From Hymenobacter yonginensis (lineage in GTDB: Bacteria > Bacteroidota > Bacteroidia > Cytophagales > Hymenobacteraceae), in NCBI RefSeq assembly GCF_027625995.1, contig NZ_CP115396.1:1116001-1180000 (forward strand): 64,000 nucleotides of DNA, read 5' to 3'. Below the pieces are notes generated by a model, which worked only from the letters and a program-made list of their open reading frames with translations, was not told the origin of the DNA and did not search any database. The position numbers were made by a program, and so were the translations under genes. This document shows positions 1 to 64,000 of the stretch, piece after piece. Each line of letters begins with the position of its first letter. Position 1 is the first letter of the stretch.

Positions 1-164
1 AATGCCTTGTCCTCATCGGCAGCCACTACCACTACCTCGCGGCGCAGTACCGGAATCGTGAAGTCGTTGTCGATGGCTACTTCCACCAGCTCGTCGCTGA
101 GGATGCGGGTGACGATGCCTTGCTCGCGGCCTGTGAGCAGGCGCACTCTATCTCCAATGTTCAT
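1..164 (-). CDS. Smr/MutS-family DUF2027 protein, N-terminal part (runs off the window)
   Basis: The first 54 residues are visible, read leftwards from the ATG at 164. They begin MNIGDRVRLLTGREQGIVTR and continue with a DELVEVAIDNDF segment and an IPVLRREVVVV strand. This matches the small beta-barrel (DUF2027) at the front of Bacteroidota Smr-domain proteins, as recalled from that family. The Smr domain itself lies outside the window, so its function (a possible nuclease-like DNA or RNA role) cannot be tested here. The ATG sits 2 bp from the inner end of the inverted-repeat element at 166-450, so that element forms the immediate upstream region of this gene. Confidence 0.75.
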   Translation of the reverse strand, partial: MNIGDRVRLLTGREQGIVTRILSDELVEVAIDNDFTIPVLRREVVVVAADEDKA

Positions 165-165
165 A

Positions 166-450
166 AATCGCTGATTTTCGCTGATTGAGGTGATTTCGCT
201 GATATTTCTGCAGCCTCATCCGGCAATGAATACGACAAAGGTCGCCAATCGGACACGGAAACTGCACAAGCCCCCGGTTTTGCCAGCCGGCTTCTACTGC
301 CAGCTGCCTGCAATGCCTGCTTGCGGCACCTCAACATACTCAATACAACAGCTGGCTGCCGCCCACCGTTGCCTGCAACTACAGCCAGCCGTCAAGCCCC
401 AAAGTCAAAAAAACCAGCGGAATCACCTCAATCAGCGAAAATCAGCGATT
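166..450. repeat. 285-bp element with perfect 30-bp terminal inverted repeats
   Basis: The arms at 166-195 and 421-450 are exact reverse complements over 30 bp and are built from CGCTGATT-type words. The 225-bp interior is GC-rich, has no convincing gene and encodes no transposase. This size and layout fit a non-autonomous MITE-like or paired-hairpin repeat. No clear target-site duplication was seen. It lies between two minus-strand genes, 4 bp after the stop codon of the DUF2279 gene and 2 bp before the start codon of the Smr-type gene. Confidence 0.75.
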
Positions 451-454
451 CGGT

Positions 455-1438
455 TTAGTAATAAAGGCCGCGCATCACGAAGCCGCGGCGCTGGTTCCAC
501 TCCAGGGCCGGGGCCGGCAGGTGGAAGATGCTGGCCACGTAGAACACCCGGCGCAGCAGCTTGCTGCGGGTTGGGATGTGGCGCAGGTCAATGTCAAACG
601 ACAGGTAGTATTGGCGGTAGGCGTTCAGGCCCGCGGCGGCGTTGGCGTCCGGGTCGTTGAAGACCATCTGCTGGGCGCCGTAGCCCACGGCCGGCTGCAG
701 CCAGCGGGGCCAGCGCGAGGAGGCCGGCAGCCAGGCGCCCACATCGGCGCACAGCCAGTAGGTTTGGCCATTGTAGTCCTTCAGGTGCTGCTCGGCCAGG
801 CTGCGGCCCAATACGTTGGGCCGGCGGGCAGCGTAGGACGTGGTATGAAACGAGTACTTAGGCATCAGGCGTACCTCGCCCCAGGCCAGCTGCTGTCCGA
901 TCAGGCCGGCCGAGCCCAGGAAGTTGGCCGCCAGGTCGGTGGCGGAGGCGCCGTAGGCCGGGTCTCGGCCGTCGAGCAGCTCAATGGGGCTTTGCAGCAG
1001 AAATCCCACGAAGCCGCCGTACCAGAGGGCGCGGCGCTCGGGCACCCCAGCCCAGCGCAGCATATCCACCGCGCCGCGGCTTTCATGGAAGGCGCCCCAA
1101 AAGTGGCCCGCCTTGTCCATCTGCTTCCACTCAGGCAGGTCGTTGAACCAGTGAAACGAGCTTCGCTCGCCGGTGTACCAGCCCTTGCTCAGGCCGTAGA
1201 GCAGGCCCGTGTATGTGACGGCCAGCCCGCCAGCCAGCACCGGCAGACGGCGGCTCAGGCGGCTGCTGTCGGGTGGGGCCAGCGGCGGCTCTGCGGCGAG
1301 TGGGGGAGTAGCTATTAGTGGTGCTTCCTGCGCCGTAGCTCCCAGCGGCAGGGCCAGCAGCGCGGCGGCTGCCCACCTGCGGAGTTGGCGGCGGGCAGCT
1401 GCCGGCAGCACAGCGCAGAACGAGGTAGGTAGGAGCAC
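455..1438 (-). CDS. DUF2279 family membrane-associated protein
   Basis: This 327-residue protein has a hydrophobic N-terminal segment (about residues 22-37, ending ATAQ) that reads as a signal peptide, then a Pro/Ala-rich stretch. A second hydrophobic segment lies at about 67-82. It is followed by the DKAGHFWGAFHESRG motif (about 108-122) and a hydrophobic GGFVGFLLQSPIELLDG region typical of the DUF2279/YfiM group of predicted envelope proteins. The C-terminal third (AVGYGAQQMVF, YLSFDIDLRHIP) resembles outer-membrane or envelope strands. No enzymatic role is known for the family. The next gene on its right is divergent, so its promoter should lie in 1439-1500, where I see no clear box. Confidence 0.75.
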   Translation of the reverse strand: MLLPTSFCAVLPAAARRQLRRWAAAALLALPLGATAQEAPLIATPPLAAEPPLAPPDSSRLSRRLPVLAGGLAVTYTGLLYGLSKGWYTGERSSFHWFNDLPEWKQMDKAGHFWGAFHESRGAVDMLRWAGVPERRALWYGGFVGFLLQSPIELLDGRDPAYGASATDLAANFLGSAGLIGQQLAWGEVRLMPKYSFHTTSYAARRPNVLGRSLAEQHLKDYNGQTYWLCADVGAWLPASSRWPRWLQPAVGYGAQQMVFNDPDANAAAGLNAYRQYYLSFDIDLRHIPTRSKLLRRVFYVASIFHLPAPALEWNQRRGFVMRGLYY

Positions 1439-1489
1439 GGCAGCGGGAGGTTAAAAAGGGCTTAAAGCTACGAGAAAAGGCGTTTACAG

Positions 1490-1522
1490 TTTGTGTGAGT
1501 GCTCACCTGCACACTATCTTTA
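1490..1522 (+). promoter_or_regulatory. Candidate Bacteroidota promoter for the amylase gene
   Basis: TTTG at 1490-1493 is followed after 21 bp by TATCTTTA at 1515-1522, seven of eight positions of the TAnnTTTG -7 box. Transcription would begin near 1529, about 95 bases before the ATG at 1625. This is inferred by sequence match only. Confidence 0.4.
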
Positions 1523-1624
1523 ATGCCACCTTGCACTGAAAAGTAGAAGAACTGCTATGTATTCAGTCAATGTGGCATTAGTTGTCCGCGTCGAGTAATC
1601 TAAAAATTCCCAAGTTCTTTGTTC

Positions 1625-4450
1625 ATGAAAACACTTCGACTGTTGCTCAGTCTTGTGGCAATGCTGGCCGGAATGCCGGTTTTGCGGGCCCAGGTGGTTG
1701 TCACCGAGCCCGTATTCTTTCAGGATACCACACCCATCACGCTCACCTTCGATGCTACCAAAGGCAATGGAGCATTAGCCGGCTTTACCGGCCCCGTGTA
1801 TATCTGGACCGGTGTCATCACCAACCGCAGCACCAGCAACACCGACTGGAAGTACGTAAAGAGCCCTTCGTTCGGGCAGGCGGATCCGGCGGCGCAGATG
1901 ACGCGCAGCACCACCAACCCCAACCTCTACACCATCAGCTTCACCCCGCGCACTTTCTACGGCGTGCCTGCCACCGAGCAGATGCTGAAGCTGGCCATGA
2001 TCTTCAAGAACGCCGATGGCTCGGTGGTGGGCCGCGGCGATGGCGGCGACATTCTGGTGAATATCTCGCAGAGTGCCCTCGACGCGCGCATCACGTCGCC
2101 CACCACGGCGCAGTTCGTGCCGGCTGGCACGCAGGTGCCCGTAACAGGCATCGCCTCAGCCAGCGCCCAGCTCACTTTCCGCCTCAATGGCGTGCAGGTG
2201 GCCCAGCAGACGGGCACTTCGCTCAGCACCAACATCACTGTCAGCCAGGTAGGCCGCAACGTGGTCCGCTTCACGGCGACCAACGGTAGCCTTACGGCCT
2301 CCGACTCGGTGCTGGTGGTAGTAAGCCCGCAGGTAACGGTGGCAGCCCTGCCCGCCGGCGCCAAGAAAGACGGCATCACTTACATCAACGGCGGCACGTC
2401 GGCCATTCTGAGCCTCACGGCGCCCGGCAAGAGCTTCGTGTATGTGCTCGGTGAGTTCAACAACTGGCAGCAGACCACGGCTGGTTTCATGAAGAAGACG
2501 CCCGAAACCGACGCGGCCAACGCCCGCTGGTGGGTGCAGATCGACAACCTGACCCCCGGCCAGGAGTACGCCTATCAGTATGAAGTAAACGGCATCCTGC
2601 GCGTGGCTGACCCCTACGCCGAAAAAGTGCTGGACCCCAGCAACGACCGGTTCATTCCGGCCGTGACCTACCCGAGCCTGAAGGCTTACCCAACGGGCCA
2701 AACTACTGGCATCGTGTCGGTGCTGCAAAGCAACCAGACGCCGTATCAGTGGCAGGTAAACAACTTCCAGCGCCCCAAGCGCACCGACCTAGTGGTGTAT
2801 GAGCTGCACTTGCGCGACTTCATCGCCCGCCACGACTACGCGACGCTGAAGGACACCCTGACCTACCTCAAACGCCTGGGCGTAAACTGCATCGAGCTGA
2901 TGCCGGTGAACGAGTTTGAAGGTAACGACTCGTGGGGCTACAATCCCTCGTTCTACTTTGCTCCCGACAAATACTACGGCACCAAGGATGCGCTTAAGGC
3001 CTTCATCGACGAAGCCCACCGCCGCGGTTTTGCCGTAGTGCTGGATATGGTGCTCAACCACAGCTGCGGCCAGAGCCCCATGGTGCAGATGTACTTCGAT
3101 GGCGGCAACCCCTCGGCCGATTCGCCCTGGTTCAACCGCACAGCCACGCACCCCTTCAACGTGTGTTACGACTTCAACCACGAGTCGCCATTCACCAAGT
3201 ATTTCTCCAAGCAGGTGATGGGCTTCTGGCTGCAGGAGTACCGCATCGACGGCTACCGCTTCGACCTGAGCAAAGGCTTCACCCAGCGCAACTCCGGCAA
3301 CGATGTGGGGGCCTGGGGTGCGTACGACCAGTCCCGCATCAACATCTGGCAGGACTACTACAGCTACATGACGTCCATCGACCCGACGCACTACACTATC
3401 CTGGAGCACTTCGCCGACAACTCGGAGGAACGCGTGCTGGCCGATGCTGGCATGATGCTGTGGGGCAACATGCACGGGGCGTACGCCGAAGCCATCAAAG
3501 GCAACGGGGCCAGCTCCAACCTGGTGGGCACCAGCTACCAGAACCGCCAGTTCCAGCAGCCCAACCTAGTGAGCTACATGGAAAGCCACGACGAAGAGCG
3601 CCAGATTGTGGAAGCGCTTACGTCGGGCAACACTACCAATCCGGCGCACAACGTGCGCGAGTTGCCTGTGGCTCTGGCCCGCGCCGAAGCCGCCGCCGCT
3701 TTCTTCCTCACCATCCCCGGCCCGAAGATGATCTGGCAGTTTGGCGAGCTGGGCTATGATGTCGGCATCAACTTCAACGGCCGCACCGGCCAGAAGCCGA
3801 TTCGCTGGAACTACCAGACCGAGCCGGCCCGCCGTCGCCTCTACAACGTATATGCCGCCCTCAACGCCCTGCGTGTGAACGAGCCCGCCTTCGAGTCGCG
3901 CACCTTCACTATCTCGGGCCGCGTGAACCTGAAAACCATCCGCATCACCGACCCGAGCATGAACGTAGTGGTGCTGGGCAACTTCGGGGTACAGGCCGAC
4001 AGCATCACGCCCTCGTTCCCGAACACTGGCAAGTGGTACAACTACCTGCGCGGCGACAGTATCACGGTAACCAACGTCGACAAGCGCCTGCCGCTCGGCC
4101 CCGGCGAATACGGCGTGTACACCTCGCGCCGCGTGAAGCTGCCGGCAGCCGTAGTCCTGAGCAACAAGCCAAGCCGCCTCACCACCGCCGACCTGCGCCT
4201 GACTGCTGCTCCTAACCCGGTGGCTACCACCGCCACGGTGCAGTACACGCTCACTTCGGCGGCGCCCGTTACCGTTACGGTTACTAACCTGCTGGGTGCC
4301 AGCGCGCAGAAGCCGGTAGTGCTGGCCCGCCAGAGCAGCGGCCCGCACGAGCTGCAGCTGCCCGTAAGTGGCCTCGCCAACGGGGTGTATCTCGTGCGCC
4401 TGCAGGCTGGCGAGCAGCAGCAAACCATTCGGTTGCTGGTGCAGCACTAA
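1625..4450 (+). CDS. Secreted GH13 alpha-amylase-family enzyme with T9SS C-terminal domain
   Basis: This 941-residue multidomain glycosidase should cleave alpha-glucans outside the cell or at the surface. The order is: signal peptide (MKTLRLLLSLVAMLAG, cut near residue 23), beta-sandwich N-terminal modules, an E-set/CBM48-like domain (about 235-340, with YVLGEFNNWQ), the GH13 barrel (about 375-740), a C-terminal beta domain and a T9SS sorting domain (about 855-941, APNPV start, YLVRL near the end). The GH13 triad is intact: Asp547 in GYRFDLSKG, Glu594 in TILEHF and Asp656 in ESHDEER, with DMVLNHS as conserved region I. The ATG at 1625 is preferred over the in-frame TTG two codons upstream because the signal peptide starts there. 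It sits near susCD and probably serves starch or glycogen use. Confidence 0.92.
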   Translation: MKTLRLLLSLVAMLAGMPVLRAQVVVTEPVFFQDTTPITLTFDATKGNGALAGFTGPVYIWTGVITNRSTSNTDWKYVKSPSFGQADPAAQMTRSTTNPNLYTISFTPRTFYGVPATEQMLKLAMIFKNADGSVVGRGDGGDILVNISQSALDARITSPTTAQFVPAGTQVPVTGIASASAQLTFRLNGVQVAQQTGTSLSTNITVSQVGRNVVRFTATNGSLTASDSVLVVVSPQVTVAALPAGAKKDGITYINGGTSAILSLTAPGKSFVYVLGEFNNWQQTTAGFMKKTPETDAANARWWVQIDNLTPGQEYAYQYEVNGILRVADPYAEKVLDPSNDRFIPAVTYPSLKAYPTGQTTGIVSVLQSNQTPYQWQVNNFQRPKRTDLVVYELHLRDFIARHDYATLKDTLTYLKRLGVNCIELMPVNEFEGNDSWGYNPSFYFAPDKYYGTKDALKAFIDEAHRRGFAVVLDMVLNHSCGQSPMVQMYFDGGNPSADSPWFNRTATHPFNVCYDFNHESPFTKYFSKQVMGFWLQEYRIDGYRFDLSKGFTQRNSGNDVGAWGAYDQSRINIWQDYYSYMTSIDPTHYTILEHFADNSEERVLADAGMMLWGNMHGAYAEAIKGNGASSNLVGTSYQNRQFQQPNLVSYMESHDEERQIVEALTSGNTTNPAHNVRELPVALARAEAAAAFFLTIPGPKMIWQFGELGYDVGINFNGRTGQKPIRWNYQTEPARRRLYNVYAALNALRVNEPAFESRTFTISGRVNLKTIRITDPSMNVVVLGNFGVQADSITPSFPNTGKWYNYLRGDSITVTNVDKRLPLGPGEYGVYTSRRVKLPAAVVLSNKPSRLTTADLRLTAAPNPVATTATVQYTLTSAAPVTVTVTNLLGASAQKPVVLARQSSGPHELQLPVSGLANGVYLVRLQAGEQQQTIRLLVQH

Positions 4451-4477
4451 GCATCGGAACAGCTAGTATCAACGTAC

Positions 4478-4516
4478 AAAAAATCCCCGCTGGCAGCTGC
4501 CAGCGGGGATTTTTTG
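4478..4516. terminator. Bidirectional terminator between the amylase and the kinase gene
   Basis: A long perfect stem (ATCCCCGCTGGCA with its complement) is flanked by an A run on the left and a T run on the right. It can therefore end both the plus-strand amylase transcript and the minus-strand kinase transcript. Confidence 0.85.
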
Positions 4517-4544
4517 TTTCCGGATAATGGGTTGCGGCCGTGGC

Positions 4545-5390
4545 CTACGCTTTGCCTTCGTGGAAAGTCACGAGGTCGTCGATGGGGGAGCGGATGATCT
4601 TGCCCACTTCCATGTCGTGGCTTTTGGCTACCTGCACCAGTGCATCGCGGAAGTTGTAGCCCACCGAGCCGATGCAGTTGAAGGTGTAGTCCTGGTAGTT
4701 GGGGTAGTGCCGGACGATGTTTTCGAAGAAGGTTTCGAAACCCTGCAGCACAATCTCGCGGCAGTAGCTGATGTTGTTGTGGTCGTAGGTGAACTTGGCG
4801 AAGCTGGCCAGAAACCGGTTGGGCAGCGGCTGGTTGTAGAGCCGGTCCAGAATGTCTTCGCGGGTGAGCTTGAACTCCTCCTGAAAAATCTCCTGCAGGC
4901 CGTCGGGCAGCAGGCCGCGCAGGTAGTCGCGCAGCAGCCGCTTGCCAATGAACGAACCCGAGCCTTCGTCACCCAGAAAATAGCCGAGCGAGTCGACATT
5001 GTGCGTGATGCGGGTACCATCGTAGAGGCAGGAGTTGGTGCCCGTGCCGAGGATGGCCGCGAACCCCGGCTTGTGGCCGAGCAGCGCGCGCGCCGAAGCC
5101 AGCAGGTCGTGGTCGACGGTGACTTTGGCCTGCGGAAACACCTGGCGCATGGCCTGGGCCAGCACTTCAGCCTTCTTCGCCGAAGAAACACCGGCTCCAT
5201 AATAAAAAACTTCCGTAACTTCTTCGCGGTGAAGGGTTTCGGGTAGGTTCTTATTCAGCGAGGCAATTACGCCGGCCGTGTCGATAAAGTCGGGGTTGTA
5301 TCCTTCGGTGTTGAAGTGTACCCGGTTGCCGGCTTCGTCGAGCTGGCACCAGCTGCTCTTGGTAGAGCCGCCATCGGCAATGAGAATCAT
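4545..5390 (-). CDS. N-acetylglucosamine kinase-like protein (BadF/BadG/BcrA/BcrD ATPase family)
   Basis: This 281-residue cytoplasmic protein has the actin/hexokinase-type ATPase fold: phosphate-1 loop IADGGSTKSSW at the N-terminus, adenosine/phosphate-2 region ILGTGTNSCLYDG, and GDEGSGSFIGKRLL. The length and motifs match Bacteroidota proteins annotated as N-acetylglucosamine kinases, which phosphorylate amino sugars recovered from the cell wall or chitin. The exact sugar cannot be read from sequence. It faces the amylase tail to tail with a shared terminator and has its own upstream region of about 350 bp, shared with the divergent T9SS protein gene. Confidence 0.8.
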   Translation of the reverse strand: MILIADGGSTKSSWCQLDEAGNRVHFNTEGYNPDFIDTAGVIASLNKNLPETLHREEVTEVFYYGAGVSSAKKAEVLAQAMRQVFPQAKVTVDHDLLASARALLGHKPGFAAILGTGTNSCLYDGTRITHNVDSLGYFLGDEGSGSFIGKRLLRDYLRGLLPDGLQEIFQEEFKLTREDILDRLYNQPLPNRFLASFAKFTYDHNNISYCREIVLQGFETFFENIVRHYPNYQDYTFNCIGSVGYNFRDALVQVAKSHDMEVGKIIRSPIDDLVTFHEGKA

Positions 5391-5741
5391 AGGCTAAAAA
5401 GAGAAACAGAACTGAAAAAAAATGCTGGCTGACGCACGTTTTACCGTGCCACAACAGATACGAATGTACGGCTCCGGTCGCAGAAATTATGCGTTTTCAG
5501 AACCACACTTCCCGGCCCGACGTAAAGCCGTTGCAGTACCCTAAAAACAGGTGTTCGGAGCAAGCGAAATTTCGCTTTTCGAAACCTATATTTTTTAGCG
5601 TTTTTTTAACAGAAAAGTGCCGCTAAATCTTTTTTTTACCCGTGCATTTGGTATTTTTACTGCATCACGGAAACAGCCGATAAGGGTTTCTCCATCGTTC
5701 TAATTCTCACTCTTTTCCCCATTTTTTTTCAACCCCATCTC
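5391..5741. other. Divergent intergenic region, AT-rich, likely two promoters
   Basis: This 351-bp stretch separates the kinase gene (minus) from the small T9SS protein gene (plus). It holds several T runs (near 5590-5640) and TTTGGTATTTTTAC near 5648-5661, which only loosely resembles a -33/-7 pair. No hairpin repeat, RNA gene or ORF is convincing. Confidence 0.5.
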
Positions 5742-6899
5742 ATGAAAAAAATCTTTACCCTCGCAGCTGCCGGAGCACTGGCTGCCACTGCTCTCAACGC
5801 GCAGGCACAAATCACGCTTGACGGCGTAATGAACACCGCTGAAATCGGTGCTGCTAACTCGGGTCGCTACGTTTCGCTGGGTGCTTTCACCACACCTCAC
5901 CCTGCTGGTTTCGGCGACTGGGGTCTGCTGCGTATGTACGGTGCCAACACCGCCAGCAAACTGTATGTTGCTCTGGCTGGTACGCCCGAAGCCAACGGCA
6001 ATGGTCTGCAGATTTACATGGACTTCCCGAACAAAACGGGCGTAACGTCCGGCACGGCGCTGCCAGCCGTAACGGGTCCGGTAGCTGGTACGGCTACCAC
6101 CATGTTTGAAGGTGCCGGTATCACGGGCACCAAAATGGACATGGAAGTGGACGCCGCTCTGGCTCTGAAAGGCGAGTCGCTGACTTCGTTCATTCCTCAG
6201 GCCGCCGTTTACACTTCCAACACGGCCGGCACGGCTGCTGTACTGGCTACGACCATGACGGCTACCGGCGCTCCAATCACCATCGCCGGTGCTACCGGTA
6301 ACTTCGCCATGTTCAACGGTTCGCGTATGGCGTACCGCGGTACTTCGGACGGCAAAATCACCACCAACCCCGGCAACGCCAACGGTGGCGGCGCTGGTTC
6401 GTATGGCTGGGAAATCGAGCTGGACCGTACTGCTCTGGGCTTGCCTTCGGGTGCCAGCATCGTGCGCCTGTTCGCTGGCTACGTAAGCAACACCGGCTAC
6501 TGGTCGTCGGACGTGATTCCTGAAATTGCTGGTAACGCCGCCGCTAACCTGGAAAACTCGCCTGACTTCACGCAGGAAACCGGCACGCAAGCTGCTACCC
6601 TGAACGTGGTAGTACTGAGCAACCGCAACGCTGCCGAGGCTGCCGTAGCCATGAGCGTGTTCCCGAACCCATCGTCGAGCAAGGCAACCGTTACCTATCA
6701 GGTACTGAACCGCGCTCAAAACGTAAACGTAACCCTGACCGACCTGACCGGCCGTACCGTACGTGTGCTGAAAAGCGGTGTACAAGCTGCCGGCTTCCAG
6801 TCGATCAGCCTGAGTACGCAGGACGTAGCTGCCGGCACCTACATGGTGAACGTGAAAGTTGGCGACCTGACGGCTACCCGCAAAGTGGTTCTGCTCTAA
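5742..6899 (+). CDS. Secreted T9SS-sorted protein of unknown function, probably highly expressed
   Basis: This 385-residue protein starts with a clear signal peptide (MKKIFTLAAAGALAA, cut near ALNAQAQ). It ends with a T9SS sorting domain (about 302-385: VFPNPSSSKATV, TDLTGRTVRVL, GTYMVNV, KVVLL). The middle is rich in Gly, Ala and Thr and holds a short motif, YGWEIELDRTALGLPSGA, of the kind seen in secreted beta-sandwich proteins that bind or sense surfaces. I recognise no enzyme family. Its codon choice is narrower than that of its neighbours (many GCT, GGT, AAC and CTG codons), which suggests strong expression. A good terminator follows at once, so it is probably a single-gene transcript. 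Function unknown. Confidence 0.85.
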   Translation: MKKIFTLAAAGALAATALNAQAQITLDGVMNTAEIGAANSGRYVSLGAFTTPHPAGFGDWGLLRMYGANTASKLYVALAGTPEANGNGLQIYMDFPNKTGVTSGTALPAVTGPVAGTATTMFEGAGITGTKMDMEVDAALALKGESLTSFIPQAAVYTSNTAGTAAVLATTMTATGAPITIAGATGNFAMFNGSRMAYRGTSDGKITTNPGNANGGGAGSYGWEIELDRTALGLPSGASIVRLFAGYVSNTGYWSSDVIPEIAGNAAANLENSPDFTQETGTQAATLNVVVLSNRNAAEAAVAMSVFPNPSSSKATVTYQVLNRAQNVNVTLTDLTGRTVRVLKSGVQAAGFQSISLSTQDVAAGTYMVNVKVGDLTATRKVVLL

Positions 6900-6923
6900 G
6901 CTTACCGCTTACCTAGCTTACAT

Positions 6924-6953
6924 AAGCCCGCTGCCAAGCAGCGGGCTTTTTTT
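6924..6953 (+). terminator. Intrinsic terminator after the T9SS protein gene
   Basis: The stem AAGCCCGCTGC / GCAGCGGGCTT has a 3-base loop and is followed by seven T residues, 25 bp after the stop codon. Confidence 0.9.
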
Positions 6954-7377
6954 GTGCGCTCTATTTCGTCTCAGTTCTGCCGGATATAGCTTGGACACAG
7001 TGAGTTGTGCGTTAGCCAAGTCTCCGGAGCAACCGGCAGTGGCAGCAGGGCAGGAGCCCGGGCGCCAAGTGCTCCGCTCCCGATAGCAGGTTTGTGCCCA
7101 GTGCTGGTTTCGCCACAGCAGTTGTTGGCAGGGGCTCGAACTTTGTAGTTCGAGCCCCTGCGCCGCTAGAACTGGCCGAAAGGTGCGGGGGCGCGACCTA
7201 CAACGCTCGCGCTACTCTACTGCTTTGGCATAAAAGTAAATACCAGGTAGTAAGACCTAGGCAGTGGGGTAATGCAGATGCTTATCAGATGCTTATCAAG
7301 CACGTAGTTGTTTGTTATTTGATATCCTGTAACTGTCTCACTGTTGAGGAATATCAAACGGCTCACAAACAGGCATA
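6954..7377. other. Gene-poor intergenic stretch
   Basis: Between the two terminators I see no credible gene. A 94-codon frame at 7094-7378 has no family resemblance, runs through the hairpin at 7128-7161, and reads into the susD terminator. The AT content rises after about 7220. Confidence 0.5.
7128..7161. repeat. Single perfect 15-bp hairpin (REP-like)
   Basis: GCAGGGGCTCGAACT at 7128-7142 pairs exactly with 7147-7161 across the loop TTGT. There is no T run, so it is not a terminator. The half GTTCGAGCCCC resembles a tRNA T-arm, but no tRNA can be folded around it. Confidence 0.6.
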
Positions 7378-7407
7378 AAAAAAGCCTTCCAGTTGGAAGG
7401 CTTTTTT
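7376..7407. terminator. Terminator after susD
   Basis: The stem AAGCCTTCC / GGAAGGCTT has a 4-base loop, with A residues on one side and T residues on the other. It ends the minus-strand susCD transcript 19 bp past the susD stop codon and could also work in the other direction. Confidence 0.85.
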
Positions 7408-7425
7408 AGATTCAGAACGGATAGG

Positions 7426-9054
7426 TTAGTACCCTGGATTCTGACGCAGTGTTGGGTTTGCGGTCAGGTCGGCTACTGGAATAGGGAACAACGTGCGGAA
7501 AGAAGCTACGTCGCCACCAGCCTGAGGACCACCTTTGAAGGGCCAGGTGTAGGCAGTGCCGGTGTATTTGCCGAAACGGATCAGGTCGGTACGACGGTGT
7601 GCCTCCCAGTACAGCTCCCGCATACGCTCGGCCAGGATGAAGTCCAGGTCGATGCTGGCTACGTCCGAAGTCGGGTTAGCCGTAGTGATGGGGAAGCCAT
7701 AGCCGCGACGACGCAGCTGGTTTACGTAGCTGAGAGCCGTAGCCTGGCTGCCGCCGCCGCCGCGCAGAACGGCTTCGGCGTACATCAGGTACACATCGGC
7801 CAGACGGAACAGTGGGATGTCGGTGTCAACAAACTCTTTGGTGGCGTCGGAGCCATCAGCACCGGTGGAGGTTTTGTTGGTCCACTTAGTCACGGCCCAG
7901 CCTTCGCGGAAAGTGGTGAGGCTGGCCATCTCCAGGTTCTGGCGGGTGGTGAAGAACATGGCACGCTTGTCGGCCGGAGCTGCTGCCTGAGCAGCCGTGG
8001 TCAGGCCAAAGGCCAGCGGCAGGTTTTTGCGGGCGCGCAAGCCACCCCAACCCGAGTTGACACCCAGCGTAGCTGGCTGCAGCGAGCCACCCGATGAAGC
8101 ATGCACCAAGAAGGTGGTGCCGCCATAGCTGCGCGTACGCAGACCGTCGCAGACGATTGGGAAGATGATTTCCGAGTTGGCTACCCGGTCGTTATCAGCG
8201 CCGAACAGGTCGCTGTAGCGGCCGGCCAGCGAGTAGCCCGAACCAATTACTTTGTTGCAATACGTGATGACATCAGCATTGCGAGCCGTACCCGTGTATA
8301 CCTGAGCATTCAGGTAGAGGTGAGCCAGCAGCGTTTGTGCAGCCGCCTGGCTGGCGCGGCCGTACTCAGCCTGAGCGCGGGGCAGCAGATCTGGTTCGAT
8401 GGCCTTCAGTTCAGACTCCACATACGCGAACAAGTCGGCGCGCGAAATCTGACGGGGCTGAAACTTACCGGGAGCATCGGCCTCCGTTACGAACGGCACG
8501 TTGCCGAACATATCGAGGGCGTGGTAGTAGCCGAGGGCACGCAGGAAGCGGGCTTCGTTGCGGTAAAGTTTAGCGTTGGTCAGGTCGTTGCCGGTGATGC
8601 CGCGGCCGCTGAGCTTGTCGTCGCTCATTTCCCGGATGAACTCGTTGGCGAGTGCAATCTGGAAATAGATGCGGTTGTACATCCCGAGCACATAGTTGTT
8701 GTTCGAGGTCCAGGTGTTGTCGTTCAGGTTCTGGATTGCGCCGTCCGTCCAGGCAATAGCGGCCTCGTCGGTGGTAAGCTCCTGCAACTTGAACAACAGA
8801 CGCGAGTAGGAGGTAGCCCCTTCGTCGTCGCCTTTGGTATCAGCATCACCGGTAGTCTTCTGGCCCGTGATGACCAGACCGCCGTAGATCTTGGCCAATA
8901 CCTGCCGCTGAGCAGCAGGGTTGGCATACACGGTTTCCGTATCGAGGCCGTAGAAAGGCTCCCGGTCCAAGTCCTTCATGCAGGACGTAGAACCCAGGGT
9001 AAGCATAGCGGCCAACGTCAGCGCTGACAAGCCGCGGGGAGAAAATCTTTTCAT
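7426..9054 (-). CDS. susD: SusD/RagB-family nutrient-binding outer-membrane lipoprotein
   Basis: This 542-residue lipoprotein has a signal peptide with a lipobox ending LGSTSC (Cys25). The body is of RagB/SusD type: an N-terminal DLDREPFYG segment, TPR-like helices (NEFIREMSDD, NEARFLRALGYYHALDMFGNVPFVTE, the family hallmark), and a C-terminal SusD region (FLADVYLMYAEAVLRGGGGSQATALSYVNQLRRRGYG, LDFILAERMRELYWEAHRRTDLIRFGKY). It should cap its SusC partner and capture glycan or another oligomer at the cell surface. It lies 12 bp downstream of susC on the same strand, so the two are co-transcribed. The ligand is not readable from sequence. The nearby amylase makes alpha-glucan plausible. Confidence 0.93.
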   Translation of the reverse strand: MKRFSPRGLSALTLAAMLTLGSTSCMKDLDREPFYGLDTETVYANPAAQRQVLAKIYGGLVITGQKTTGDADTKGDDEGATSYSRLLFKLQELTTDEAAIAWTDGAIQNLNDNTWTSNNNYVLGMYNRIYFQIALANEFIREMSDDKLSGRGITGNDLTNAKLYRNEARFLRALGYYHALDMFGNVPFVTEADAPGKFQPRQISRADLFAYVESELKAIEPDLLPRAQAEYGRASQAAAQTLLAHLYLNAQVYTGTARNADVITYCNKVIGSGYSLAGRYSDLFGADNDRVANSEIIFPIVCDGLRTRSYGGTTFLVHASSGGSLQPATLGVNSGWGGLRARKNLPLAFGLTTAAQAAAPADKRAMFFTTRQNLEMASLTTFREGWAVTKWTNKTSTGADGSDATKEFVDTDIPLFRLADVYLMYAEAVLRGGGGSQATALSYVNQLRRRGYGFPITTANPTSDVASIDLDFILAERMRELYWEAHRRTDLIRFGKYTGTAYTWPFKGGPQAGGDVASFRTLFPIPVADLTANPTLRQNPGY

Positions 9055-9066
9055 GCTACAGGCAGG

Positions 9067-12000
9067 TTAAAAGTTGACGTTGACACCCAGCGTGAACGTG
9101 CGCGGACGTGGGTACACATTGTTGATGACACCAGGAGAACCGCCGTCGAATTTCTCCGGATCGGCCGTGTCAAACTTGGTGACGATGAACGCATTCTGAA
9201 CAGCAGCCGTCACGCGAATGTTCGACGTTTCGCCTAAATCGTAGCCGAGGGAAATGTTGTCCATTCGCAGGAACGAAGCGTCCTGGATGAAGTAGTCGGA
9301 CAGCAGGTAGCTGGTGCCTTCGCCGGTGAAGCCGGTTTCGAGGTAGCCAGGCGTGGTGTTACGCAGGAAGGGGTTGGTCGGCAGGAACGCGTTGAGGTTG
9401 CCGCGGCTGGATTCGATGTTGTTGTAGGCGTAGTTGCCCAGGTAAGCACGCATGGTGAACGCCAGGGTGGCGCGCTTGAACGTGGCGTTGGAACCCAGGC
9501 CCAAGATGGCTTTCGGGTTCGGCGACTTGTAGCGCACCAGGTCCTGCTCGTTGATCTGACCGTCGTTGTTCTGGTCAACAAACGCATTCAGGCCACCGTT
9601 GGCGTTGGTTGGTACAATCGGCTTGTCGTTGGCGTACTTCTGCTGATACACATAGTAGGTGTTCACTGGGAAGCCTACCGTGTTGATCGAAATCCGGTTG
9701 CCGGTACCACCGTCGATGCCGCTCACGCGCAGGCCGGTTGGGTTCGGTACGTCCGTGATTTTGTTGCGGTTGAAGGTAGCGTTGGCGTTCAAGCTCCAGT
9801 TGAAGTCGGTCGTCTGAGCAACTACTCCAATCAGGCCCAGTTCCAGACCACGGTTTTCCAGCGAGCCTACGTTGGTCAGGAAGCGGTTGGAAAGGTTGGT
9901 GCCAGCCGAAGCGTCGGTTTCGTTGAGCAGGTCTTTGGTTTTGCGCAGGTACACGTCAACGGTACCAGTCAGGCGGCCATCCACAAAGCCGTAGTCGAGG
10001 CCGGCGTTGTATGTAGTGGTTTCTTCCCACTTAATGGAACGGTCGTAAGCAACCGGACGGAGCGTGTTCACGAACACACCACCCACCGGATACTGCACCG
10101 TGTTTTCACCGGGGTTGTAGAACGCCAGCGAAGGGTAGTCGTTGCCGAATACTTCCTGCTGACCGGTGATACCGTAACCGGCGCGGAACTTCAGCTCCGA
10201 CAGGAAGGTAGAGTTGGCCAGGAAGTTCTCGCCTTTCACACGCCAAGCCACAGCAGCAGCCGGGAAGTAACCTGCACGGAAGTCTTTGGCAAAGCGCGAC
10301 GAGTTATCGTTACGCAGGGTAGCGGTGAACAGGTAACGGTCTTTGAAGTTGTAGTTCAGACGGCCGTAGAACGAGATGAGCGTGTTCTGCGAGCGAACAG
10401 GCAGCACAATGTTGGGGCTGGCGGGAGTGCCATCGGCGCGCAGATCGGGCACAGCCGGCGACTCGCGCAGGAAGTCCTGGTAGGAGTAGCCACCGAGCAG
10501 TTCCAGACGACCGGCGTTGCCGAGGTCTTTGGAATAGTTCAGGTAGAACTCGAGCAGCTTGTTGTCGCGCTCCTGCGAGTAGAAGTTGCCTACACCACCC
10601 CGGTTGAACTCGGAGGCGGCGATACCGGCGGGTACGAACGTGGTGCCGTTGCTGCGGGTCAGGTCGTAGCCCAGGTTCAGGTTGGCGCGCAGGTCGGGCA
10701 GGAAGAACAGTTTGTAGTCCAGCTGAATGTTGCCGATGGCACGCTTCACGGTGCTACGGTCGCGGCGCTGCGAGAGGCGAGCCAGCGGGTTGGTAGGTGC
10801 GAGGCCCACCAGCGTGATAGCGCCGGTGGTGGGGTCCTGGGTGTAGTACTCGTTGAAGCCGCCGAAAGGCGAGCCATTCAGGGTCACAGGCTGGGTGGGG
10901 TCGAACGATACGGCGCTGCCGATGATACCGTCTTCTACAAAGCGGTTATCAATCCACGAGCCCTTCACGTTGGCATCAACTTTCAGGTTGCCGCCCAGCA
11001 GTACTGGGTTTACGCCTACCGACAGCGTGTTACGCTTCAGGTTGTTGGTTTTGATGATACCATCTGCATTGAGGTGGCCCAGCGAAACCCGCAGTGGTAC
11101 GGTGCCCAGGCTGCCCGTTACGGCAGCGTTGTAGTCCTGCGTGTAAGCGTCGCGCAGAATCACATCCTGCCAGTCGGTGTTGGCCGAGCCGAGGCGCGAC
11201 TTCTGGTCTTCGGTGCCAACGCGGTTGATCAGGGCGCGGAACTCGTCGCCATTCAGTACTTCTACGCGGCGGGGCGAGGTGGAGAGCGAGAACAGCGAGC
11301 TAACATTTACGCCGACTTTCTCGCCGGAGATGCCCTTCTTGGTGGTAATCAGGATTACACCGTTGGAAGCGCGCGAACCATAAATGGCGGTAGCCGAAGC
11401 ATCTTTCAGGACCGTGAAGGTCTCGATGTCGTTGGGGTTGATCAGGCTCAGAGCGTTCGAGGAACCACGCAGCTCGGAGTTGTCGATCGGCACACCATCG
11501 ATTACGATGAGGGGGTCGTTGGAGGCGTTCAGCGAGGAGCCGCCACGGATGCGGATAACGCTGGCAGCGCCGGGAGCACCGCCGCTGGTCGAAATCTGCA
11601 CGCCGGCCACCTTGCCGTTGATGAGCTGCTCAGGCGAGTTAACCTGGCCTTTCACGAAGTCGCGGGAGCTAACCGACGTCACGGAGCCCGTCACGTCCTG
11701 CTTACGCACGGTGCCGTAGCCTACTACCACAGCTTCGTTGAGCAGGGTGGTGTTTTCGTTGAGCGTGGTGCTCGGTACTGCCGTGTTCTGGCCGGCAGTC
11801 ACGGTAACCGGAATGCGGCCGGTGGTGTAGCCTACAAACGAAATAACCAGCGTGCGGGGGCCAGCTGGTACGTTCTGAATGGAGTAGGTACCATCCGAGT
11901 TGGTGGAGTTGCCGAGCGTGGTGCCCTCAATGATAACCGTCACGCCAGGCAGGCCGGCGCTCTTTTCATCTACGACACGGCCACTCACGGAACCAGTCTG

Positions 12001-12075
12001 CGCGAAAGCACCAGTAAACCCGGCACAGACGAACAGTAGCAGAAACAAGAGTTTCGCCAGGTAGGGTTGTTTCAT
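9067..12075 (-). CDS. susC: SusC/RagA-family TonB-linked outer-membrane transporter
   Basis: This 1002-residue transporter has a signal peptide (MKQPYLAKLLFLLLFVCAG, cut after GAFAQ), a carboxypeptidase-D regulatory-like domain (about 27-110: GSVSGRVVDEKSAGLPGVTV, VVGYGTVRKQDVTGSV), a TonB plug (about 115-230, with VIDGVPID and ATAIYGSRASNGVILITTKKG), and a 22-strand-type barrel ending in RPRTFTLGVNVNF. With SusD it forms a lid-and-barrel importer driven by TonB. A longer frame begins at 12150, but the signal peptide fixes the start at 12075. No anti-sigma or ECF sigma gene, and no SusE/F genes, lie beside it, so this is a minimal pair. Confidence 0.95.
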   Translation of the reverse strand: MKQPYLAKLLFLLLFVCAGFTGAFAQTGSVSGRVVDEKSAGLPGVTVIIEGTTLGNSTNSDGTYSIQNVPAGPRTLVISFVGYTTGRIPVTVTAGQNTAVPSTTLNENTTLLNEAVVVGYGTVRKQDVTGSVTSVSSRDFVKGQVNSPEQLINGKVAGVQISTSGGAPGAASVIRIRGGSSLNASNDPLIVIDGVPIDNSELRGSSNALSLINPNDIETFTVLKDASATAIYGSRASNGVILITTKKGISGEKVGVNVSSLFSLSTSPRRVEVLNGDEFRALINRVGTEDQKSRLGSANTDWQDVILRDAYTQDYNAAVTGSLGTVPLRVSLGHLNADGIIKTNNLKRNTLSVGVNPVLLGGNLKVDANVKGSWIDNRFVEDGIIGSAVSFDPTQPVTLNGSPFGGFNEYYTQDPTTGAITLVGLAPTNPLARLSQRRDRSTVKRAIGNIQLDYKLFFLPDLRANLNLGYDLTRSNGTTFVPAGIAASEFNRGGVGNFYSQERDNKLLEFYLNYSKDLGNAGRLELLGGYSYQDFLRESPAVPDLRADGTPASPNIVLPVRSQNTLISFYGRLNYNFKDRYLFTATLRNDNSSRFAKDFRAGYFPAAAVAWRVKGENFLANSTFLSELKFRAGYGITGQQEVFGNDYPSLAFYNPGENTVQYPVGGVFVNTLRPVAYDRSIKWEETTTYNAGLDYGFVDGRLTGTVDVYLRKTKDLLNETDASAGTNLSNRFLTNVGSLENRGLELGLIGVVAQTTDFNWSLNANATFNRNKITDVPNPTGLRVSGIDGGTGNRISINTVGFPVNTYYVYQQKYANDKPIVPTNANGGLNAFVDQNNDGQINEQDLVRYKSPNPKAILGLGSNATFKRATLAFTMRAYLGNYAYNNIESSRGNLNAFLPTNPFLRNTTPGYLETGFTGEGTSYLLSDYFIQDASFLRMDNISLGYDLGETSNIRVTAAVQNAFIVTKFDTADPEKFDGGSPGVINNVYPRPRTFTLGVNVNF

Positions 12076-13025
12076 GGGAAAAGTATTAGGGGTTGAAATG
12101 GGTTTTTCCGGATGCCTCCGGAGTGGGAATTGACAAGGTGGCCGCAACATCTGCCGTGCTGGGTGTGCAGTGAGTAAGTACTGCCTTCCGATGCACTTTC
12201 GGAGAGGATTAGCCGCCTCATTACTGTTAAAAAACTTCGCAAGTTAAAGGCGGAAATCCCACATTTACAACGTGCCGGGCAAAGCAAAGAGGTATAATGA
12301 TAATTGGACTATGGTTGAAAGTGATTGGCGACAAACCAAGCGACAAAAAGACTGTTAAGGCCAGATGTGCATCCTGTGCCTGATACGAGGTGAGTAAGCA
12401 CATGCTAAAGTGCTGATTTGGCAGCCCAGGCCCACCGCAACGCTATAATAATCGGGCGACGTAGCTAACGCCTGGTTGCTATGTTGTGGTGCTGTATTGA
12501 CTTTGTATTTATTGGCCCATGCTTGCCATTGGCTGGTGGTATACTAGTAGCTATTAGGTTATTGGCCTACCGTACGTGGGGGTGTCTTCGGATGATAGGG
12601 TAGTTTTGCGGTGAATGGGGTTCCATAAACAGGGGATCTGTCAAAATGATGTGCTAAGATGGTCCGATTGGCCGTTTGAGTTGCCGGTTATGTAAGTCAA
12701 TAAAGAATCAATCTGGCCATCTGTATTTTTGTGTCGACCTGATTGGATTTTTGTATATATCCTAGAGTGCTCTTGAGGTGGATCTCTATGCTCAGGCTGG
12801 CCGGTTCGACGGGTTCCATCTTCGAGTATAGGTATGGCAGGCACTCGTCAACTCCCGGCTTTGGCCGAAGAAATCTGTTGGCTGTTTCCCGGAAAAATAC
12901 AGGTAATAAATGTGCCCGGCCGCCTGCAGGCGGGGTATCCGGCTGGTCAAAACCGCGAAGTCGTATTATTGTCTTTTCTTCGTCGGGCTTGCCTGGTGAG
13001 CTAACACTCATTGCCGTTTACCTAT
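12076..13025. other. 950-bp divergent intergenic region between susC and the T9SS esterase
   Basis: No convincing gene is present. Short overlapping frames (for example near 12641-13011) have no family features. The first 220 bp probably carry the susC promoter. The centre (12290-12760) is AT-rich for this genome. TATTTTTG at 12724-12731 fits the -7 consensus but lacks a good -33 partner, and it lies about 295 bp before the esterase start. Confidence 0.5.
12260..12288 (-). promoter_or_regulatory. Candidate susC promoter
   Basis: On the minus strand TTTG (12288-12285) is followed after 17 bp by TAAATGTG (12267-12260), which matches seven of eight positions of TAnnTTTG. It would give a 5' untranslated region of about 180 bases. 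Sequence match only. Confidence 0.3.
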
Positions 13026-14447
13026 ATGAAACATGCTTTCCTGGCTGCCTTGCTGTGCCTCTACGGAGGAGCCCAGGCCCAGACTACCCTGCGCCTGACC
13101 AGCGTGCCGGCCGCTACGCCCGCCGGGGCCACGCTGTACCTGGCCGGTACCGTCAATAACTGGAGCCCAAGTAGTGCGGCCCATACCTTTACCCGCAACC
13201 CCGACGGCACCTACCAGCTGACGCTGCCGGCTACCGTCACGGGTACCGTCGAGTTCAAGTTCACGCGCGGCTCCTGGGCCACGGTGGAGGCCGACGCCCA
13301 GTTCAACGACATCGGCAACCGACGCTACACCATTGGCAGCGGCCCGGCTACCGTGGAGCTGCAGGTGGCCGCCTGGAAAGACCAGGGCAGCGGGGGCGGC
13401 AGTTGCCAGAGCACGGCCCTGCAGCCGAACGTGCGGGTTATCAGCACCTCGTTCCAGATGCCGCAGTTGGGCCGCACGCGCCGCGTGTGGGTGTATCTGC
13501 CCAACGACTACACTATGGCAACTGCCAAGCGCTACCCGGTTCTGTATATGCACGACGGCCAGAACGTGTTCGACGCCTGCACCAGCTTCTCGGGCGAGTG
13601 GGGCGTGGATGAAACCCTGAGCCAGCTGCAGCAGCAGGGCCTCGACGCCACCGGCTCCATTGTGGTAGCCGTGGACAACGGCGGCGCCGACCGGCTCAAC
13701 GAAATGTCGCCGTGGAACAATCCGCAGTACGGCGGCGGCCAGGGCGACCAGTACGTGGATTTCATGGCTCAGACGCTCAAGCCCTACATCGACCAGAACT
13801 ACCGCACCCTCACGGGTCGCGAGTACACGGGCATTGCGGGCAGCAGCATGGGCGGGCTGATTTCCACGTATGCGGCCCTGAAGTATCCGCAGGTGTACAG
13901 CAAGGTGGGCGTGTTTTCGCCGGCCTTCTGGTTTGCGCAGGCTCCGTTGTTTCAGTACCTGCGCCAGCACCCGGCCAATCCGGCCACCCGGTTCTACTTC
14001 GTGAGCGGCACCCAGGAAAGCCAGACGATGGTGCCGCTGATGCAGGCCATGCGCGATTCGCTGGCCCGCGGCGGCGTGCCGGCCGCCAACCTCAGCTTCA
14101 ACCCCAAAGCCGACGGCCAGCACGCCGAGTGGTTCTGGAAGCGCGAGTTTTCGGCGGCGTACCAGTGGCTGAACGCGCCGGCAGCGCCGCTCAGCACGAA
14201 AGGCAACGCCAATCATCTGGCCTTCAGCGCCTACCCGATACCCGCCAAAAACCAGCTGCGCGTGGAGCTGCCCACGGATGTGCGGGAAGCGCGGCTGGAG
14301 GTGCTCGACGCCACCGGCCGGGTGGTGCTGAAAGACAAAGTGCGCTCCGGCGACTCGGTGAACGTGAGCGGCCTGGCCCGCGGCACGTACTTCCTGCGCG
14401 TGTCGGGCGGCCATAAATCGGGCACGCAGACTCTCGTGAAGGAGTAG
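13026..14447 (+). CDS. Secreted alpha/beta-hydrolase (esterase D type) with N-terminal starch-binding-like module and T9SS domain
   Basis: The 473 residues run: signal peptide (MKHAFLAALLCLYGGAQA), an E-set/CBM20-48-like module (about 22-120: GATLYLAGTVNNWSP, FKFTRGSW), an esterase-D-like alpha/beta hydrolase (about 140-380), and a T9SS domain (about 395-473: AYPIPAKNQLRVELP, GTYFLRV). The nucleophile elbow GSSMGG places Ser274. YPVLYMHDGQNVFD and the GEWGVDETL region match the family, and the late His is in DGQHAEW. Such proteins include feruloyl, acetyl-xylan and siderophore esterases, so the substrate is open. The binding module points to a polysaccharide ester. The ATG at 13026 starts the signal peptide. 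An upstream in-frame TTG at 13011 is unlikely. Confidence 0.88.
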   Translation: MKHAFLAALLCLYGGAQAQTTLRLTSVPAATPAGATLYLAGTVNNWSPSSAAHTFTRNPDGTYQLTLPATVTGTVEFKFTRGSWATVEADAQFNDIGNRRYTIGSGPATVELQVAAWKDQGSGGGSCQSTALQPNVRVISTSFQMPQLGRTRRVWVYLPNDYTMATAKRYPVLYMHDGQNVFDACTSFSGEWGVDETLSQLQQQGLDATGSIVVAVDNGGADRLNEMSPWNNPQYGGGQGDQYVDFMAQTLKPYIDQNYRTLTGREYTGIAGSSMGGLISTYAALKYPQVYSKVGVFSPAFWFAQAPLFQYLRQHPANPATRFYFVSGTQESQTMVPLMQAMRDSLARGGVPAANLSFNPKADGQHAEWFWKREFSAAYQWLNAPAAPLSTKGNANHLAFSAYPIPAKNQLRVELPTDVREARLEVLDATGRVVLKDKVRSGDSVNVSGLARGTYFLRVSGGHKSGTQTLVKE

Positions 14448-14556
14448 GCGCGGCTTTGCCTTGCACCCGGCCCAAACGGCTGGCAACGTGTTAACAGGTT
14501 GGGGGCAGTTGGCCGCTGCTGGCAGAAAGATTTCAATGGCCTGCCCAATATTTTGC

Positions 14557-14586
14557 TTGCGCGCTAACGAACCTCAAGTACCTTTG
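14557..14586 (+). promoter_or_regulatory. Promoter of the trp operon
   Basis: TACCTTTG at 14579-14586 matches the Bacteroidota -7 box TAnnTTTG exactly. TTG at 14557-14559 lies 19 bp upstream, and an alternative TTTG at 14552-14555 lies 23 bp upstream. Transcription should begin near 14593, 26 bases before the leader peptide. Confidence 0.75.
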
Positions 14587-14618
14587 TGGCGTTCAAGCCT
14601 CTGATTACTCTCTGAACC

Positions 14619-14696
14619 ATGATTTTTTCGACGACGCAGCAAGCCTGGTGGTGGCCCTACGGAAATTCCGGACGGGACAGCCTGTGCGTGCGTTAG
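14619..14696 (+). CDS. trpL: trp operon leader peptide (25 residues, WWW)
   Basis: A 25-codon ORF begins MIFSTTQQAWWWPYGNSG and ends at TAG (14694-14696). Three consecutive TGG codons at 14646-14654 are very unlikely by chance in such a short frame. It lies 26 bases after the predicted transcription start and 35 bases before an intrinsic terminator that precedes trpE. Its role would be to measure charged tRNA-Trp, not to make a working peptide. No Shine-Dalgarno sequence is visible, as usual in this phylum. Confidence 0.85.
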   Translation: MIFSTTQQAWWWPYGNSGRDSLCVR

Positions 14697-14731
14697 AATC
14701 GACTCCTTTTCTTCGCAACGACTCTACAGAA

Positions 14732-14758
14732 AGCCCGGCCGCCCGCCGGGCTTTTTTT
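14732..14758 (+). terminator. Attenuator terminator upstream of trpE
   Basis: AGCCCGGC (14732-14739) pairs with GCCGGGCT (14745-14752) over a 5-base loop and is followed by seven T residues. It stands 49 bp before the trpE start codon, so it must be read through for expression of the operon. Confidence 0.9.
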
Positions 14759-14807
14759 ATTGCCCGGCGCTGGCTACTCCTTCTTTACCACCACAACCAG
14801 CCCGCTC

Positions 14808-16223
14808 ATGCAAACCTACCAGCTCACCACCCGCCACCTGCGCGTTCTGGCCGACACCGTAACGCCCGTGAGCCTCTATCTGCGCCTGCGCGACCGGTAC
14901 GACAACTGCCTGCTGCTGGAAAGCTCCGACTACCACGGCCAGCAGAATGCGTTCAGCTACCTGGCCTTCGACCCGCTGGCCCGCTTTGAGCTGCGCGGCC
15001 GGGAGCTGACCCTCATGCTGCCCGACGATACCACCGAAACCGAGCTGCTCGACTCGCCCCGCGCAGCTCTGGCCCGCCTGCAGGCCTTTGCAGCCAGCTT
15101 CCAGACCGAGGATACCGGCCACGACTTCATCACGGGCGGGCTATTCGGGTACCTGGGCTACGAGGCGGTGCAGGCATTTGAAGACCTCACGCTCAACCCC
15201 GACAAGCAGCCCGCCGGCCAGATTCCGGACATCCTGTACGGTACCTACCGCTACGTCATTGCCATCAACCACTTCCGCAACGAGCTGTACGTGTTCGAGC
15301 ACACGTTGCAGGGGCAGGAGGTGGACGAGGACGGGCTGACGAAGCTGGTGAACCTGATCCGCAACCCCTCGCTGCCCGATTTCAAGTTCCGGACGGAAGG
15401 GGAGGAGCAGACCAACCAGACCGATGAGGAGTTCCTCAAGGTGCTGGCCCAGGGCCAGCAGCACTGCCTGCGGGGCGACGTATTTCAGATTGTGTTGTCG
15501 CGCCGGTTTCAGCAGGGCTTTTCGGGCGACGAGTTCAACGTGTACCGGGCGCTGCGCTCCATCAACCCCTCGCCTTACCTGTTCTACTTCGATTACGGCT
15601 CCTTCAAGATTTTCGGGTCGTCGCCGGAGGCGCAGGTGCGCATTCAGGGCCGCGAGGCCAGCCTGTTCCCGATTGCGGGCACCTTCCGCCGCACCGGCCA
15701 CGACGCCGAGGACGCCGCTCTGGCCCAGAAGCTGGCCGACGACCCCAAGGAAAACGCCGAGCACGTGATGCTGGTGGACCTGGCGCGCAACGACTTGGCC
15801 CGCCACGGCGACAACGTGCGGGTGAAAACATTCCGCGAAATCCAGTTCTACTCGCACGTGATTCACTTAGTAAGCGAGGTGAATGCCACCCTGGCCGCCG
15901 GCACCAACTCCCTGCAGGTGGTGGCCGATACCTTCCCGGCCGGCACGCTCTCGGGGGCCCCCAAGCACCGCGCCATGCAGCTCATTGATGGCCTGGAACC
16001 GACCGCCCGCGGCTACTACGGCGGCGCCATCGGCCACCTGGGCTTCAACGGCGACTTCAACCACGCCATTATGATCCGCTCCTTCCTGAGCACCGCCGGC
16101 CAGCTTTACTTCCAGGCTGGGGCCGGCGTGGTGGCCGCCTCCGACATCAACTCCGAACTCAACGAAGTGCATCACAAGCTGGCCGCCCTGCGCAAAGCAC
16201 TGCAGGCCGCGGAGCAGGTGTAG
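14808..16223 (+). CDS. trpE: Anthranilate synthase component I
   Basis: This 471-residue enzyme converts chorismate and ammonia to anthranilate, the first step of tryptophan synthesis, together with TrpG. The N-terminal domain carries LLLESSDYHG, the LLES-type motif known to bind tryptophan for feedback inhibition. The chorismate-binding domain shows PSPYLFYFDYG, FGSSPEAQVRI, PIAGTFRRTG, DLARNDLARHG and the TFPAGTLSGAPKHRAM signature. The ATG at 14808 starts MQTYQLTTRH. The upstream TTG frame would overlap the attenuator T run. It is the first structural gene of the trp operon and is regulated by the attenuator in front of it. Confidence 0.97.
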   Translation: MQTYQLTTRHLRVLADTVTPVSLYLRLRDRYDNCLLLESSDYHGQQNAFSYLAFDPLARFELRGRELTLMLPDDTTETELLDSPRAALARLQAFAASFQTEDTGHDFITGGLFGYLGYEAVQAFEDLTLNPDKQPAGQIPDILYGTYRYVIAINHFRNELYVFEHTLQGQEVDEDGLTKLVNLIRNPSLPDFKFRTEGEEQTNQTDEEFLKVLAQGQQHCLRGDVFQIVLSRRFQQGFSGDEFNVYRALRSINPSPYLFYFDYGSFKIFGSSPEAQVRIQGREASLFPIAGTFRRTGHDAEDAALAQKLADDPKENAEHVMLVDLARNDLARHGDNVRVKTFREIQFYSHVIHLVSEVNATLAAGTNSLQVVADTFPAGTLSGAPKHRAMQLIDGLEPTARGYYGGAIGHLGFNGDFNHAIMIRSFLSTAGQLYFQAGAGVVAASDINSELNEVHHKLAALRKALQAAEQV

Positions 16224-16238
16224 CATCGGCGGCAGCCG

Positions 16239-16307
16239 CCCCAGGGCTGAAGCCCTGGGCTACTCCTTATAGAAGTCACTCACTAGCCCAGGGCTTCAGC
16301 CCTGGGA
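16239..16307. repeat. Paired palindrome repeat (CCCAGGGCT family) between trpE and trpG
   Basis: Two copies of the palindrome CCCAGGGCTGAAGCCCTGGG, in inverted orientation and separated by about 25 bp, fill the 109-bp gap. Each arm can form its own hairpin and the two can also pair with each other. A variant of the same arm occurs at 32884-32911. Confidence 0.8.
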
Positions 16308-16332
16308 CCATCAGGCCAACCGGCCGAATCCA

Positions 16333-16899
16333 ATGAACATTCTCGTTCTCGACAACTACGACTCCTTCACCTACAACCTCGTGCAGGTGCTGCGGGAGCT
16401 GGGGCATACCAGCAACGTCACCGTGATTCGCAACGACAAGCTGGCCGTGGACGACGTGGCCGCCTACGACGCGGTGCTGCTGTCGCCCGGCCCCGGCGTG
16501 CCCTCGGAAGCGGGCCTGATGCCCGAAATCATCCGTCGCTACGCAAGTTCCAAGCGGATTCTGGGCGTGTGTCTGGGCCACCAGGGCCTGGCCGAGAGCT
16601 TCGGCGGGGAGCTGTACAACCTGCCCCAGGTGCTGCACGGCCTAGCCACTGACGCCCACCTCACCACCGCCGATAAGCTGTTTGAGGGCTTGCCCGATAC
16701 CTTTAAAGTGGGTCGCTACCACAGCTGGAGCGTGCGCCCCGAGAGCGTGCCCGCCGAGCTGGAAGTCACTGCCCTCGACGACGCCGGCCAGGTACTGGCC
16801 TTCCGCCACCGGGAGTATGATGTGCGCGGCGTGCAGTTCCACCCCGAGTCCATCCTCACTGAGCACGGCCACCAGATGTTGCGCAACTGGCTAAGTTAG
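16333..16899 (+). CDS. trpG: Anthranilate synthase component II (glutamine amidotransferase)
   Basis: This 188-residue class I glutamine amidotransferase supplies ammonia to TrpE. It opens with NILVLDNYDSFTYNLVQ. LLSPGPGVPSEAG forms the oxyanion region. The triad is Cys80 in GVCLGHQ, His170 and Glu172 in VQFHPESIL. The length is typical of a free-standing TrpG without a fused TrpD domain. Some Bacteroidota share one such subunit between anthranilate and aminodeoxychorismate synthases. No pabB is seen here, so a double role is possible but not shown. Confidence 0.96.
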   Translation: MNILVLDNYDSFTYNLVQVLRELGHTSNVTVIRNDKLAVDDVAAYDAVLLSPGPGVPSEAGLMPEIIRRYASSKRILGVCLGHQGLAESFGGELYNLPQVLHGLATDAHLTTADKLFEGLPDTFKVGRYHSWSVRPESVPAELEVTALDDAGQVLAFRHREYDVRGVQFHPESILTEHGHQMLRNWLS

Positions 16900-16918
16900 G
16901 CTGCCATATCGCTCCATC

Positions 16919-17020
16919 TGTCATCCTGAGCGGAGCGAAGGACCCTATCATACCAGAACGACCATCGTGGTTACGCTTCGTGCTAACGTGATAAGGTCCT
17001 TCGCTCCGCTCAGGATGACA
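16919..17020. repeat. Two-armed hairpin repeat (GTCATCCTGAGC type) between trpG and trpD
   Basis: The arm TGTCATCCTGAGCGGAGCG... and its inverted copy (about 26 bp each) flank a 49-bp centre. Within an arm ATCCT can pair with AGGAC, so each arm is a small hairpin. Same family as 18084, 22095, 23014, 36235, 59603 and 60461. Confidence 0.85.
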
Positions 17021-17073
17021 GAAGAACATCCATCAGCGAAATTCTTTTAATCCGCATACTCTGCGATTCAATT

Positions 17074-18066
17074 GTGAAACAGATTCTCAATAAACTATTC
17101 GACCAGCAGCTGCTGACTCACCCCGAGGCGCTGGAAGCCATGCTGCGCATTGGGCAGGGCGAGGCCAACGCGGCGGAAATGGCGGCCTTCATGAGCGTGT
17201 ACCGGATGCGGCCCATTTCGGTGCCGGAGCTGGCGGGCTTCCGCGAGGCCCTGCTGAGCCTCAGCCGTGACCCGGAGCTGGGCACCCGCGACACGGTGGA
17301 CATTGTGGGCACCGGCGGCGACGGCAAGGACACGCTCAACATCAGCACGCTGGCTTGTTTTGTAGTGGCCGGGGCCGGCTACAAGGTCACCAAGCACGGC
17401 AACATCGGCGTGTCGTCGGTGTGTGGGTCGTCGGATGTGCTGCAGCAGCTGGGCGTGGAGTTTGGGGTGGGCAACGACGTGCTGCAGCGGCAGCTGGAGC
17501 GGGCCGGCATCTGCTTTTTGCACGCGCCGGCCTTCCACCCGGCCATGCGCCATGCCGGGCCGGTGCGCCGGGAGCTGGGCGTGCGCACGTTCTTCAACAT
17601 TTTGGGCCCGCTGGTGAACCCCGCGCGGCCGAAGTTTCAGGTGGCTGGCACCTTCAGCCTGGAGCTGCTGCGCCTCTACCACTACCTGCTCCAGCAAACC
17701 GACACCCGCTACGCTGTGGTGCACGCCCTGGATGGCTACGATGAACTCTCGCTGACGGCCGCCGCCAAGCTGGCCACGCCCGAGGGCGAGCGGGTGGTAT
17801 CGGCCGCCGACCTGGGCCTGACCCTGAACCAACCCGAGGAGCTGGCCGGTGGCCGCACCGCCGCCGAGTCGGCCGCCATCTTTGTGGATGTGCTGGAAGG
17901 TCGCGCCACCCGCGCCCAGCGCGACGTGGTAACGGCCAACGCGGCCCTGGCCATCGGCTGCCTGGAACCGGCCTTCAGCTTCGCTGACAGCTTGGCCGCC
18001 GCCCGCGAGTCGCTGGATTCCGGCCGCGCCCGCCAGGCGCTGCGGGAGCTGGTGGCAGCCATCTGA
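17074..18066 (+). CDS. trpD: Anthranilate phosphoribosyltransferase
   Basis: This 330-residue enzyme joins anthranilate to PRPP to form phosphoribosyl-anthranilate. The glycine-rich PRPP loop VGTGGDGKDTLNIST is intact, as are KHGNIGVSSVCGSSDVL, FLHAPAFHPAMRHAGPVRRELGVRTFFNILGPLVNPA and HALDGYDELSL. The start is GTG at 17074 (read MKQILNKLFDQQLL), which fits the normal family N-terminus. No ATG lies at a comparable place. It is the third gene of the trp operon, spaced from trpG by a hairpin repeat. Confidence 0.96.
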   Translation: MKQILNKLFDQQLLTHPEALEAMLRIGQGEANAAEMAAFMSVYRMRPISVPELAGFREALLSLSRDPELGTRDTVDIVGTGGDGKDTLNISTLACFVVAGAGYKVTKHGNIGVSSVCGSSDVLQQLGVEFGVGNDVLQRQLERAGICFLHAPAFHPAMRHAGPVRRELGVRTFFNILGPLVNPARPKFQVAGTFSLELLRLYHYLLQQTDTRYAVVHALDGYDELSLTAAAKLATPEGERVVSAADLGLTLNQPEELAGGRTAAESAAIFVDVLEGRATRAQRDVVTANAALAIGCLEPAFSFADSLAAARESLDSGRARQALRELVAAI

Positions 18067-18083
18067 CCCCAATAAACAGGTCC

Positions 18084-18202
18084 TGTCATCCTGAGCGGAG
18101 CGAAGGACCTTATCAAACTAGAACGACTGTTGTTGTTACGCTTCGTGCGAATGGCACAAGGTCCTTCGTCGCCGCTTGATTCGCGGAATGCTCAGGATGA
18201 CA
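18084..18202. repeat. Two-armed hairpin repeat (GTCATCCTGAGC type) between trpD and trpC
   Basis: Same family and same left arm as the element at 16919-17020. The right arm carries a 17-bp insertion (around 18170-18187) that breaks the perfect match, which suggests an older or altered copy. Confidence 0.8.
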
Positions 18203-18256
18203 CACGATTTTCGAAACAGCTATCAGCCAACAGCTAGTAGCTAACAGCTCAAAAAA

Positions 18257-19069
18257 ATGACCATTCTCGATACCATCATTGCCCACAAGCGTCAGGAAGT
18301 TGCCACCCGCCAGAGCCTAGTGCCGGTGAAGCTGCTGGAGCAAAGCTTCTACATGCCGGCCCAGCCCCTGAGTTTGCGCCGCTACCTGCTGCGCGACGAT
18401 TTGAGCGGCATCATTGCCGAGTTCAAGCGCAAATCACCCAGCAAAGGCGTGATTAACGCCCACGCGCCGGTGGAGCGCACCACGCTGGGCTACATGCAGG
18501 CCGGCGCCTCGGCGCTGTCGGTGCTGACGGATACGGAGTTTTTCGGGGGCAAGAACGAGGACCTGACTACGGCCCGGCGCTTCAATTTCTGCCCCATCCT
18601 GCGCAAGGATTTCGTGGTGGATGAGTACCAGATTATCGAAGCCAAAAGCCTCGGGGCTGATGCCGTGCTGCTGATTGCGGCCGTGCTCAGCGGCGAGGAA
18701 GTGCTGCGCTTGGGCCGCCTGGCCAAAAGCCTGGGCCTGGAAGTGCTGCTCGAAATCCACAATGACGAGGAACTCGACAAAACCCTGCACCCCGACGCCG
18801 TGAGCCTAGTGGGTGTGAACAACCGCAACCTCCACGACTTCTCCGTGAGCCTCGATACCTCCGGTGAGCTAGCCCAGCGCATTCCTGATGAGTACGTGAA
18901 GGTGACAGAAAGCGGCCTAACCACCGCCGCCGATATCGAAGCCTTGCGCGCCGTAGGCTACCGCGGCTTCCTGATGGGTGAAACCTTCATGCGCCACTCC
19001 CGACCCGAAAAAGCCTGCGCCGCGCTGGTGCAGCAGCTCCGGGCTACCGAGGCGGTGACGTTGTTATAA
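18257..19069 (+). CDS. trpC: Indole-3-glycerol-phosphate synthase
   Basis: This 270-residue (beta/alpha)8-barrel enzyme closes the indole ring. Visible family signatures are IIAEFKRKSPSKG (with the catalytic Lys of the beta-1 loop), ASALSVLTDTEFFGG, PILRKDFVVDEYQI (beta-3 Lys), LLIAAVLS, LEVLLEIHNDEEL, VGVNNRNLHDF and VTESGLTTAADI. It is free-standing, not fused to TrpF as in enteric bacteria. TrpF is encoded next. The ATG at 18257 gives the normal N-terminus MTILDTIIAHKRQEV. Confidence 0.96.
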   Translation: MTILDTIIAHKRQEVATRQSLVPVKLLEQSFYMPAQPLSLRRYLLRDDLSGIIAEFKRKSPSKGVINAHAPVERTTLGYMQAGASALSVLTDTEFFGGKNEDLTTARRFNFCPILRKDFVVDEYQIIEAKSLGADAVLLIAAVLSGEEVLRLGRLAKSLGLEVLLEIHNDEELDKTLHPDAVSLVGVNNRNLHDFSVSLDTSGELAQRIPDEYVKVTESGLTTAADIEALRAVGYRGFLMGETFMRHSRPEKACAALVQQLRATEAVTLL

Positions 19070-19081
19070 GGGCCAGAACGA

Positions 19082-19181
19082 TGTAGAGACGCAATATTTT
19101 GCGTCTCGTCGTTGAACGACCAGCACCGCGCATATCAAACAACATCAGCAACGGGGAGACGCAAAATATTGCGTCTCTACA
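19082..19181. repeat. Two-armed hairpin repeat (GTAGAGACGC type) between trpC and trpF
   Basis: The left arm TGTAGAGACGCAATATTTTG... can fold on itself (GAGACGCAA with TTGCGTCTC), and the same is true of the inverted right arm. The inner sequence holds CGTTGAACGAC and CAACATCAGCAACG. The outer arms are the same as in the copy at 50512-50612. Confidence 0.85.
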
Positions 19182-19191
19182 CCTTCCACAC

Positions 19192-19839
19192 ATGCCAACC
19201 AACTCCTACCACATGCCTCACCTCAAAGTCTGCGGGATGGCCGATGCCGACAGCCTGCGGGCGGTGGCGGCACTGCAGCCCGATTTTCTGGGGTTCATCT
19301 TCTACCCGAAGTCGAAGCGGTACGTGGGGGGGCGGCTGCCAGCGGCGGCGGTGCGGGAGTTGCCGGCCGCCATCCGCAAGGTGGGCGTGTTCGTGGACGA
19401 CGACGCGGCTGCGGTGCTGGCGCGGGTGCGGGAGTTTGATTTGCAGCTGGCCCAGCTCCACGGCCACGAAACGCCCGACACCTGCGCCGCGGTGCGGGCC
19501 GGCGGCGTGCCGGTAGTGAAGGCGTTTGCGGTGGGCGAGGGGTTCGACTTCGCGCAGCTCCAGCCCTACGTGGGCAGCGTGGACTACTTCCTCTTCGATA
19601 CGGCCGGCCCCCAGCCCGGCGGCAACGGCACCGCCTTCGACTGGACGCTGCTGCAGGACTACAACCTAACGGTGCCGTACTTTCTGGCCGGCGGCATCGG
19701 GCCGGAACACGCGGCGGCGCTGCGCAACCTTCGGCTGCCCAGCCTGTTTGCCCTGGACCTGAACAGCCGCTTCGAAACCGCCCCGGGCACCAAGGATGCC
19801 GGCCGGCTGGAGGCTTTTTTTCAGGAGTTGAAAGCATAA
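19192..19839 (+). CDS. trpF: Phosphoribosylanthranilate isomerase
   Basis: This enzyme catalyses the Amadori rearrangement between TrpD and TrpC. HLKVCGMADADSL holds the catalytic Cys of beta-1, and FLGFIFYPKSKRYVGG, VGVFVDDD, LQLAQLHGHETPD, DYFLFDTAGPQPGGNGTAFDW (with the catalytic Asp) and FLAGGIGPEHA match the family. The reading frame is open further upstream, but that part is encoded by the repeat at 19082-19181 and is not part of the protein. The start is either the ATG at 19192 (215 residues) or the ATG at 19213 (MPHLKVCGM, 208 residues). The second fits the family N-terminus better. Confidence 0.94.
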   Translation: MPTNSYHMPHLKVCGMADADSLRAVAALQPDFLGFIFYPKSKRYVGGRLPAAAVRELPAAIRKVGVFVDDDAAAVLARVREFDLQLAQLHGHETPDTCAAVRAGGVPVVKAFAVGEGFDFAQLQPYVGSVDYFLFDTAGPQPGGNGTAFDWTLLQDYNLTVPYFLAGGIGPEHAAALRNLRLPSLFALDLNSRFETAPGTKDAGRLEAFFQELKA

Positions 19840-19893
19840 CAAGCCAGCATCATAACACAGGCAGATTGCGCTAAAGACGGATACACAAAAGCT

Positions 19894-20802
19894 ATGAGCG
19901 AAATAAAGATTGCGCTGGACTGGACGGTAAACACCAACCACACGGGCTTCGTGGTGGCCCAGGAGCTGGGCTGGTACGCGCAGCACGGCTTGGAGGTGGA
20001 GCTGCTGACCCCGGAGGCTGACAACTACGCTCTGACTCCGGCCAAGAAGGTAGAGCTGGGCCAGGCCGACTTTGCGCTTTGCCCGCTGGAAAGCATCATC
20101 AGCTACCGCACCAAGGCCCGGCCGTTCGACGCCATAGCCGTGGCCGCCCTGCTGACGGAAGACCTGAGCAGCATCGTCACGCTCAAGCGCCCAGATATTC
20201 AGTCGCCCAAAGATTTGGCCGGCAAAATCTACGCCTCGTACCAAGCCCGCTACGAGGACCAGATAGTGGCGAAGATGCTGGAAAACGACGGTGCTACCGA
20301 TCCGCTCACCATCACCTACCCCGAGAAGCTGGGCATCTGGAACACGCTGCTGCAGCAGCAGGCCGACGCCACCTGGATTTTCGATAACTGGGAAGGCGTG
20401 CAGGCCCGGCAGCAGGGCGTGGCGCTGACCAGTTTCCGTCTGGCCGATTATGGTATTCCGTACGGCTATTCGCCCGTCATCATGGCGTCGGAAAAGCGGG
20501 GGCTGGAAAACGGGGAGGCCTACCGGAAGTTTCTGCGGGTGTCCGGGCAGGGCTTCCTGCACGCCAAAGACCACCCGGAAGAGGCGGTAGCACTGCTGCA
20601 AAAGCTGGTACCAGCCGCTGACCGCAACCCCGGTTTCCTGCTCGAAAGCCAGCAGTACACGGCCGAATACTACGGCAGCGGCCCCAGCTGGGGCCACATG
20701 AGCCCCGCAAGGGTGCAGCGCTACCTGGACTGGCTGGCCGAGTATGGCCTGGAAACCCGGAAGCTACCGCTGTCGGAAGTCATGACCAACGACCTGTTAT
20801 AA
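19894..20802 (+). CDS. THI5/NMT1-like periplasmic-binding-fold protein without signal peptide, inside the trp operon
   Basis: This 302-residue protein begins MSEIKIALDWTVNTNHTGFVVAQELGWYA, the usual opening of the NMT1/THI5 family, and has the two-lobed SBP_bac fold through KDLAGKIYASYQARYEDQIV and TWIFDNWEGVQARQQG. Bacterial members normally bind thiamine precursors or other small molecules for ABC import and carry a signal peptide or lipobox. This one has neither, and no permease or ATPase gene is near. It also lacks the Cys cluster of yeast Thi5 that marks suicide synthesis of HMP-P. It is co-directional, 55 bp after trpF and 85 bp before trpB. It may be a cytoplasmic binding protein or enzyme linked to PLP or thiamine metabolism. 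The role is unknown. Confidence 0.75.
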   Translation: MSEIKIALDWTVNTNHTGFVVAQELGWYAQHGLEVELLTPEADNYALTPAKKVELGQADFALCPLESIISYRTKARPFDAIAVAALLTEDLSSIVTLKRPDIQSPKDLAGKIYASYQARYEDQIVAKMLENDGATDPLTITYPEKLGIWNTLLQQQADATWIFDNWEGVQARQQGVALTSFRLADYGIPYGYSPVIMASEKRGLENGEAYRKFLRVSGQGFLHAKDHPEEAVALLQKLVPAADRNPGFLLESQQYTAEYYGSGPSWGHMSPARVQRYLDWLAEYGLETRKLPLSEVMTNDLL

Positions 20803-20886
20803 GAAACCTTTTTTGCGTCTGATTTCGCGGGGTAAGCCACTGCGAGACCCTGCGCCACCCACCCCGAGACTCTGCGAAAAACCATC

Positions 20887-22083
20887 ATGAAACCAACCTA
20901 CCAACAACCCACGGAGCGCGGCTACTACGGCCAGTTCGGGGGCGCGTTCATTCCCGAAATGCTCTACCCCAACGTGGAGGAGCTGCGCCAGCAATACTTG
21001 AGCATCATGGCCGAGCCGGAGTTCCAGCAGGAATACCAGCAGCTGTTGCGCGACTACGTGGGTCGGCCCACGCCGCTGTTCGAGGCCAAGCGGCTATCGG
21101 CGAAGTACAACACCCGCATCTACCTCAAGCGCGAGGACCTTTGCCACACCGGCGCCCATAAGGTAAACAACACCGTGGGGCAGATTCTGCTGGCCAAGCG
21201 CCTGGGCAAAACGCGCATTATTGCCGAAACCGGCGCCGGCCAGCACGGCGTGGCCACCGCCACCGTGTGCGCCCTGATGGGCATGGAGTGCATCGTGTAC
21301 ATGGGCGAAATCGACATGGAGCGGCAGAAGCCCAACGTATACCGTATGCGCCTGCTGGGGGCCGAGGTGCGGGCGGCCATGAGTGGCAGCCGCACCCTCA
21401 AGGACGCCACCAACGAGGCCATCCGCGACTGGATCAGCAACCCCGTGGATACGCACTACATCATCGGCTCGGTGGTGGGCCCGCACCCGTACCCCGATCT
21501 GGTGGCGCGCCTGCAGGCGGTTATCAGCGAGGAAATGCGCAAGCAGCTGCTGGAGAAAACCGGCTCCGAGCTGCCCCAGTACGTGGTGGCTTGTGTGGGC
21601 GGCGGCTCCAACGCGGCCGGCGCGTTCTACCACTTCCTGGAGGAGCCCTCGGTGCAGCTGGTAGCCGTGGAAGCGGCCGGACACGGCGTGCATTCAGGCC
21701 ACTCGGCAGCCACGTCGGTGCTGGGTACGCCGGGCGTGATTCACGGCAGCCGCACGCTGTTGATGCAGGACGAGGACGGCCAGATTACCGAGCCCTACTC
21801 CATTTCCGCCGGCCTCGATTACCCCGGTATTGGCCCGCTGCACGCCTTCCTGGCCGATTCCAAGCGCGCCCGCTTTATCAGCATCGAAGACGAAGCAGCC
21901 CTGAAAGCCGTGGCCGAATGCAGCCGCCTCGAAGGCATCATCCCGGCTCTGGAAACCGCCCACGCCCTGGCCGCCCTCGACCAGCTCGGCGCTGGCCCCG
22001 ACGATGTGGTGGTCATCAACCTCTCCGGCCGCGGCGACAAGGACCTGGAAACCTACATCAAGTACGCTGACGCTATCATGTAA
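20887..22083 (+). CDS. trpB: Tryptophan synthase beta chain
   Basis: This 398-residue PLP enzyme makes tryptophan from indole and serine. It shows [28 protein letters not shown] (PLP-binding Lys92), [34 protein letters not shown], the phosphate loop [12 protein letters not shown], and [14 protein letters not shown]. All are typical of a TrpB1-type subunit that pairs with TrpA, which is encoded directly downstream. The start [21 protein letters not shown] is normal for the family. Confidence 0.97.
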
Positions 22084-22094
22084 GGCAATGCCAT

Positions 22095-22200
22095 TGTCAT
22101 GCTGAGCTTGTCGAAGCATCTCTACCTCTGGCTAATTTCTACTTGTAGACGAAGCGGTAGAGATGCTTCGACTGCGGCTCCGCCTTCGCTCAGCATGACA
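22095..22200. repeat. Two-armed hairpin repeat (GTCATGCTGAGC type) between trpB and trpA
   Basis: The left arm TGTCATGCTGAGCTTGTCG...CATCTCTACC and an inverted right arm flank a roughly 30-bp centre. Here ATGCT pairs with AGCAT within an arm, where the 16919 copy has ATCCT with AGGAC. Confidence 0.85.
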
Positions 22201-22216
22201 GACAATATCACGTGAC

Positions 22217-22999
22217 ATGACCAACCGAATCAAAGACGCCTTCGACAAAAAGCAGAAAAACCTGCTCAACATCTACTTCACGGCCGGCTACCCCAGCCTG
22301 CACGACACCGTACCGCTGATCAAAGCCCTGAGCGAAGCCGGGGCCGACCTCATCGAAATCGGGATGCCGTTTTCGGACCCGCTGGCCGATGGGCCGGTGA
22401 TTCAGGCCAGCAGCACCGTGGCCCTGGCCAACGGCATGAACCTGCGGGTGCTGTTCGAGCAGCTGAAGGGCATCCGGGAGAGCGTGCCCGAAACGCCGAT
22501 TCTGCTGATGGGCTACCTCAACCCGGTGATGCAGTTCGGGGTGGATAACTTCTGCCGCGAAGCCGCCGCCGCCGGGGCCGACGGCATCATCCTGCCCGAC
22601 CTGCCCCTCGACGATTACGTGGCCGAATACCAGGACATCTTCCGCCGCCACAACCTGCGGCCGGTGTTCCTCATCACCCCGCAAACCGCCCCGGAGCGCA
22701 TCCGCCGCATCGACGAGCTGACCGATTCGTTCCTGTACCTCGTGTCGGGTCCCGGCACTACGGGCGGAGCCAACACCCAGGCCGAGGGCGTGCAGGAAGC
22801 CTATTTCCAGCGCATCGAGGCCATGAACCTGCGCAACCCCCGCCTCATCGGCTTCGGTATCGGCGACAAAGCCTCGTTCCAGAACGCCTGCCAGTACGCC
22901 GAAGGTGCCATCATCGGCTCCGCGCTGATTCGCGCCCTGGAAGGCGTGGACGACGCCCCGGCTGCGGCCAAGCGGTTTGTTTCTTCGGTGCTGGCTTAA
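22217..22999 (+). CDS. trpA: Tryptophan synthase alpha chain
   Basis: This 260-residue barrel enzyme splits indole-3-glycerol phosphate and channels indole to TrpB. LIEIGMPFSDPLADGPVIQ carries the catalytic Glu and Asp. ILLMGYLNPVMQFG, DGIILPDLPLDD, LITPQTAPERI, YLVSGPGTTGG and GFGIGDKASF follow the family order, and IIGSALIRAL closes it. It is the last tryptophan-specific gene of the operon. A DAHP synthase gene on the same strand follows after one more hairpin repeat. Confidence 0.97.
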   Translation: MTNRIKDAFDKKQKNLLNIYFTAGYPSLHDTVPLIKALSEAGADLIEIGMPFSDPLADGPVIQASSTVALANGMNLRVLFEQLKGIRESVPETPILLMGYLNPVMQFGVDNFCREAAAAGADGIILPDLPLDDYVAEYQDIFRRHNLRPVFLITPQTAPERIRRIDELTDSFLYLVSGPGTTGGANTQAEGVQEAYFQRIEAMNLRNPRLIGFGIGDKASFQNACQYAEGAIIGSALIRALEGVDDAPAAAKRFVSSVLA

Positions 23000-23013
23000 G
23001 CACTATAAAAAAG

Positions 23014-23135
23014 AACGTCATGCTGAGCGCAGCGGAGCGGAGTCGAAGCATCTCGCGTGCTAACGTTGTAATAGTAACCCAACGATTCGAGCGAGATGCT
23101 TCGACTACGGCTGCGCCTTCGCTCAGCATGACGTA
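23014..23135. repeat. Two-armed hairpin repeat (GTCATGCTGAGC type) between trpA and the DAHP synthase gene
   Basis: The left arm AACGTCATGCTGAGCGCAG... ends in CATCTCGCGTGCTAACG. The right arm is its inverted copy ending CTCAGCATGACGT. The inner edge CGTGCTAACGTTG matches the core motif shared with the 32836, 33556 and 60461 copies. Confidence 0.85.
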
Positions 23136-23161
23136 CTGATATTTTTCTCCCTCCCCAGAAC

Positions 23162-24175
23162 ATGATCATCCAACTCGACCCCCATATCACCGAAGCCGAT
23201 AAGGCCGCCATTGAAGCCCGCATTCAGGAGCTGAAGTACAAGGCCACGGAGGTGAAAACCCAGCGCGCCCACTACTTGGTAGCCATCGGCAAGGCCGATG
23301 TGGACCTGCGTGCCATCGGCCAGCTGCCCGGCATCCTCGACATCCACCGCGTATCGGACGACTACAAGCTGGTGAGCCGCAAGTGGCGCGTGCGCCCCAC
23401 CGTGCTCGACCTCGGCGACGGGGTGCGCATCGGGGAAGGCTCGCTCACGCTGGCCGCCGGCCCGTGCAGCATCGAGAGCGAAAAGCAGATGGAGCTAATC
23501 ATGCAGCACCTCGTGGACAACGACGTGCGCATCATGCGCGGGGGCGTGTTCAAGCCCCGCTCGTCGCCGTATGCGTTCCGCGGGCTGGGCATGGAAGGCC
23601 TGAAGGATTTCCACCGCATGGCCCGGGAGCGGGGCATCAAAATCGTGACGGAGGTCATGCAGGTGTCGCAGGTAGAGGAGATGCACGACTACGTGGACGT
23701 GTTCCAGGTGGGCGCGCGCAACACCCAGAATTTTAACCTGCTCGACGCCCTGGGCGGCGTGGACAAGCCCGTGATGATCAAGCGCGGTATTTCCGGCACC
23801 ATTGAGGAGCTGCTGTCGTCGGCTGAGTACGTGTTTTCTGGCGGCAACGAGAAGCTGATTCTCTGCGAGCGGGGCATCCGTACCTTTGAAACGGCCTCGC
23901 GCAACACGCTGGATTTGAACGCCGTGCCCATCCTGAAAGAGAAAACCCACCTGCCCGTCATCGTGGACCCCTCGCACGGCATCGGCATCCGCGAGTACGT
24001 GCCCACCATGGCCCTGGCCGGCGTGATGGCCGGTGCCGACGGCATCATCTACGAAGCCCACGAGAAGCCCGAAGAAGCCGCCTCCGACGGTGCCCAGACC
24101 CTGAATTTCCAGGAGTCGGAACGCCTGATTCGCAACCTGCGCAAAGTGTACGCCCTGCGCCAGGAGCTGGAGTAG
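23162..24175 (+). CDS. aroF: 3-deoxy-7-phosphoheptulonate (DAHP) synthase, type I-beta with N-terminal regulatory domain
   Basis: This 337-residue enzyme condenses PEP and erythrose-4-phosphate, the entry step of the shikimate pathway. Residues 1-70 (MIIQLDPHITEADKAAIE to HRVSDDYKLVSRKW) form the ferredoxin-like extension typical of the type I-beta group in Bacillus and Thermotoga. The barrel has AAGPCSIESEKQ, RGGVFKPRSSPYAFRGLG, TEVMQVSQV, QVGARNTQNF, MIKRGISGT, LCERGIRTFET and VDPSHGIGI with the metal-binding and substrate residues. Its place at the end of the trp operon suggests that supply of the first shikimate intermediate follows tryptophan demand. The symbol aroF is used here for the function; no orthology is implied. 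Confidence 0.93.
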   Translation: MIIQLDPHITEADKAAIEARIQELKYKATEVKTQRAHYLVAIGKADVDLRAIGQLPGILDIHRVSDDYKLVSRKWRVRPTVLDLGDGVRIGEGSLTLAAGPCSIESEKQMELIMQHLVDNDVRIMRGGVFKPRSSPYAFRGLGMEGLKDFHRMARERGIKIVTEVMQVSQVEEMHDYVDVFQVGARNTQNFNLLDALGGVDKPVMIKRGISGTIEELLSSAEYVFSGGNEKLILCERGIRTFETASRNTLDLNAVPILKEKTHLPVIVDPSHGIGIREYVPTMALAGVMAGADGIIYEAHEKPEEAASDGAQTLNFQESERLIRNLRKVYALRQELE

Positions 24176-24187
24176 AAGGTAAACTAA

Positions 24188-24331
24188 AAGGCTAGTTCCC
24201 CTCCTTGGAAAGGAGGGGCTAGGGGTGGTTGATGAACGCTGGAACGATGCTAGAGCTAGTTCTAAAAACTGTTCTAACGCAAGGCCAACCACCTCTAGCC
24301 CCTCCTTTCCAAGGAGGGGAACTAGCTTTTT
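24188..24331. repeat. Two-armed hairpin repeat (CCCCTCCTT type) after the DAHP synthase gene
   Basis: The arm AGTTCCCCTCCTTGGAAAGG... folds on itself (CCCCTCCTT with AAGGAGGGG) and recurs inverted at the right end. The inner edges read GGTGGTTGAT and CAACCACC. Same family as 53898-54032. Confidence 0.85.
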
Positions 24332-24370
24332 AAACATAGTAGAAGTCCGATCTACTGTTACCTTGCCGGT

Positions 24371-25735
24371 ATGTTCTTCGGCTTCAACCTCTACAGCGGC
24401 TTGCTGCTGCCGTTTTTCCTGCAAGGTGTAATCGTGGCGGCGGTGCTGTGGGCGCGGCGGCGGCGTGAGGATACGGCGGCCGACGGCTGGCTGGCCCTGC
24501 TGCTGCTGCTGTTTGCTGTGCGGCTGGCCCAGTGGATGCTGGGCTTTGCCGGCTGGTACGACTCGCACGACGCCCGCACGACGTTCATGTTCTATTGGCC
24601 GTTCAGCAACTGGCTGGCGGTGGGGCCCGCGCTGTATTTCTACTTCCGCAGCCTCACCAATCAGGAGTTCCGGCTGCAGCGGCAACACTGGTGGCACTTC
24701 GCGCCCGCCTTGGTGGTGCTGACGTGGCTGCTGGTGGTATTTGGCTACGATATTGGTTGGTGGCACGGGGTGCAAGGCCAGCCACTGCCGGCCCACTTCG
24801 GCACCAAAGGCCCCCTGGCCAGCTGGGCCGACTACCAGCCCATCGGGCTGCTGGCCGATACGCTGGGCTACCTCTGGGTGCTGGCCTACGCGGTGCACAC
24901 CCTGCGGGCCTACCGCGCCTACGCCCGTTACCTCAACGACAACTTCTCCGACACCGAGCAGCTCCGGTTTCGGTGGCTGCGTAACGTGCTGGTAGCCGTA
25001 GTGGTGGGCACCGGCGTCACGCTGGTGTTCGGGGTGGTCAACATCTTCATCACGCCCCTCAACTACGTGCAGAGCTGGTACGACTACCTGTTCACCGGCC
25101 TGCTGATCTACTACCTCAGCATCTCGGGCCTGCTGACCGGCTACCGCCTGGCCGCCTTACGCTTCCAGCTGTCGGCTGACATAGCCGCTTCGCCAGTGGC
25201 CTCGTTACCAACGGTGGAAGCTGCCGCCGGAGCGTCCAACATTGTTGCACTGGAGACAAGCGAAAAGATAGTTGCCGCTGCGGTACCCGATCTGCCTGAA
25301 ATACCTGTTTCGGCTGCTACTGCGGCTGCCAGCGTACCGTTGGTAGCTGATGCCACCGTTGAAGAGCCAACTGAAACGGCCGCCGAACCCGACGCGGAGC
25401 TGGCCCGCTGGACGGCCCGGCTGCTGGCCCACATGCAGGCGGCCCGTCCCTACCTGGAGCCCGAGCTGACGCTGGGTGATCTGGCCATCCAGCTGCGCAC
25501 CAACACGTCCTGGCTTTCCCGCGTCATCAACTCCGGCTGCGGCCAGAACTTCAACGACTTCGTGAACGAGTACCGGGTGCGCGAGGCCGAGCGCCGCCTC
25601 CGCGACCCGCAGTTTCGGCACTACACCCTGCTGGCCGTGGCGCTGGAGGCAGGCTTCAACTCCAAGTCCACGTTCAACCGCGTCTTCAAAAAGCTCCGCG
25701 GCCAGACTCCCAGCGAAGCCGCCCGGCAGCTGTAG
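24371..25735 (+). CDS. AraC-family transcription regulator with seven-helix membrane domain
   Basis: This 454-residue protein has seven hydrophobic segments in residues 1-255 (LLLPFFLQGVIVAAVLW, LALLLLLFAVRLA, FYWPFSNWLAVGPALYFYF, FAPALVVLTWLLVVF, IGLLADTLGYLWVLAYAV, VLVAVVVGTGVTLVFGVV, YLFTGLLIYYLSISGLL). An Ala-, Thr- and Val-rich linker follows (about 265-345), then an AraC DNA-binding domain (about 350-454: LTLGDLAIQLRTNTSWLSRVIN, YTLLAVALEAGFNSKSTFNRVFKKLRGQTPSEA). Such membrane-bound AraC proteins are common in Bacteroidota, but few have known signals. No target is evident. It lies downstream of the trp-DAHP genes but is separated by a hairpin repeat, so control of those genes is only a possibility. 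Confidence 0.9.
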   Translation: MFFGFNLYSGLLLPFFLQGVIVAAVLWARRRREDTAADGWLALLLLLFAVRLAQWMLGFAGWYDSHDARTTFMFYWPFSNWLAVGPALYFYFRSLTNQEFRLQRQHWWHFAPALVVLTWLLVVFGYDIGWWHGVQGQPLPAHFGTKGPLASWADYQPIGLLADTLGYLWVLAYAVHTLRAYRAYARYLNDNFSDTEQLRFRWLRNVLVAVVVGTGVTLVFGVVNIFITPLNYVQSWYDYLFTGLLIYYLSISGLLTGYRLAALRFQLSADIAASPVASLPTVEAAAGASNIVALETSEKIVAAAVPDLPEIPVSAATAAASVPLVADATVEEPTETAAEPDAELARWTARLLAHMQAARPYLEPELTLGDLAIQLRTNTSWLSRVINSGCGQNFNDFVNEYRVREAERRLRDPQFRHYTLLAVALEAGFNSKSTFNRVFKKLRGQTPSEAARQL

Positions 25736-25888
25736 AGACGCATACTTGCGCCTCATTGTTGAACGGCCAGCCCTGCGCCAGCAGTCCGATGTAGAGACGC
25801 GACACTTCGCGTTTCCCGCCAGAACGACCGGCGTTGCATCAACCAAACAACATCAGCAACGACGAGACGCGAAGTGTCGCGTCTCTAC
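25732..25888. repeat. One and a half GTAGAGACGC-type hairpin repeats after the AraC gene
   Basis: A lone left arm (25732-25770, degenerate) overlaps the end of the AraC gene. A complete two-armed unit follows at 25791-25888. In the complete unit the arm palindrome is GAGACGCGA with TCGCGTCTC, where the copies at 19082 and 50512 have GAGACGCAA with TTGCGTCTC. Confidence 0.75.
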
Positions 25889-25942
25889 GCCTGCCCAGTG
25901 TCAAACTATAAGTTGAGGCGTCCCAGGCTGTAAACTGGGGCG

Positions 25943-25970
25943 TTTGGGGTCGGCGGGGGCAGTTCCTTTG
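25943..25970 (+). promoter_or_regulatory. Possible promoter for the small lipoprotein gene
   Basis: TTTG at 25943-25946 and TTCCTTTG at 25963-25970 (seven of eight to TAnnTTTG) are 16 bp apart, slightly short. They would give a 5' untranslated region of about 25 bases before the ATG at 26002. Confidence 0.3.
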
Positions 25971-26001
25971 GGACATCGTTTCACTTCAACCCCCCATTGT
26001 C

Positions 26002-26388
26002 ATGCGTACTTTCCTGCCTTCCCGCTCGGCCACTGTTGCCACTTTCGCCGCCCTGTTACTACTCGTTACGGCCTGCTGGGCGGGTATCACTTCTAACCTG
26101 CTCATTGAGCCGGGTAAGCAGTTTGTGCTGGGCGGCGGCCAGCTGGGCGGTTTCAAAGTAGAAGCTCACAACGTGGGCAAAGTACCCGTCGAGTTCAAGG
26201 AGCGGCCCCGGGGCGGCGGCATCTTCGGCAAGACGACGCTGGCTCCCGGCGAGCGGGGTACGCTGCGGTTCATGGCCGGCTCCACGGCGCTGCTGCTCAA
26301 CCCCTCGGACCAGCAGGCCAAAGTAGACCTCAAAATCACCGGCGACACCCGGCTGAGCATGACCTACGAGCCCAACGGCAAGCTGTAG
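26002..26388 (+). CDS. Small predicted lipoprotein, unknown function
   Basis: This 128-residue protein has an N-terminal signal with a lipobox-like LLLLVTAC (Cys near residue 27). The rest is a likely beta-rich domain (LIEPGKQFVLGGGQLGGFKVEAHNVGKVPVEF, LAPGERGTLRFMAGSTALLLNPSDQQAKVDLKITG) that resembles small Bacteroidota envelope proteins. I do not recognise a family. The next gene starts 30 bp later on the same strand and is also predicted to be exported, so the two may form a unit. Confidence 0.7.
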   Translation: MRTFLPSRSATVATFAALLLLVTACWAGITSNLLIEPGKQFVLGGGQLGGFKVEAHNVGKVPVEFKERPRGGGIFGKTTLAPGERGTLRFMAGSTALLLNPSDQQAKVDLKITGDTRLSMTYEPNGKL

Positions 26389-26418
26389 GCGGCACCATCA
26401 CTGCTAAAAGGCTTCGTC

Positions 26419-26952
26419 ATGAAAAAGCAAATTCTCAGGTTCGCGCTGGCCCTGGCCAGCTTGGTTCCGCTGGTGGTGGAGCGCGGGAATGCTCAGGCTG
26501 ATGCTCCCCGCCTGACCATGCAGGAGCTGCAGCTCCTGACGCATCAGTGGGAGCAAGGCCAGCTCACGTATACCAATGAGGCTTCCACCCGACCCGTTGC
26601 CATTCGCAGTGGCTTGAACGGCATGAGCCCCGGCCCCAACGCCTTTGTCCTCGATTATATCTACCAGCAGCCCGAAGGCGGTATGGTAAAGGAGTTCGAC
26701 AAGCTCTGGCTGGCCCGCGACGGTCGTTCCGTCCGTTGGGACAATGCGCAACTGCAACTCCGGTCCAAAACCCGCCTGCCCGATGGCCGCCTTCGGGCAG
26801 TGTTTGAGGGGTCGGGCCGGGAGATGGGCCAGCCGTGCGAGCTGCGCCGCGTACTTACGCTGGGCTCTCAGAAGCTGGAAATCAGCAAAGAAGTGCGTCG
26901 GGCCAATACGACCACCTTCGTCGCCCTAGCCCGGTACGAGTTTACACGATGA
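26419..26952 (+). CDS. Predicted secreted protein, unknown function (DUF6265-like size and layout)
   Basis: The 177 residues begin with a signal peptide (MKKQILRFALALASLVPLVV, cut near GNAQA). The mature part reads as a single beta-rich domain: GQLTYTNEASTRPVAIRSG, AFVLDYIYQQPEGGMVKEFDKLWLARDGRSVRW, LRSKTRLPDGRLRAVFEG, LRRVLTLGSQKLEISKEV. A small lipocalin-like or DUF fold is plausible but not proven. It follows the small lipoprotein gene after 30 bp. The region downstream becomes AT-rich and leads into the promoter of the first phenylalanine hydroxylase. Confidence 0.7.
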   Translation: MKKQILRFALALASLVPLVVERGNAQADAPRLTMQELQLLTHQWEQGQLTYTNEASTRPVAIRSGLNGMSPGPNAFVLDYIYQQPEGGMVKEFDKLWLARDGRSVRWDNAQLQLRSKTRLPDGRLRAVFEGSGREMGQPCELRRVLTLGSQKLEISKEVRRANTTTFVALARYEFTR

Positions 26953-27112
26953 ATAAAATGGCTTATTTGAGAAATATGACCCTTTAATTATAGGGAAGTT
27001 AATCATAAATGATATCAAATTTTTGCTGGTAACCCCTTTTATAAGGGTGGTTATGTGAAATAAATGCGCCTATTTGTGTAATATGCCTTGCAAAATAAAC
27101 TATCCTTAAATC
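26953..27112. other. AT-rich intergenic stretch before the first phenylalanine hydroxylase promoter
   Basis: The sequence is much richer in A and T than the genes around it and contains no ORF or hairpin repeat. It probably holds upstream promoter or regulator-binding sequence for the hydroxylase transcript that starts near 27148. Confidence 0.5.
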
Positions 27113-27141
27113 TTGTTTATTCCGGAAGTCTTCTATATTTG
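27113..27141 (+). promoter_or_regulatory. Promoter of the first phenylalanine hydroxylase
   Basis: TTG at 27113-27115 and an exact -7 box TATATTTG at 27134-27141 are separated by 18 bp. Transcription should start near 27148, so the ATG at 27149 would be at or next to the 5' end. Confidence 0.7.
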
Positions 27142-27148
27142 CATCATC

Positions 27149-27235
27149 ATGCTGAACCTATCCGCGAAATGCTTTATGACCATTAATCGTCCTGTCCAGG
27201 ACGAGGTCGGGCGCTTTTGCGGGTACGAAAGGTAG
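27149..27235 (+). CDS. Short leader ORF (28 codons) before the first phenylalanine hydroxylase
   Basis: The frame opens at the predicted transcription start with MLNLSAKCFMTINRPVQDEV and ends with a segment holding one more Phe and one Tyr before TAG at 27233. It has two Phe codons (27173, 27215) and one Tyr codon (27224), fewer than a classical attenuator peptide. Its position, leaderless start and the terminator at 27274-27308 parallel the Tyr-rich leader before the second hydroxylase. Translation is not shown. Confidence 0.45.
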   Translation: MLNLSAKCFMTINRPVQDEVGRFCGYER

Positions 27236-27273
27236 AACACAGCATGCTTCTCCTTCTCTGAAATCCACTTAAG

Positions 27274-27308
27274 AGCCCGACTCCTCCCCAGGAGCCGGGC
27301 TTTTTTTC
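27274..27308 (+). terminator. Terminator inside the leader of the first phenylalanine hydroxylase
   Basis: AGCCCGACTCCT pairs with AGGAGCCGGGCT (one mismatch) over a CCCC loop, followed by seven T residues, 16 bp before the hydroxylase ATG. Upstream, GTCGGGC at 27206-27212 is exactly complementary to GCCCGAC at 27275-27281 in the 5' arm, so an antiterminator can form. Confidence 0.85.
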
Positions 27309-27323
27309 TGCCCTGTACGCGCT

Positions 27324-28058
27324 ATGATACAGCAACACTACGACCGGTATACCACGCAGGATCAGCTGGTTTGGAAGGTATTGTTCGACCGCCAGACGGC
27401 CCTGCTGCACAAGCGTGCCTGCTCGGCGTTTGGCCGGGGGCTGGAGGCCGTGGGCTTCCACCGCAACGCCATTCCCGACTTCCAGGAAGTAAGCCAGCGC
27501 CTGCAAAAAGCCACCGGCTGGCAGCTGGAACCGGTGCAGGGCATGCTCAATGATGCCGAGTTCTTCGGGTTGCTGGCCCAGCGCAAGTTCCCGGCTACCG
27601 TCTGGATCCGGAGCATGGCGCAGTTCGACTTCATCGAGGAGCCTGACCTGTTCCACGGCGTATTCGGCCACGTGCCCTTGCTCATGGACCAGGCCTTTGC
27701 CGACTTCCTGCACTTCCTGGGCCAGGTAGCCGCCCAGCACCTCGACGATGCCGTGGCCCTGGCCCGCCTCGAGCGGCTCTACGGCTTCACGGTGCAGTTC
27801 GGGTTGGTGGAAGAACACGGCCAGACGCGCATGTACGGGGCCGGTTTGCTCTCATCGTCGGGTGAAATCCACCACTGCATCGGCGACGTTTCGCGCCGTT
27901 TTCCCTTCGATCTGGCCACCGTACTGCACACCCCCTACAGCGAAGCGCACCTGCAGGACCAGTACTTCGTGCTCAACAGCTGGGAGCAGCTCACCGAAAG
28001 CGTAGCCGAACTGGCCGCGCTGCTGTCCTCGGGCTGGGAGCTGCAGCCGGTGGAGTAA
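27324..28058 (+). CDS. Phenylalanine 4-monooxygenase-like protein with altered iron site
   Basis: This 244-residue protein has the fold of bacterial phenylalanine hydroxylases, iron- and pterin-dependent enzymes that turn Phe into Tyr. Family motifs are VLFDRQTALL, IPDFQEVS, FPATVWIRS, LFHGVFGHVPLL and YGAGLLSSSGE. His111 and His116 occupy the first two iron-ligand positions. The third ligand, Glu in the usual WFTxEFGL motif (as in the paralogue at 32045), is replaced by Gln158 in GFTVQFGL, and the Asp after the first His is Gly. Activity may be lost or changed. It is preceded by an attenuator-like leader and followed by a terminator, so it is a single-gene unit. Confidence 0.88.
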   Translation: MIQQHYDRYTTQDQLVWKVLFDRQTALLHKRACSAFGRGLEAVGFHRNAIPDFQEVSQRLQKATGWQLEPVQGMLNDAEFFGLLAQRKFPATVWIRSMAQFDFIEEPDLFHGVFGHVPLLMDQAFADFLHFLGQVAAQHLDDAVALARLERLYGFTVQFGLVEEHGQTRMYGAGLLSSSGEIHHCIGDVSRRFPFDLATVLHTPYSEAHLQDQYFVLNSWEQLTESVAELAALLSSGWELQPVE

Positions 28059-28102
28059 GAAGCCGCAACGGCATTTAGTGCGGCACTGAAGTAGGATATA
28101 AG

Positions 28103-28140
28103 GAAAAAGCCCCTTGGACTACCTGTCCAAGGGGCTTTTC
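28103..28140. terminator. Terminator after the first phenylalanine hydroxylase
   Basis: A 14-bp stem (AAAAGCCCCTTGGA with its complement) flanked by A and T runs can end the plus-strand hydroxylase transcript and the minus-strand PID-CTERM gene. Confidence 0.85.
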
Positions 28141-28167
28141 TATGTAGTTGCCAGCGTGTACGGCTGG

Positions 28168-28410
28168 TTAGCCGGCATCGTCCGGGTGCTCGTTGGCAGT
28201 AGAGCGGCGCAGGCGGCGTAGCGCCAGGGCCCCACCGGCCAGCAGCAGCAGCGAAGCCCCGCCATCAAGCGGAACGGCAGTAGGGGAATTGGGGTCGGGA
28301 GTGGGGCCGCCGGTACCGGGTCCCTGCGCCTGGGCAGGCATGCCCAGCAGCAATGCGGCCAGCAGCGGCGCGCTAGTCAGCAGCCGAAAACGGTGAGAAG
28401 AGAGCTTCAT
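28168..28410 (-). CDS. Small PID-CTERM-like sorted protein
   Basis: This 80-residue protein has a signal peptide (about 1-28, ending MPAQAQ), a Gly/Pro-rich spacer, and a C-terminal tail VPLDGGASLLLLAGGALAL followed by RRLRR. The tail matches the PID-CTERM layout known in Bacteroidota: a short Pro-x-Asp-Gly-Gly signal, one transmembrane helix and a basic end. The mature part is then only about 20 residues. Such proteins are thought to be substrates of an exosortase-like enzyme, not present here. Its function is unknown. It lies 67 bp downstream of the large T9SS protein gene on the same strand and may be co-transcribed. Confidence 0.75.
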   Translation of the reverse strand: MKLSSHRFRLLTSAPLLAALLLGMPAQAQGPGTGGPTPDPNSPTAVPLDGGASLLLLAGGALALRRLRRSTANEHPDDAG

Positions 28411-28477
28411 AGGAGAAAGAAGAAAGACGGAAGGAATAGGAGGCCGAGGGGCGCCGATGATGCCCTCCGGCCGACAG

Positions 28478-31400
28478 TTACTCTATTACTAGGCGTTTTG
28501 TGGCTGGCCCGAGGGTGGTGGTCAGGCGCAGCGTGTAAACGCCCTGCGCCAGCCCGCTCACCGAAAGCTCCTGGGAAGAGCTTGCTGATCCTGGTGTCCA
28601 GGAATAGCTGCGGACTGCCTGCCCCAGTGCGTTATACAGCACGGCCGTGCCTTGCTGGCTGCGCAACGCGGCCGGCAGCAGCAGGGTGGCGGTGGTGTGA
28701 GCAGGGTTGGGGTAGAGCTGAATCTGCTGGCCCACCAGCGTGGCTGCATTGGCCAATATGCGGTTGGACGTCAGAAGCAGCGAAAAGCGCGGGCCGGTGG
28801 CGTCTGCTGCCTGACGGAAGGCATATACCGGCTGCTGGACCAGGTCGAGGCTGGTGCCGGTTTCGGCGTCGCGCAGGTAGGCGTAGAGCCCGGCCGGCAG
28901 GTTGAGCAGCTGCGCCGCTTCCAGCTGGTAGAAACCCGAAACCGGCACGCGTACTTGCAGCGGCACCAGCACGTCGGCGCGGCTGAGGGCGGGCAGTCCG
29001 CTGATGCTGAGCTGCTCGGAGCCGACGGGCAGCGAGAGGCTGGCTACGTTGCCGGTAGTCAGTTTGTAGGCATCGAAGGCGGCATCGAAGGAAGTAGTTG
29101 CTCCTTGCTCAAAGTACACGGTGGCCGCATCGCGCTGGGTGCCATTCACCAAGTCAAGCTGAAGCAGCGGCCGGGTCTCCAGGGCCGAAGGGCGGTTGAA
29201 ATCGGGGCTTTGGTAGCTGGTGAGGCGGGCGGCGTTGCTGAGCGAAAGGCTGCCCGGCGTGCCGGCCGTGGTGGTCCGCACAAAGAATCCCTGCCCCGCC
29301 GCAATGAAGCGGGCATCGCCCACGCCATTCACAAAGCTGCTGTAGCTGCCCGCATACGTCCCCGACGACTTGAACACGTACACCGCGTTGTCGAGCCCTG
29401 ACAGCCCCGCGGTGGCTAGGGTCCAGTCGATGGGGGCGGGGTAGGGGTTGCCCAGCAGGTGCCAGCCGGAGGTAGGCTGGGTGCCGCGCGTGAGGCCGGT
29501 GCGCGCCACGGGGCCGTTCGTGAGCGTACCCACAAAATCGACGGCGGCGCTGGCTGGCAGGTTCACCGTGTAGCCCACGCCCGGCGTCATGGCCGCCGAC
29601 AGGCTGGCCGGCGAAAACCAGCCTTGGTCGAAGGTGGCGGCCGTGGCATTCACCCGGCTTTCATCGTAGCCAAACACCGTGGGGAAAGGCGTAACGGCGG
29701 CCGGCACCGGGGCCGTGTTGTAGCCCGCATTCACCACGGGCGTATAGTTGGCCGTGCTCAGGTCGGCCACTGTGGTATTGCTGACGGGCGCGCTATAGTG
29801 GCGGTAACCAGCCCCGGCATTCTGGCTGGGGTTGATGTAGCGCTGCACCGTAACGGACCCACTCACGACAGCGGAACCATTGTTCACGACCATGGCAGTG
29901 CCGGAAGCATCCGAAAGCAAGGTCAGGGGCTGCGCGTTGGTAGCCAGGTTGCCATTCAGCGTCAGGAGGCGGCTCACGGCCAGTGGCCCGGTGAGCTGGG
30001 CCCCGGCCGGGCCTACCGTGAGGCCGGCCATGCTGATCGGGCTGCTGCCGCCTACGCTTTGCTGAGCGGGGCCGCTGAGCACCAGGGCCCCGGCCCCGGT
30101 GCAGCTGCCATTGTTTACCAGCGCACTGTTCAGGGTGAGTGTGCCACCGCTGGCTATTGTCAGGCTGGCGCCGCTGGCTATGGTGAAGCTATTGGCGCTG
30201 GCAGCGGCACTCAGCACCGGCATCCGGACGGCCGCCGCCGGAATCGTAACGTCGGTGCTGGCCGTGGGCAGCGTGTTGTTGGCCCAGTTGGCCGGGTCGG
30301 TGTAAACGGTGCTCACGCTGCCTGTCCACTGACCGTTGGCCGTGGCGGGCGGATTCACGATGACCGTGATAGTAAACTGCCGGCTCGCTACCGGGGTGCC
30401 ATTGTCGGTAGCCACTACGCTGATGGTAGAAGCGCCGACGTTGCAGGGGGCGCCAGTCACGCTCAGGTTCAGCACCGGGTTGATGCCTGAACTCACACTG
30501 GATGTGACATTGCACAGCCCGTTGGTGTTCACGGCCAGCGTTACGGCCTGGCCGGCTTCCGGTCCCGAAAACTGCGGCGCAATGCTCACCGTTTGTCCTT
30601 GGTTGACGGTGATGGTGTTGTTGAGTGGCAGGTTGGTAGCCGACGGGGGCAGGTTGCCGTTGGCGAATACGCGGTACGAGATGCACTGCTCATCCAGCCA
30701 GTTTACCCCGCTGGGGTTCACGTTGTCGGGGTGGGAGGCATCGTTGAGGTTGAAGCGGCCCGTCTGGATGAAGTCGTTGTTGGAGCCCCGGTTGGCGCCC
30801 ACGGTAGCCAACGAGCCGCCAAACCCATTCACGCCGTTGGAAGCGTCGCCAGTGGTCCATTGCATATCGCCATAGGCAAACGTCACATCATCCGTCGTGA
30901 TGCCGGTCGAATTGGCCCGAATGACAATCTGGAAGGTGTTTTTTTTGTCGGTATTGCCGCTGTAGTAGCCCACCCGGTTCCAGGTAACCACCAGCCGGTC
31001 GGGGTAGAGCTTGTACCAGATGCTACCACTGCTGCTGGGGCGCGTATCAACGTCGGCCCAGAAGGCGGCTACCATGGGCGTGGTTATTGGGAAGCCACTG
31101 GCGGAAAATTGCGACACTGGAGCTCCAAACGACAGGTTACCGTTGGTATTGATATACACACCTGTATAGGGCGTGCCAAACAGCGTGAATGTGAAGCCCA
31201 GCGGAATCAGGCTGGACGAGCCATCGTCGTTGCGCGGCAGGTTGGTGTAGCCTCCTGCCGCCGGCGCCGACACAGAATCCAGCGGCTCGAAACAGGCCGG
31301 AAGCTGAGGCACTGCGCCGCTGCTGGCTGGCACTGGCCGGGTTGCGGCCAGCACCCGGCTGCTGGCCGGAATCAGGCGCTGTTTGCGCAGGTCATACTGC

Positions 31401-31528
31401 GGGTCGAGCTGGGAGGGGTCGATGGAGCGCGGAGCAGCGGTTTGAGCACATACCTGCTGCCCTAGCGTTCCGACCAGACACAAAGCCAGCATCCATCGGG
31501 AAAGCAATGCCAGAGAAAAAATGCGCAT
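28478..31528 (-). CDS. Large secreted NIDO-domain protein with T9SS C-terminal domain
   Basis: This 1016-residue protein has a signal peptide (MRIFSLALLSRWMLALCLVG, cut after VCAQT). Next comes a nidogen-like (NIDO) domain (about 80-290: IPLGFTFTLFGTPYTGVYINTNGNLSFG, PMVAAFWADVDTR, RLVVTWNRVGYY, FQIVIRAN), then an Ig-like repeat (about 300-400). A segment of the WTG..W...NWANNTLPTASTDVTIPA type (about 400-480) resembles many secreted Bacteroidota proteins. Long beta-rich regions follow, and a T9SS domain ends the protein (about 930-1016: LYPNPAHTTATLLLP, GVYTLRL, RLVIE). It is probably a surface or secreted adhesin-like protein. No catalytic motif is seen. Confidence 0.88.
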   Translation of the reverse strand: MRIFSLALLSRWMLALCLVGTLGQQVCAQTAAPRSIDPSQLDPQYDLRKQRLIPASSRVLAATRPVPASSGAVPQLPACFEPLDSVSAPAAGGYTNLPRNDDGSSSLIPLGFTFTLFGTPYTGVYINTNGNLSFGAPVSQFSASGFPITTPMVAAFWADVDTRPSSSGSIWYKLYPDRLVVTWNRVGYYSGNTDKKNTFQIVIRANSTGITTDDVTFAYGDMQWTTGDASNGVNGFGGSLATVGANRGSNNDFIQTGRFNLNDASHPDNVNPSGVNWLDEQCISYRVFANGNLPPSATNLPLNNTITVNQGQTVSIAPQFSGPEAGQAVTLAVNTNGLCNVTSSVSSGINPVLNLSVTGAPCNVGASTISVVATDNGTPVASRQFTITVIVNPPATANGQWTGSVSTVYTDPANWANNTLPTASTDVTIPAAAVRMPVLSAAASANSFTIASGASLTIASGGTLTLNSALVNNGSCTGAGALVLSGPAQQSVGGSSPISMAGLTVGPAGAQLTGPLAVSRLLTLNGNLATNAQPLTLLSDASGTAMVVNNGSAVVSGSVTVQRYINPSQNAGAGYRHYSAPVSNTTVADLSTANYTPVVNAGYNTAPVPAAVTPFPTVFGYDESRVNATAATFDQGWFSPASLSAAMTPGVGYTVNLPASAAVDFVGTLTNGPVARTGLTRGTQPTSGWHLLGNPYPAPIDWTLATAGLSGLDNAVYVFKSSGTYAGSYSSFVNGVGDARFIAAGQGFFVRTTTAGTPGSLSLSNAARLTSYQSPDFNRPSALETRPLLQLDLVNGTQRDAATVYFEQGATTSFDAAFDAYKLTTGNVASLSLPVGSEQLSISGLPALSRADVLVPLQVRVPVSGFYQLEAAQLLNLPAGLYAYLRDAETGTSLDLVQQPVYAFRQAADATGPRFSLLLTSNRILANAATLVGQQIQLYPNPAHTTATLLLPAALRSQQGTAVLYNALGQAVRSYSWTPGSASSSQELSVSGLAQGVYTLRLTTTLGPATKRLVIE

Positions 31529-31823
31529 AAGGGCGTAAGAGTTAAGGGTGAACGATAGGCAAGGGGGCAGGGTAAATGTTGGAAAAAGATTTATTAAACA
31601 TAGTATTTATTCAATTAATAATTATTGCATAACCGTGTGATAGAAATATGATGTCATGGATAAGTTCAATATTTAGAGCCATAGGCCGCATCCGAAGTAG
31701 TGATATGGCTCCCCAAAACAATTGCTGCTTCAGCTCTGCTGAACCTTTCAGTACCTATCACTGTACATACCCCGGCTCCAGCCTTGCCGCTGGTTCACCG
31801 GAAGCCTGGGGCTAAACCGCAGA
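31529..31823. other. AT-rich intergenic stretch upstream of the second phenylalanine hydroxylase
   Basis: The first 150 bp after the start of the T9SS gene are strongly AT-rich (31580-31680) and should contain that gene's promoter on the minus strand. No exact -7 box was identified there. From 31700 to 31823 a plus-strand frame is open, but it shows no family features and runs into the hydroxylase promoter and leader. Confidence 0.5.
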
Positions 31824-31854
31824 TTTGCCGGCTACCCTTTTCCGATTACCTTTG
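31824..31854 (+). promoter_or_regulatory. Promoter of the second phenylalanine hydroxylase
   Basis: TTTG at 31824-31827 and TACCTTTG at 31847-31854 are an exact Bacteroidota -33/-7 pair with a 19-bp spacer. Transcription should begin about 31858-31861, which makes the leader ORF at 31861 leaderless or nearly so. Confidence 0.8.
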
Positions 31855-31860
31855 CCACAC

Positions 31861-31950
31861 ATGCTGCTGTTCACGTCCCGCTATTATTACGCTGCTACCT
31901 ATTACGCTCCCCTCCGGAGCGGAGCGGCCGCGGCGTACGCGAGGAACTGA
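31861..31950 (+). CDS. Tyr-rich leader peptide (29 residues) before the second phenylalanine hydroxylase
   Basis: The ORF starts at the predicted transcription start and reads MLLFTSRYYYAATYYAP, then an Ala-rich tail with one more Tyr, ending at TGA (31948-31950). Six of 29 codons are Tyr, five of them within eight codons (31882-31905), and one is Phe. It lies upstream of an intrinsic terminator that precedes the gene for a Tyr-forming enzyme. This is the expected layout of an attenuator that senses charged tRNA-Tyr. Confidence 0.75.
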   Translation: MLLFTSRYYYAATYYAPLRSGAAAAYARN

Positions 31951-31983
31951 AACTAGCACTTCACCCTCCCCAACGTCATTTCA

Positions 31984-32018
31984 AGCCTGCTTCCGCTCCC
32001 TGCGGAGGTAGGCTTTTT
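31984..32018 (+). terminator. Attenuator terminator before the second phenylalanine hydroxylase
   Basis: A 13-bp stem (AGCCTGCTTCCGC with GCGGAGGTAGGCT, two G-T pairs) with a 5-base loop is followed by TTTTTCTTTTT. It ends 27 bp before the ATG at 32045, with no gene end nearby on this strand, so it acts on the gene's own leader. Confidence 0.9.
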
Positions 32019-32044
32019 CTTTTTCCACTTTTCTCGTTTTCGTT

Positions 32045-32803
32045 ATGCAGTCTGTTTCTGCCGCCCCCGTTGCTTCCGATGCCCTACCGCTGCTCACCCA
32101 GGTCTATGCCGATTACACCGCCGCCGACCAGCACGTGTGGCAGCTACTCTTCGACCGCCAGATGGCTTTGCTGCCCGGCCGCGCCGCCGAGGCGTTTCTG
32201 GAAGGCGTACGCCGAGTCGGCTTCACCCGCGACGCCATTCCCGATTTTCGGGAGGTGAACCCCCGCCTGCAGGAGCTGACGGGCTGGGAGCTGGTGGTAG
32301 TGCCCGGCATCGTGGATGACGCCGTGTTCTTCCAGCTGCTGGCCGACCGTAAGTTCCCCGCTACTACCTGGCTGCGCACCCTCGAGCAGCTCGATTACCT
32401 CGAAGAGCCCGACATGTTCCACGACGTATTCGGCCACGTACCACTGCTGACGGATGCCGGCTTTGCCGATTTCCTGCAGAAGCTGGGCGCGGCGGCCGTG
32501 CACCACGGCCAGCGTTGGCCCGGTACCCTGGAGCAGTTCACGCGCCTGTACTGGTTCACGGCCGAGTTCGGCCTGATTCAGCAGCCCGACGGTCTGCGCA
32601 TCTACGGGGCCGGGCTGCTGTCGTCGCACGGCGAGGTGAAGTTCAGCCTCAGCGAAGCGCCCACCCGCCTGCCCTTCACCCTCGACGGCGTGCTGGATAC
32701 GCCCTTCGAGAAGGATAAATTCCAGGACCTCTACTTCGTGCTGACCGACATGCAGCAGCTCCCCGAGAGCCTGGCCCAGCTCCAGGCACGGTTGCTGGAG
32801 TAG
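32045..32803 (+). CDS. phhA: Phenylalanine 4-monooxygenase (intact active site)
   Basis: This 252-residue iron/tetrahydropterin enzyme converts phenylalanine to tyrosine. All family motifs are present: LLFDRQMALLPGRA, IPDFREVNPRLQ, FPATTWLRT, MFHDVFGHVPLL with His126 and His131, YWFTAEFGL with Glu174 (third iron ligand), YGAGLLSSHGE. It is clearly a paralogue of the protein at 27324, 4 kb upstream on the same strand, but keeps the His-His-Glu site that the other has lost. Control by a Tyr-codon leader suggests that the cell uses it to make tyrosine when tyrosine is short. No carbinolamine dehydratase gene is adjacent. Confidence 0.95.
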   Translation: MQSVSAAPVASDALPLLTQVYADYTAADQHVWQLLFDRQMALLPGRAAEAFLEGVRRVGFTRDAIPDFREVNPRLQELTGWELVVVPGIVDDAVFFQLLADRKFPATTWLRTLEQLDYLEEPDMFHDVFGHVPLLTDAGFADFLQKLGAAAVHHGQRWPGTLEQFTRLYWFTAEFGLIQQPDGLRIYGAGLLSSHGEVKFSLSEAPTRLPFTLDGVLDTPFEKDKFQDLYFVLTDMQQLPESLAQLQARLLE

Positions 32804-32835
32804 GTTTTTAAGGATGGGGTGATGGACAAGGTTGA

Positions 32836-32982
32836 ACGTCATTCCGAGCCTGCGAGGAATCTCGCGTGCTGACATTGCCTCGCCAGCCCAGGGTGTAAAC
32901 CCTGGGCTACGGAGCGGTTATCGTCCGACGATTTAACAACATCAGCCCGCGAGATGCTTCGGCTGCGCCTCTGCATGACGTT
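32836..32982. repeat. Composite hairpin repeat: CCCAGGG palindrome nested in a GTCATTCCGAGC-type element
   Basis: The outer arms are AACGTCATTCCGAGCC...ATCTCGCGTGCTGACATTG on the left and CAACATCAGCCCGCGAGATGC...GCATGACGTT on the right. Between them, at 32884-32911, lies a copy of the other family (AGCCCAGGGTGTAAACCCTGGGCTAC). The two outer arms match imperfectly (GAGGAAT on one side, GATGCTTCGGC on the other). Confidence 0.8.
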
Positions 32983-33002
32983 TTACTTTATCCAATAAAC
33001 CA

Positions 33003-33488
33003 TCAGTACCGCCAGCCCAGCCGGCGGTAGATGAAATGGAGTAGCCACAGCGGGCCGATGAGCAGAAACTGCAGGTCTTTGAGGAAGCTGGGCTTCTTGC
33101 CTTCCACCTTGTGGCCCCAGAACTGCCCAACCCAGGCCAGCACGAAAATAATCAGGCACACTGCCCACAGGGGCAGGGCCGCCCCGGCATCCACCACGCG
33201 CAGTCCCAGCGCCATAGCCGCCCACACCAGCACCATCCCCACCGCCAGCCGCCCCGAGAGGCGCACATAGTACCCCACGGCCAGTACCATCACAACGGTA
33301 GCCCAGTTCAGCCAAGGGCTCAAGGCACGCACCGCCGCCGGCACCGGAACCGACCACAGCAGGCCGAGAATGGCGAACATAATCAGCGGCACGCACACCC
33401 AGTGTACCAGCTTGTTGGTAGGATTCTGGTGGCTTTCGGCGTATTCGTTCAGCAGCCGCTGAACCGGAGAAACAAGGGCGGTGGACAT
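33003..33488 (-). CDS. Mpo1-like (DUF962) integral membrane protein
   Basis: This 161-residue protein has four hydrophobic segments (CVPLIMFAILGLLWSV, WATVVMVLAVGYYV, AVGMVLVWAAMALGL, WAVCLIIFVLAWVGQFWG). It also has the family's conserved His motifs ESHQNPTNKLVHW near the N-terminus and QFWGHKVEGKKPSFLKDLQFLLIGPLWLL near the C-terminus. In yeast the related Mpo1 is an iron-dependent dioxygenase acting on 2-hydroxy fatty acids. Whether the bacterial form does the same is not established. It is flanked by hairpin repeats on both sides and looks like a single-gene unit. Confidence 0.88.
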   Translation of the reverse strand: MSTALVSPVQRLLNEYAESHQNPTNKLVHWVCVPLIMFAILGLLWSVPVPAAVRALSPWLNWATVVMVLAVGYYVRLSGRLAVGMVLVWAAMALGLRVVDAGAALPLWAVCLIIFVLAWVGQFWGHKVEGKKPSFLKDLQFLLIGPLWLLHFIYRRLGWRY

Positions 33489-33555
33489 AGCGCAGGACGT
33501 TGGTGGGAGCCAATAAGGTAGCAGATTCCCCGCAGTCTGGAAAACCCTACATGAC

Positions 33556-33714
33556 TGTAGAGACGCGACACTTCGCGTCTCGGCGCGTGCTGACGTTGCT
33601 CAGGGAGTACGGTGCCGGTAGTCCGGATAATACACGCCGAAACCGTGCTGGCGTTGTGCCGGTGGCGCGGTTCCGGTTGTTCTGGCGGAAGACGCGAAGT
33701 GTCGCGTCTCTACA
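33556..33714. repeat. Long GTAGAGACGC-type hairpin repeat
   Basis: The arms TGTAGAGACGCGACACTTCG... and its inverted copy bound a 110-bp interior that includes GCGCGTGCTGACGTTGC, the core motif shared with GTCATTCCGAGC-type elements, and a second internal inverted repeat (GGTGCCGGTAGTCCGG with CCGGTGGCGCGG-type words). It is a mosaic of two families. Confidence 0.75.
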
Positions 33715-33731
33715 ACCGTGCAGGTTGATAC

Positions 33732-33764
33732 AAAAAAAGGCTGCCCAAGCGGGCAACCTTTTTT
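33732..33764. terminator. Terminator after the dienelactone hydrolase gene
   Basis: The stem AAAAAAGG..GCCC with GGGC..CCTTTTTT over a 4-base loop lies about 70 bp past the stop codon of the minus-strand hydrolase gene. Confidence 0.75.
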
Positions 33765-33836
33765 ACGCATTGCGGGAAAACAACCGGCTGCCGGAACGAA
33801 TCCGTGCAATCGGATGAATCCGGCTAAATCCGTGAT

Positions 33837-34700
33837 TTATTTCAGCTTCAGGTTTTTCTTCAGGTAGGCAACCGAGGCGGCGTGGGCGTCGGCAGCGAAG
33901 TCCTTGCTGTACTTGGGGTTGGAGGGGTTGGCGAAGGCGTGGTCGGCGTCGTAGGTTTTCACCGTGAGGCCTTTTTTGGCGGCAGCCATGTCCTTGCGGA
34001 ACTGGTCTACCACTTCCTGATTGATCCACTTATCCTGCTTGGCGAAGACGAACAGCACATCGGTGTTCAGCGTCTTGAGCTTGGCCACGTCCTTCTCGGG
34101 CATGCCGTAGTAAGCCACGCATGCTTTGGCTTTGGGGCCGGCCAGCAGGGCCGTCTGGATGCTCCAGCCGCCACCGAAGCACCAGCCGATGCTGCTGATC
34201 TGGGCTTTGGGGCCAGCGTAAGCAAGGGCACCTTTGATGATGGCCTGGGCACGCTCGGTTTTCACACCCTGCATCAGCTTGCCAGCCATGTCGGCGTCGG
34301 TGGCTACCTGGCCGTCGTAGAGGTCGAGGGCAATGACGTTGACGCCGGGCAGCTCCTCGGCGAAGCGGCCGGCTTCCTGCTTGATATAATCGTTCAGGCC
34401 CCACCACTCGTGAATCACGAACAGGTACTTGTCCGACTTGGTCTTGCTCTTGATTTCGAAGGCTTTGCCGGTCTGGCCGTCGGTGGTTTTGAACTCAATC
34501 ATGCTGCCTTCGCCGGCGTAGGTGAAGGGCAAGGGAGCATCGTGGCCGCCGGAGAAGTCCTCATTGGAGGCCAGCATGGCGAATACTTCGGTAGCAGCCT
34601 GACCAGCGGCGGGCTTGGTGCAGCAGTTCATCGTCGATTGGGCGGAGGCCACCGATACCACGCTCAGCAGCGCGGCGCAAAGGGTCCAGAGTTTTTTCAT
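33837..34700 (-). CDS. Dienelactone hydrolase family protein, exported
   Basis: This 287-residue protein begins with a signal peptide (MKKLWTLCAALLSVVSVASAQ) followed by an insert (about 22-65) and a dienelactone-hydrolase alpha/beta fold. The catalytic Cys is in SSIGWCFGGGWS, the Asp in FVFAKQDKWI and the His in TYDADHAFANP, the usual Cys-Asp-His triad. EWWGLNDYIKQEAGRFAEELPGVNVIALDLYDGQ is the family's N-terminal signature. The physiological substrate is unknown; many members are general esterases. The ATG at 34700 starts the signal peptide. An upstream in-frame codon is rejected because it lies in the hairpin T run. Confidence 0.88.
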   Translation of the reverse strand: MKKLWTLCAALLSVVSVASAQSTMNCCTKPAAGQAATEVFAMLASNEDFSGGHDAPLPFTYAGEGSMIEFKTTDGQTGKAFEIKSKTKSDKYLFVIHEWWGLNDYIKQEAGRFAEELPGVNVIALDLYDGQVATDADMAGKLMQGVKTERAQAIIKGALAYAGPKAQISSIGWCFGGGWSIQTALLAGPKAKACVAYYGMPEKDVAKLKTLNTDVLFVFAKQDKWINQEVVDQFRKDMAAAKKGLTVKTYDADHAFANPSNPKYSKDFAADAHAASVAYLKKNLKLK

Positions 34701-34724
34701 GGAAAAGGGGAGGTGAAGATGGAG

Positions 34725-34784
34725 AGAGAAAAAAAGCATCCCGGAGCCATTCGTGTAAGTACACGAGTTGCTCCGGGATGCTTA
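34725..34784 (-). terminator. Strong terminator after the ABC1-kinase gene, in front of the dienelactone hydrolase
   Basis: On the minus strand a 14-bp stem (AAGCATCCCGGAGC with its complement) topped by a TCGTGT/ACACGA stem is followed by seven T residues. It lies about 115 bp after the end of the ABC1-kinase gene and 25 bp before the hydrolase ATG. The hydrolase promoter must either overlap it or lie upstream of it. Confidence 0.85.
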
Positions 34785-34837
34785 AACTGTAGTCTGCCGG
34801 TTTAGTTTGGAATTGCCCAATTATTCGGCGGAATTGG

Positions 34838-34872
34838 CACGCGAGATGCTTCGACAAGCTCAGCATGACGTG
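34838..34872. repeat. Solitary arm of a GTCATGCTGAGC-type repeat
   Basis: GCACGCGAGATGCTTCGACA continuing to GCTCAGCATGACG matches the right arm of the 22095 and 23014 elements, but no left arm is present. AGCAT / ATGCT within it still forms a small hairpin. It is the only clearly single-armed copy in this group. Confidence 0.6.
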
Positions 34873-34898
34873 CCTTTTAGGTTGCTAGTCACTGATTA

Positions 34899-36212
34899 CT
34901 AGGTAGTACCGGTGCGGATGGAGGCACGTAGCTCGGTGAGCAGGGCGTAGAGGCCCACGTAGGTGCGGTTGAGGTAGATGAAGTGTTCGGAGCCGCGGGG
35001 CTCGCGCTGCTGGCGCAACTCGGGCTGCTGCATTAGGTCGTCGCCGAGGGCGTAGAGGCTTTGCATGTATGCCGGGTCGCCGAAATCGAAGGTGGGCTGG
35101 CGGAAGGGGCGGCCCACCAGTTCCAGGGAAGCGCGCATGGTGTCCACGTAGAACGCGCGGCGGCTGGCTGGGTCGTCGGGGCGAAGCACGCCGCCTTCTT
35201 CCAGCAGCGTCGCCAGGCGGGCGGGGTCGGCGAGGGTTTCGGGCGTGAGCAGGGCCGTGAACAGGCGGTGCACATCGGCTGGAATTTCCTTTACGCAGCC
35301 AAAATCCAGCACGCCCACGGTGCCGCCGTCGGTATCTGTGAGCAGGAAGTTACCGGGGTGCGGGTCGGCATGGACCTGGCGCAGCTCGTTGAGCTGGAAC
35401 ATGTAGAAGTCCCAAAGGGCCTGGCCGAGTTGGTTGCGCACTTCCTGGCTGGGGTTGGTGGCCAGAAACTCCTTCATGTGCTGGCCGGGCAGCCAGTCCA
35501 TAGTCAGGATGCGGGCGGCCGATAGCTCGGGGTAATACTGGGCAAACTGCAAATGCGCCAGACCGGCCGAGGCGGCGGCAATCTGCTGGCCGCGGCGCAG
35601 CTCCAGGGCGTAGTCGGTTTCTTCGAGCAGGCGGGTTTCCACTTCCTGCATATAGGGGCGCACGGTGGCTTCATCGAGGCCCAGCACGCGCAGGGCAATG
35701 GGCTTCACCAGCCGGATATCGGAGCGGATGCTGTCGGCCACGCCGGGGTACTGCACCTTCACGGCCAGCGTCCGGCCGTCTTTGCTCGCCGCGTGCACCT
35801 GCCCGATGCTGGCCGCCTGCCGCGCCTCGATGTCGAACTCGTCGAACACCTCGAACGGCGACTTGCCGAACGCCTCCCGAAACGTCTTCACCACCAACGG
35901 GCCCGAGAGGGGCGGGGTCTGGTACTGGGCCTGGGCAAACTGGTCGGCGTAGGCGGTGGGCAGCAGGTTCTTTTCCATGGCCAGCATCTGGGCCACTTTC
36001 AGCACCGAGCCTTTCATTTCACTGAGCGTACCGTACAGCTCGGCCGCGTTGGCCGCGTGCAGGTCCTCGGTGGTGCTATCAGCGCCCACTGCCCGCTTGG
36101 CGTAGTGCTTCACGTAGTTGGCCCCCACGTTGAGGCCGGTTTTGGCGAAACGCGCCGCCCGGGCCACTTTGGTGGTGGGCAGGGAAGTAAGCGACTTGGG
36201 AATATCGTCCAT
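34899..36212 (-). CDS. ABC1/UbiB/AarF-family protein kinase-like protein
   Basis: This 437-residue protein shows the ABC1 (ADCK/UbiB) pattern: an N-terminal helix with LYGTLSEMKGSVLKVAQML (the KxGQ-like region, here KVAQ), IEARQAASIGQVHAASKDGRTLAVKVQYPGV with the Ala-rich loop and ATP-binding Lys, EETDYALELRRGQQI, QVHADPHPGNFLL as catalytic loop and GVLDFGCVKEIP as metal-binding loop. Family members support quinone synthesis or membrane lipid balance. The exact substrate is unknown. A TetR-type regulator gene lies 139 bp upstream on the same strand, separated by a hairpin repeat. Confidence 0.9.
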   Translation of the reverse strand: MDDIPKSLTSLPTTKVARAARFAKTGLNVGANYVKHYAKRAVGADSTTEDLHAANAAELYGTLSEMKGSVLKVAQMLAMEKNLLPTAYADQFAQAQYQTPPLSGPLVVKTFREAFGKSPFEVFDEFDIEARQAASIGQVHAASKDGRTLAVKVQYPGVADSIRSDIRLVKPIALRVLGLDEATVRPYMQEVETRLLEETDYALELRRGQQIAAASAGLAHLQFAQYYPELSAARILTMDWLPGQHMKEFLATNPSQEVRNQLGQALWDFYMFQLNELRQVHADPHPGNFLLTDTDGGTVGVLDFGCVKEIPADVHRLFTALLTPETLADPARLATLLEEGGVLRPDDPASRRAFYVDTMRASLELVGRPFRQPTFDFGDPAYMQSLYALGDDLMQQPELRQQREPRGSEHFIYLNRTYVGLYALLTELRASIRTGTT

Positions 36213-36234
36213 GAGGATGTATTATAAACCGAAA

Positions 36235-36331
36235 ACGGTCATGCTGAGCTTGCCGAAGCATCTCTACCGCACTGTTGCCTTACTACAACAACGAAGCGGC
36301 AGAGATGCTTCGGCAAGCTCAGCATGACCGT
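36235..36331. repeat. Two-armed hairpin repeat (GTCATGCTGAGC type) between the ABC1-kinase and TetR genes
   Basis: A near-perfect 37-bp inverted repeat: AACGGTCATGCTGAGCTTGC... on the left and its complement on the right, with a 25-bp centre. ATGCT / AGCAT pairs within each arm. Confidence 0.85.
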
Positions 36332-36351
36332 TCTGATACAACTGAAAAACC

Positions 36352-37020
36352 TTACCGGCGCACCAGGAACCGCACAAAATCGGCGGCGGAATCCAGAGTG
36401 TTGCGGCCTACCAGATCGAAGCTCAGCGTCACGGCTTTTTCGATGGCGGCATCGGTGCGCTCGAAGTTTACGGTGTCGTCTTTGGCGAAAAAGCCGAGCA
36501 CGAACAGCTGCTGCTGCCAGAAGAAGCGCGGGTAGCCGTGCTGCACCAGCTGGCGGCTGGCCACTTCCTCGGTGCGACGGCCCTCGCGCAGCAAGTCCTC
36601 CACGAAGGCCTCAAAATCCTGCCGGAAGTCGTCGAGCACGCGGGGCGTGATGCCGGGCATTTTGGAGAGCGAGCGGCGCAGGCTTTGCAGGGCATAGCTG
36701 CGGTTGTGCTTGAGAATCTCGATCAGCGTGTAGTAGTAGCCCAGCAGCTTTTCGCGGGCACCGTACTGCTCCCACACCGGCTCGCGGGCGGCCGTGGCGC
36801 GGGCCTCGCGGCCAAAGTCGGCCCATATTTCCCGGTCGATGGCGTCGAAATTGGCGTAACTGGCGTAGAATTCCTGCTCGGGCAAACCCAGCTTCTGGGT
36901 CAGTTTGAACACCGAAATCGGCGGCTTGCCTTTGCGCAGCACGTAGTCGAGGTAGGCTTGCTTGATCCGTTCTTTGGGCGAGAAAGCCGCTTCGGGAGCG
37001 GGCGTGGGTTGCTGTTTCAT
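36352..37020 (-). CDS. TetR-family transcription regulator
   Basis: This 222-residue protein has an N-terminal helix-turn-helix (about residues 15-60: SPKERIKQAYLDYVLRKGKPPISVFKLTQKLGLPEQEFYASYANFDAIDREIW) and an all-helical ligand-binding domain (EKLLGYYYTLIEILKHNRSYALQSLRR to FFWQQQLFVLGFFAKDDTVNFERTDAAIEKAVTLSFDLVG). The recognition helix is less canonical than in classical TetR proteins. Its position directly upstream of the ABC1-kinase gene suggests that it regulates, or works with, that gene. The inducer is unknown. Confidence 0.82.
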   Translation of the reverse strand: MKQQPTPAPEAAFSPKERIKQAYLDYVLRKGKPPISVFKLTQKLGLPEQEFYASYANFDAIDREIWADFGREARATAAREPVWEQYGAREKLLGYYYTLIEILKHNRSYALQSLRRSLSKMPGITPRVLDDFRQDFEAFVEDLLREGRRTEEVASRQLVQHGYPRFFWQQQLFVLGFFAKDDTVNFERTDAAIEKAVTLSFDLVGRNTLDSAADFVRFLVRR

Positions 37021-37077
37021 AGTAGCGGTATAACCGCGTCAGCGGCTGAAAGTTGTGAGAAATCCGGCCGGAACCGG

Positions 37078-38385
37078 CTAGGCGTGCAGGTCGCGGGAGG
37101 CGCGATAGGCGGCCAGGGCCCGGTCGCGAGTGGCGGGGTGCTCCACCATGGGTTTGGGGTAGCGCGGCGTGCCGAACTCGGGCACCCACTGCTTCACGTA
37201 GGCGTGCTGCTTATCAAACTTGGCCAGCTGCGAATCGGGGCTGAAAATGCGGAACCAGGGCTGCGAATCGGCACCGGTGCCGGCCACCCACTGCCAGTTG
37301 CCCACGTTGGAGGCCATTTCGTAGTCGAGCAGCTTCTCGGCGAAGTAGGCCTCACCCCATTTCCAGTCGATGAGCAGGTTTTTGATGAGGAAGCTGGCCG
37401 TGGCCATCCGCACGCGGTTGTGCATGAAGCCGGTGGCGTTGAGCTGGCGCATGCCCGCGTCGATGAGCGGGTAGCCGGTGCGACCCTCGCACCACGCCCG
37501 GAACTCGTCCTCGTTGTTGCGCCACTTAATGTCGCGCAGCTTGGGGTCGTAGCTTTCGTGGGCAGTGTGCGGGAAGTGCCAGAGCAGCTGCATGAAGAAG
37601 TCGCGCCAGATCAGCTCACTCAGCCAGATTTCGGCCTTGGCCTCCAACGCCCGCTGCACCAGGTGGCGGATGCTCACGGTGCCAAAGCGCAGGTGCAGGC
37701 CCATCCGGCTGGTGGAGTCGCGGGCGGGCAGGTCGCGGGTATCGGCGTACTGCTCCAGGGTGCGGGTGGCCAGTCGCCGGCCCGGAATGTGCTCGGGGCT
37801 GCGCTCAAAGCCCATGTCGGCCAGGGTGGGGCGGGGGCCGGCCGGCACGCGGGCCAGCTTGCTGAGGTGGTCGGCGGAAGGGTGGGGGCGGTAGTCAGCC
37901 TCGGTGAGGCGGGCCAGCCAGGCGCGCTTGTAGGGGCCGTAAATCTTGTAGGGCTGGCCGGTTTTGGTCTGGACCTCGTCCTTCTCAAACACCACCTGAT
38001 CCTTATAGGTATGCAGCAGTACGTCTTGCTTCTTTAAAAGCTCAGTCACGGCTGCGTCGCGGGTGGCGGCGTAGGGCTCGTAGTCGTGGTTGGTGTGCAC
38101 GGCGGCCACGTCCAGCTCCTTGATCAGGTCGGCAAACACCTTTTCTGGCTTGCCGTAGCGCACCAGCATGGTGCCGCCGGCCTCCTTGGCTTCTTCCGTC
38201 AGCCGCTGCACCTCGTCAAAGATGAACATGACGCGGGCATCCTGGCGGTTTTCCAGCTTGTCGAGGATTTCGGGGTCGAAGATGAACAGCGGCACCACCG
38301 GCTGCTCGCCCTGCAGCGCGGCGGCCAGCCCGGCGTTATCCTGAAAACGCAAGTCGCGCCGGTGCCAGAATAGGGATACTTTCAT
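37078..38385 (-). CDS. phrB: Class I cryptochrome/deoxyribodipyrimidine photolyase
   Basis: This 435-residue flavoprotein has an N-terminal photolyase domain (MKVSLFWHRRDLRFQDNAGL, PVVPLFIFDPEIL) and an FAD-binding domain (RDSTSRMGLHLRFGTVSIRHLV, ELIWRDFFMQLLWHFPHT, GYPLIDAGMRQLNATGFMHNRVRM, DWKWGEAYFAEKLLDYEMASNVGNWQWVAGTGADSQPWFRIF). It should repair UV pyrimidine dimers with blue light. A separate cryptochrome role cannot be excluded. The start at 38385 gives the normal N-terminus. A longer frame runs into a hairpin repeat. The SDR gene on the same side lies downstream. Confidence 0.93.
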   Translation of the reverse strand: MKVSLFWHRRDLRFQDNAGLAAALQGEQPVVPLFIFDPEILDKLENRQDARVMFIFDEVQRLTEEAKEAGGTMLVRYGKPEKVFADLIKELDVAAVHTNHDYEPYAATRDAAVTELLKKQDVLLHTYKDQVVFEKDEVQTKTGQPYKIYGPYKRAWLARLTEADYRPHPSADHLSKLARVPAGPRPTLADMGFERSPEHIPGRRLATRTLEQYADTRDLPARDSTSRMGLHLRFGTVSIRHLVQRALEAKAEIWLSELIWRDFFMQLLWHFPHTAHESYDPKLRDIKWRNNEDEFRAWCEGRTGYPLIDAGMRQLNATGFMHNRVRMATASFLIKNLLIDWKWGEAYFAEKLLDYEMASNVGNWQWVAGTGADSQPWFRIFSPDSQLAKFDKQHAYVKQWVPEFGTPRYPKPMVEHPATRDRALAAYRASRDLHA

Positions 38386-38393
38386 AGGTAGGA

Positions 38394-38552
38394 GGTAGCG
38401 CGAAGCCTTTGCTTCGCGTTGTAATGAACAGGGCCAACGCTGTACGGTGGCCAAAGCCGTAGTACGAAGCCTTTGCTTCGCGCACTACCGAACAGCCCGG
38501 ATGTATATGGGTGTCGTTCAGTTATGCGCGAAGCAAAGGCTTCACGCTACTT
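38394..38552. repeat. Three GCGAAGC/GCTTCGC hairpin arms between the SDR and photolyase genes
   Basis: The word GTAGCGCGAAGCCTTTGCTT and close variants appear at 38394-38419, 38463-38487 (both in one orientation) and 38526-38552 (inverted). Each arm is a palindrome around GCGAAGC / GCTTCGC. The inverted last copy overlaps the end of the SDR gene. Confidence 0.75.
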
Positions 38553-39260
38553 CAGCCGGCCCATGCCGCCGTCTACGGGCAGTACCTGGCCGGTGATGAA
38601 GGAGCCGTGGTCGGAGAGGAGGAAGGAGGCCATGTAGGCCAGATCCTCGGGTTCGCCGATGCGCTGCAGTGGGTGGCGCTTGGCGCTGGCTTCGGCTTTT
38701 TCGGGCGTGTTGAGCAGGGCGGCGGCCAAGGGCGTGTTGGTGAGCGACGGGGCCACGGCGTTTACCCGCACGCCGCTGGCGGCGTACTCGGCGGCCAGCG
38801 CGCGGGTGAGGCCCTCCACGGCGGCCTTGGAGGTGGCGATGCTGGCGTGGAACGCCATGCCCGTATCGGCGGCTACGGTGCTGAACAGCACCACTGAGGC
38901 TCCGCCGGCTTTCTTCAGCCGCTTCATACTGGCCTGCAGCACCTGCACCGCACCGAGCACGTTCAGCTCAAAATCACCGCGAAAATCCTCCACCGGAATC
39001 CGCTCGAAGGGCCGCAGCTTGATGTTGCCGGGGCAGTACACCACGCCGTGCAGCACCTCGGGCAGGCCATCCAGCGCCGTGCCGAAGGGCTGCGTCACGT
39101 CGAGGGGCAGGAAGGTGGTGCTGAGTTCGGCCAGCTCGGCCGACTGGTGGCGGGAGGCGGTGTAGAGACTGGCACCCAGGCCGTGCAGCAGCCGGGCCGT
39201 AGCCAGCCCGATGCCCGAAGAAGCGCCTACAATAAGGATGTTCTTGTCGGAGAATTGCAT
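38547..39260 (-). CDS. Short-chain dehydrogenase/reductase-like protein lacking the catalytic Tyr
   Basis: This 237-residue Rossmann-fold protein has the nucleotide-binding motif IVGASSGIGLATARLL at the N-terminus, LPLDVTQPFG, VYCPGNIKL and the C-terminal FITGQVLPVDGGM. In the active-site region it reads LFSTVAADTGMAFHASIATSKAAVEGL: Ser and Lys are present, but the Tyr of YxxxK is Ile. I recall the HASIA-type sequence from a group of SDR proteins, often next to photolyase or cryptochrome genes, so the change is probably a family trait and not a new mutation. Its reaction is unknown. It lies downstream of the photolyase gene on the same strand. Confidence 0.88.
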   Translation of the reverse strand: MQFSDKNILIVGASSGIGLATARLLHGLGASLYTASRHQSAELAELSTTFLPLDVTQPFGTALDGLPEVLHGVVYCPGNIKLRPFERIPVEDFRGDFELNVLGAVQVLQASMKRLKKAGGASVVLFSTVAADTGMAFHASIATSKAAVEGLTRALAAEYAASGVRVNAVAPSLTNTPLAAALLNTPEKAEASAKRHPLQRIGEPEDLAYMASFLLSDHGSFITGQVLPVDGGMGRLK

Positions 39261-39490
39261 GAGAGTAGAGTCAGAGGTAGGGAAGTGGGTTCAGAACTGA
39301 ACGGTTGCGGGAAAGTTTGCTGCCTGCTTACGCAACACCGCAGAAGACGGGCGGTGCCTTTGCCGCCGTTTGATAGTCCGACGGCAGCAATAGAATGAAA
39401 GGCATAAATAATTGACTGTTTTTATATAACTGTTTTTATAATAAGTATTACATTTATACGTCAATTCCGCTGATATTTTACTCTACTCCA

Positions 39491-40801
39491 ATGAAGCCTT
39501 TGTTTACGTCCATTCTGCTGCTGTTCTGGTGTTTGCTGGCTTGCGCCGCGCCTGGAGACCCGCAGGCGCCGGTGGGCATTGTGGGAACAGTGCGCTCCGC
39601 TGACAACCAGGTGCTGGCCAAAGCATCCGTGCTGGTGATCTACGTGCCAACCGGCAAGCGCCACACCACCAGCACAGACGCGGCCGGCAATTTTGCCGTG
39701 ACCGAACTGGCCGTGGGTGGCCCCTACACCGTGCAGGTCAGCCAGCCTAACTACCAGCCCGAAGTGGTGAATGACGTGTTTCTGCTGACCGGCAAAACCG
39801 CCAACGGAACCTTCGTGCTCCACCCCGCCGACAAAGCTGCGGCACCGGCCCGGCGCAAGGCGGGCAAGGAAAAGCTGGCTACCGGCGCCGACGCCAATCC
39901 GGCCCTGCTGGCCTCCGCCGGCCAGCCGGCCGCGGCCGCAGCGCCCACGCGCTACCACCTCACCTACATTCAGCAGTGCCGCATCATTCCGTCGGGGCCG
40001 GCTATGGCGTCTGCTCAGCCCATGGCAGCAGGCCCGTCGGCCGCCAACCGGCCTGCTGCAGTTCCAGCCCCGGTAGCAGCCTCCGCCGCCGCAGTTCCAG
40101 CTCGGATGGCTGCTCCTTCGCCGGCACTGGTTCCGGCTAAAGCAACAGCCCTTGCGCCTCCAGCGGCTGCTACCACAGCAGCCACCGGTGCGGTGGCCGC
40201 ACCTGATGCTCCAATTCGGACGACGCGGCCAGCATTTCGGCCGGGCAGCCGCTCGCCAAAAGCCATTGAAGCCCCGGCCATTGGTGGCCACTACGATGCC
40301 GGCTCGGGCAACTATATCTACGATACCGGTGCTCCAACCACGCTGCAGCTGGCCGACGGCAAAAAGCTAAGTGGCGTAGGCATCAACTCGATTGAAACCA
40401 GGTTGCACCACTTCCTGGCCGATCCGAAGCAGCAGATAGACACCGTAGACCGCACCCACGGCTGGATGAGCTTCGACCGGGTGTACTTTGAAACCGGCAA
40501 AGCCACCCTCACCAAAGAGTCGATGCAGCAGCTCAAAAACATTGCGCTCCTGCTGCAGAGCTACCCCCAGACCCGCATCAAGCTGGGCGGCTACACCGAC
40601 AGCGTAGGCGCGTACCAGATGAACCGGCAACTGAGCGAGGCGCGGGCCCGCACCGCCTGGGCCGCGCTGGTGGAGCTGGGCGTGAGCCCCTCGCGCCTGG
40701 AGGCCCGCGGCTACGGCTCCAACTATCCTGTTGCGTCCAATGCTACGCCGGCCGGCCGCGCCATGAACCGGCGCCTGAGCGTGCGGGTAATCAGCAAGTA
40801 G
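39491..40801 (+). CDS. OmpA-family outer-membrane protein with N-terminal regulatory-like domain
   Basis: The 436 residues start with a signal peptide (MKPLFTSILLLFWCLLACAA, possibly a lipoprotein with Cys near 18). A carboxypeptidase-regulatory-like Ig fold follows (about 27-110: VGIVGTVRSADNQVLAKASVLV, TSTDAAGNFAVTELAVGGPYTV). A long Ala/Pro-rich linker spans about 115-255. The OmpA C-terminal domain (about 325-436) binds peptidoglycan through LGGYTDSVGAYQMNRQLSEARARTAW and ARGYGSNYPVASNATPAGRAMNRRLSVRV. It probably ties the outer membrane to the wall. An AT-rich promoter region (39400-39480) precedes it. Confidence 0.88.
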   Translation: MKPLFTSILLLFWCLLACAAPGDPQAPVGIVGTVRSADNQVLAKASVLVIYVPTGKRHTTSTDAAGNFAVTELAVGGPYTVQVSQPNYQPEVVNDVFLLTGKTANGTFVLHPADKAAAPARRKAGKEKLATGADANPALLASAGQPAAAAAPTRYHLTYIQQCRIIPSGPAMASAQPMAAGPSAANRPAAVPAPVAASAAAVPARMAAPSPALVPAKATALAPPAAATTAATGAVAAPDAPIRTTRPAFRPGSRSPKAIEAPAIGGHYDAGSGNYIYDTGAPTTLQLADGKKLSGVGINSIETRLHHFLADPKQQIDTVDRTHGWMSFDRVYFETGKATLTKESMQQLKNIALLLQSYPQTRIKLGGYTDSVGAYQMNRQLSEARARTAWAALVELGVSPSRLEARGYGSNYPVASNATPAGRAMNRRLSVRVISK

Positions 40802-40856
40802 CCAACCTGCGGGTTTGTTGAAGGATAAATGAATTGATAGTCAAGGTGTAAAAGGC

Positions 40857-40905
40857 GAGCGGGAAAGTGTTAGCGAATTTTCGCTGGCGCTTTCCCGCTC
40901 TTTCT
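40857..40905 (+). terminator. Hairpin between the OmpA-family gene and the pyruvate carboxylase gene
   Basis: The stem GAGCGGGAAAG with CTTTCCCGCTC, with an inner AGCGAA/TTCGCT stem, is followed by TTTCT. It fits a terminator for the OmpA-family gene. TAGCTTGG at 40907-40914, just beyond, resembles a -7 box for the next gene. Confidence 0.65.
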
Positions 40906-40954
40906 GTAGCTTGGCATCCGCATTCAGTTCTCTCTCTAAACTCCGTTTTCCAAG

Positions 40955-43900
40955 ATGAACATCCGCAAACTGCTGGTCGCCAACCGGGGCGAAATTGCGA
41001 TTCGCGTGCTGCGCGCCGCCACCGAGCTGGGCATTCAGACCGTGGCCATCTACACCTACGAAGACCGCTACTCGCTGCACCGCTACAAGGCCGACGAAGC
41101 CTACCAGGTGGGCCGCGACGACGAGCCGCTCAAGCCGTATTTGGACATCGAAGGCATCATCCGGACGGCCAAGGAAAACGGGGCCAATGCCATCCATCCC
41201 GGCTACGGCTTTCTGAGCGAGAATGCCACGCTGGCCCGGCGCTGCGGCGAGGAAGGCCTCATCTTCGTGGGCCCGCGCCCCGAGGTAATGGAAGCCCTCG
41301 GCGACAAGGTAGCGGCCAAAAAAGTGGCCGTAGCCTGCCAAGTGCCCATTATTGAAAGTAGCGAGGCCGATCTAGTAGATGCCGAAACGGCCATTGCTGA
41401 GGCTCACCGCATCGGCTACCCTGTGATGCTGAAAGCGGCCAGCGGCGGCGGCGGCCGCGGCATGCGCATCATCCGCGACGACGAGCAGATGGAGCGCGGC
41501 TTCTTCGAGGCCCGCAACGAAGCCCTCAAAGCTTTCGGCGACGACACCGTGTTTTTGGAGAAGTTTGTGGAGCAGCCCAAGCACATTGAAGTGCAGCTGG
41601 TGGCCGACAACTACGGCGGCCTCACGCACCTGTATGAGCGCGACTGCTCGGTGCAGCGCCGCTACCAGAAGGTGGTGGAGGTGGCGCCCTCGCTGAACCT
41701 GCCCGACCACATGCGCCACCTGCTCTACGAGTACGCGCTGCGCCTGGGCCGGGCCGTGAACTACAACAACGTGGGCACCGTGGAATTCCTGGTGAACCCC
41801 GAGCACGACCGGATTTACTTCATCGAGGTGAACCCGCGCATTCAGGTGGAGCACACCGTCACGGAGATGATTACGGGCATCGACCTGATTAAAACCCAGC
41901 TCCACATTGCCGACGGCCGCCGCCTCACCGACCCCGAAATCAACCTGGGCCCCGACGCGAAGCCGCTGAAAATCGGGGTGGCCATCCAGTGCCGCATCAC
42001 CACCGAAGACCCCACCAACGACTTCAAGCCCGATTACGGCACCATTACGGCCTACCGCTCGGCGGGCGGCTTCGGCATCCGGCTCGACCAAGGCTCGGTG
42101 TACACCGGCGTGAAAGTGTCGCCGTTTTTTGATTCCCTGCTGGTGAAGGTGTCGACGCACGCGCCCAGCCTAGCCGATGCGGCCCAGAAGATGGCCCGCA
42201 CCCTCGACGAGTTCCGGGTGCGGGGCGTGAGCACCAACATTCAGTTTCTGCAGAACATCATCGCGCACCCGGTCTTCATGGCCGGCGAGGCCAACGTCGA
42301 CTTCATCAAGGACCACCCCGAGCTGTTCAAGTTCAAGACCCGGCAGGACCGCGCCACCAAGGTGCTCAGCTTCCTCGGCGACGTGATAGTGAACGGCAAC
42401 CCCGACGTGCGCAACCTGCTGGACCCGCGCCGCGAGCTGCGCAAGCCCCGCCTGCCCGAAGCCGACCTGACCGCCACCCCGCCGCCCGGCACCAAGCAAA
42501 AGCTCACGGAGCTGGGTCCCGAAGGCTTCGCCCAGTGGCTACGGGCCGACAAGCAGATCCACTACACCGACACCACCCTGCGCGACGCCCACCAGAGCCT
42601 GCTGGCCACCCGTATGCGCACGTACGACATGCTGAAAGTGGCCGGCCGCTACGCTCAGCAGCATCCGCAGACATTTTCGCTAGAGTGCTGGGGCGGCGCC
42701 ACGTTTGATGTAGCCCTGCGCTTCCTGCACGAAGACCCTTGGGAGCGGCTGGCCAAGCTGCGCGCCGCCGTGCCTAATATCCTGCTCCAGATGCTGATCC
42801 GTGGGGCCAACGGCGTGGGCTATAAAGCGTATCCCGACAACCTCACGGAGCGGTTCGTGCAACAGGCCGCCGAAACCGGCATCGACGTGTTCCGCATCTT
42901 CGACTCGCTGAACTGGATGCCGGGCATGGAGGCCTGCATCGGGTTTGTGCGCAACAAAACTGACCGCCTCGCCGAAGCCAGCATCTGCTACACCGGCGAC
43001 ATCCTGGACCCCAAGCGCAACCAGAAGTACAACCTCGACTACTATCTGCGCCTGGCCCGCCAGATTGAGGACGCCGGGGCGCACATCCTCTGTATCAAGG
43101 ATATGGCCGGGCTGCTGAAGCCTTACGCCGCCACCGAGCTGATTACAGCCCTGCGTGACACCATCAGCCTGCCCATCCACCTGCACACCCATGACACCAG
43201 CAGCCTGCAGCCCGCCACCTACCTGAAAGCCGTGGAAGCCGGCGTGGATGTGATTGACGTGGCGTTGGGCAGCCTCTCGGGCCTTACCTCGCAGCCCAAC
43301 TTCAACTCGGTGGTAGAAATGCTGCGCGGGCAAGAGCGGCACCGCGAGTACAATCAGGACTCCCTGAATGAGTTCAGCAACTACTGGGAAACCGTGCGGG
43401 AGCATTATTACCCGTTTGAGTCGGGCCTGAAGGCCGGCACCTCGGAGGTGTTCCAGCACGAAATTCCGGGCGGGCAGTATTCCAACCTGCGCCCGCAGGC
43501 GGCTTCCCTGGGCTTGCTGGATAAGTTTGAAACCGTGAAAACCACGTTTGCCGACGTCAACCAGCTGTTCGGCGACATCGTGAAGGTGACGCCCAGTTCG
43601 AAGGTGGTCGGCGACATGGCCCTGTTTCTGGTCAGCAACAACCTCACTACCCGCGACGTGCTGGAGAAGGGCGCCACGCTCAACTTCCCCGAATCGGTGC
43701 GGGAACTGTTCCGCGGCGACATCGGGCAGCCTGAAGGCGGCTGGCCCAAGGATGTGCAGCAGGTGATTCTCAAAGACGAAACGCCCTTCACAGACCGCCC
43801 CAACGAGCACCTGGCCCCCATTGATTTCGACGCCGAGTGGCAGAAATTCGAGGAGAAATTCGGGCAGCGCAGCAAGTTCACCGACGTGCTGTCGTGGCTG

Positions 43901-44404
43901 CTCTACCCGAAGGTGTTCGAGCAGTACTGGGCGCATCAGCAGGAGTTCGGCGACGTGTCGGTGGTGCCGACGCCCGTGTTCTACTACGGCCTGCAGCCCG
44001 GCGACGAAACCATCATCGAAATTGCTCGCGGCAAGAGCATCATCGTGGGCCTGCAGAGCATCGGACCCGTAAACGAGGAAGGCAACCGCACCATCTTCTT
44101 CAACCTCAACGGCCAGACCCGCAACCTGGAAATCCGGGATACTTCGGTGGAAGTGAAGAAAATCCAGAACCCCAAAGCCGACAAAGGCAACCCCCGCCAG
44201 GTGGGGGCTCCGCTCCAAGGCTTACTGTCGCGGGTGCTGGTGGAAAGCGGCCAGCAAGTGAAGCGCAACGCGCCGCTGTTTATCATCGAAGCCATGAAAA
44301 TGGAAACCACCATCACCGCCCCCGACGACACCACGGTGCAAGCCGTAAACCTCACTGAGGGCAGCTTGGTAAACGCCGACGACCTCGTGCTGACGCTGGG
44401 ATAG
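40955..44404 (+). CDS. pyc: Pyruvate carboxylase
   Basis: This 1149-residue single-chain enzyme uses biotin and ATP to carboxylate pyruvate to oxaloacetate. The order is biotin carboxylase (about 1-450: ANRGEIAIRVLRAATELGIQ, HPGYGFLSENA, KAASGGGGRGMR, EVNPRIQVEHTVTE), carboxyltransferase (about 530-1000: TDTTLRDAHQSLLATRMRT, LECWGGATFDVALRFL, FDSLNW, KDMAGLLKP, HTHDTS) and the biotinyl domain with Lys1115 in EAMKMETT. The length matches the alpha4 form. It refills the TCA cycle and probably supports gluconeogenesis. No accessory genes are needed or present. Confidence 0.97.
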   Translation: MNIRKLLVANRGEIAIRVLRAATELGIQTVAIYTYEDRYSLHRYKADEAYQVGRDDEPLKPYLDIEGIIRTAKENGANAIHPGYGFLSENATLARRCGEEGLIFVGPRPEVMEALGDKVAAKKVAVACQVPIIESSEADLVDAETAIAEAHRIGYPVMLKAASGGGGRGMRIIRDDEQMERGFFEARNEALKAFGDDTVFLEKFVEQPKHIEVQLVADNYGGLTHLYERDCSVQRRYQKVVEVAPSLNLPDHMRHLLYEYALRLGRAVNYNNVGTVEFLVNPEHDRIYFIEVNPRIQVEHTVTEMITGIDLIKTQLHIADGRRLTDPEINLGPDAKPLKIGVAIQCRITTEDPTNDFKPDYGTITAYRSAGGFGIRLDQGSVYTGVKVSPFFDSLLVKVSTHAPSLADAAQKMARTLDEFRVRGVSTNIQFLQNIIAHPVFMAGEANVDFIKDHPELFKFKTRQDRATKVLSFLGDVIVNGNPDVRNLLDPRRELRKPRLPEADLTATPPPGTKQKLTELGPEGFAQWLRADKQIHYTDTTLRDAHQSLLATRMRTYDMLKVAGRYAQQHPQTFSLECWGGATFDVALRFLHEDPWERLAKLRAAVPNILLQMLIRGANGVGYKAYPDNLTERFVQQAAETGIDVFRIFDSLNWMPGMEACIGFVRNKTDRLAEASICYTGDILDPKRNQKYNLDYYLRLARQIEDAGAHILCIKDMAGLLKPYAATELITALRDTISLPIHLHTHDTSSLQPATYLKAVEAGVDVIDVALGSLSGLTSQPNFNSVVEMLRGQERHREYNQDSLNEFSNYWETVREHYYPFESGLKAGTSEVFQHEIPGGQYSNLRPQAASLGLLDKFETVKTTFADVNQLFGDIVKVTPSSKVVGDMALFLVSNNLTTRDVLEKGATLNFPESVRELFRGDIGQPEGGWPKDVQQVILKDETPFTDRPNEHLAPIDFDAEWQKFEEKFGQRSKFTDVLSWLLYPKVFEQYWAHQQEFGDVSVVPTPVFYYGLQPGDETIIEIARGKSIIVGLQSIGPVNEEGNRTIFFNLNGQTRNLEIRDTSVEVKKIQNPKADKGNPRQVGAPLQGLLSRVLVESGQQVKRNAPLFIIEAMKMETTITAPDDTTVQAVNLTEGSLVNADDLVLTLG

Positions 44405-44463
44405 AACAAGTAATCAGGGAAACCGGTAGCTTAGGGCCATAACAAGCCGATAATTTATCTAAT

Positions 44464-45195
44464 ATGAAAACCCGAATTCTCTTTCTTATTCCGGCATTGC
44501 TGTGGACTGGCGCTGCTTTGGCTCAGAGCGAAACCGAAAAGAACGGCATGGGCGCCAAGGCCAATCTTGATGCCTTAGCCAGTGGCTCAATGGCAGTAGT
44601 TCCCAAAGCTGTTGCTGAAGGCACTGTAGGCTCGCCATACGCCGACACTCGGTGGCTTACTGCGCGGCTGTCCATGACCAACAACCGTCCGGTGGCACCA
44701 GTACCCCTGAAGTACGATGTGCTCAACAGCCGCCTGCTCATGCGGTCTGTGAACCGTCCGACCGACTCGCTGCAGCTTGATGACAACCTGGTAGCCGGTT
44801 TCGTGCTCGAAGAGCCGGCCTTGGCCGGGCAGCCGGTGCGGCAGCGGCAGTTTCGTCGCTTTGCGGAAGCACCTCAACCTGCACTGCGCGGCAAATATGT
44901 GGAAGTGCTGCACCAGGGACGCTACACGCTACTCAAGCAATACGACAAAGTGCTGCGTAAAGCGCAGCTGGAAGGTGGGTACAGTTCCACTACTCGCTCA
45001 GATGAAATTGCGGACAAGAACACGTACTACCTAGTGAGCCCTGATGGGAAGATTCAGCCAGTTAAGCTCACTATGAAAGGCTTGCAGGCAGTTGCACCGG
45101 AGTTAGCCGCTTCTCTTAAAGCAGTACCAGCCGCTCAGTCTGCCCGCACCGATGCTGACTGGGGCCGAGTGCTGGCAGGTGTAGATGTTCGGTAA
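44464..45195 (+). CDS. Secreted protein of unknown function
   Basis: The 243 residues begin with a signal peptide (MKTRILFLIPALLWTGAALA, cut before QSETEK). The mature part has no motif I recognise. YADTRWLTARLSMTNNRPVAPVPLKYDVLNSRLLMRS and KYVEVLHQGRYTLLKQYDKVLRKAQLEGGYSSTTRSDEIADKNTYYLVSPDGKIQPVKLT suggest a beta-rich domain like those of uncharacterised Bacteroidota exported proteins that are about 220-260 residues long. It lies 59 bp after the pyruvate carboxylase gene without an obvious terminator, so some read-through is possible. Function unknown. Confidence 0.78.
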   Translation: MKTRILFLIPALLWTGAALAQSETEKNGMGAKANLDALASGSMAVVPKAVAEGTVGSPYADTRWLTARLSMTNNRPVAPVPLKYDVLNSRLLMRSVNRPTDSLQLDDNLVAGFVLEEPALAGQPVRQRQFRRFAEAPQPALRGKYVEVLHQGRYTLLKQYDKVLRKAQLEGGYSSTTRSDEIADKNTYYLVSPDGKIQPVKLTMKGLQAVAPELAASLKAVPAAQSARTDADWGRVLAGVDVR

Positions 45196-45224
45196 TACTG
45201 GTATTTTCCTGCTTTTGATATCCT

Positions 45225-45258
45225 TGGCCGGCTGGTGGACATGAGTTCACCAGCCGGT
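45225..45258. terminator. Terminator after the unknown secreted protein gene
   Basis: The stem CCGGCTGGTG / CACCAGCCGG with a 10-base loop is followed by TTGTTTTT. It lies between two convergent genes and probably serves the plus-strand one. Confidence 0.75.
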
Positions 45259-45263
45259 TGTTT

Positions 45264-45758
45264 TTACCGCAGATACACTGCGTGCAGCACAGCAGTTGGC
45301 GTAGTGCCGGCTTCTCCAAATAGGCGGAGCGTATCGCCGCTGATACGGTAGGTGCGGGCGTTTTCGAGGGCGCGCATAAAGCCGGTTTCGGTGGTGGTGC
45401 CTTCCGGGCTGGCGCAGGCCATGCGGGTGGAAAGCAGGGCGCCGAACCGCAGCTGCCCATCGGCCGGCAGCTCGTAGGTGCCGCGGAAACGGTTGCAGCT
45501 GCCGTTGCCTTCGGCATTGGGGGCATCCTGGCGTAGCAGCACGTAAGGCTCGGCGTTGGTGGGCGGCGGTACGGGCTGGCCGTTCAGCTGGCGCAACACC
45601 CAGCGCGTGTTGCGCAGGGCCGCATCCGGGGTTGCGGGAGTGGTCTGGCCGACGGCCGGGCTGCTGGCCGGTGGGGTGGTGGCGTCGGTGGCGGGGGATG
45701 AGGTTTGGCAGCTGGCAGCCAGCAATATGGTGGTTGCGAAGAGCAAGGTATTCCGCAT
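45264..45758 (-). CDS. META-domain (HslJ-like) lipoprotein
   Basis: This 164-residue protein has a lipoprotein signal (MRNTLLFATTILLAASC, Cys17), a Thr/Pro-rich spacer (about 18-50) and a META domain (about 52-164: LRNTRWVLRQLNGQPVPP, GNGSCNRFRGTYELPADGQLRFGALLSTRMAC, FMRALENARTYRISGDTLRLFGE). The conserved CNRF and W..L.G motifs define the family. E. coli HslJ is linked to heat-induced stress and novobiocin resistance, but the general function of the domain is not known. It is transcribed away from the M28 peptidase gene. Confidence 0.88.
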   Translation of the reverse strand: MRNTLLFATTILLAASCQTSSPATDATTPPASSPAVGQTTPATPDAALRNTRWVLRQLNGQPVPPPTNAEPYVLLRQDAPNAEGNGSCNRFRGTYELPADGQLRFGALLSTRMACASPEGTTTETGFMRALENARTYRISGDTLRLFGEAGTTPTAVLHAVYLR

Positions 45759-45854
45759 GGTATTCGGGAAAATAGGGCAAAACAGATGTACAAAAAAAGA
45801 GCCACTGCTCAGATGAGTTGTACATAAACCATAACAAAAGGGTTATTTTGCGGT

Positions 45855-47231
45855 ATGCGAAAATTCCCCTTCTTCGTTCTACTCTCCTTTTTGCTTGCTG
45901 CCCCCGCTACACTTTATGCCCAGAAAAAAACGGTAACTGTCCCTGCATCAGCTGGTGTGTCGGCCGCTACGGTGGAGCGGGTTGTGAAAGCCCTGGCTGC
46001 CGACGACATGCAGGGCCGGGCCACCGGCAAGCCCGGTGGGCAGAAAGCCGCTCAGTTTCTGGCCGCCGAGTTTCAGCGCATCGGGCTGGGTATGCTGCCC
46101 GGGCTGACCACCTACGAGCAGGTGTTTCCGGCCTACGAGTCGAAGGTGGCCGCCTTGTTTGTGACCCTCAACAACGCGCCGGTTCCCAAAGAAAAGGCGC
46201 TGCTCGTTTCGGCGCAGCCGCACCTCAACTGGACCGATTCCGATGAGCCGGCAACCAAAGTGGTGGTGGTAGGACCCGACGATAAGGTGCAGCCATACAT
46301 GCGCGACATCATGCGCCCTCGCGAAAACCTAGTAGTGGTGCTGCACCCGGTGCACGACGAGGAGTTTCGCCGTCTGGCCAGCTACATCAGCAACAGAGCG
46401 CCGCGCCTCGACAAAGCCGGCAACCCGTATTCCAGCCTGGTAGTGATGCAGGCGCTGCCGGCCGGGGCCACGGTTACTTTCAAAGTGGCGGCCAATACCA
46501 CCACGCGCACGGTGGAGCTGCGCAACATTGTGGGGGTGCTGCCGGGCAAGGATACGGCGCGGAGCCGGGAGCAGGTGGTGTTTTCGGCCCACTACGACCA
46601 TATTGGCCTGTTGCCGGCGGTGGCCGGCGACTCCATTGCTAATGGAGCCGACGACGATGCCAGCGGCACGGCAGCTGTGGTGGCGCTGGCCGAGCACTTC
46701 AAGAAAAAGAACAACAATGCCCGTACGCTGGTCTTCGTGGCCTTCACGGCCGAGGAAATTGGCGGCTTCGGCTCCACGTATTTTTCCAAGCAGCTGAGCC
46801 CCGACAAGGTGGTGGCTATGTTCAACATCGAAATGATTGGCAAGCCGGCGAAGTTTGGCCCCAACACAGCCTTCATCACGGGCTTCGACAAGTCGAACTT
46901 TGGCTCTATGCTGCAGGAGAATGTCAAGGGCACGCTATTCCGCTTCGAACCCGACCCTTACCCCGAGCAGAACCTGTTCTACCGTTCCGACAATGCCACG
47001 CTGGCGCGCCTGGGCGTGCCAGCGCATAGCATCAGCACCGACCAGATTCCGACCGACAAGCTCTACCATTCCGTGGACGACGAAGTGCAGAGCCTCGATC
47101 TGCCTAACATGACGGCGGTTATAACGGGCATAGCTCGTGGGGCGGCCGGCATCATTGCGGGGCAGCAGACGCCTACCCGCATTGCCCCGGAGGCGCCAAA
47201 ACCGGCCCCGGCGTCTGGGGCCGGCAAGTAA
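45855..47231 (+). CDS. M28-family zinc aminopeptidase, secreted
   Basis: This 458-residue peptidase has a signal peptide (MRKFPFFVLLSFLLAAPATLYA), an N-terminal region, a PA-like insert (about 120-220) and the M28 catalytic domain (about 225-440). Zinc ligands and catalytic residues are visible in VVFSAHYDHIGL, NGADDDASGTAAVVALA, AFTAEEIGGFGS (catalytic Glu-Glu), FNIEMIGKP and the late His in KLYHSVDDE. It removes N-terminal residues from peptides outside the cytoplasm. The C-terminus is Ala/Pro-rich and lacks a T9SS domain, so it is probably periplasmic. Confidence 0.92.
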   Translation: MRKFPFFVLLSFLLAAPATLYAQKKTVTVPASAGVSAATVERVVKALAADDMQGRATGKPGGQKAAQFLAAEFQRIGLGMLPGLTTYEQVFPAYESKVAALFVTLNNAPVPKEKALLVSAQPHLNWTDSDEPATKVVVVGPDDKVQPYMRDIMRPRENLVVVLHPVHDEEFRRLASYISNRAPRLDKAGNPYSSLVVMQALPAGATVTFKVAANTTTRTVELRNIVGVLPGKDTARSREQVVFSAHYDHIGLLPAVAGDSIANGADDDASGTAAVVALAEHFKKKNNNARTLVFVAFTAEEIGGFGSTYFSKQLSPDKVVAMFNIEMIGKPAKFGPNTAFITGFDKSNFGSMLQENVKGTLFRFEPDPYPEQNLFYRSDNATLARLGVPAHSISTDQIPTDKLYHSVDDEVQSLDLPNMTAVITGIARGAAGIIAGQQTPTRIAPEAPKPAPASGAGK

Positions 47232-47265
47232 TAGCTGACACTCACGCAGGAATTCTCAGGATAAA

Positions 47266-47297
47266 AAAACACCCCGCAGGCAGTCTGCGGGGTGTTT
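47266..47297. terminator. Terminator after the M28 peptidase gene
   Basis: The stem AACACCCCGCAG / CTGCGGGGTGTT with a 5-base loop and an A run upstream fits a bidirectional terminator. The region from here to 47478 contains no gene. Confidence 0.8.
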
Positions 47298-47478
47298 GCG
47301 TTCAGGAACAAGGGGCGGCGGCTGGCGACTAATGTGCAAGGTGTGTAAGCAGCTATACTGCTACCGCTGGCATCAGCAGAAGTCAGTAGCAGATACTCAA
47401 ATCTAACAACTGACTGTAGACTGTACAATCACATGATGATGTGATATTGATAAGGCTGAGTGGCTGCAGAAGAGGGTT

Positions 47479-48330
47479 TTAGTGCGGTAGCCGTACGCTC
47501 AGGCCTGCGCCTACGTAGGGGCCGGCCGGCGCGTAGGTGCTGGTGCCCGGGCCACCGCCCGCCGTCACGTCGAGGCGCAGGCCGGGGGCAGGGCGCCAGT
47601 AGAGGCCGCCGGTGAGTCCGGGTTTCCAGCTGGCGGTTTTTTGCCAGGTGGTGTAGGTTTCAGCAAAGAATCCGAAATGCTCACCCAGCGGGCCGTTGAG
47701 CGCCACGGTGCCCAGGTACTGGCCCCGGCTGGTGTCGGCGGCCTTGAAGCCGCGCTGCTTGAAGCCCAGGTTGGCTTCCAGCCCGAACCGTTCGCCCAGT
47801 TGCTGCGACACCAGCAAGCGGGCCGCGGGCTCGTAGACCTTGTCGGTGAAGGTGGCGGCTCCGGTGCCGGGTAACGTCAGCTCGGCCAGCACCGACACCT
47901 GCGAGCGGGTATCCTGGTTGGAGGAAGCCAGCATTTTGGCCCCTACCGTAAGCGGCGCAAACCCGCCAGGCCGACCCACTATGGCACTGCCACCCTCGGT
48001 GGCAGGCGCCGGGGCCGGGCCCTGCGGCAGATATTGCTGCTGCACCCGCAGCTCCATCAGCCCGAAGAACCCCACGCGCAGCAGCCCCTGCGAAAAGGAG
48101 CGGGGCGCGCCCGCGGCGGATTGCAGTTGTCCTTGGGTGCCCAGCTCAAGCTGCACCTGCCCGGGGCGGAGCATGCTGGTAGTTACGGTTTGCCCGGGGC
48201 GGTCGGGGCGAATATTGCGGATGAAGGGCGTGTCGGCATTGCCGACGCTGGGGTCGATGGTTTGGGCCAGGGTGCAGGCGGGGGCAGCGAGCAAAAGCCC
48301 GCCGGCGGTCAGCAGAGTGGTCGTACGCAT
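47479..48330 (-). CDS. Outer-membrane beta-barrel protein (MetA-pathway/transporter-like)
   Basis: This 283-residue protein has a signal peptide (MRTTTLLTAGGLLLAAPACTLAQ) and a mature part that starts with a FIRNIRPDRPGQTVTTSMLRPGQVQLELG motif. This is the usual entry of the putative MetA-pathway-of-phenol-degradation barrel family. Alternating strands follow (LRVGFFGLMELRVQQQY, LEANLGFKQRGF, YLGTVALNGPLGEHFGFFAETY, WKPGLTGGLYWRPAPGLRLDVTAGGG), and it ends GAGLSVRLPH. It is probably an outer-membrane barrel of unknown cargo. The ATG at 48330 fixes the signal peptide. A longer upstream frame is rejected. Confidence 0.8.
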   Translation of the reverse strand: MRTTTLLTAGGLLLAAPACTLAQTIDPSVGNADTPFIRNIRPDRPGQTVTTSMLRPGQVQLELGTQGQLQSAAGAPRSFSQGLLRVGFFGLMELRVQQQYLPQGPAPAPATEGGSAIVGRPGGFAPLTVGAKMLASSNQDTRSQVSVLAELTLPGTGAATFTDKVYEPAARLLVSQQLGERFGLEANLGFKQRGFKAADTSRGQYLGTVALNGPLGEHFGFFAETYTTWQKTASWKPGLTGGLYWRPAPGLRLDVTAGGGPGTSTYAPAGPYVGAGLSVRLPH

Positions 48331-48502
48331 GCCTCCCGACACCCCGCGGCAGCGGAAAGTTCGTCGGCGAGGTACCAACTGCCTAGCTAACCGACGTTTT
48401 CGGCGGATAATGCAAGCCCGCCGTGGCAGGTTGCCATTCGGTTCGTGCCGGCGCTATATAGCCGTGTGGCGAACGAATCAGCTTCTTGAAATCTGCCTTC
48501 CC

Positions 48503-49405
48503 TCAGGACTGCCGTTCCAGCGCCGCCCGGTCCCAGCCGGCCAGGGTGGCGCCGGCGGCGTAGGTGCTGTCGAGGAACCCGCGCAGGGCGGCCGCGGGGT
48601 CGGGGGCGGTGCGCACGGCTTCGTAGGGTAGCAGGAATTCGCCCAGCTCCGCACTGTAGAAGGCGGCGGCCGGCTGCACCGGGGCCTCGGCGAAGCCGGC
48701 CGGGGCGGGGGCGGTGTAGGCGTAGAAGGCGGCCTCCTGCCCATTGCCGCCGGGCCAGAAACCGTGGCTGATGACCTCGTGGGAGTAGGCCTCGCGGGTA
48801 ATGCCGTCGGCCCCGGGGCGGGCCGGGGCCAGGCGGCCGGAAAAGCGCGTCACGGCCAAATCAAACGAGCCCCAGAAGAAATGCACCGGGCTGCACTTGC
48901 CGATGAACCCGGCCCGGAACTGTTCCAGCACCGGCGTAATGAGGGTGAGAACCCGCCAGAACCGCTGGGCTGCTGCGGGGTCGTAGCTGGCGTGCTGCTC
49001 GTCCTCGGCAAACGGAATCGGGTTTTCGATTTCCACCGGCACCGGCCAGATGCGCACCTTGATGCCCAACTCGGCCAGCATCCGTTGGACTTCGTGGTAG
49101 AAGGCGGCCACGGAGCGGGGCTGCAAGGTCAAGCGCTGCTCGGCCCCGTCGCTGCACCTGATGATGAGCTGGTGGTCGAGGAAGTCGAAGTCCATCTGGA
49201 AGCTGCGGCCTTCGTAGGGCATGGCCGAGGTGGTGAGGCCTCGGGCCGAAACGTAGAGCGGCACGTTCCAGAAGTGGTTGACGAGCGGGGTGGTGGCCAG
49301 CCGGATTTTGCCTACCACCTGCGTGTACAGATGCAGCGTAGCAAGAGTATCGGCCCAGGCGGCCACGGGCAGGGCGGGCCAGGAGGTGGCGGAGGCGGTA
49401 GGCAT
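48503..49405 (-). CDS. DUF5996 family protein
   Basis: This 300-residue cytoplasmic protein matches the DUF5996 layout: WPALPVAAWADTLATLHLYTQVVGKIRLA near the N-terminus, NHFWNVPLYVSARGLTTSAMPYEGRSFQMDFDFLDHQLIIR, GIKVRIWPVPVEIENPIPFAEDEQHASYD, SPVHFFWGSFDLAVTRFSGR and SHEVISHGFWPGGNGQEAAFYAYTAPAP. The many conserved Trp, His and Phe residues suggest a binding or enzymatic pocket, but no reaction is known. The start at 49405 is the first ATG that gives the conserved N-terminus. Upstream codons in frame overlap the promoter area of the divergent esterase gene. Confidence 0.88.
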   Translation of the reverse strand: MPTASATSWPALPVAAWADTLATLHLYTQVVGKIRLATTPLVNHFWNVPLYVSARGLTTSAMPYEGRSFQMDFDFLDHQLIIRCSDGAEQRLTLQPRSVAAFYHEVQRMLAELGIKVRIWPVPVEIENPIPFAEDEQHASYDPAAAQRFWRVLTLITPVLEQFRAGFIGKCSPVHFFWGSFDLAVTRFSGRLAPARPGADGITREAYSHEVISHGFWPGGNGQEAAFYAYTAPAPAGFAEAPVQPAAAFYSAELGEFLLPYEAVRTAPDPAAALRGFLDSTYAAGATLAGWDRAALERQS

Positions 49406-49569
49406 AGCAGACGGGGTAGCAGGTGAAACGTGCTGATAAAGACGCAACTTAGGCCCGGCGCGTTGGGAAAAGGCCCTTGGTATTTCGGGGCCGCTTGCTT
49501 CGAGCCGGCCAGCCTCCGCAACGGGCCGCCACAAATCCGCGTCTGTACCCCCGTATCCATTCCTCTCCT

Positions 49570-50445
49570 ATGAAAAACGTCCTACGCCTGCTGCTGCTCC
49601 TGTTGCTGCTGGGTCCCGCCGCCCACGCCGCTACCGTCGATACCGTGGCTATTGCCAGCGCCGCCATGCAGCGCACCTACAAGGCCGCCGTGGCCGTGCC
49701 GACCTCCTACGCCAAAAACAAGAAAGCCCGCTACCCGGTGCTCTACCTGCTGCACGGGGCCTACGGCCACTTCTCGGACTGGAGCAGCAAAACGCCCGAC
49801 AAAACCCTTATCCACCGCCTCGCCGACCAGTACAACCTCATCATTGTGATGCCCGAGGGCGAAACGTTCAGCTTCTACCTCGATTCGCCGGTGAACCCCG
49901 GCAGTCAGTTTGAAACCTACATTACCAAGGACGTCATCGGGGCCATCGACCAACGGTACCGCACCGTGGCGCGCAAGGAAGGCCGGGTTATTTCGGGCCT
50001 CTCGATGGGCGGGCACGGGGCGCTGTACCTCTCGGGGCGGCACCCCGAGCTGTTTGCGGCGGCTGGCAGCATGAGCGGGGCCCTGGACATGAGCATCACC
50101 AACCGCAAGCTGAACCCCCAGGAAGCCCAGCAGCGCCAGAGCCTGTTCAACCCCATCCTTGGCCCCGAAACACCCGCACCCAGCCCGTACAGCGCCAACT
50201 CGGTGGTGAACATGGTGGATAAGCTCTACACCAACGGCCTGCCCCTCATCATCGACTGCGGGGTGGACGATTTCCTCATCGAAATCAACCGCGAAGTGCA
50301 CCGCCGCCTCGTGTACAACCACACCCCCCACGACTACACCGAGCGGCCCGGCGCCCACACCTGGGAGTACTGGCAGAACGCACTGCCCTACCACGTGCAG
50401 TTCTTCCAGCAGGTGCTGGAAAAGGGCGGGGTAGCGGTGAAGTAA
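49570..50445 (+). CDS. Secreted esterase D-family alpha/beta hydrolase
   Basis: The 291 residues begin with a signal peptide rich in Leu (MKNVLRLLLLLLLLGPAAHA). The esterase-D fold follows: YPVLYLLHGAYGHFSDWSSK, LIIVMPEGETFSFYLDSPVNPGSQFETYITKDVIGAIDQRY, the nucleophile elbow ISGLSMGGHGALYLSGRHPELFAAAGSMSGA, and DCGVDDFLIEINREVHRRLVYNHTPHDYTERPGAHTWEYW with the Asp and His. The family includes S-formylglutathione hydrolases, mycolyl transferases and feruloyl esterases; the substrate is unknown. Unlike the esterase at 13026 it lacks a binding module and a T9SS domain. It is separated from the DUF5996 gene by a short divergent promoter area. Confidence 0.9.
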   Translation: MKNVLRLLLLLLLLGPAAHAATVDTVAIASAAMQRTYKAAVAVPTSYAKNKKARYPVLYLLHGAYGHFSDWSSKTPDKTLIHRLADQYNLIIVMPEGETFSFYLDSPVNPGSQFETYITKDVIGAIDQRYRTVARKEGRVISGLSMGGHGALYLSGRHPELFAAAGSMSGALDMSITNRKLNPQEAQQRQSLFNPILGPETPAPSPYSANSVVNMVDKLYTNGLPLIIDCGVDDFLIEINREVHRRLVYNHTPHDYTERPGAHTWEYWQNALPYHVQFFQQVLEKGGVAVK

Positions 50446-50511
50446 ACAGACGCAATAGTTCGAGTCTTGCCGCGTGCTGATTTGGTAGGCGCAAGAGCAG
50501 TTGCTGAACGG

Positions 50512-50612
50512 TGTAGAGACGCAATATTTTGCGTCTCGTCGTTGAACGACTTGGGAACTGACGGATTAAACAACATCAGCAACGAAGAGACGCAAAATAT
50601 TGCGTCTCTACA
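50512..50612. repeat. Two-armed GTAGAGACGC-type hairpin repeat
   Basis: Both outer arms (about 38 and 40 bp) are almost identical to those of the copy at 19082-19181, 31 kb away, with only one or two changes in the right arm. The central 20 bp are different. Confidence 0.85.
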
Positions 50613-50625
50613 TCGTTCTATACAA

Positions 50626-50656
50626 GTAAAACGCCCGGTCAATGACCGGGCGTTTT
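50626..50656. terminator. Bidirectional terminator between the esterase and the metal efflux operon
   Basis: The stem AAAACGCCCGGTC / GACCGGGCGTTTT with a 3-base loop is symmetric with A and T runs. It can end the esterase transcript and the minus-strand efflux operon, whose last stop codon lies at 50667. Confidence 0.9.
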
Positions 50657-50666
50657 GTGTTTCAAC

Positions 50667-53600
50667 CTAATGCGCCAGTACGGCTTGTTGCCGCTCGGGG
50701 TGCCGCTCGGGGTGCAGCTGTGGGTCGTCGCCGTAGTGGGTGTGCTCGGCGCGGTAGGCGCGCTCGAAAATCAGCGGGAAGATGAACAGGGTGAGGATGG
50801 TGCCGGTGATGAGGCCGCCGATAACCACAATGGCCAGGGGCTTGCTGGTTTCGGAGCCGATGCCGGTGCTCATGGCGGCGGGCATGAGGCCGATGGTGGC
50901 CATCAGGGCCGTCATGACGACGGGGCGGACGCGGCTGGTGACGCCCTCGTGGATGCTGCGGTCCAGGCTGAGTTTGCGCACCATGTTCTGCTTGAACACC
51001 GATATCAGAATCACCCCGTTCTGGATGCAGATACCGAACAGGGCAATGAACCCGATACCGGCCGAGATGCTGAAGTTGGTGTGGGTGATGAGCAGGGCCG
51101 CAATGCCGCCGATGATGGCAAACGGCACGTTCAGGAGCACCAGCCCGGCATCTTTCAGGTTGCCGAACAGAATGAACAGAATGAAGAAGATGAGGGCCAA
51201 CGACACCGGCACTACCTGCGTGAGGCGCTGGGTGGCGCGGCGCTGGTTTTCAAAGTCGCCGGTCCATTTCATGCTGTAGCCTTTCGGCAGGCTCACCACG
51301 GCGTTTACCTTTTTCTGGGCTTCCTCGATGGTGCTGCCCATGTCGCGGCCCCGGATGCTGAACTTCACGGCGGCGAAGCGCTGGTTATCGTCGCGGTAGA
51401 TGAGGGAGGGGCCGTTGACGTCGCCGATGGTGGCAATTTCGGAGAGGGGAATGGTGGTGCCGTTCTGGGTGGGCACCATGAGGGCGGCAATTTCCTCGGG
51501 CGTTTGGCGGAACTGCTCCTGGTAGCGCACCCGGATGGGGAATTTCCGCTCGCCCTCGTACATCTGCGAGGCCTGTTTGCCGCCCACGGCCATTTCCAGC
51601 ACCGCGTTGGCGTCGGCTTTGCTTACGCCGTACTGGGCCATGCGCTGTTCATCCAAATCCACGTGCAGCTCGGGCTGACCAATGTTGCGCAGCACGCCCA
51701 GGTCGTCGATGCCCTTTACCTTTTTGAGGATACCGTACACCTGGCGGGCTTTTTCCTCCATCAGCTTCAGGTCGGTGCCGTAAATCTTCACCGCAATGGA
51801 GCCTTTTACGCCCGAGGCGGCTTCCTCCACGTTGTCGGTGATGGGCTGGGAGAAGTTGAAATCCACGCCGGGGAAGCGGTTGAGCTTTTCCTTCATGTGC
51901 TCAATCAGGGCTTCGCGCTTGTCCTTGTGCTTCATTTCGGCCTCCACCGCGGGGGTGTGCTTCAGCTGCACCAGAAACTCGTTGTTGTAGAAGCCGGTGG
52001 GGTCGGTGCCGTCGTTGGGGCGGCCGGTCTGGCTCACCACGTCGCCCACCTCCGGGAAACTCAGAAACACCCGGCGCATCTCGTTGCAGAGCTTGTTCGA
52101 CTCATCTAGGCTGATGCTCAGGGGCAGCTGGGCCCGCACGTAGATGGAGCCTTCGTTCAGTTCGGGCAGGAACTCGGAGCCCAGGAAGTGGAACGCGCCC
52201 ATGCCCAGCACCACGGCCACGGTGGCTACCAGTAAGCTGGCGGTTTTGCGGGCGTAGGTGAAGCGGAAGAACCGCTCGGCCCCGCGGTTGATGCCCCGCA
52301 CGAAGAAGTTATCCTTCTCCACCACGTTCTTTTTGAGCAGCAGCGAGGTGAGCACCGGCACCAGCGTGAGCGTGAAAATCAGGGCGCCCAGCAGGGCAAA
52401 ACCCAGCGTCCAGGCCAGGGGCGAGAACACCTTGCCTTCCACCTTCTCGAAGGAGAAAATGGGCAGCAACGCGGTGATGATGATGGCTTTGGAGAAGAAA
52501 ATGGCCTTGCCCATGTCGCGGCCGGTTTTCTTGATAAGGCCCAGCTTGGCCAGCTTGTTGAAGCGCTCCATACCCATCTTATGGGCCTTATGGTCGAGGG
52601 CCACAAAGAGGCCTTCCACCATCACCACGGCCCCGTCGATGATAATGCCGAAGTCAATGGCGCCCATGCTGAGCAGGTTGGCACTCATGCCCTTCAGCCG
52701 CAGACAGATGAACGCAAACAGCAAGGCCAGCGGAATAATCACCGACACGATGATGGTGGTGCGCCAGTCGGCCATGAACACGAACACGATAACCGTCACC
52801 AGAATAATGCCCTCCAGCAGGTTGTGAATGACCGTTTCGGTGCTGAAGTCGATGAGCTGCTGCCGGTCGTAGAAGGTTTGAATCTTCACGTCGGAGGGCA
52901 GAATTTTCTCGTTCAGGTCGGCTACTTTGTCTTTGAGGCGGGCAATGACTTCGGAGGGATTTTCGCCCTTGCGCATCACCACAATGCCTTCCAGCACGTC
53001 GTCGTTCAGGCCCCGGCCCACCTTGCCAAACCGCGGCAGCGCCGACTCGTGCACAATGGCCACGTCCTTCACCAGGATGGGCGCCCCGTTCACGTTCTTG
53101 ATGACGGTGTTGTTGATATCGTTGATGTTGTTGAGCAGGCCAATGCCGCGCACCACGTAGTTCTGTTGGCCCTCGTTTATCACGTCGCCGCCCACGTTGA
53201 TGTTGCTGCGTTGGATGGCGTTGTAGAGGTCCAAAGGGGTGAGGCCCAGGTCCTGGAGCTTGCCGGGGTTCACACTGATTTCGTAGTCCTTCACCTCGCC
53301 GCCGAAGCTGTTTACGTCGGCCACGCCGGGCACGGCTTTGAGGTTGCGCTCCACCACCCAGTCCTGCAGGGTTTTCAGCTCGCGGGTGGTTTTGTCTTTG
53401 CTCCTGAGGGTGTAGCGGAAAATCTCGCCGGTGGGGCCGTAGGGCGGCTGCACGTCGGGGTCGGCCCCCTCGGGCAGGTCGGCCTGGCTGAGCAGGTTGT
53501 TCACCTGCACCCGGGCAAAGGCATCGTCCACACCATCATCGAAAATCACCTTCACCACCGACAGCCCGAACAGCGTGGTGCTGCGGATGCTGGTTTTCTT

Positions 53601-53840
53601 CTGCACCGGGTTCAGCGCAATTTCGATGGGGGCCGTCACGAACTTCTCAATCTCCTCGGCCGAGCGGCCGGGCCACTGCGTGATGATGGTAATTTCGGTG
53701 TTGGTAACGTCGGGGAAGGCCTCGATGGGCGTATTCCGGTAGCTCATCACCCCGGCCACAATGACCACAAAGGTCATCAGGAACACGAAGCCCCGGTTTT
53801 TGAGCGAAAAGGCAATAATGCCCTGGATGAATTTGTTCAT
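50667..53840 (-). CDS. czcA: CzcA/CusA-family heavy-metal efflux RND transporter
   Basis: This 1057-residue inner-membrane pump has 12 transmembrane segments and two large periplasmic loops. It opens MNKFIQGIIAFSLKNRGFVFLMTFVVIVAG, with the HME-family strand PDVTNTEITIITQWPGRSAEEIEKFVTAPIEIAL. In transmembrane segment 4 it has AIDFGIIIDGAVVMVEG, which is the DFGxxxDGA pattern reported for the Zn/Co/Cd (CzcA) subgroup and not the Cu/Ag (CusA) one. It should export divalent metal ions with the adaptor and TolC-like protein encoded upstream. It is the last gene of the minus-strand operon, 203 bp after the adaptor gene with a hairpin repeat between. Confidence 0.95.
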   Translation of the reverse strand: MNKFIQGIIAFSLKNRGFVFLMTFVVIVAGVMSYRNTPIEAFPDVTNTEITIITQWPGRSAEEIEKFVTAPIEIALNPVQKKTSIRSTTLFGLSVVKVIFDDGVDDAFARVQVNNLLSQADLPEGADPDVQPPYGPTGEIFRYTLRSKDKTTRELKTLQDWVVERNLKAVPGVADVNSFGGEVKDYEISVNPGKLQDLGLTPLDLYNAIQRSNINVGGDVINEGQQNYVVRGIGLLNNINDINNTVIKNVNGAPILVKDVAIVHESALPRFGKVGRGLNDDVLEGIVVMRKGENPSEVIARLKDKVADLNEKILPSDVKIQTFYDRQQLIDFSTETVIHNLLEGIILVTVIVFVFMADWRTTIIVSVIIPLALLFAFICLRLKGMSANLLSMGAIDFGIIIDGAVVMVEGLFVALDHKAHKMGMERFNKLAKLGLIKKTGRDMGKAIFFSKAIIITALLPIFSFEKVEGKVFSPLAWTLGFALLGALIFTLTLVPVLTSLLLKKNVVEKDNFFVRGINRGAERFFRFTYARKTASLLVATVAVVLGMGAFHFLGSEFLPELNEGSIYVRAQLPLSISLDESNKLCNEMRRVFLSFPEVGDVVSQTGRPNDGTDPTGFYNNEFLVQLKHTPAVEAEMKHKDKREALIEHMKEKLNRFPGVDFNFSQPITDNVEEAASGVKGSIAVKIYGTDLKLMEEKARQVYGILKKVKGIDDLGVLRNIGQPELHVDLDEQRMAQYGVSKADANAVLEMAVGGKQASQMYEGERKFPIRVRYQEQFRQTPEEIAALMVPTQNGTTIPLSEIATIGDVNGPSLIYRDDNQRFAAVKFSIRGRDMGSTIEEAQKKVNAVVSLPKGYSMKWTGDFENQRRATQRLTQVVPVSLALIFFILFILFGNLKDAGLVLLNVPFAIIGGIAALLITHTNFSISAGIGFIALFGICIQNGVILISVFKQNMVRKLSLDRSIHEGVTSRVRPVVMTALMATIGLMPAAMSTGIGSETSKPLAIVVIGGLITGTILTLFIFPLIFERAYRAEHTHYGDDPQLHPERHPERQQAVLAH

Positions 53841-53897
53841 GGCTTTTGGAGAAGCTGGAAGGCGGTAACTAGAGCTAGAAAAATGGCAGTGCTAGCC

Positions 53898-54032
53898 TAG
53901 CTCCCCTCCTCAGATGAGGAGGGGCTGGGGGTGGTTGATAATCGGTTGGATAGTTTTTAGCACTAGCTCTAGATGACGGGCTGACGCTCCGGTCAACCAC
54001 CCCCAACCCCTCCTTTCCAAGGAGGGGAGCTA
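53898..54032. repeat. Two-armed hairpin repeat (CCCCTCCT type) between czcA and its adaptor gene
   Basis: The left arm CTAGCTCCCCTCCTCAGATG... and the inverted right arm ending AGGAGGGGAGCTAG bound a centre with GGTGGTTGATAATCGG and GTCAACCACC. Same family as 24188-24331. The left arm palindrome is CCCCTCCT/AGGAGGGG, the right one CCCCTCCTTT/AAGGAGGGG. Confidence 0.85.
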
Positions 54033-54043
54033 GCTTTCTAGCT

Positions 54044-55147
54044 CTAGTCGTTCAGCTCGTCGTACACCAGCAATTGGTTTTGGGCGATGATGTGCTCCCC
54101 ATCTTTTAGGCCCGACTGCACGTAGCTCACGTCGCCCACGGTTTTGGCGATTTTCACCTCGCGGGTTTCCACGTGGTGCCGGTCCCGGAACACCATCACG
54201 AAGTTGCGGTCCTTGTCGAAGACTACGCACTTGGCGGGCACGGCCAGCATCTGCTGATTTTCGGTGTTGAGGACCTTGATCTGGGCGTACATCTCGGGCT
54301 TGAGCTGGTAGCCGGGGTTATTGAGCTTCACGCGCACCTTCATCACCTTGCTCTCGGGGTCGAGCACGTTGAACACCTTGTCGATGCGGCCCTGGAAGTG
54401 CTTGTCGGGGTAGGAGAGGGTGGTCACGTCGGCCTGGTAGCCCTCCTGCACCTTGCTGATGTCCGACTCAAACACGTTGGCCATGATCCACACGTCGTCG
54501 AGGTTGCTCACCGTGAACAGGTTGCCCACGTTGTCGGCGTTGAACTGCATGTGGTCGGTCACGTTCTTCTCCGTGATGAAGCCCGAAATGGGGGCCCGCA
54601 GCGTGTAGGTGCCGTCGGCCGATACGCCGTACACGCCCAGCTGCTTGTTGGTTTTGCCCACGTTGCTCTGGGCCTTGCGCAGCTCCTGGCGGGCCAGCGT
54701 CACGTCGCGCTCCGAGGCCAGGCCCGATTTGTACTGGTCTTCCAGCACCGAGAGGTTTTTGCGGGCAATATCCAGGTCGGTGCCGGCGGTGCTGTTCTGG
54801 TTCTGCAGGTCGGCAATTTCGCCGCTCTTGATGACGGCCAGCACCTGGCCTTTCGTCACATGGTCGCCCAGCTCCACGCTCAGCTGCTCCACCACGCCGC
54901 CCACCAGCGGGTACACCTTCACGGTTTTGTCGCCATCGGTGGCAATCTGGCCCGAGAGGTTCAGCTCGTCGCGCACGGGCTCCCGGCGCACCGTGTCAAT
55001 CTTCAGCTCCCGCAGCATCTGATCCGACATCGAGAAGCCGGCTTCGGCCTTCTGCGGGGCGTCGGTTTCTTCGGATTTCGAGCAGCCCGCCAATCCCAGG
55101 GCGAGCGGGAGGGCCAGGGAAGTGGCCAGAGTGGCAAAGCGGATCAT
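54044..55147 (-). CDS. czcB: Efflux RND periplasmic adaptor (membrane-fusion) lipoprotein, CzcB-like
   Basis: This 367-residue protein has a lipobox LALGLAGC after MIRFATLATSLALPLA. The layout is that of an HlyD/CusB-type adaptor: a barrel-sandwich half-motif VKVYPLVGGVVEQLSVELGDHVTKGQVLAVIKS, an alpha-hairpin (DLDIARKNLSVLEDQYKSGLASERDVTLARQELRKAQSNVGK), the second half TYTLRAPISGFITEKNVTDHMQF, a beta-barrel VWIMANVFESDISKVQEGYQADVTTLSYPDKHFQGRIDKVF and the membrane-proximal domain. It links the RND pump with the TolC-like protein. It lies 53 bp after the TolC-like gene, so the two are co-transcribed. Confidence 0.94.
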   Translation of the reverse strand: MIRFATLATSLALPLALGLAGCSKSEETDAPQKAEAGFSMSDQMLRELKIDTVRREPVRDELNLSGQIATDGDKTVKVYPLVGGVVEQLSVELGDHVTKGQVLAVIKSGEIADLQNQNSTAGTDLDIARKNLSVLEDQYKSGLASERDVTLARQELRKAQSNVGKTNKQLGVYGVSADGTYTLRAPISGFITEKNVTDHMQFNADNVGNLFTVSNLDDVWIMANVFESDISKVQEGYQADVTTLSYPDKHFQGRIDKVFNVLDPESKVMKVRVKLNNPGYQLKPEMYAQIKVLNTENQQMLAVPAKCVVFDKDRNFVMVFRDRHHVETREVKIAKTVGDVSYVQSGLKDGEHIIAQNQLLVYDELND

Positions 55148-55200
55148 TGGGAAAGGGCGTTTGAGGGGAGAAAGAGAAGGTTGGGAAGTCGGCAGCATGA

Positions 55201-56487
55201 TTATTCGGCGTTGAACACCGGGCGGCCCACGGCGTAGTTGAGTTGTTCAAAGGCGCGCACCCGGTTGGCGCGCAGGTTGTTGAGTTGCACCAGGTTGTTC
55301 TTGTAGCTCTCGTAGAAATCCAGGAACTCCACGACGGTGAGGTTACGCTTGGCGTAGCTCTCGTCGATGCCCTTCATCAGGCGGTCGAAGTCGGAGGTTT
55401 CCCGGTCGGTGCCCTGGTAGAGCTGGTCGTTTTGGCGGGCCAGGCGCCAGGCTTCCTGCACGTCGTTCTGCACCTGCAGCTGCTGCTGGCCCAGCTGGGC
55501 CTTGCTCACCTCAATCTGGTTCTGGGCGGTGCGGATGTTGCCCTGGTTGCGGTTGAACAGGGGCACGGCCACGCCCAGCGTGAGGGCGTTGTAGTTCTGA
55601 ATGTAGTTGCCGGCCCGGTCGTACACGTAGCCCACGGCCAAGTCGGGGGTGGCCAAAGCGCGCTGCAGGCGCAGGTTCTGGGTTTGCTGCTGCACGGCGG
55701 CCTGGCGGGCCTTCAGGTCGGCGCGGTTCACCTGGGCCGAGTCGATGAGCTGTGCCTCGGTGCGGTTGGTCAGGCTCAGGGCTTTCAGGCGGTTCTGGTC
55801 GGCCTGGGGCAGGTAGTAGGCCCCGGTGGTGTCGCGCATCAGGGTGCGCAAATCGGCTTGCTGGGAGGCAATGTCGTTGAGCAGGGCCTGCCGCTCGTTG
55901 CGGAGCTGAAACAGGAAGGCTTTCAGCCGAATCACCTCTTTCAGGGCAATGTTGCCCTTGTCGTACTGGCCCTGGTACAGGCTCACAGTGCGCTGGAAGC
56001 TGGCTACTTCCTTGTCGTACACACCCACGCTCTGCTGTTTGAAATACAGGTCGTAGAAGGTGCTGCGGAGCTGGTAGCGCAGGGTGCGCAGCAAATCCTG
56101 GAAGGTGAACTGCTCCACCAAAGCATTCTGCTGGGCCACGCTGGCGGCGGCTTTGCGGCGGCCGGCTATGGCAAACAGCTGCTGCACCTGCACAATGGAG
56201 TTGCCGGTTTTGGTCACGTCCAGTACCTTGTGGGTGAACTGGTTGTAGGCGTTCTGCTCGATGGAAACCGTGGGGTTGTCCCAGAGCCGGGCTTGCAGAA
56301 TCTGGGCCTCGGCCGCCGATACGTTGTAGCGCTGGGCCAGCAGATTCAGGTTGTTCTGCACGAACCGCTGTTCGGCATCGGAGAGGGAGAGCCGCACCGT
56401 GTCGCCGGCGAGGGGAGCAGCCGCGGCGGGGCGGGTAAAGCTGCCGAGCAGCAGGGCCGCCATCAGCACGAAAACAGAGCGTTGCAT
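55201..56487 (-). CDS. czcC: TolC-family outer-membrane efflux protein, CzcC-like
   Basis: This 428-residue protein has a signal peptide (MQRSVFVLMAALLLGSFTRPAAA) and two repeated coiled-coil TolC halves: LSLSDAEQRFVQNNLNLLAQRYNVSAAEAQILQARLWDNPTVSIEQNAYN with the first strand pair, then AQVNRADLKARQAAVQQQTQNLRLQRALATPDLAVGYVYDRAGNYIQNYNALTLGVAVPLFNRNQGNIRTAQNQI. It forms the exit duct for the metal pump. The ATG at 56487 is the true start, because the predicted promoter (-7 at 56512-56519) lies directly upstream of it and leaves an 18-base leader. A longer frame starting at 56514 is rejected. Confidence 0.94.
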   Translation of the reverse strand: MQRSVFVLMAALLLGSFTRPAAAAPLAGDTVRLSLSDAEQRFVQNNLNLLAQRYNVSAAEAQILQARLWDNPTVSIEQNAYNQFTHKVLDVTKTGNSIVQVQQLFAIAGRRKAAASVAQQNALVEQFTFQDLLRTLRYQLRSTFYDLYFKQQSVGVYDKEVASFQRTVSLYQGQYDKGNIALKEVIRLKAFLFQLRNERQALLNDIASQQADLRTLMRDTTGAYYLPQADQNRLKALSLTNRTEAQLIDSAQVNRADLKARQAAVQQQTQNLRLQRALATPDLAVGYVYDRAGNYIQNYNALTLGVAVPLFNRNQGNIRTAQNQIEVSKAQLGQQQLQVQNDVQEAWRLARQNDQLYQGTDRETSDFDRLMKGIDESYAKRNLTVVEFLDFYESYKNNLVQLNNLRANRVRAFEQLNYAVGRPVFNAE

Positions 56488-56511
56488 AACCGGATTCGGT
56501 GGTTGGTTATG

Positions 56512-56568
56512 CAAGAGTACGCCCCCCGTATTAGGGCTGAATTAGAGGTAGATTAGAAACGGATTAGA
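56512..56568 (-). promoter_or_regulatory. Promoter of the czcC gene with four 11-bp direct repeats
   Basis: On the minus strand the -7-like box TACTCTTG (56519-56512, one mismatch to TAnnTTTG) is preceded by four half-sites TCTAAT/CCTAAT whose plus-strand starts are 56530, 56541, 56552 and 56563, exactly 11 bp apart. The block ends 10 bp from the -7 box. The 11-bp period is the usual spacing of tandem half-sites for OmpR/PhoB-type regulators. The matching regulator is probably the one encoded at 59734. Confidence 0.75.
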
Positions 56569-56728
56569 GCTGAAAAATTTTCTCAGAAAGGCCATTTTCG
56601 ACTGATAAACGCAGGTTTCGGTAGCCGGCGCAACGGAAAAAACCGGCTGCTGCGCCAACTCCCGCTCCGAGGTCCACATGGCCCGGGCTACCCACTGCCG
56701 CGCCGCCCCGGTCGTTGGTTCGTCGGGC

Positions 56729-57808
56729 CTAATCATTGAGTTCCTTATAGATAAGCAGTGGGTTGCCGGTGACCACCTGCTCGCCCGGCGTCAGGCCGCT
56801 GCGCACGAAACTCACGCCGCCCACCGTGGGGCCGGTTTCCACCGCCCGGGTTTCCACCTTCCCCGATTCCTGCAGCACCAGCGCGTAGCGGTGGCCGTTG
56901 GCGAATACCAAGCTGCCGGCCGGCACGGTGGGTAGCTGCTCGGGCAGTGTGCGGGTGAGCTGCACCTGGGTGTACATGCCGGGCTTCAGCAGGTGGCCGG
57001 GGTTGGGAAGCCGCACCCGCACTTGCAGGCTCTTGCTGGTAGCGTGCAGTAGGTTGAATACCTTATCAACCTGGCCGGTAAATACCCTATTGGGGTAAGC
57101 TAGCGTCCGGATTTCGGCGGGCACGCCCACCCGCACGCCGGCAATGTCGGCCTGGAACACATCGGCCAGCACCCACACTTCATCCAGGTTGGCCAGGGTG
57201 AACAGGGCATCCACCTGCCCCGGCTCAAACTGCATACCGGCGCTGACGTGCTTGGCGGTGATGGTGCCCGCCAGCGGGGCCCGCACCACGTACCGCTCCT
57301 GCGAGGCTCCCAGCACCGCCTGTTGCTGCTGCACCCGGCTCACCTCGGCCTGGGCCGTGCGCCACGCCGCCCGGGCTTGGGCCAGCTCCCGCTCCGAGGC
57401 CATGCCATCGGCGTGCATCGACTCCGTAGCCGCCAGCTCCCGGCGGGCGGTAGCCAGGTTGACGGCGGCCACCTGGGCCTCTTGAGCCAGCCCCGCCACC
57501 CGCGTGCTATGCACCACGGCCAGTATCTGGCCCTTGCTCACCTCGTCGCCCAGTGTAACGGGCACCGACTCCACCACGCCGCCGGCCACCGGGTACACGG
57601 GGGCGGTGCGGTCGGCATTGGTAACTACCTGCCCGCTGAGCTTCAGCCGGGTTTGCACCGGGGCCAGACGCACGGTATCGGTGGTGAGGTTGGTGAGCTG
57701 GGGCGCGGCGGCGGGCGTTACGGCTTCGGCGGCTTCTTCGGAACAGCTGGCCAGGCCCAGGCCGGAGGGTAATAGCAACAGGCTGGCGAAGTGGAATAAT
57801 CGGGTCAT
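56729..57808 (-). CDS. Second efflux RND periplasmic adaptor lipoprotein
   Basis: The 359 residues have a lipobox LGLASC (MTRLFHFASLLLLPSGLGLASC) and the same order of domains as the adaptor at 54044: AAGGVVESVPVTLGDEVSKGQILAVVHSTRVAGLA, a shorter alpha-hairpin (ATARRELAATESMHADGMASERELAQARAAWRTAQAEV), RYVVRAPLAGTITAKHVSAGMQFEPGQVDALFTLANLDEVWVLADVF, then AYPNRVFTGQVDKVFNLLHATSKSLQVRVRLPNPGHLLKPGMYTQV. It has no own RND or TolC gene beside it. It may replace, or mix with, the first adaptor in the same pump. It has its own promoter with the same four-repeat operator as czcC. Confidence 0.93.
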   Translation of the reverse strand: MTRLFHFASLLLLPSGLGLASCSEEAAEAVTPAAAPQLTNLTTDTVRLAPVQTRLKLSGQVVTNADRTAPVYPVAGGVVESVPVTLGDEVSKGQILAVVHSTRVAGLAQEAQVAAVNLATARRELAATESMHADGMASERELAQARAAWRTAQAEVSRVQQQQAVLGASQERYVVRAPLAGTITAKHVSAGMQFEPGQVDALFTLANLDEVWVLADVFQADIAGVRVGVPAEIRTLAYPNRVFTGQVDKVFNLLHATSKSLQVRVRLPNPGHLLKPGMYTQVQLTRTLPEQLPTVPAGSLVFANGHRYALVLQESGKVETRAVETGPTVGGVSFVRSGLTPGEQVVTGNPLLIYKELND

Positions 57809-57832
57809 GGGGTAAGCAACACGAGTGAAGTG

Positions 57833-57889
57833 CAAGCTTACGCCGCCGGTATTAGGACCCGGTTAGAGCCGCATTAGAAACGGATTAGA
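57833..57889 (-). promoter_or_regulatory. Promoter of the second adaptor gene with four 11-bp direct repeats
   Basis: On the minus strand the -7-like box is TAAGCTTG (57840-57833). Four half-sites (ATTAGG, GTTAGA, ATTAGA, ATTAGA on the plus strand) start at 57851, 57862, 57873 and 57884, 11 bp apart, 10 bp from the -7 box. Geometry and sequence match the czcC promoter at every position that matters, with the between-site bases differing. This supports a shared operator. Confidence 0.75.
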
Positions 57890-57953
57890 GCGTGAGTTTT
57901 TGATGAATTTTCTTCCGAAGTCTGAGAATAGAGGCCGGAATAAGGAAGGATAG

Positions 57954-58170
57954 AACGTCATGCAGAGGCGCAGCCGAAGCATCTCGCGTGCTGATGGTGT
58001 TGGTTCGTAGGATGGGCAGAACGGTGTAGAGACGCAACACTTTGCGTCTCGTCGTTGAACGGTTGGGACTGCACGCCGCCGCGTAGCTTCAACAACATCG
58101 GCAATGGATGAGATGCGCAGTTTAGAAACAACATCAGCAACGACGAGACGCAAAGTGTTGCGTCTCTACA
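57954..58170. repeat. Composite of a half GTCATGC-type arm and a GTAGAGACGC-type element
   Basis: A single left arm of the first family (57954-57993, GAACGTCATGCAGAGGCGCAG... ATCTCGCGTGCTGATG) is followed by a complete element of the second at 58024-58170, with the arm palindrome GAGACGCAA/TTGCGTCTC and the motif CAACATCAGCAACG. The interior contains an extra CAACATCGGCAATGGATGAG word. Confidence 0.75.
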
Positions 58171-58194
58171 TCGTTCAACCAATCAACCTTCTCG

Positions 58195-59544
58195 CTACAA
58201 TTCCACCTCCACCACCGTGCCCTGCCCGGTTTGAGAGCTGATGTGTACCTCGCCGCCGTGCAGCTGAATAATTTTGCGGGCCAGTGGCAGCCCCACGCCG
58301 TGCCCCACCACATGACGGGCGTTATCGGCCCGGAAAAACGGCTGAAACACCTGCGGCAGGGCTTTTTCGCTGATGCCGATGCCGTAGTCCTGCACCCGGA
58401 TGTAGCGCCGGCCGGCCCGGTATTCCAGCCGCACTTCCACTGGCTGGTCGGCGGGGGAGTATTTCAGGGCGTTGTCGAACAGGTTGGTGAGGGCCCGGCT
58501 CAGCAACTGGCGGTTGCCCAGGATTTCGAGGGCCTCGGCATCCTCCGGCAGCTGCCCGAACGTGAGCTGCACCCGGCGGCGCTGCTCCGGCAGCACTGCT
58601 TCCCGGGCTTCGGCCAGCAGCTCATCCAGCCGGATTTCGTCGCGGGCGCCGGTGTTGGTTTGGGTGAGGTCGAGCAGGTTGTTGATGAGTAGCTTCAGCT
58701 GCTGCAACTCGTACAGCACCGAGGCCACGCCTTCCCGGTAGGCCGCCGGCTCCCGCTCCCGGTTCAGCAGCACCTGCAGCTCGCCAATAGTGGCCGTGAG
58801 GGGCGTGCGCAGCTCGTGCGAGGCATTGCTGACGAAAGTGCGCTGCGTTTCGAATCCGTCTTCGAGCCGCTCCAGCATGCGGTTGAAGGTGCGGGCCAGG
58901 CGGGTTATTTCGTCCTGCTCGTGGCTGATACCCTCGCTCACGCGCAGGTGCAGGTCCTGGGTGGTGATGCGGTCCACCTGGTCGTTGACGGCGGCAATGG
59001 GGGCCAGGGCCTTGCCCGAAAACACCCGCCCGGCCACGTAAATCACCACCAGGCTCACCACAAAAATGCAGGCCAGAATCATGATCAGGTGTTCCAGCCG
59101 TGCCGTGCCGGAGTGGTTCTGAGCGGCGGCCACAATGATGAACTGGCCCTGGTTATCGGTGTAGAACAGCCCGATGGCCTGCCGGTTGCCGAGCGTAAAA
59201 TACACCTCCTTTTCAGTCAGGATGCGCGTCAGGATGTGGTCGGGAATGGCCACGCGGGTATCCTGCTCGATGAAGCGGGGCTGCAGCTGGTCGTTGTAAA
59301 TCTGCAGCACCTCGCCGGTGAGGGTGCGCAAATAGCGGCGCTGAAACTCCCGAAACGCCTCGGCCCGCAGCTCGTCCTGCTCTAGAAATACGTAGCCCGT
59401 CACCTCGGCCCGGTCGCGCAGGCGCTGGTGAAATTCCTCGTGGGTGTAATCGGCCTGCAGCAGATAAATCGTCGTCATCACCCCCAGCAGAATCACCGCC
59501 ACCACCCCCACAAACAGCCACGTCAATCGGTTCCGGATGGTCAT
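58195..59544 (-). CDS. Two-component sensor histidine kinase (metal-resistance type)
   Basis: This 449-residue membrane kinase begins MTIRNRLTWLFVGVVAVILLGVMTTIYLLQ (first transmembrane helix). A periplasmic sensor domain follows (about 30-165: YTHEEFHQRLRDRAEVTGYVFLEQDELRA to LFYTDNQGQFIIVAAAQNH), then helix 2 (ILACIFVVSLVVIYVAG), a HAMP domain, the His box SNASHELRTPLTATIGELQVLL, and an ATPase domain (LSRALTNLFDNALKYS, RVQDYGIGISEKALPQVFQPFFRADNARHVVGHGVGLPLARKII). It is encoded upstream of the efflux genes and probably senses the exported metal in the periplasm. Confidence 0.93.
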   Translation of the reverse strand: MTIRNRLTWLFVGVVAVILLGVMTTIYLLQADYTHEEFHQRLRDRAEVTGYVFLEQDELRAEAFREFQRRYLRTLTGEVLQIYNDQLQPRFIEQDTRVAIPDHILTRILTEKEVYFTLGNRQAIGLFYTDNQGQFIIVAAAQNHSGTARLEHLIMILACIFVVSLVVIYVAGRVFSGKALAPIAAVNDQVDRITTQDLHLRVSEGISHEQDEITRLARTFNRMLERLEDGFETQRTFVSNASHELRTPLTATIGELQVLLNREREPAAYREGVASVLYELQQLKLLINNLLDLTQTNTGARDEIRLDELLAEAREAVLPEQRRRVQLTFGQLPEDAEALEILGNRQLLSRALTNLFDNALKYSPADQPVEVRLEYRAGRRYIRVQDYGIGISEKALPQVFQPFFRADNARHVVGHGVGLPLARKIIQLHGGEVHISSQTGQGTVVEVEL

Positions 59545-59602
59545 GGGGGAGTGGTGAGGTGGTGAAGTTGTGAAGTTGTGAAGGGGAGGCAAAGGCCCTA
59601 AA

Positions 59603-59720
59603 AGAACGTCATTCTGAGCGAAGTCGAAGAATCTCTACCGCTTCGTTGCTTCACGACTAAGATTACTATTGCGGTAGAGATTCTTCGACTTCGCCTCCGG
59701 CTTCGCTCAGAATGACGTTC
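59603..59720. repeat. Two-armed hairpin repeat (GTCATTCTGAGC type) between the kinase and regulator genes
   Basis: The arms GAACGTCATTCTGAGCGAAG... and the inverted copy ending AGAATGACGTTC. Within an arm ATTCT pairs with AGAAT, the third variant of the same palindrome (compare ATGCT/AGCAT and ATCCT/AGGAC). Confidence 0.85.
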
Positions 59721-59733
59721 CTTTTCTCACTTC

Positions 59734-60411
59734 TCACTCCTGGGCGCGCAGCACGTAGCCCATGCCCACCACCGTGTGGATGAGCTTGCGAGGGAAGGGC
59801 TTGTCGACTTTGTTGCGCAGGTAGTTCACGTACACGTCCACCACGTTGGAGCCGGCGTCGAAGGAGTCTTCCCACACGTCGGCGGCCAGTTCGGCGCGAC
59901 TGAGCACGCGGCCAGGGTGGCGCAGCAGCAGCTCCAGCAGCCCGAATTCGCGGGCCGTGAGCTTGAGCGGCTGCCCGGCCCGCGTCACGGTTTTGGCCCC
60001 CGAGTCCAGCGTCAGGTCCTCGAACTGCAGCACGGCGCTTTTAGCCTGCTGGCCACGGCGGCGGGTGAGGGCCCGCACCCGGGCCACCAATTCCGGAAAA
60101 TCGAAAGGCTTCACCAGGTAGTCATCGGCCCCGCCGCCGAAGCCGTGCAGCTTGTCCTGGGTGGTGCCCAGGGCCGTGAGCATGAGTACCGGCGTCTGCT
60201 GGTCCTGCGCCCGGATGGCTTCCAGCACTTCCAGTCCGCTGAAGTAGGGCAGAATCACATCCAGAATAATCAGCTCGTAGGAGTGGGAGAGGGACAACTG
60301 CCGCCCAAACCGCCCATCGTAGGCCACTTCCACCTCAAACCCTTCCTCCTCCAGCCCCCGCTTAATAAACGCCGACACCTTAGGCTCATCTTCAACCAGC
60401 AGAATTTTCAT
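59734..60411 (-). CDS. OmpR/PhoB-family response regulator of the metal-efflux system
   Basis: This 225-residue regulator has a receiver domain (MKILLVEDEPKVSAFIKRGLEEEGFEVEVAYDG, phosphoacceptor Asp near residue 51 in LIILDVILPYFSG) and a winged-helix output domain (about 130-225: LKLTAREFGLLELLLRHPGRVLSRAELAADVWEDSFDAGSNVVDVYVNYLRNKVDKP). OmpR/PhoB proteins usually bind tandem direct repeats 10-11 bp apart, as found upstream of czcC and of the second adaptor gene. The ATG at 60411 starts the receiver domain. It precedes the kinase gene by 189 bp with a hairpin repeat between. Confidence 0.94.
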   Translation of the reverse strand: MKILLVEDEPKVSAFIKRGLEEEGFEVEVAYDGRFGRQLSLSHSYELIILDVILPYFSGLEVLEAIRAQDQQTPVLMLTALGTTQDKLHGFGGGADDYLVKPFDFPELVARVRALTRRRGQQAKSAVLQFEDLTLDSGAKTVTRAGQPLKLTAREFGLLELLLRHPGRVLSRAELAADVWEDSFDAGSNVVDVYVNYLRNKVDKPFPRKLIHTVVGMGYVLRAQE

Positions 60412-60460
60412 GGGAAATGGGGATGGTTGAACAGATAGGTGGGTAAAACTAAGATGCAAC

Positions 60461-60563
60461 AGAACGTCATTCCGAGCTTGCCGAGGAATCTCGCGTGCTG
60501 ACGTTGAGTTACTATTACAACATCAGCACGCGAGATTCCTCGGCAAGCTCGGAATGACGTTCT
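60461..60563. repeat. Two-armed hairpin repeat (GTCATTCCGAGC type)
   Basis: An almost perfect inverted repeat over about 46 bp per arm: AGAACGTCATTCCGAGCTTG... on the left. ATTCC pairs with GGAAT within each arm. The inner edge holds GCGTGCTGACGTTG and CAACATCAGCACGCG, the core shared with GTAGAGACGC-type copies. This is the cleanest copy in the window. Confidence 0.9.
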
Positions 60564-60580
60564 AAGTAACTTGTGCCACC

Positions 60581-60922
60581 TTAGTCCTCGTCCTCGTAAT
60601 CCAAGCCCAGCAACTGGTTCATGGCTTGCTGGATTTCGCTGGCGGCGTGCAGCTGGCCGGCCTTGCGGGCCACGGTGAGGCCTTTGCGGTAAACTTTTTC
60701 CGCTTCTTCCGGCTTTTCCAGCTGTTGCAGCATCTTGCCGGCGTGGTAGTACGTACCCACGTAGTCCGGATGCTCGTCGAGTAGTTTCTGGTAGTACGTC
60801 ATGGCCTTTTCCGGCTCCGTAACGCGGTATTCGGTGGCCAGCGCGTAGATGGTAAACGCGTCGGTAGGATCATCCTGGTAAAAGGCCAGGAGTTGTTGCA
60901 GGCGGCTCGGCGCGGTTTCCAT
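60581..60922 (-). CDS. Small tetratricopeptide-repeat protein
   Basis: This 113-residue cytoplasmic protein consists of about two TPR units (DDPTDAFTIYALATEYRVTEPEKAMTYYQKLLDEHPDYVGTYYHAGKMLQQLEKPEEAEKVYRKGLTVARKAG) and an acidic end (DYEDED). It is probably a protein-interaction module. The start METAPSRLQQLLAFYQ at 60922 is preferred. The longer frame from 60982 would run into the promoter area of the divergent etfB gene. No partner can be named. Confidence 0.82.
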   Translation of the reverse strand: METAPSRLQQLLAFYQDDPTDAFTIYALATEYRVTEPEKAMTYYQKLLDEHPDYVGTYYHAGKMLQQLEKPEEAEKVYRKGLTVARKAGQLHAASEIQQAMNQLLGLDYEDED

Positions 60923-60996
60923 GGGGCGGTAGTTTTGAGTATCTTCGCCCCAAATTTGGCACTTTCTCCTAGTATCTTCCATATAAGCAGCCGTAG

Positions 60997-61737
60997 ATGA
61001 AGTTTCTCGTTTGCATCAGCAACGTGCCCGACACGACCACCAAAATCACGTTCACTCCTGATAACAAGGAGTTTAACAAAGCCGGTGTGCAGTTCGTGAT
61101 TAATCCTTGGGATGAGTATGCACTCACTCGCGCCATTGAGCTGAAAGAAGCTCAGGGTGCTGGCACCGTTACCGTCCTCAACGTAGGCGAAGCCGACACC
61201 GAGCCCAACATCCGCAAGGCCTTGGCCATCGGCGCCGACGACGCCATCCGCGTAAACGCCCACCCGAAGGATGCCTTCTTCGTGGCCCAGCAAATCGCCA
61301 GCATCGCCAAAGACGGCGGCTACGACGTGATTCTGATGGGTAAGGAAAGCATCGACTACAACGGCTTCCAGGTGCACGGCATGGTGGGCGAGCTGCTCGG
61401 CATCCCGACGGTGGCCCCGGCCATGAAGCTGGATATGAGCGGCAACACCGCCACGCTGGAGCGCGAAATCGAAGGCGGCAAGGAAATCGTGGAGGTGAAT
61501 ACGCCTTTCGTGGCTTCCTGCCAGCAGCCGATGTGCGAGCCCCGCATCCCCAACATGCGCGGTATCATGACGGCCCGCACCAAGCCCCTGAAAGTGGTGG
61601 AGCCCACCGGCGACGCCGCCCGCACCGAGGTAGCCGCCTTCGCGCTGCCCCCCCAGAAGCAAGGCGTGAAGCTCATCCCCGCCGAAAGCGCCGGCGAGCT
61701 GATCAAACTGCTCCGCAACGAAGCCAAGGTTATCTAA
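60997..61737 (+). CDS. etfB: Electron transfer flavoprotein subunit beta
   Basis: This 246-residue protein is half of the heterodimer that carries electrons from acyl-CoA dehydrogenases to the quinone pool. It shows MKFLVCISNVPDTTTKITFTPDNKEF, NPWDEYALTRAIELKEAQG, TVLNVGEADTEPNIRKALAIGADDAIRV, DVILMGKESIDYNGFQVHGMVGELLGIP and RIPNMRGIMTARTKPLKVVEP, all typical of the AMP-binding beta subunit. etfA follows on the same strand after 121 bp that hold an inverted repeat. The divergent TPR gene is 74 bp away. Confidence 0.96.
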   Translation: MKFLVCISNVPDTTTKITFTPDNKEFNKAGVQFVINPWDEYALTRAIELKEAQGAGTVTVLNVGEADTEPNIRKALAIGADDAIRVNAHPKDAFFVAQQIASIAKDGGYDVILMGKESIDYNGFQVHGMVGELLGIPTVAPAMKLDMSGNTATLEREIEGGKEIVEVNTPFVASCQQPMCEPRIPNMRGIMTARTKPLKVVEPTGDAARTEVAAFALPPQKQGVKLIPAESAGELIKLLRNEAKVI

Positions 61738-61745
61738 AAAGTAGA

Positions 61746-61850
61746 ATGATGAGTGTTGAATTATGTAATGATGAATTGGTCTGGCATTGCTCACGTAGTC
61801 TGGCTGCATCATTCGCAAATTCATAATTCAACATTCAGCACTCATAACTC
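61746..61850. repeat. AT-rich two-armed repeat between etfB and etfA
   Basis: The left arm GATGAGTGTTGAATTATGTA and the right arm ending AATTCAACATTCAGCACTCA are imperfect inverted copies around a 55-bp centre. The composition is unlike that of the other repeat families here. It is the only member of its type in the window. Confidence 0.65.
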
Positions 61851-61858
61851 TCTGAAAA

Positions 61859-62836
61859 ATGTCTGTACTAGTAGTTGTTGAATGTGACGGCGGCGAGGTA
61901 AAGAAATCCTCGCTGGAAGTAGCTTCCTACGGCAGCCAGGTAGCCCAGATGCTGGGTACCACGGCCACGGCCGTCGCCGTGGGTGAAGCCACCGAAGCCA
62001 ACCTGGCCAAGCTGGGCGAGCAGGGCATCACCAAGGTGCTGCACGACGCCGAGCCTCGCCTCAAGGATTTCGTGAACGGTGCCTACACCAAGCTGATTGC
62101 GGCCGCCGCCCAGAAGGAAGACGCCAAAATCATCGTGTTGGCTAACTCCAACATCGGTGCTTCGGTTGGTTCGCGTCTGTCGATTCGGCTGCAGGCCAGC
62201 ATTGCCACCAACGTGGTAGAGCTGCCCAAAACCGACGGTGGTTCGTTCACGGTGAAGCGCGGTGCCTTCTCGGGCAAAGCCTTTGCTGATGTGAAGCTGG
62301 ACGGCGACCGGAAAATCATTGCCGTTAAAAAGAACTCCATCGAAGCGCTGCACCAGGCTGGCAAAACCGCTCAAGTAGAGGCCTTCTCGGCCCAGCTGTC
62401 GGATGCCGACTTCGCCGATGCGCCTAAGCAGGTGGTGATGCAGGATCAGGCCGGCGGCATTCTGCTGCCCGAGGCTGACCTCGTGGTATCGGGTGGCCGG
62501 GGCATGAAAGGCCCCGAGAACTGGAACCTCATCGAGGATCTGGCGAAGGCCCTGGGCGCGGCTACGGCCTGCTCCAAGCCCGTATCGGACGTGGATTGGC
62601 GCCCTCACCACGAGCACGTGGGCCAGACCGGCATCACCGTATCGCCGAACCTGTACATTGCCTGCGGTATTTCGGGTGCCATCCAGCACCTGGCCGGCGT
62701 GAACTCGAGCAAGGTGATTGTGGTCATCAACAAAGACCCCGAAGCTCCGTTCTTCAAAGCGGCCGACTACGGCATCGTAGGCGACGTATTTGATGTGCTG
62801 CCCAAGCTCACGCAAGCGGTAAAAGAGCTGAACTAA
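61859..62836 (+). CDS. etfA: Electron transfer flavoprotein subunit alpha
   Basis: This 325-residue FAD-binding subunit pairs with EtfB. The N-terminal domain reads [30 protein letters not shown]. The C-terminal FAD domain has [99 protein letters not shown], which covers the full FAD signature. With EtfB it transfers electrons from fatty-acid and amino-acid oxidation to the membrane. The oxidoreductase that receives them is not in this window. Confidence 0.97.
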
Positions 62837-62842
62837 TGTGAC

Positions 62843-62907
62843 TGAAATGTGCGAAATGCGGGAATTGTGCTGCGGCCGTTCCCGTATTTCGCACATTTTC
62901 ACATTCT
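62843..62907. repeat. Hairpin between etfA and the DUF151 nuclease gene
   Basis: TGAAATGTGCGAAATGCGGG and a near-complement ending TTCGCACATTTTCA form a stem of about 22 bp around GCTGCGGC. There is no clean T run, so it may be a repeat more than a terminator. Confidence 0.7.
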
Positions 62908-62938
62908 TCGCATTAGCAAATTCACCAAGACCCTACTT

Positions 62939-63565
62939 GTGAAAAAAATACCGCTCGAAATCCTGGGCCTCTCGTCCAGCCAGTCGCAGTCGGGTTCCTT
63001 TGCCCTCATCCTGGGGGAGAAGACCGGCAACCGACGCCTGCCGATCATCATCGGCATGTTTGAGGCGCAGAGCATTGCCATTCAGATAGAGAAAATTAAC
63101 CCGAACCGGCCCCTCACGCACGACTTGTTCAAGTCGTTTGCCGAGCAAGTGCACGTGGCCGTCCTGGAAGTGCTGATTTCCGACCTGAAGGAAGGCGTGT
63201 TCTACTCCAAGATTGTGTGCTCCGACGGGGCCACCACCTTCGAGCTGGACTCGCGCCCTTCCGATGCCATTGCCATCGGCCTGCGCTTCGGCGTGCCCAT
63301 CTTTACGGTGGAAAGCGTGCTGAGCGAAGCCGGTATCATTCTGTCGGACCTCGACGAAAACGCTGAAGACTCGGACGACGACGAGGATGATGACGACGAG
63401 GACGACACCAACGAAGGCCCGGCCAAGCCGGCTCCCACGCCCCGCGAGCCCAGCGGCCAGGTGTCCTTGGACGAGCTGACTAAGATGCTGGCCCAGGCCC
63501 TGGAGCGCGAAGACTACGAGAAAGCCGCCAAAATTCGCGACGAACTCAACAAGCGCGACAGCTAA
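62939..63565 (+). CDS. DUF151 (bifunctional nuclease) protein with C-terminal UVR motif
   Basis: This 208-residue protein has a DUF151 domain (about 1-135: KKIPLEILGLSSSQSQSGSFALILGEKTGNRRLPIIIGMFEAQSIAIQIEKI, RPLTHDLFKSFAEQ, DGATTFELDSRPSDAIAIGLRFGVPIF), a very acidic linker (about 142-160, almost all Asp and Glu) and a UVR motif at the end (SLDELTKMLAQALEREDYEKAAKIRDELNKR). DUF151 members have been described as nucleases in plants and as folds in Thermotoga. The UVR motif is shared with UvrB/UvrC. The start is GTG at 62939. The open frame before it runs through the hairpin at 62843. Confidence 0.9.
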   Translation: MKKIPLEILGLSSSQSQSGSFALILGEKTGNRRLPIIIGMFEAQSIAIQIEKINPNRPLTHDLFKSFAEQVHVAVLEVLISDLKEGVFYSKIVCSDGATTFELDSRPSDAIAIGLRFGVPIFTVESVLSEAGIILSDLDENAEDSDDDEDDDDEDDTNEGPAKPAPTPREPSGQVSLDELTKMLAQALEREDYEKAAKIRDELNKRDS

Positions 63566-63589
63566 GCCGCGGCTTGTCTGAAATTAATG

Positions 63590-63620
63590 AAAGGCCTTCC
63601 TGCCCGGGAAGGCCTTTTTC
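63590..63620 (+). terminator. Terminator after the DUF151 nuclease gene
   Basis: The stem AAAGGCCTTCC / GGAAGGCCTTT with a short loop is followed by T residues, 25 bp after the stop codon. Confidence 0.85.
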
Positions 63621-63694
63621 GTTCCTGAAATTTGGCCTGCCAAGATGCGGCTGCGCCCGGCTGCCGTACTTTGCGCCCCCAACCCAACTTTACT

Positions 63695-64000
63695 ATGTCT
63701 GATTCTGCTTCTTTCGACCTCCGCTACCCCATCGGCCGGCCCGTGCTGCCTGAGGCGGCGCTGGACCATGGCCGCCGCACGGCTTACATCGCCCACCTGG
63801 CCACCCTGCCCGACCAGGTGCGGGCCGCCGTGGCCGGCCTCACGCCCGCCCAGCTCGACACGCCCTACCGCCCCGACGGCTGGACGGTGCGCCAGCTCAT
63901 TCATCACCTGCCCGACTCGCACCTGAACGCCTACACCCGCTGCCGGCTGGCCCTCACCGAGGACAACCCCACCATCAAGCCCTACGACGAAGCCGCCTGG
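63695..64000 (+). CDS. YfiT/DinB-superfamily putative metal-dependent hydrolase or thiol transferase, N-terminal part
   Basis: The first 102 residues are visible before the window ends. They read [20 protein letters not shown], then [69 protein letters not shown]. This is the start of the YfiT branch of the DinB four-helix family; HHLPDSH holds the expected metal-binding His. Bacillus YfiT binds nickel, and relatives include bacillithiol transferases. The C-terminal part with the remaining ligands is outside the window. TACTTTGC at 63667-63674 may be a variant -7 box. Confidence 0.88.

Follow-up and report, generated by a model that had tools for sequence, protein, structure and literature searches.

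A putative tyrosine-codon leader-peptide attenuator in front of phenylalanine hydroxylase genes of Hymenobacter and other Bacteroidia

Genes and leader elements at the locus

The window analyzed here, a 64,000-nt stretch of the Hymenobacter yonginensis contig NZ_CP115396.1 to which all coordinates refer unless a locus is named, encodes two paralogous phenylalanine hydroxylases (PAHs) on its forward strand. The downstream gene, phhA (PAH1; 32045 to 32803), codes for a phenylalanine 4-monooxygenase of 252 aa that matches TIGR01267 with 273.8 bits (cutoff, 264.75) and carries the motifs FHDVFGH and FTAEFGL. The upstream gene, PAH2 (27324 to 28058), encodes a protein 53% identical to PAH1 that has a glutamine in a glutamate column of the PAH alignment, which we take to be that of an iron ligand. 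The glutamine (FTVQFGL) is present in PAH2 of 20/20 Hymenobacter sequences, the glutamate in all 20 PAH1 sequences and in all 60 of the other named PAHs aligned. Between the two genes, on the reverse strand, lies a gene for a 1,016-aa protein with a T9SS sorting domain (28478 to 31528). A protein search of genome contigs yielded 535 PAH loci, of which the best 80 were taken; the 19 closest among these best 80 of 535 (L001 to L018 and L064) are all named Hymenobacter and encode PAH proteins that are 81 to 98% identical, the next ones falling to 55 to 62%. In each of these 19 loci, PAH2 precedes PAH1 in the same orientation. The gap between the two is about 0.3 to 0.6 kb in 18 of them and about 4 kb in L012, in the window, and in the genome G148, the PAH1 of which is 99% identical to that of the window.

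The region preceding phhA opens with a candidate promoter. A -7 box, TACCTTTG (31847 to 31854, forward strand), of the Bacteroidetes type, has a possible -33 box, TTTG (31824 to 31827), 19 nt on its 5' side. Six nucleotides after the -7 box begins a leader open reading frame (ORF) of 29 codons, MLLFTSRYYYAATYYAPLRSGAAAAYARN (31861 to 31950), with tyrosine codons at positions 8, 9, 10, 14, 15, and 26, five of which fall inside codons 8 to 15; codons 8 to 10 read TAT TAT TAC (31882 to 31890), and codons 14 and 15, the predicted decisive stall site, read TAT TAC (31900 to 31905). The original prediction had described both the TTTG-N19-TACCTTTG promoter and a 29-codon leader with five tyrosines in eight codons, and both are in place. 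Fifteen of the 19 closest relatives have an exact TAnnTTTG box 5 to 6 nt upstream of the leader ATG, the exceptions being L001 and L012, in which it ends in TTTA, L010, which has TTTT at 13 nt, and L005, which has none. The -33 part is conserved weakly: TTTG recurs at the 19-nt spacing in only 2 of the 19, and a further 6 have NTTG there. When all tyrosine leaders are considered, 55 of 137 have an exact -7 box within 25 nt of the ATG, 48 of these at 4 to 6 nt, and such a box precedes 18 of the leader ATGs of 45 representatives versus 8 of the 178 remaining ATGs of those regions. With transcription start sites predicted in this manner, leader ORFs that have the box may be almost leaderless.

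Between the leader ORF and phhA lies an intrinsic terminator, as expected of an attenuator: a hairpin of 14 pairs (31983 to 32015; arms 31983 to 31996 and 32002 to 32015) followed by a T-rich tract that extends to about 32025. Strand 2, the 5' strand of an antiterminator (GGAGCGGA, 31916 to 31923), is a perfect match for strand 3, its 3' strand (TCCGCTCC, 31992 to 31999), which overlaps the terminator arm and loop. The strong terminator and the 8-bp antiterminator of the original prediction are thereby borne out, and its competing 1:2 pair (31906 to 31910 with 31916 to 31920) is also present but as a fragment of a bigger structure. In the minimum free energy (MFE) fold, strand 1 (31905 to 31910) pairs with 31916 to 31921, and this short hairpin is enclosed by a helix between 31888 to 31895 and 31930 to 31937, which places part of the tyrosine run within the 5' arm of the 1:2 structure. 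The 190-nt leader as a whole folds 4.8 standard deviations (SD) below its own shuffles (z = -4.79).

PAH2 is preceded by a leader of a different type. Its ORF, MLNLSAKCFMTINRPVQDEVGRFCGYER (27149 to 27235), has no amino acid run and displays an in-frame substitution pattern (49 synonymous and 71 nonsynonymous differences and no stops, against 29/92/38 and 26/107/24 in the other two frames). A terminator follows at 27272 to 27302, the 5' arm of which can, as judged by eye, pair with an antiterminator-like segment at 27203 to 27212 that adjoins a hairpin at 27188 to 27203. These features suggest that PAH2 has a putative leader-ORF attenuator of its own. With a model of this leader, each of 20 chosen genomes showed a single strong match, always at a PAH gene; G007 had an extra one at a degraded copy, and weaker matches (E = 1e-4 to 0.05) were numerous. 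Of the 13 PAHs behind matches of the model, 8 have the glutamine and 5 have the glutamate. The intact PAH2 leader of the locus L017 is preceded, 2.6 kb upstream, by an additional leader of the PAH2 type (2183 to 2350 of that locus), after which comes an apparently degraded PAH start. The model also matches four loci of a PAH class of mostly 43 to 50% identity (E = 1e-8 to 2e-11). Leader ORFs with tails resembling CPKQGxxGLRLAL and a terminator thereafter were observed in that class (L323 to L329, L331 to L334, L340, and L341).

Conservation, spread, and covariation of the tyrosine leader

All 19 closest loci have leaders of 27 to 29 codons with five or six tyrosines and then a terminator, and this combination is found in 20/20 close sequences. 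The leader core reads YYYAATYY or YYAYAYY in the 19, followed by SGAA, the latter being the criterion by which the leader ORF was picked in the 20 Hymenobacter sequences. Four tyrosine columns, occupied by TAT and TAC only, are common to all 20, and the remaining tyrosine codons are placed differently in the two leader subtypes. The leader frame has 34 synonymous and 37 nonsynonymous single differences with no stops, compared with 20/47/13 and 14/69/1 when the remaining two frames are read; this short ORF with repeated cognate codons thus bears the signature of coding constraint that an attenuator leader is predicted to have. In the alignment of the 20 sequences, 99.6% of the cells of the terminator are paired, with two doubly changed pairs, and the two-part 1:2 structure is paired in 88.2%, also with two doubly changed pairs; six of the eight pairs of its long helix are kept in all 20, and the two inner ones are broken in 13 and 14 of them. 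The antiterminator is paired in 98.1% of cells with no doubly changed pair, so within Hymenobacter it can be called only conserved, and the case for covariation rests on the wider set. An alignment of orthologous leaders had been proposed as the check on the original prediction, with leaders devoid of tyrosine codons or of a terminator as the outcome that would speak against it. Tyrosine codons, terminator, and both pairings are kept in the 19 closest orthologs with few mismatches, and no such deviant leader occurs among them.

We then considered samples of the family, order, and class, in which 112 of 150, 90 of 157, and 33 of 198 genomes, respectively, have a PAH. A strict rule (at least four tyrosines in 10 codons of an ATG-initiated ORF of 10 to 60 codons) was positive at 44 of the 80 named loci (the best 80 of 535), in 74 of the 112 family genomes (28/30, 45/60, 1/8, and 0/14 by group), in 11 of the 90 order genomes (79 being negative), and at 9 of 28 class loci examined, two of them from genomes already counted. 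The group with 0/14 comprises genomes whose best PAH is of the above-noted class of mostly 43 to 50% identity, in which a tyrosine leader was recognized in 0 of 20 cases; it is likewise absent from six Cyclobacteriaceae isolates (L051, L062, L066, L069, L070, and L076). The rule misses some likely leaders, namely, L114, L118, and L031, with three tyrosines in a row or near it, L040, with tyrosine and histidine, and L061 and L271 (61 aa). The count of positives includes L320, which is probably false, since a leader of the PAH2 type sits nearer to the gene, and which also remains among the 45 representatives. In the family, order, and class samples, the pattern reappears in sequences that are not similar. 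On a 145-row PAH tree, its distribution entails 20 changes, at least 11 of them forced by starred branches, a patchiness that permits no claim of a single origin. By these sequence patterns, the tyrosine leader is frequent within the family and of scattered occurrence outside it, and PAH genes without a recognized one are common in other lineages.

A nonredundant set of 194 phhA upstream regions from 228 loci, nearly all labeled Bacteroidota where named and with later family regions left out, allowed comparison with chance expectation. Tyrosine-rich leader ORFs occur in 72 of the 194 regions, versus 1 in their reverse complements and a mean of 0.85 over 20 rounds of dinucleotide shuffling. The next amino acid after tyrosine, alanine, is found in 32 regions against 8 and 6.45 in the same controls, an excess that probably comes from the alanine-rich Hymenobacter leaders. 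A terminator lies downstream of the tyrosine run in 71 of the 72 nonredundant leaders and in 134 of all 137 when redundant ones are kept.

Representatives less than 75% alike were also subjected to a swap test, in which the segment after the tyrosine run was paired with its own or a swapped terminator arm. For the antiterminator, own pairs averaged -14.84 kcal/mol and swapped ones -11.42 kcal/mol (SD, 0.45) in 35 representatives, and -14.69 versus -11.10 kcal/mol (SD, 0.40) in 45 representatives, with L320 included; for the 1:2 pairing, the values for the 35 were -7.25 and -5.35 (SD, 0.36). None of 20,000 permutations reached the own-pair value in any of the three comparisons. The pairing and swap tests agree that, as in known attenuators, the antiterminator excludes the terminator and the 1:2 hairpin excludes the antiterminator. 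It is exceedingly improbable that the tyrosine ORF arose by chance next to a terminator that is part of an upstream unit or a repeat of a generic kind. Terminators do occur in front of PAH genes without a tyrosine leader, in 41 of 122 such regions by the common criterion that gives 71 of 72 for the positive ones; against this stand the near-constant terminator of the tyrosine leaders, a tyrosine excess far over both controls, and own-pair energies that beat every permutation.

A model of control by tyrosyl-tRNA charging

In 29 of the 35 representatives, the antiterminator 5' strand begins 8 to 19 nt past the last tyrosine codon of the run, a spacing that fits a stalled ribosome covering strand 1; in the other six, it begins 0 to 5 nt past that codon. 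In a folding model of the window leader, with the RNA end at 31999 and the ribosome assumed to extend 16 nt beyond the first base of the P site, the mean antiterminator pair probability is 0.93 for a stall at Tyr14 and 0.81 at Tyr15, as opposed to 0.16 for stalls at Tyr8 to Tyr10 and 0.00 without a ribosome. Codons 14 and 15, rather than 8 to 10, are therefore predicted to matter most; under the assumed footprint, it is these two that would have the placement required of the sensor codons of an attenuator. In the full-length RNA, folding predicts that the terminator wins thermodynamically whatever the position of the ribosome, meaning that the switch must be kinetic and decided during transcription.

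On the basis of these observations, we propose that phhA is very probably controlled by a ribosome-mediated transcription attenuator that reads the charging of tyrosyl-tRNA. Transcription would start just before the leader ATG. When tyrosyl-tRNA is charged, the ribosome would pass the tyrosine codons and reach the stop codon, strand 1 would pair with strand 2, the terminator would form, and phhA would be off. When tyrosine is short, the ribosome would stall at Tyr14 or Tyr15 and cover strand 1, so that strands 2 and 3 could pair while the terminator is still incomplete; the resulting antiterminator would let RNA polymerase read through, and the PAH then made would convert phenylalanine to tyrosine.

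Two other ways of sensing merit consideration. In the first, the leader would be an arrest peptide, the tyrosine-rich nascent chain of which stalls the ribosome on free tyrosine, phenylalanine, or a pterin instead of reporting tRNA charging. The residues past the tyrosine run are indeed kept in Hymenobacter, SGAA being present in 20/20, although SGAA is also how the ORF was picked; furthermore, the SGAA codons overlap the antiterminator strand, which accounts for their conservation, and tyrosine richness is, by eye, the sole feature common to the 45 representatives. We consider such an arrest peptide quite unlikely. Still less likely is a T-box, riboswitch, or RNA-binding protein that senses tyrosine, with the ORF incidental, since distant leaders have tyrosine codons in common and neither the T-box model nor any other Rfam family reached its gathering score in the window or 10 related loci. 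A subthreshold match to HepC_CRE (24.3 bits; gathering score, 140; E = 0.00013) was taken as chance.

The preferred reading, attenuation by charged tRNA, places the phhA leader in a classical category. The trp and phe attenuators of Escherichia coli have the same layout of a 1:2 pairing, an antiterminator, and a terminator. Like trpL of the trp operon and pheL of pheA, which are described as peptides with the regulated amino acid and control by charged tRNA (PMC11802643), the phhA leader encodes the residue concerned; it differs in having tyrosine codons instead of those for tryptophan or phenylalanine, a target that makes tyrosine from phenylalanine, and an ATG only a few nucleotides past the -7 box. 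For the E. coli DAHP synthase genes, the same source names the repressors TyrR and TrpR (PMC11802643). In its account of Corynebacterium glutamicum, the aroR attenuator of aroF, likewise with an aromatic leader (Phe-Tyr-Phe), answers phenylalanine limitation and tyrosine availability is without effect, unlike what the repeated tyrosines of the phhA leader would imply (PMC11802643). Attenuation was hypothesized for E. coli aroF-tyrA, which also concerns the tyrosine pathway but other genes in another organism (Camakaris 1980, cited in PMC8632094). The uORFC-8-2 (cysS) and uORFC-13-1 (aroF) attenuators were, like that of phhA, predicted by comparison, and they involve cysteine codons or a suggested phenylalanine incorporation in other genes and taxa (passages on these uORFs in PMC8632094). 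The original prediction knew of no description of PAH under tyrosine-codon attenuation, and we found none in the open-access literature searched. Within those searches, it is new for tyrosine to be the only signal and for PAH to be the target; if the model is correct, leader-peptide attenuation gains both.

Tyrosine specificity and the role of the hydroxylase

The best 10 codons of the phhA leaders contain on average 5.2 tyrosines and 0.13 phenylalanine (45 representatives), in contrast to the pheA leaders of seven related genomes, in which phenylalanine is about as frequent as tyrosine. Mixed Phe/Tyr leader ORFs precede pheA in the family genomes G001, G148, G010, G130, and G088, with two in tandem in four, and one each is found in G468 and G381, amounting to 7 of 15 pheA regions; the remaining eight, like one region before tyrA, resemble coding sequence by eye and carry no information on leaders. 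With tyrosine alone at phhA and both amino acids at pheA, the leaders match the products of the enzymes. The mixed pheA leaders were noted at L246, L247, L254, L260, and L261 (also L253 and L259), and terminator-like hairpins were seen, by eye only, near pheA leaders. When 14 genomes were scanned with a model of the Hymenobacter-type leader, 11 had a single strong match, which lay at phhA (E = 1.4e-38 to 3.3e-6), and no strong match was found elsewhere in the 14. The model misses more distant tyrosine leaders, such as those at phhA of G009 and G010, and its result therefore covers this leader type only. A further nine matches were weaker (E = 0.001 to 0.1) and were rejected, five being on inspection terminators without a tyrosine ORF and four partial matches to the terminator part.

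The implication of the original prediction that PAH is used anabolically receives a mixed answer from gene content. Among 49 leader-bearing genomes, 22 have tyrA and 33 have pheA, with 11 having pheA only and 16 neither. The 11 with pheA and no tyrA match, in which PAH is the only tyrosine route seen, fit an anabolic role, as does the tyrosine-only leader. However, tyrA was not found in 27 of the 49 leader-bearing and 19 of 31 leader-negative genomes (12 of the 31 have it), so that its absence does not mark the leader-bearing ones. Neither tyrA nor pheA was detected at the thresholds used in 10 family genomes with a tyrosine leader (G003, G005, G009, G018, G024, G029, G118, G126, G144, and G152), which may be phenylalanine dependent.

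It is conceivable that control operates as proposed and PAH nevertheless serves mainly phenylalanine removal, pigment formation, or pterin-linked metabolism, with tyrosine shortage as one input. Among the 49 leader-bearing genomes, 47 encode HPPD, an enzyme of tyrosine breakdown, as do 76 of 80 overall, so that PAH may also have a catabolic side; the 22 leader-bearing genomes with tyrA and the equally frequent lack of tyrA in leader-negative ones likewise favor this alternative. Nonetheless, no leader-bearing genome of the 49 has HPPD within 5 kb of phhA, versus 11 of the 31 leader-negative ones (Fisher P = 8e-6), at least 6 of the 11 being of one clade, and the genomes in which PAH is the only tyrosine route seen also weigh against this alternative. 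On balance, we regard it as rather unlikely.

The six leaderless isolates mentioned above belong to the Cyclobacteriaceae, which we take to be the family of Echinicola as well. A biosynthetic PAH has been proposed on fitness data for Echinicola vietnamensis and Dyella japonica, and in earlier work for Legionella; this is the tyrosine-making role proposed here, and cis regulation is not mentioned in the passages of that source on these enzymes (PMC7311316). Anabolic use of PAH thus does not appear to need the leader.

When the contrast with pheA in some of the same genomes, the leaderless state of HPPD-adjacent PAH genes, and the separate putative attenuator of the co-inherited PAH2 are read jointly, it is possible, at somewhat short of an even chance, that in many Bacteroidia the tyrosine-only attenuator marks PAH as a regulated route to tyrosine, which in some genomes is the only one. 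The role of PAH in tyrosine synthesis has so far been argued from genetics in a few strains; if this reading holds, the leader would be a sign in the sequence itself of a PAH that serves tyrosine synthesis, its absence being uninformative, and phhA in many Bacteroidota would be predicted to be on when tyrosine, not phenylalanine, is short.
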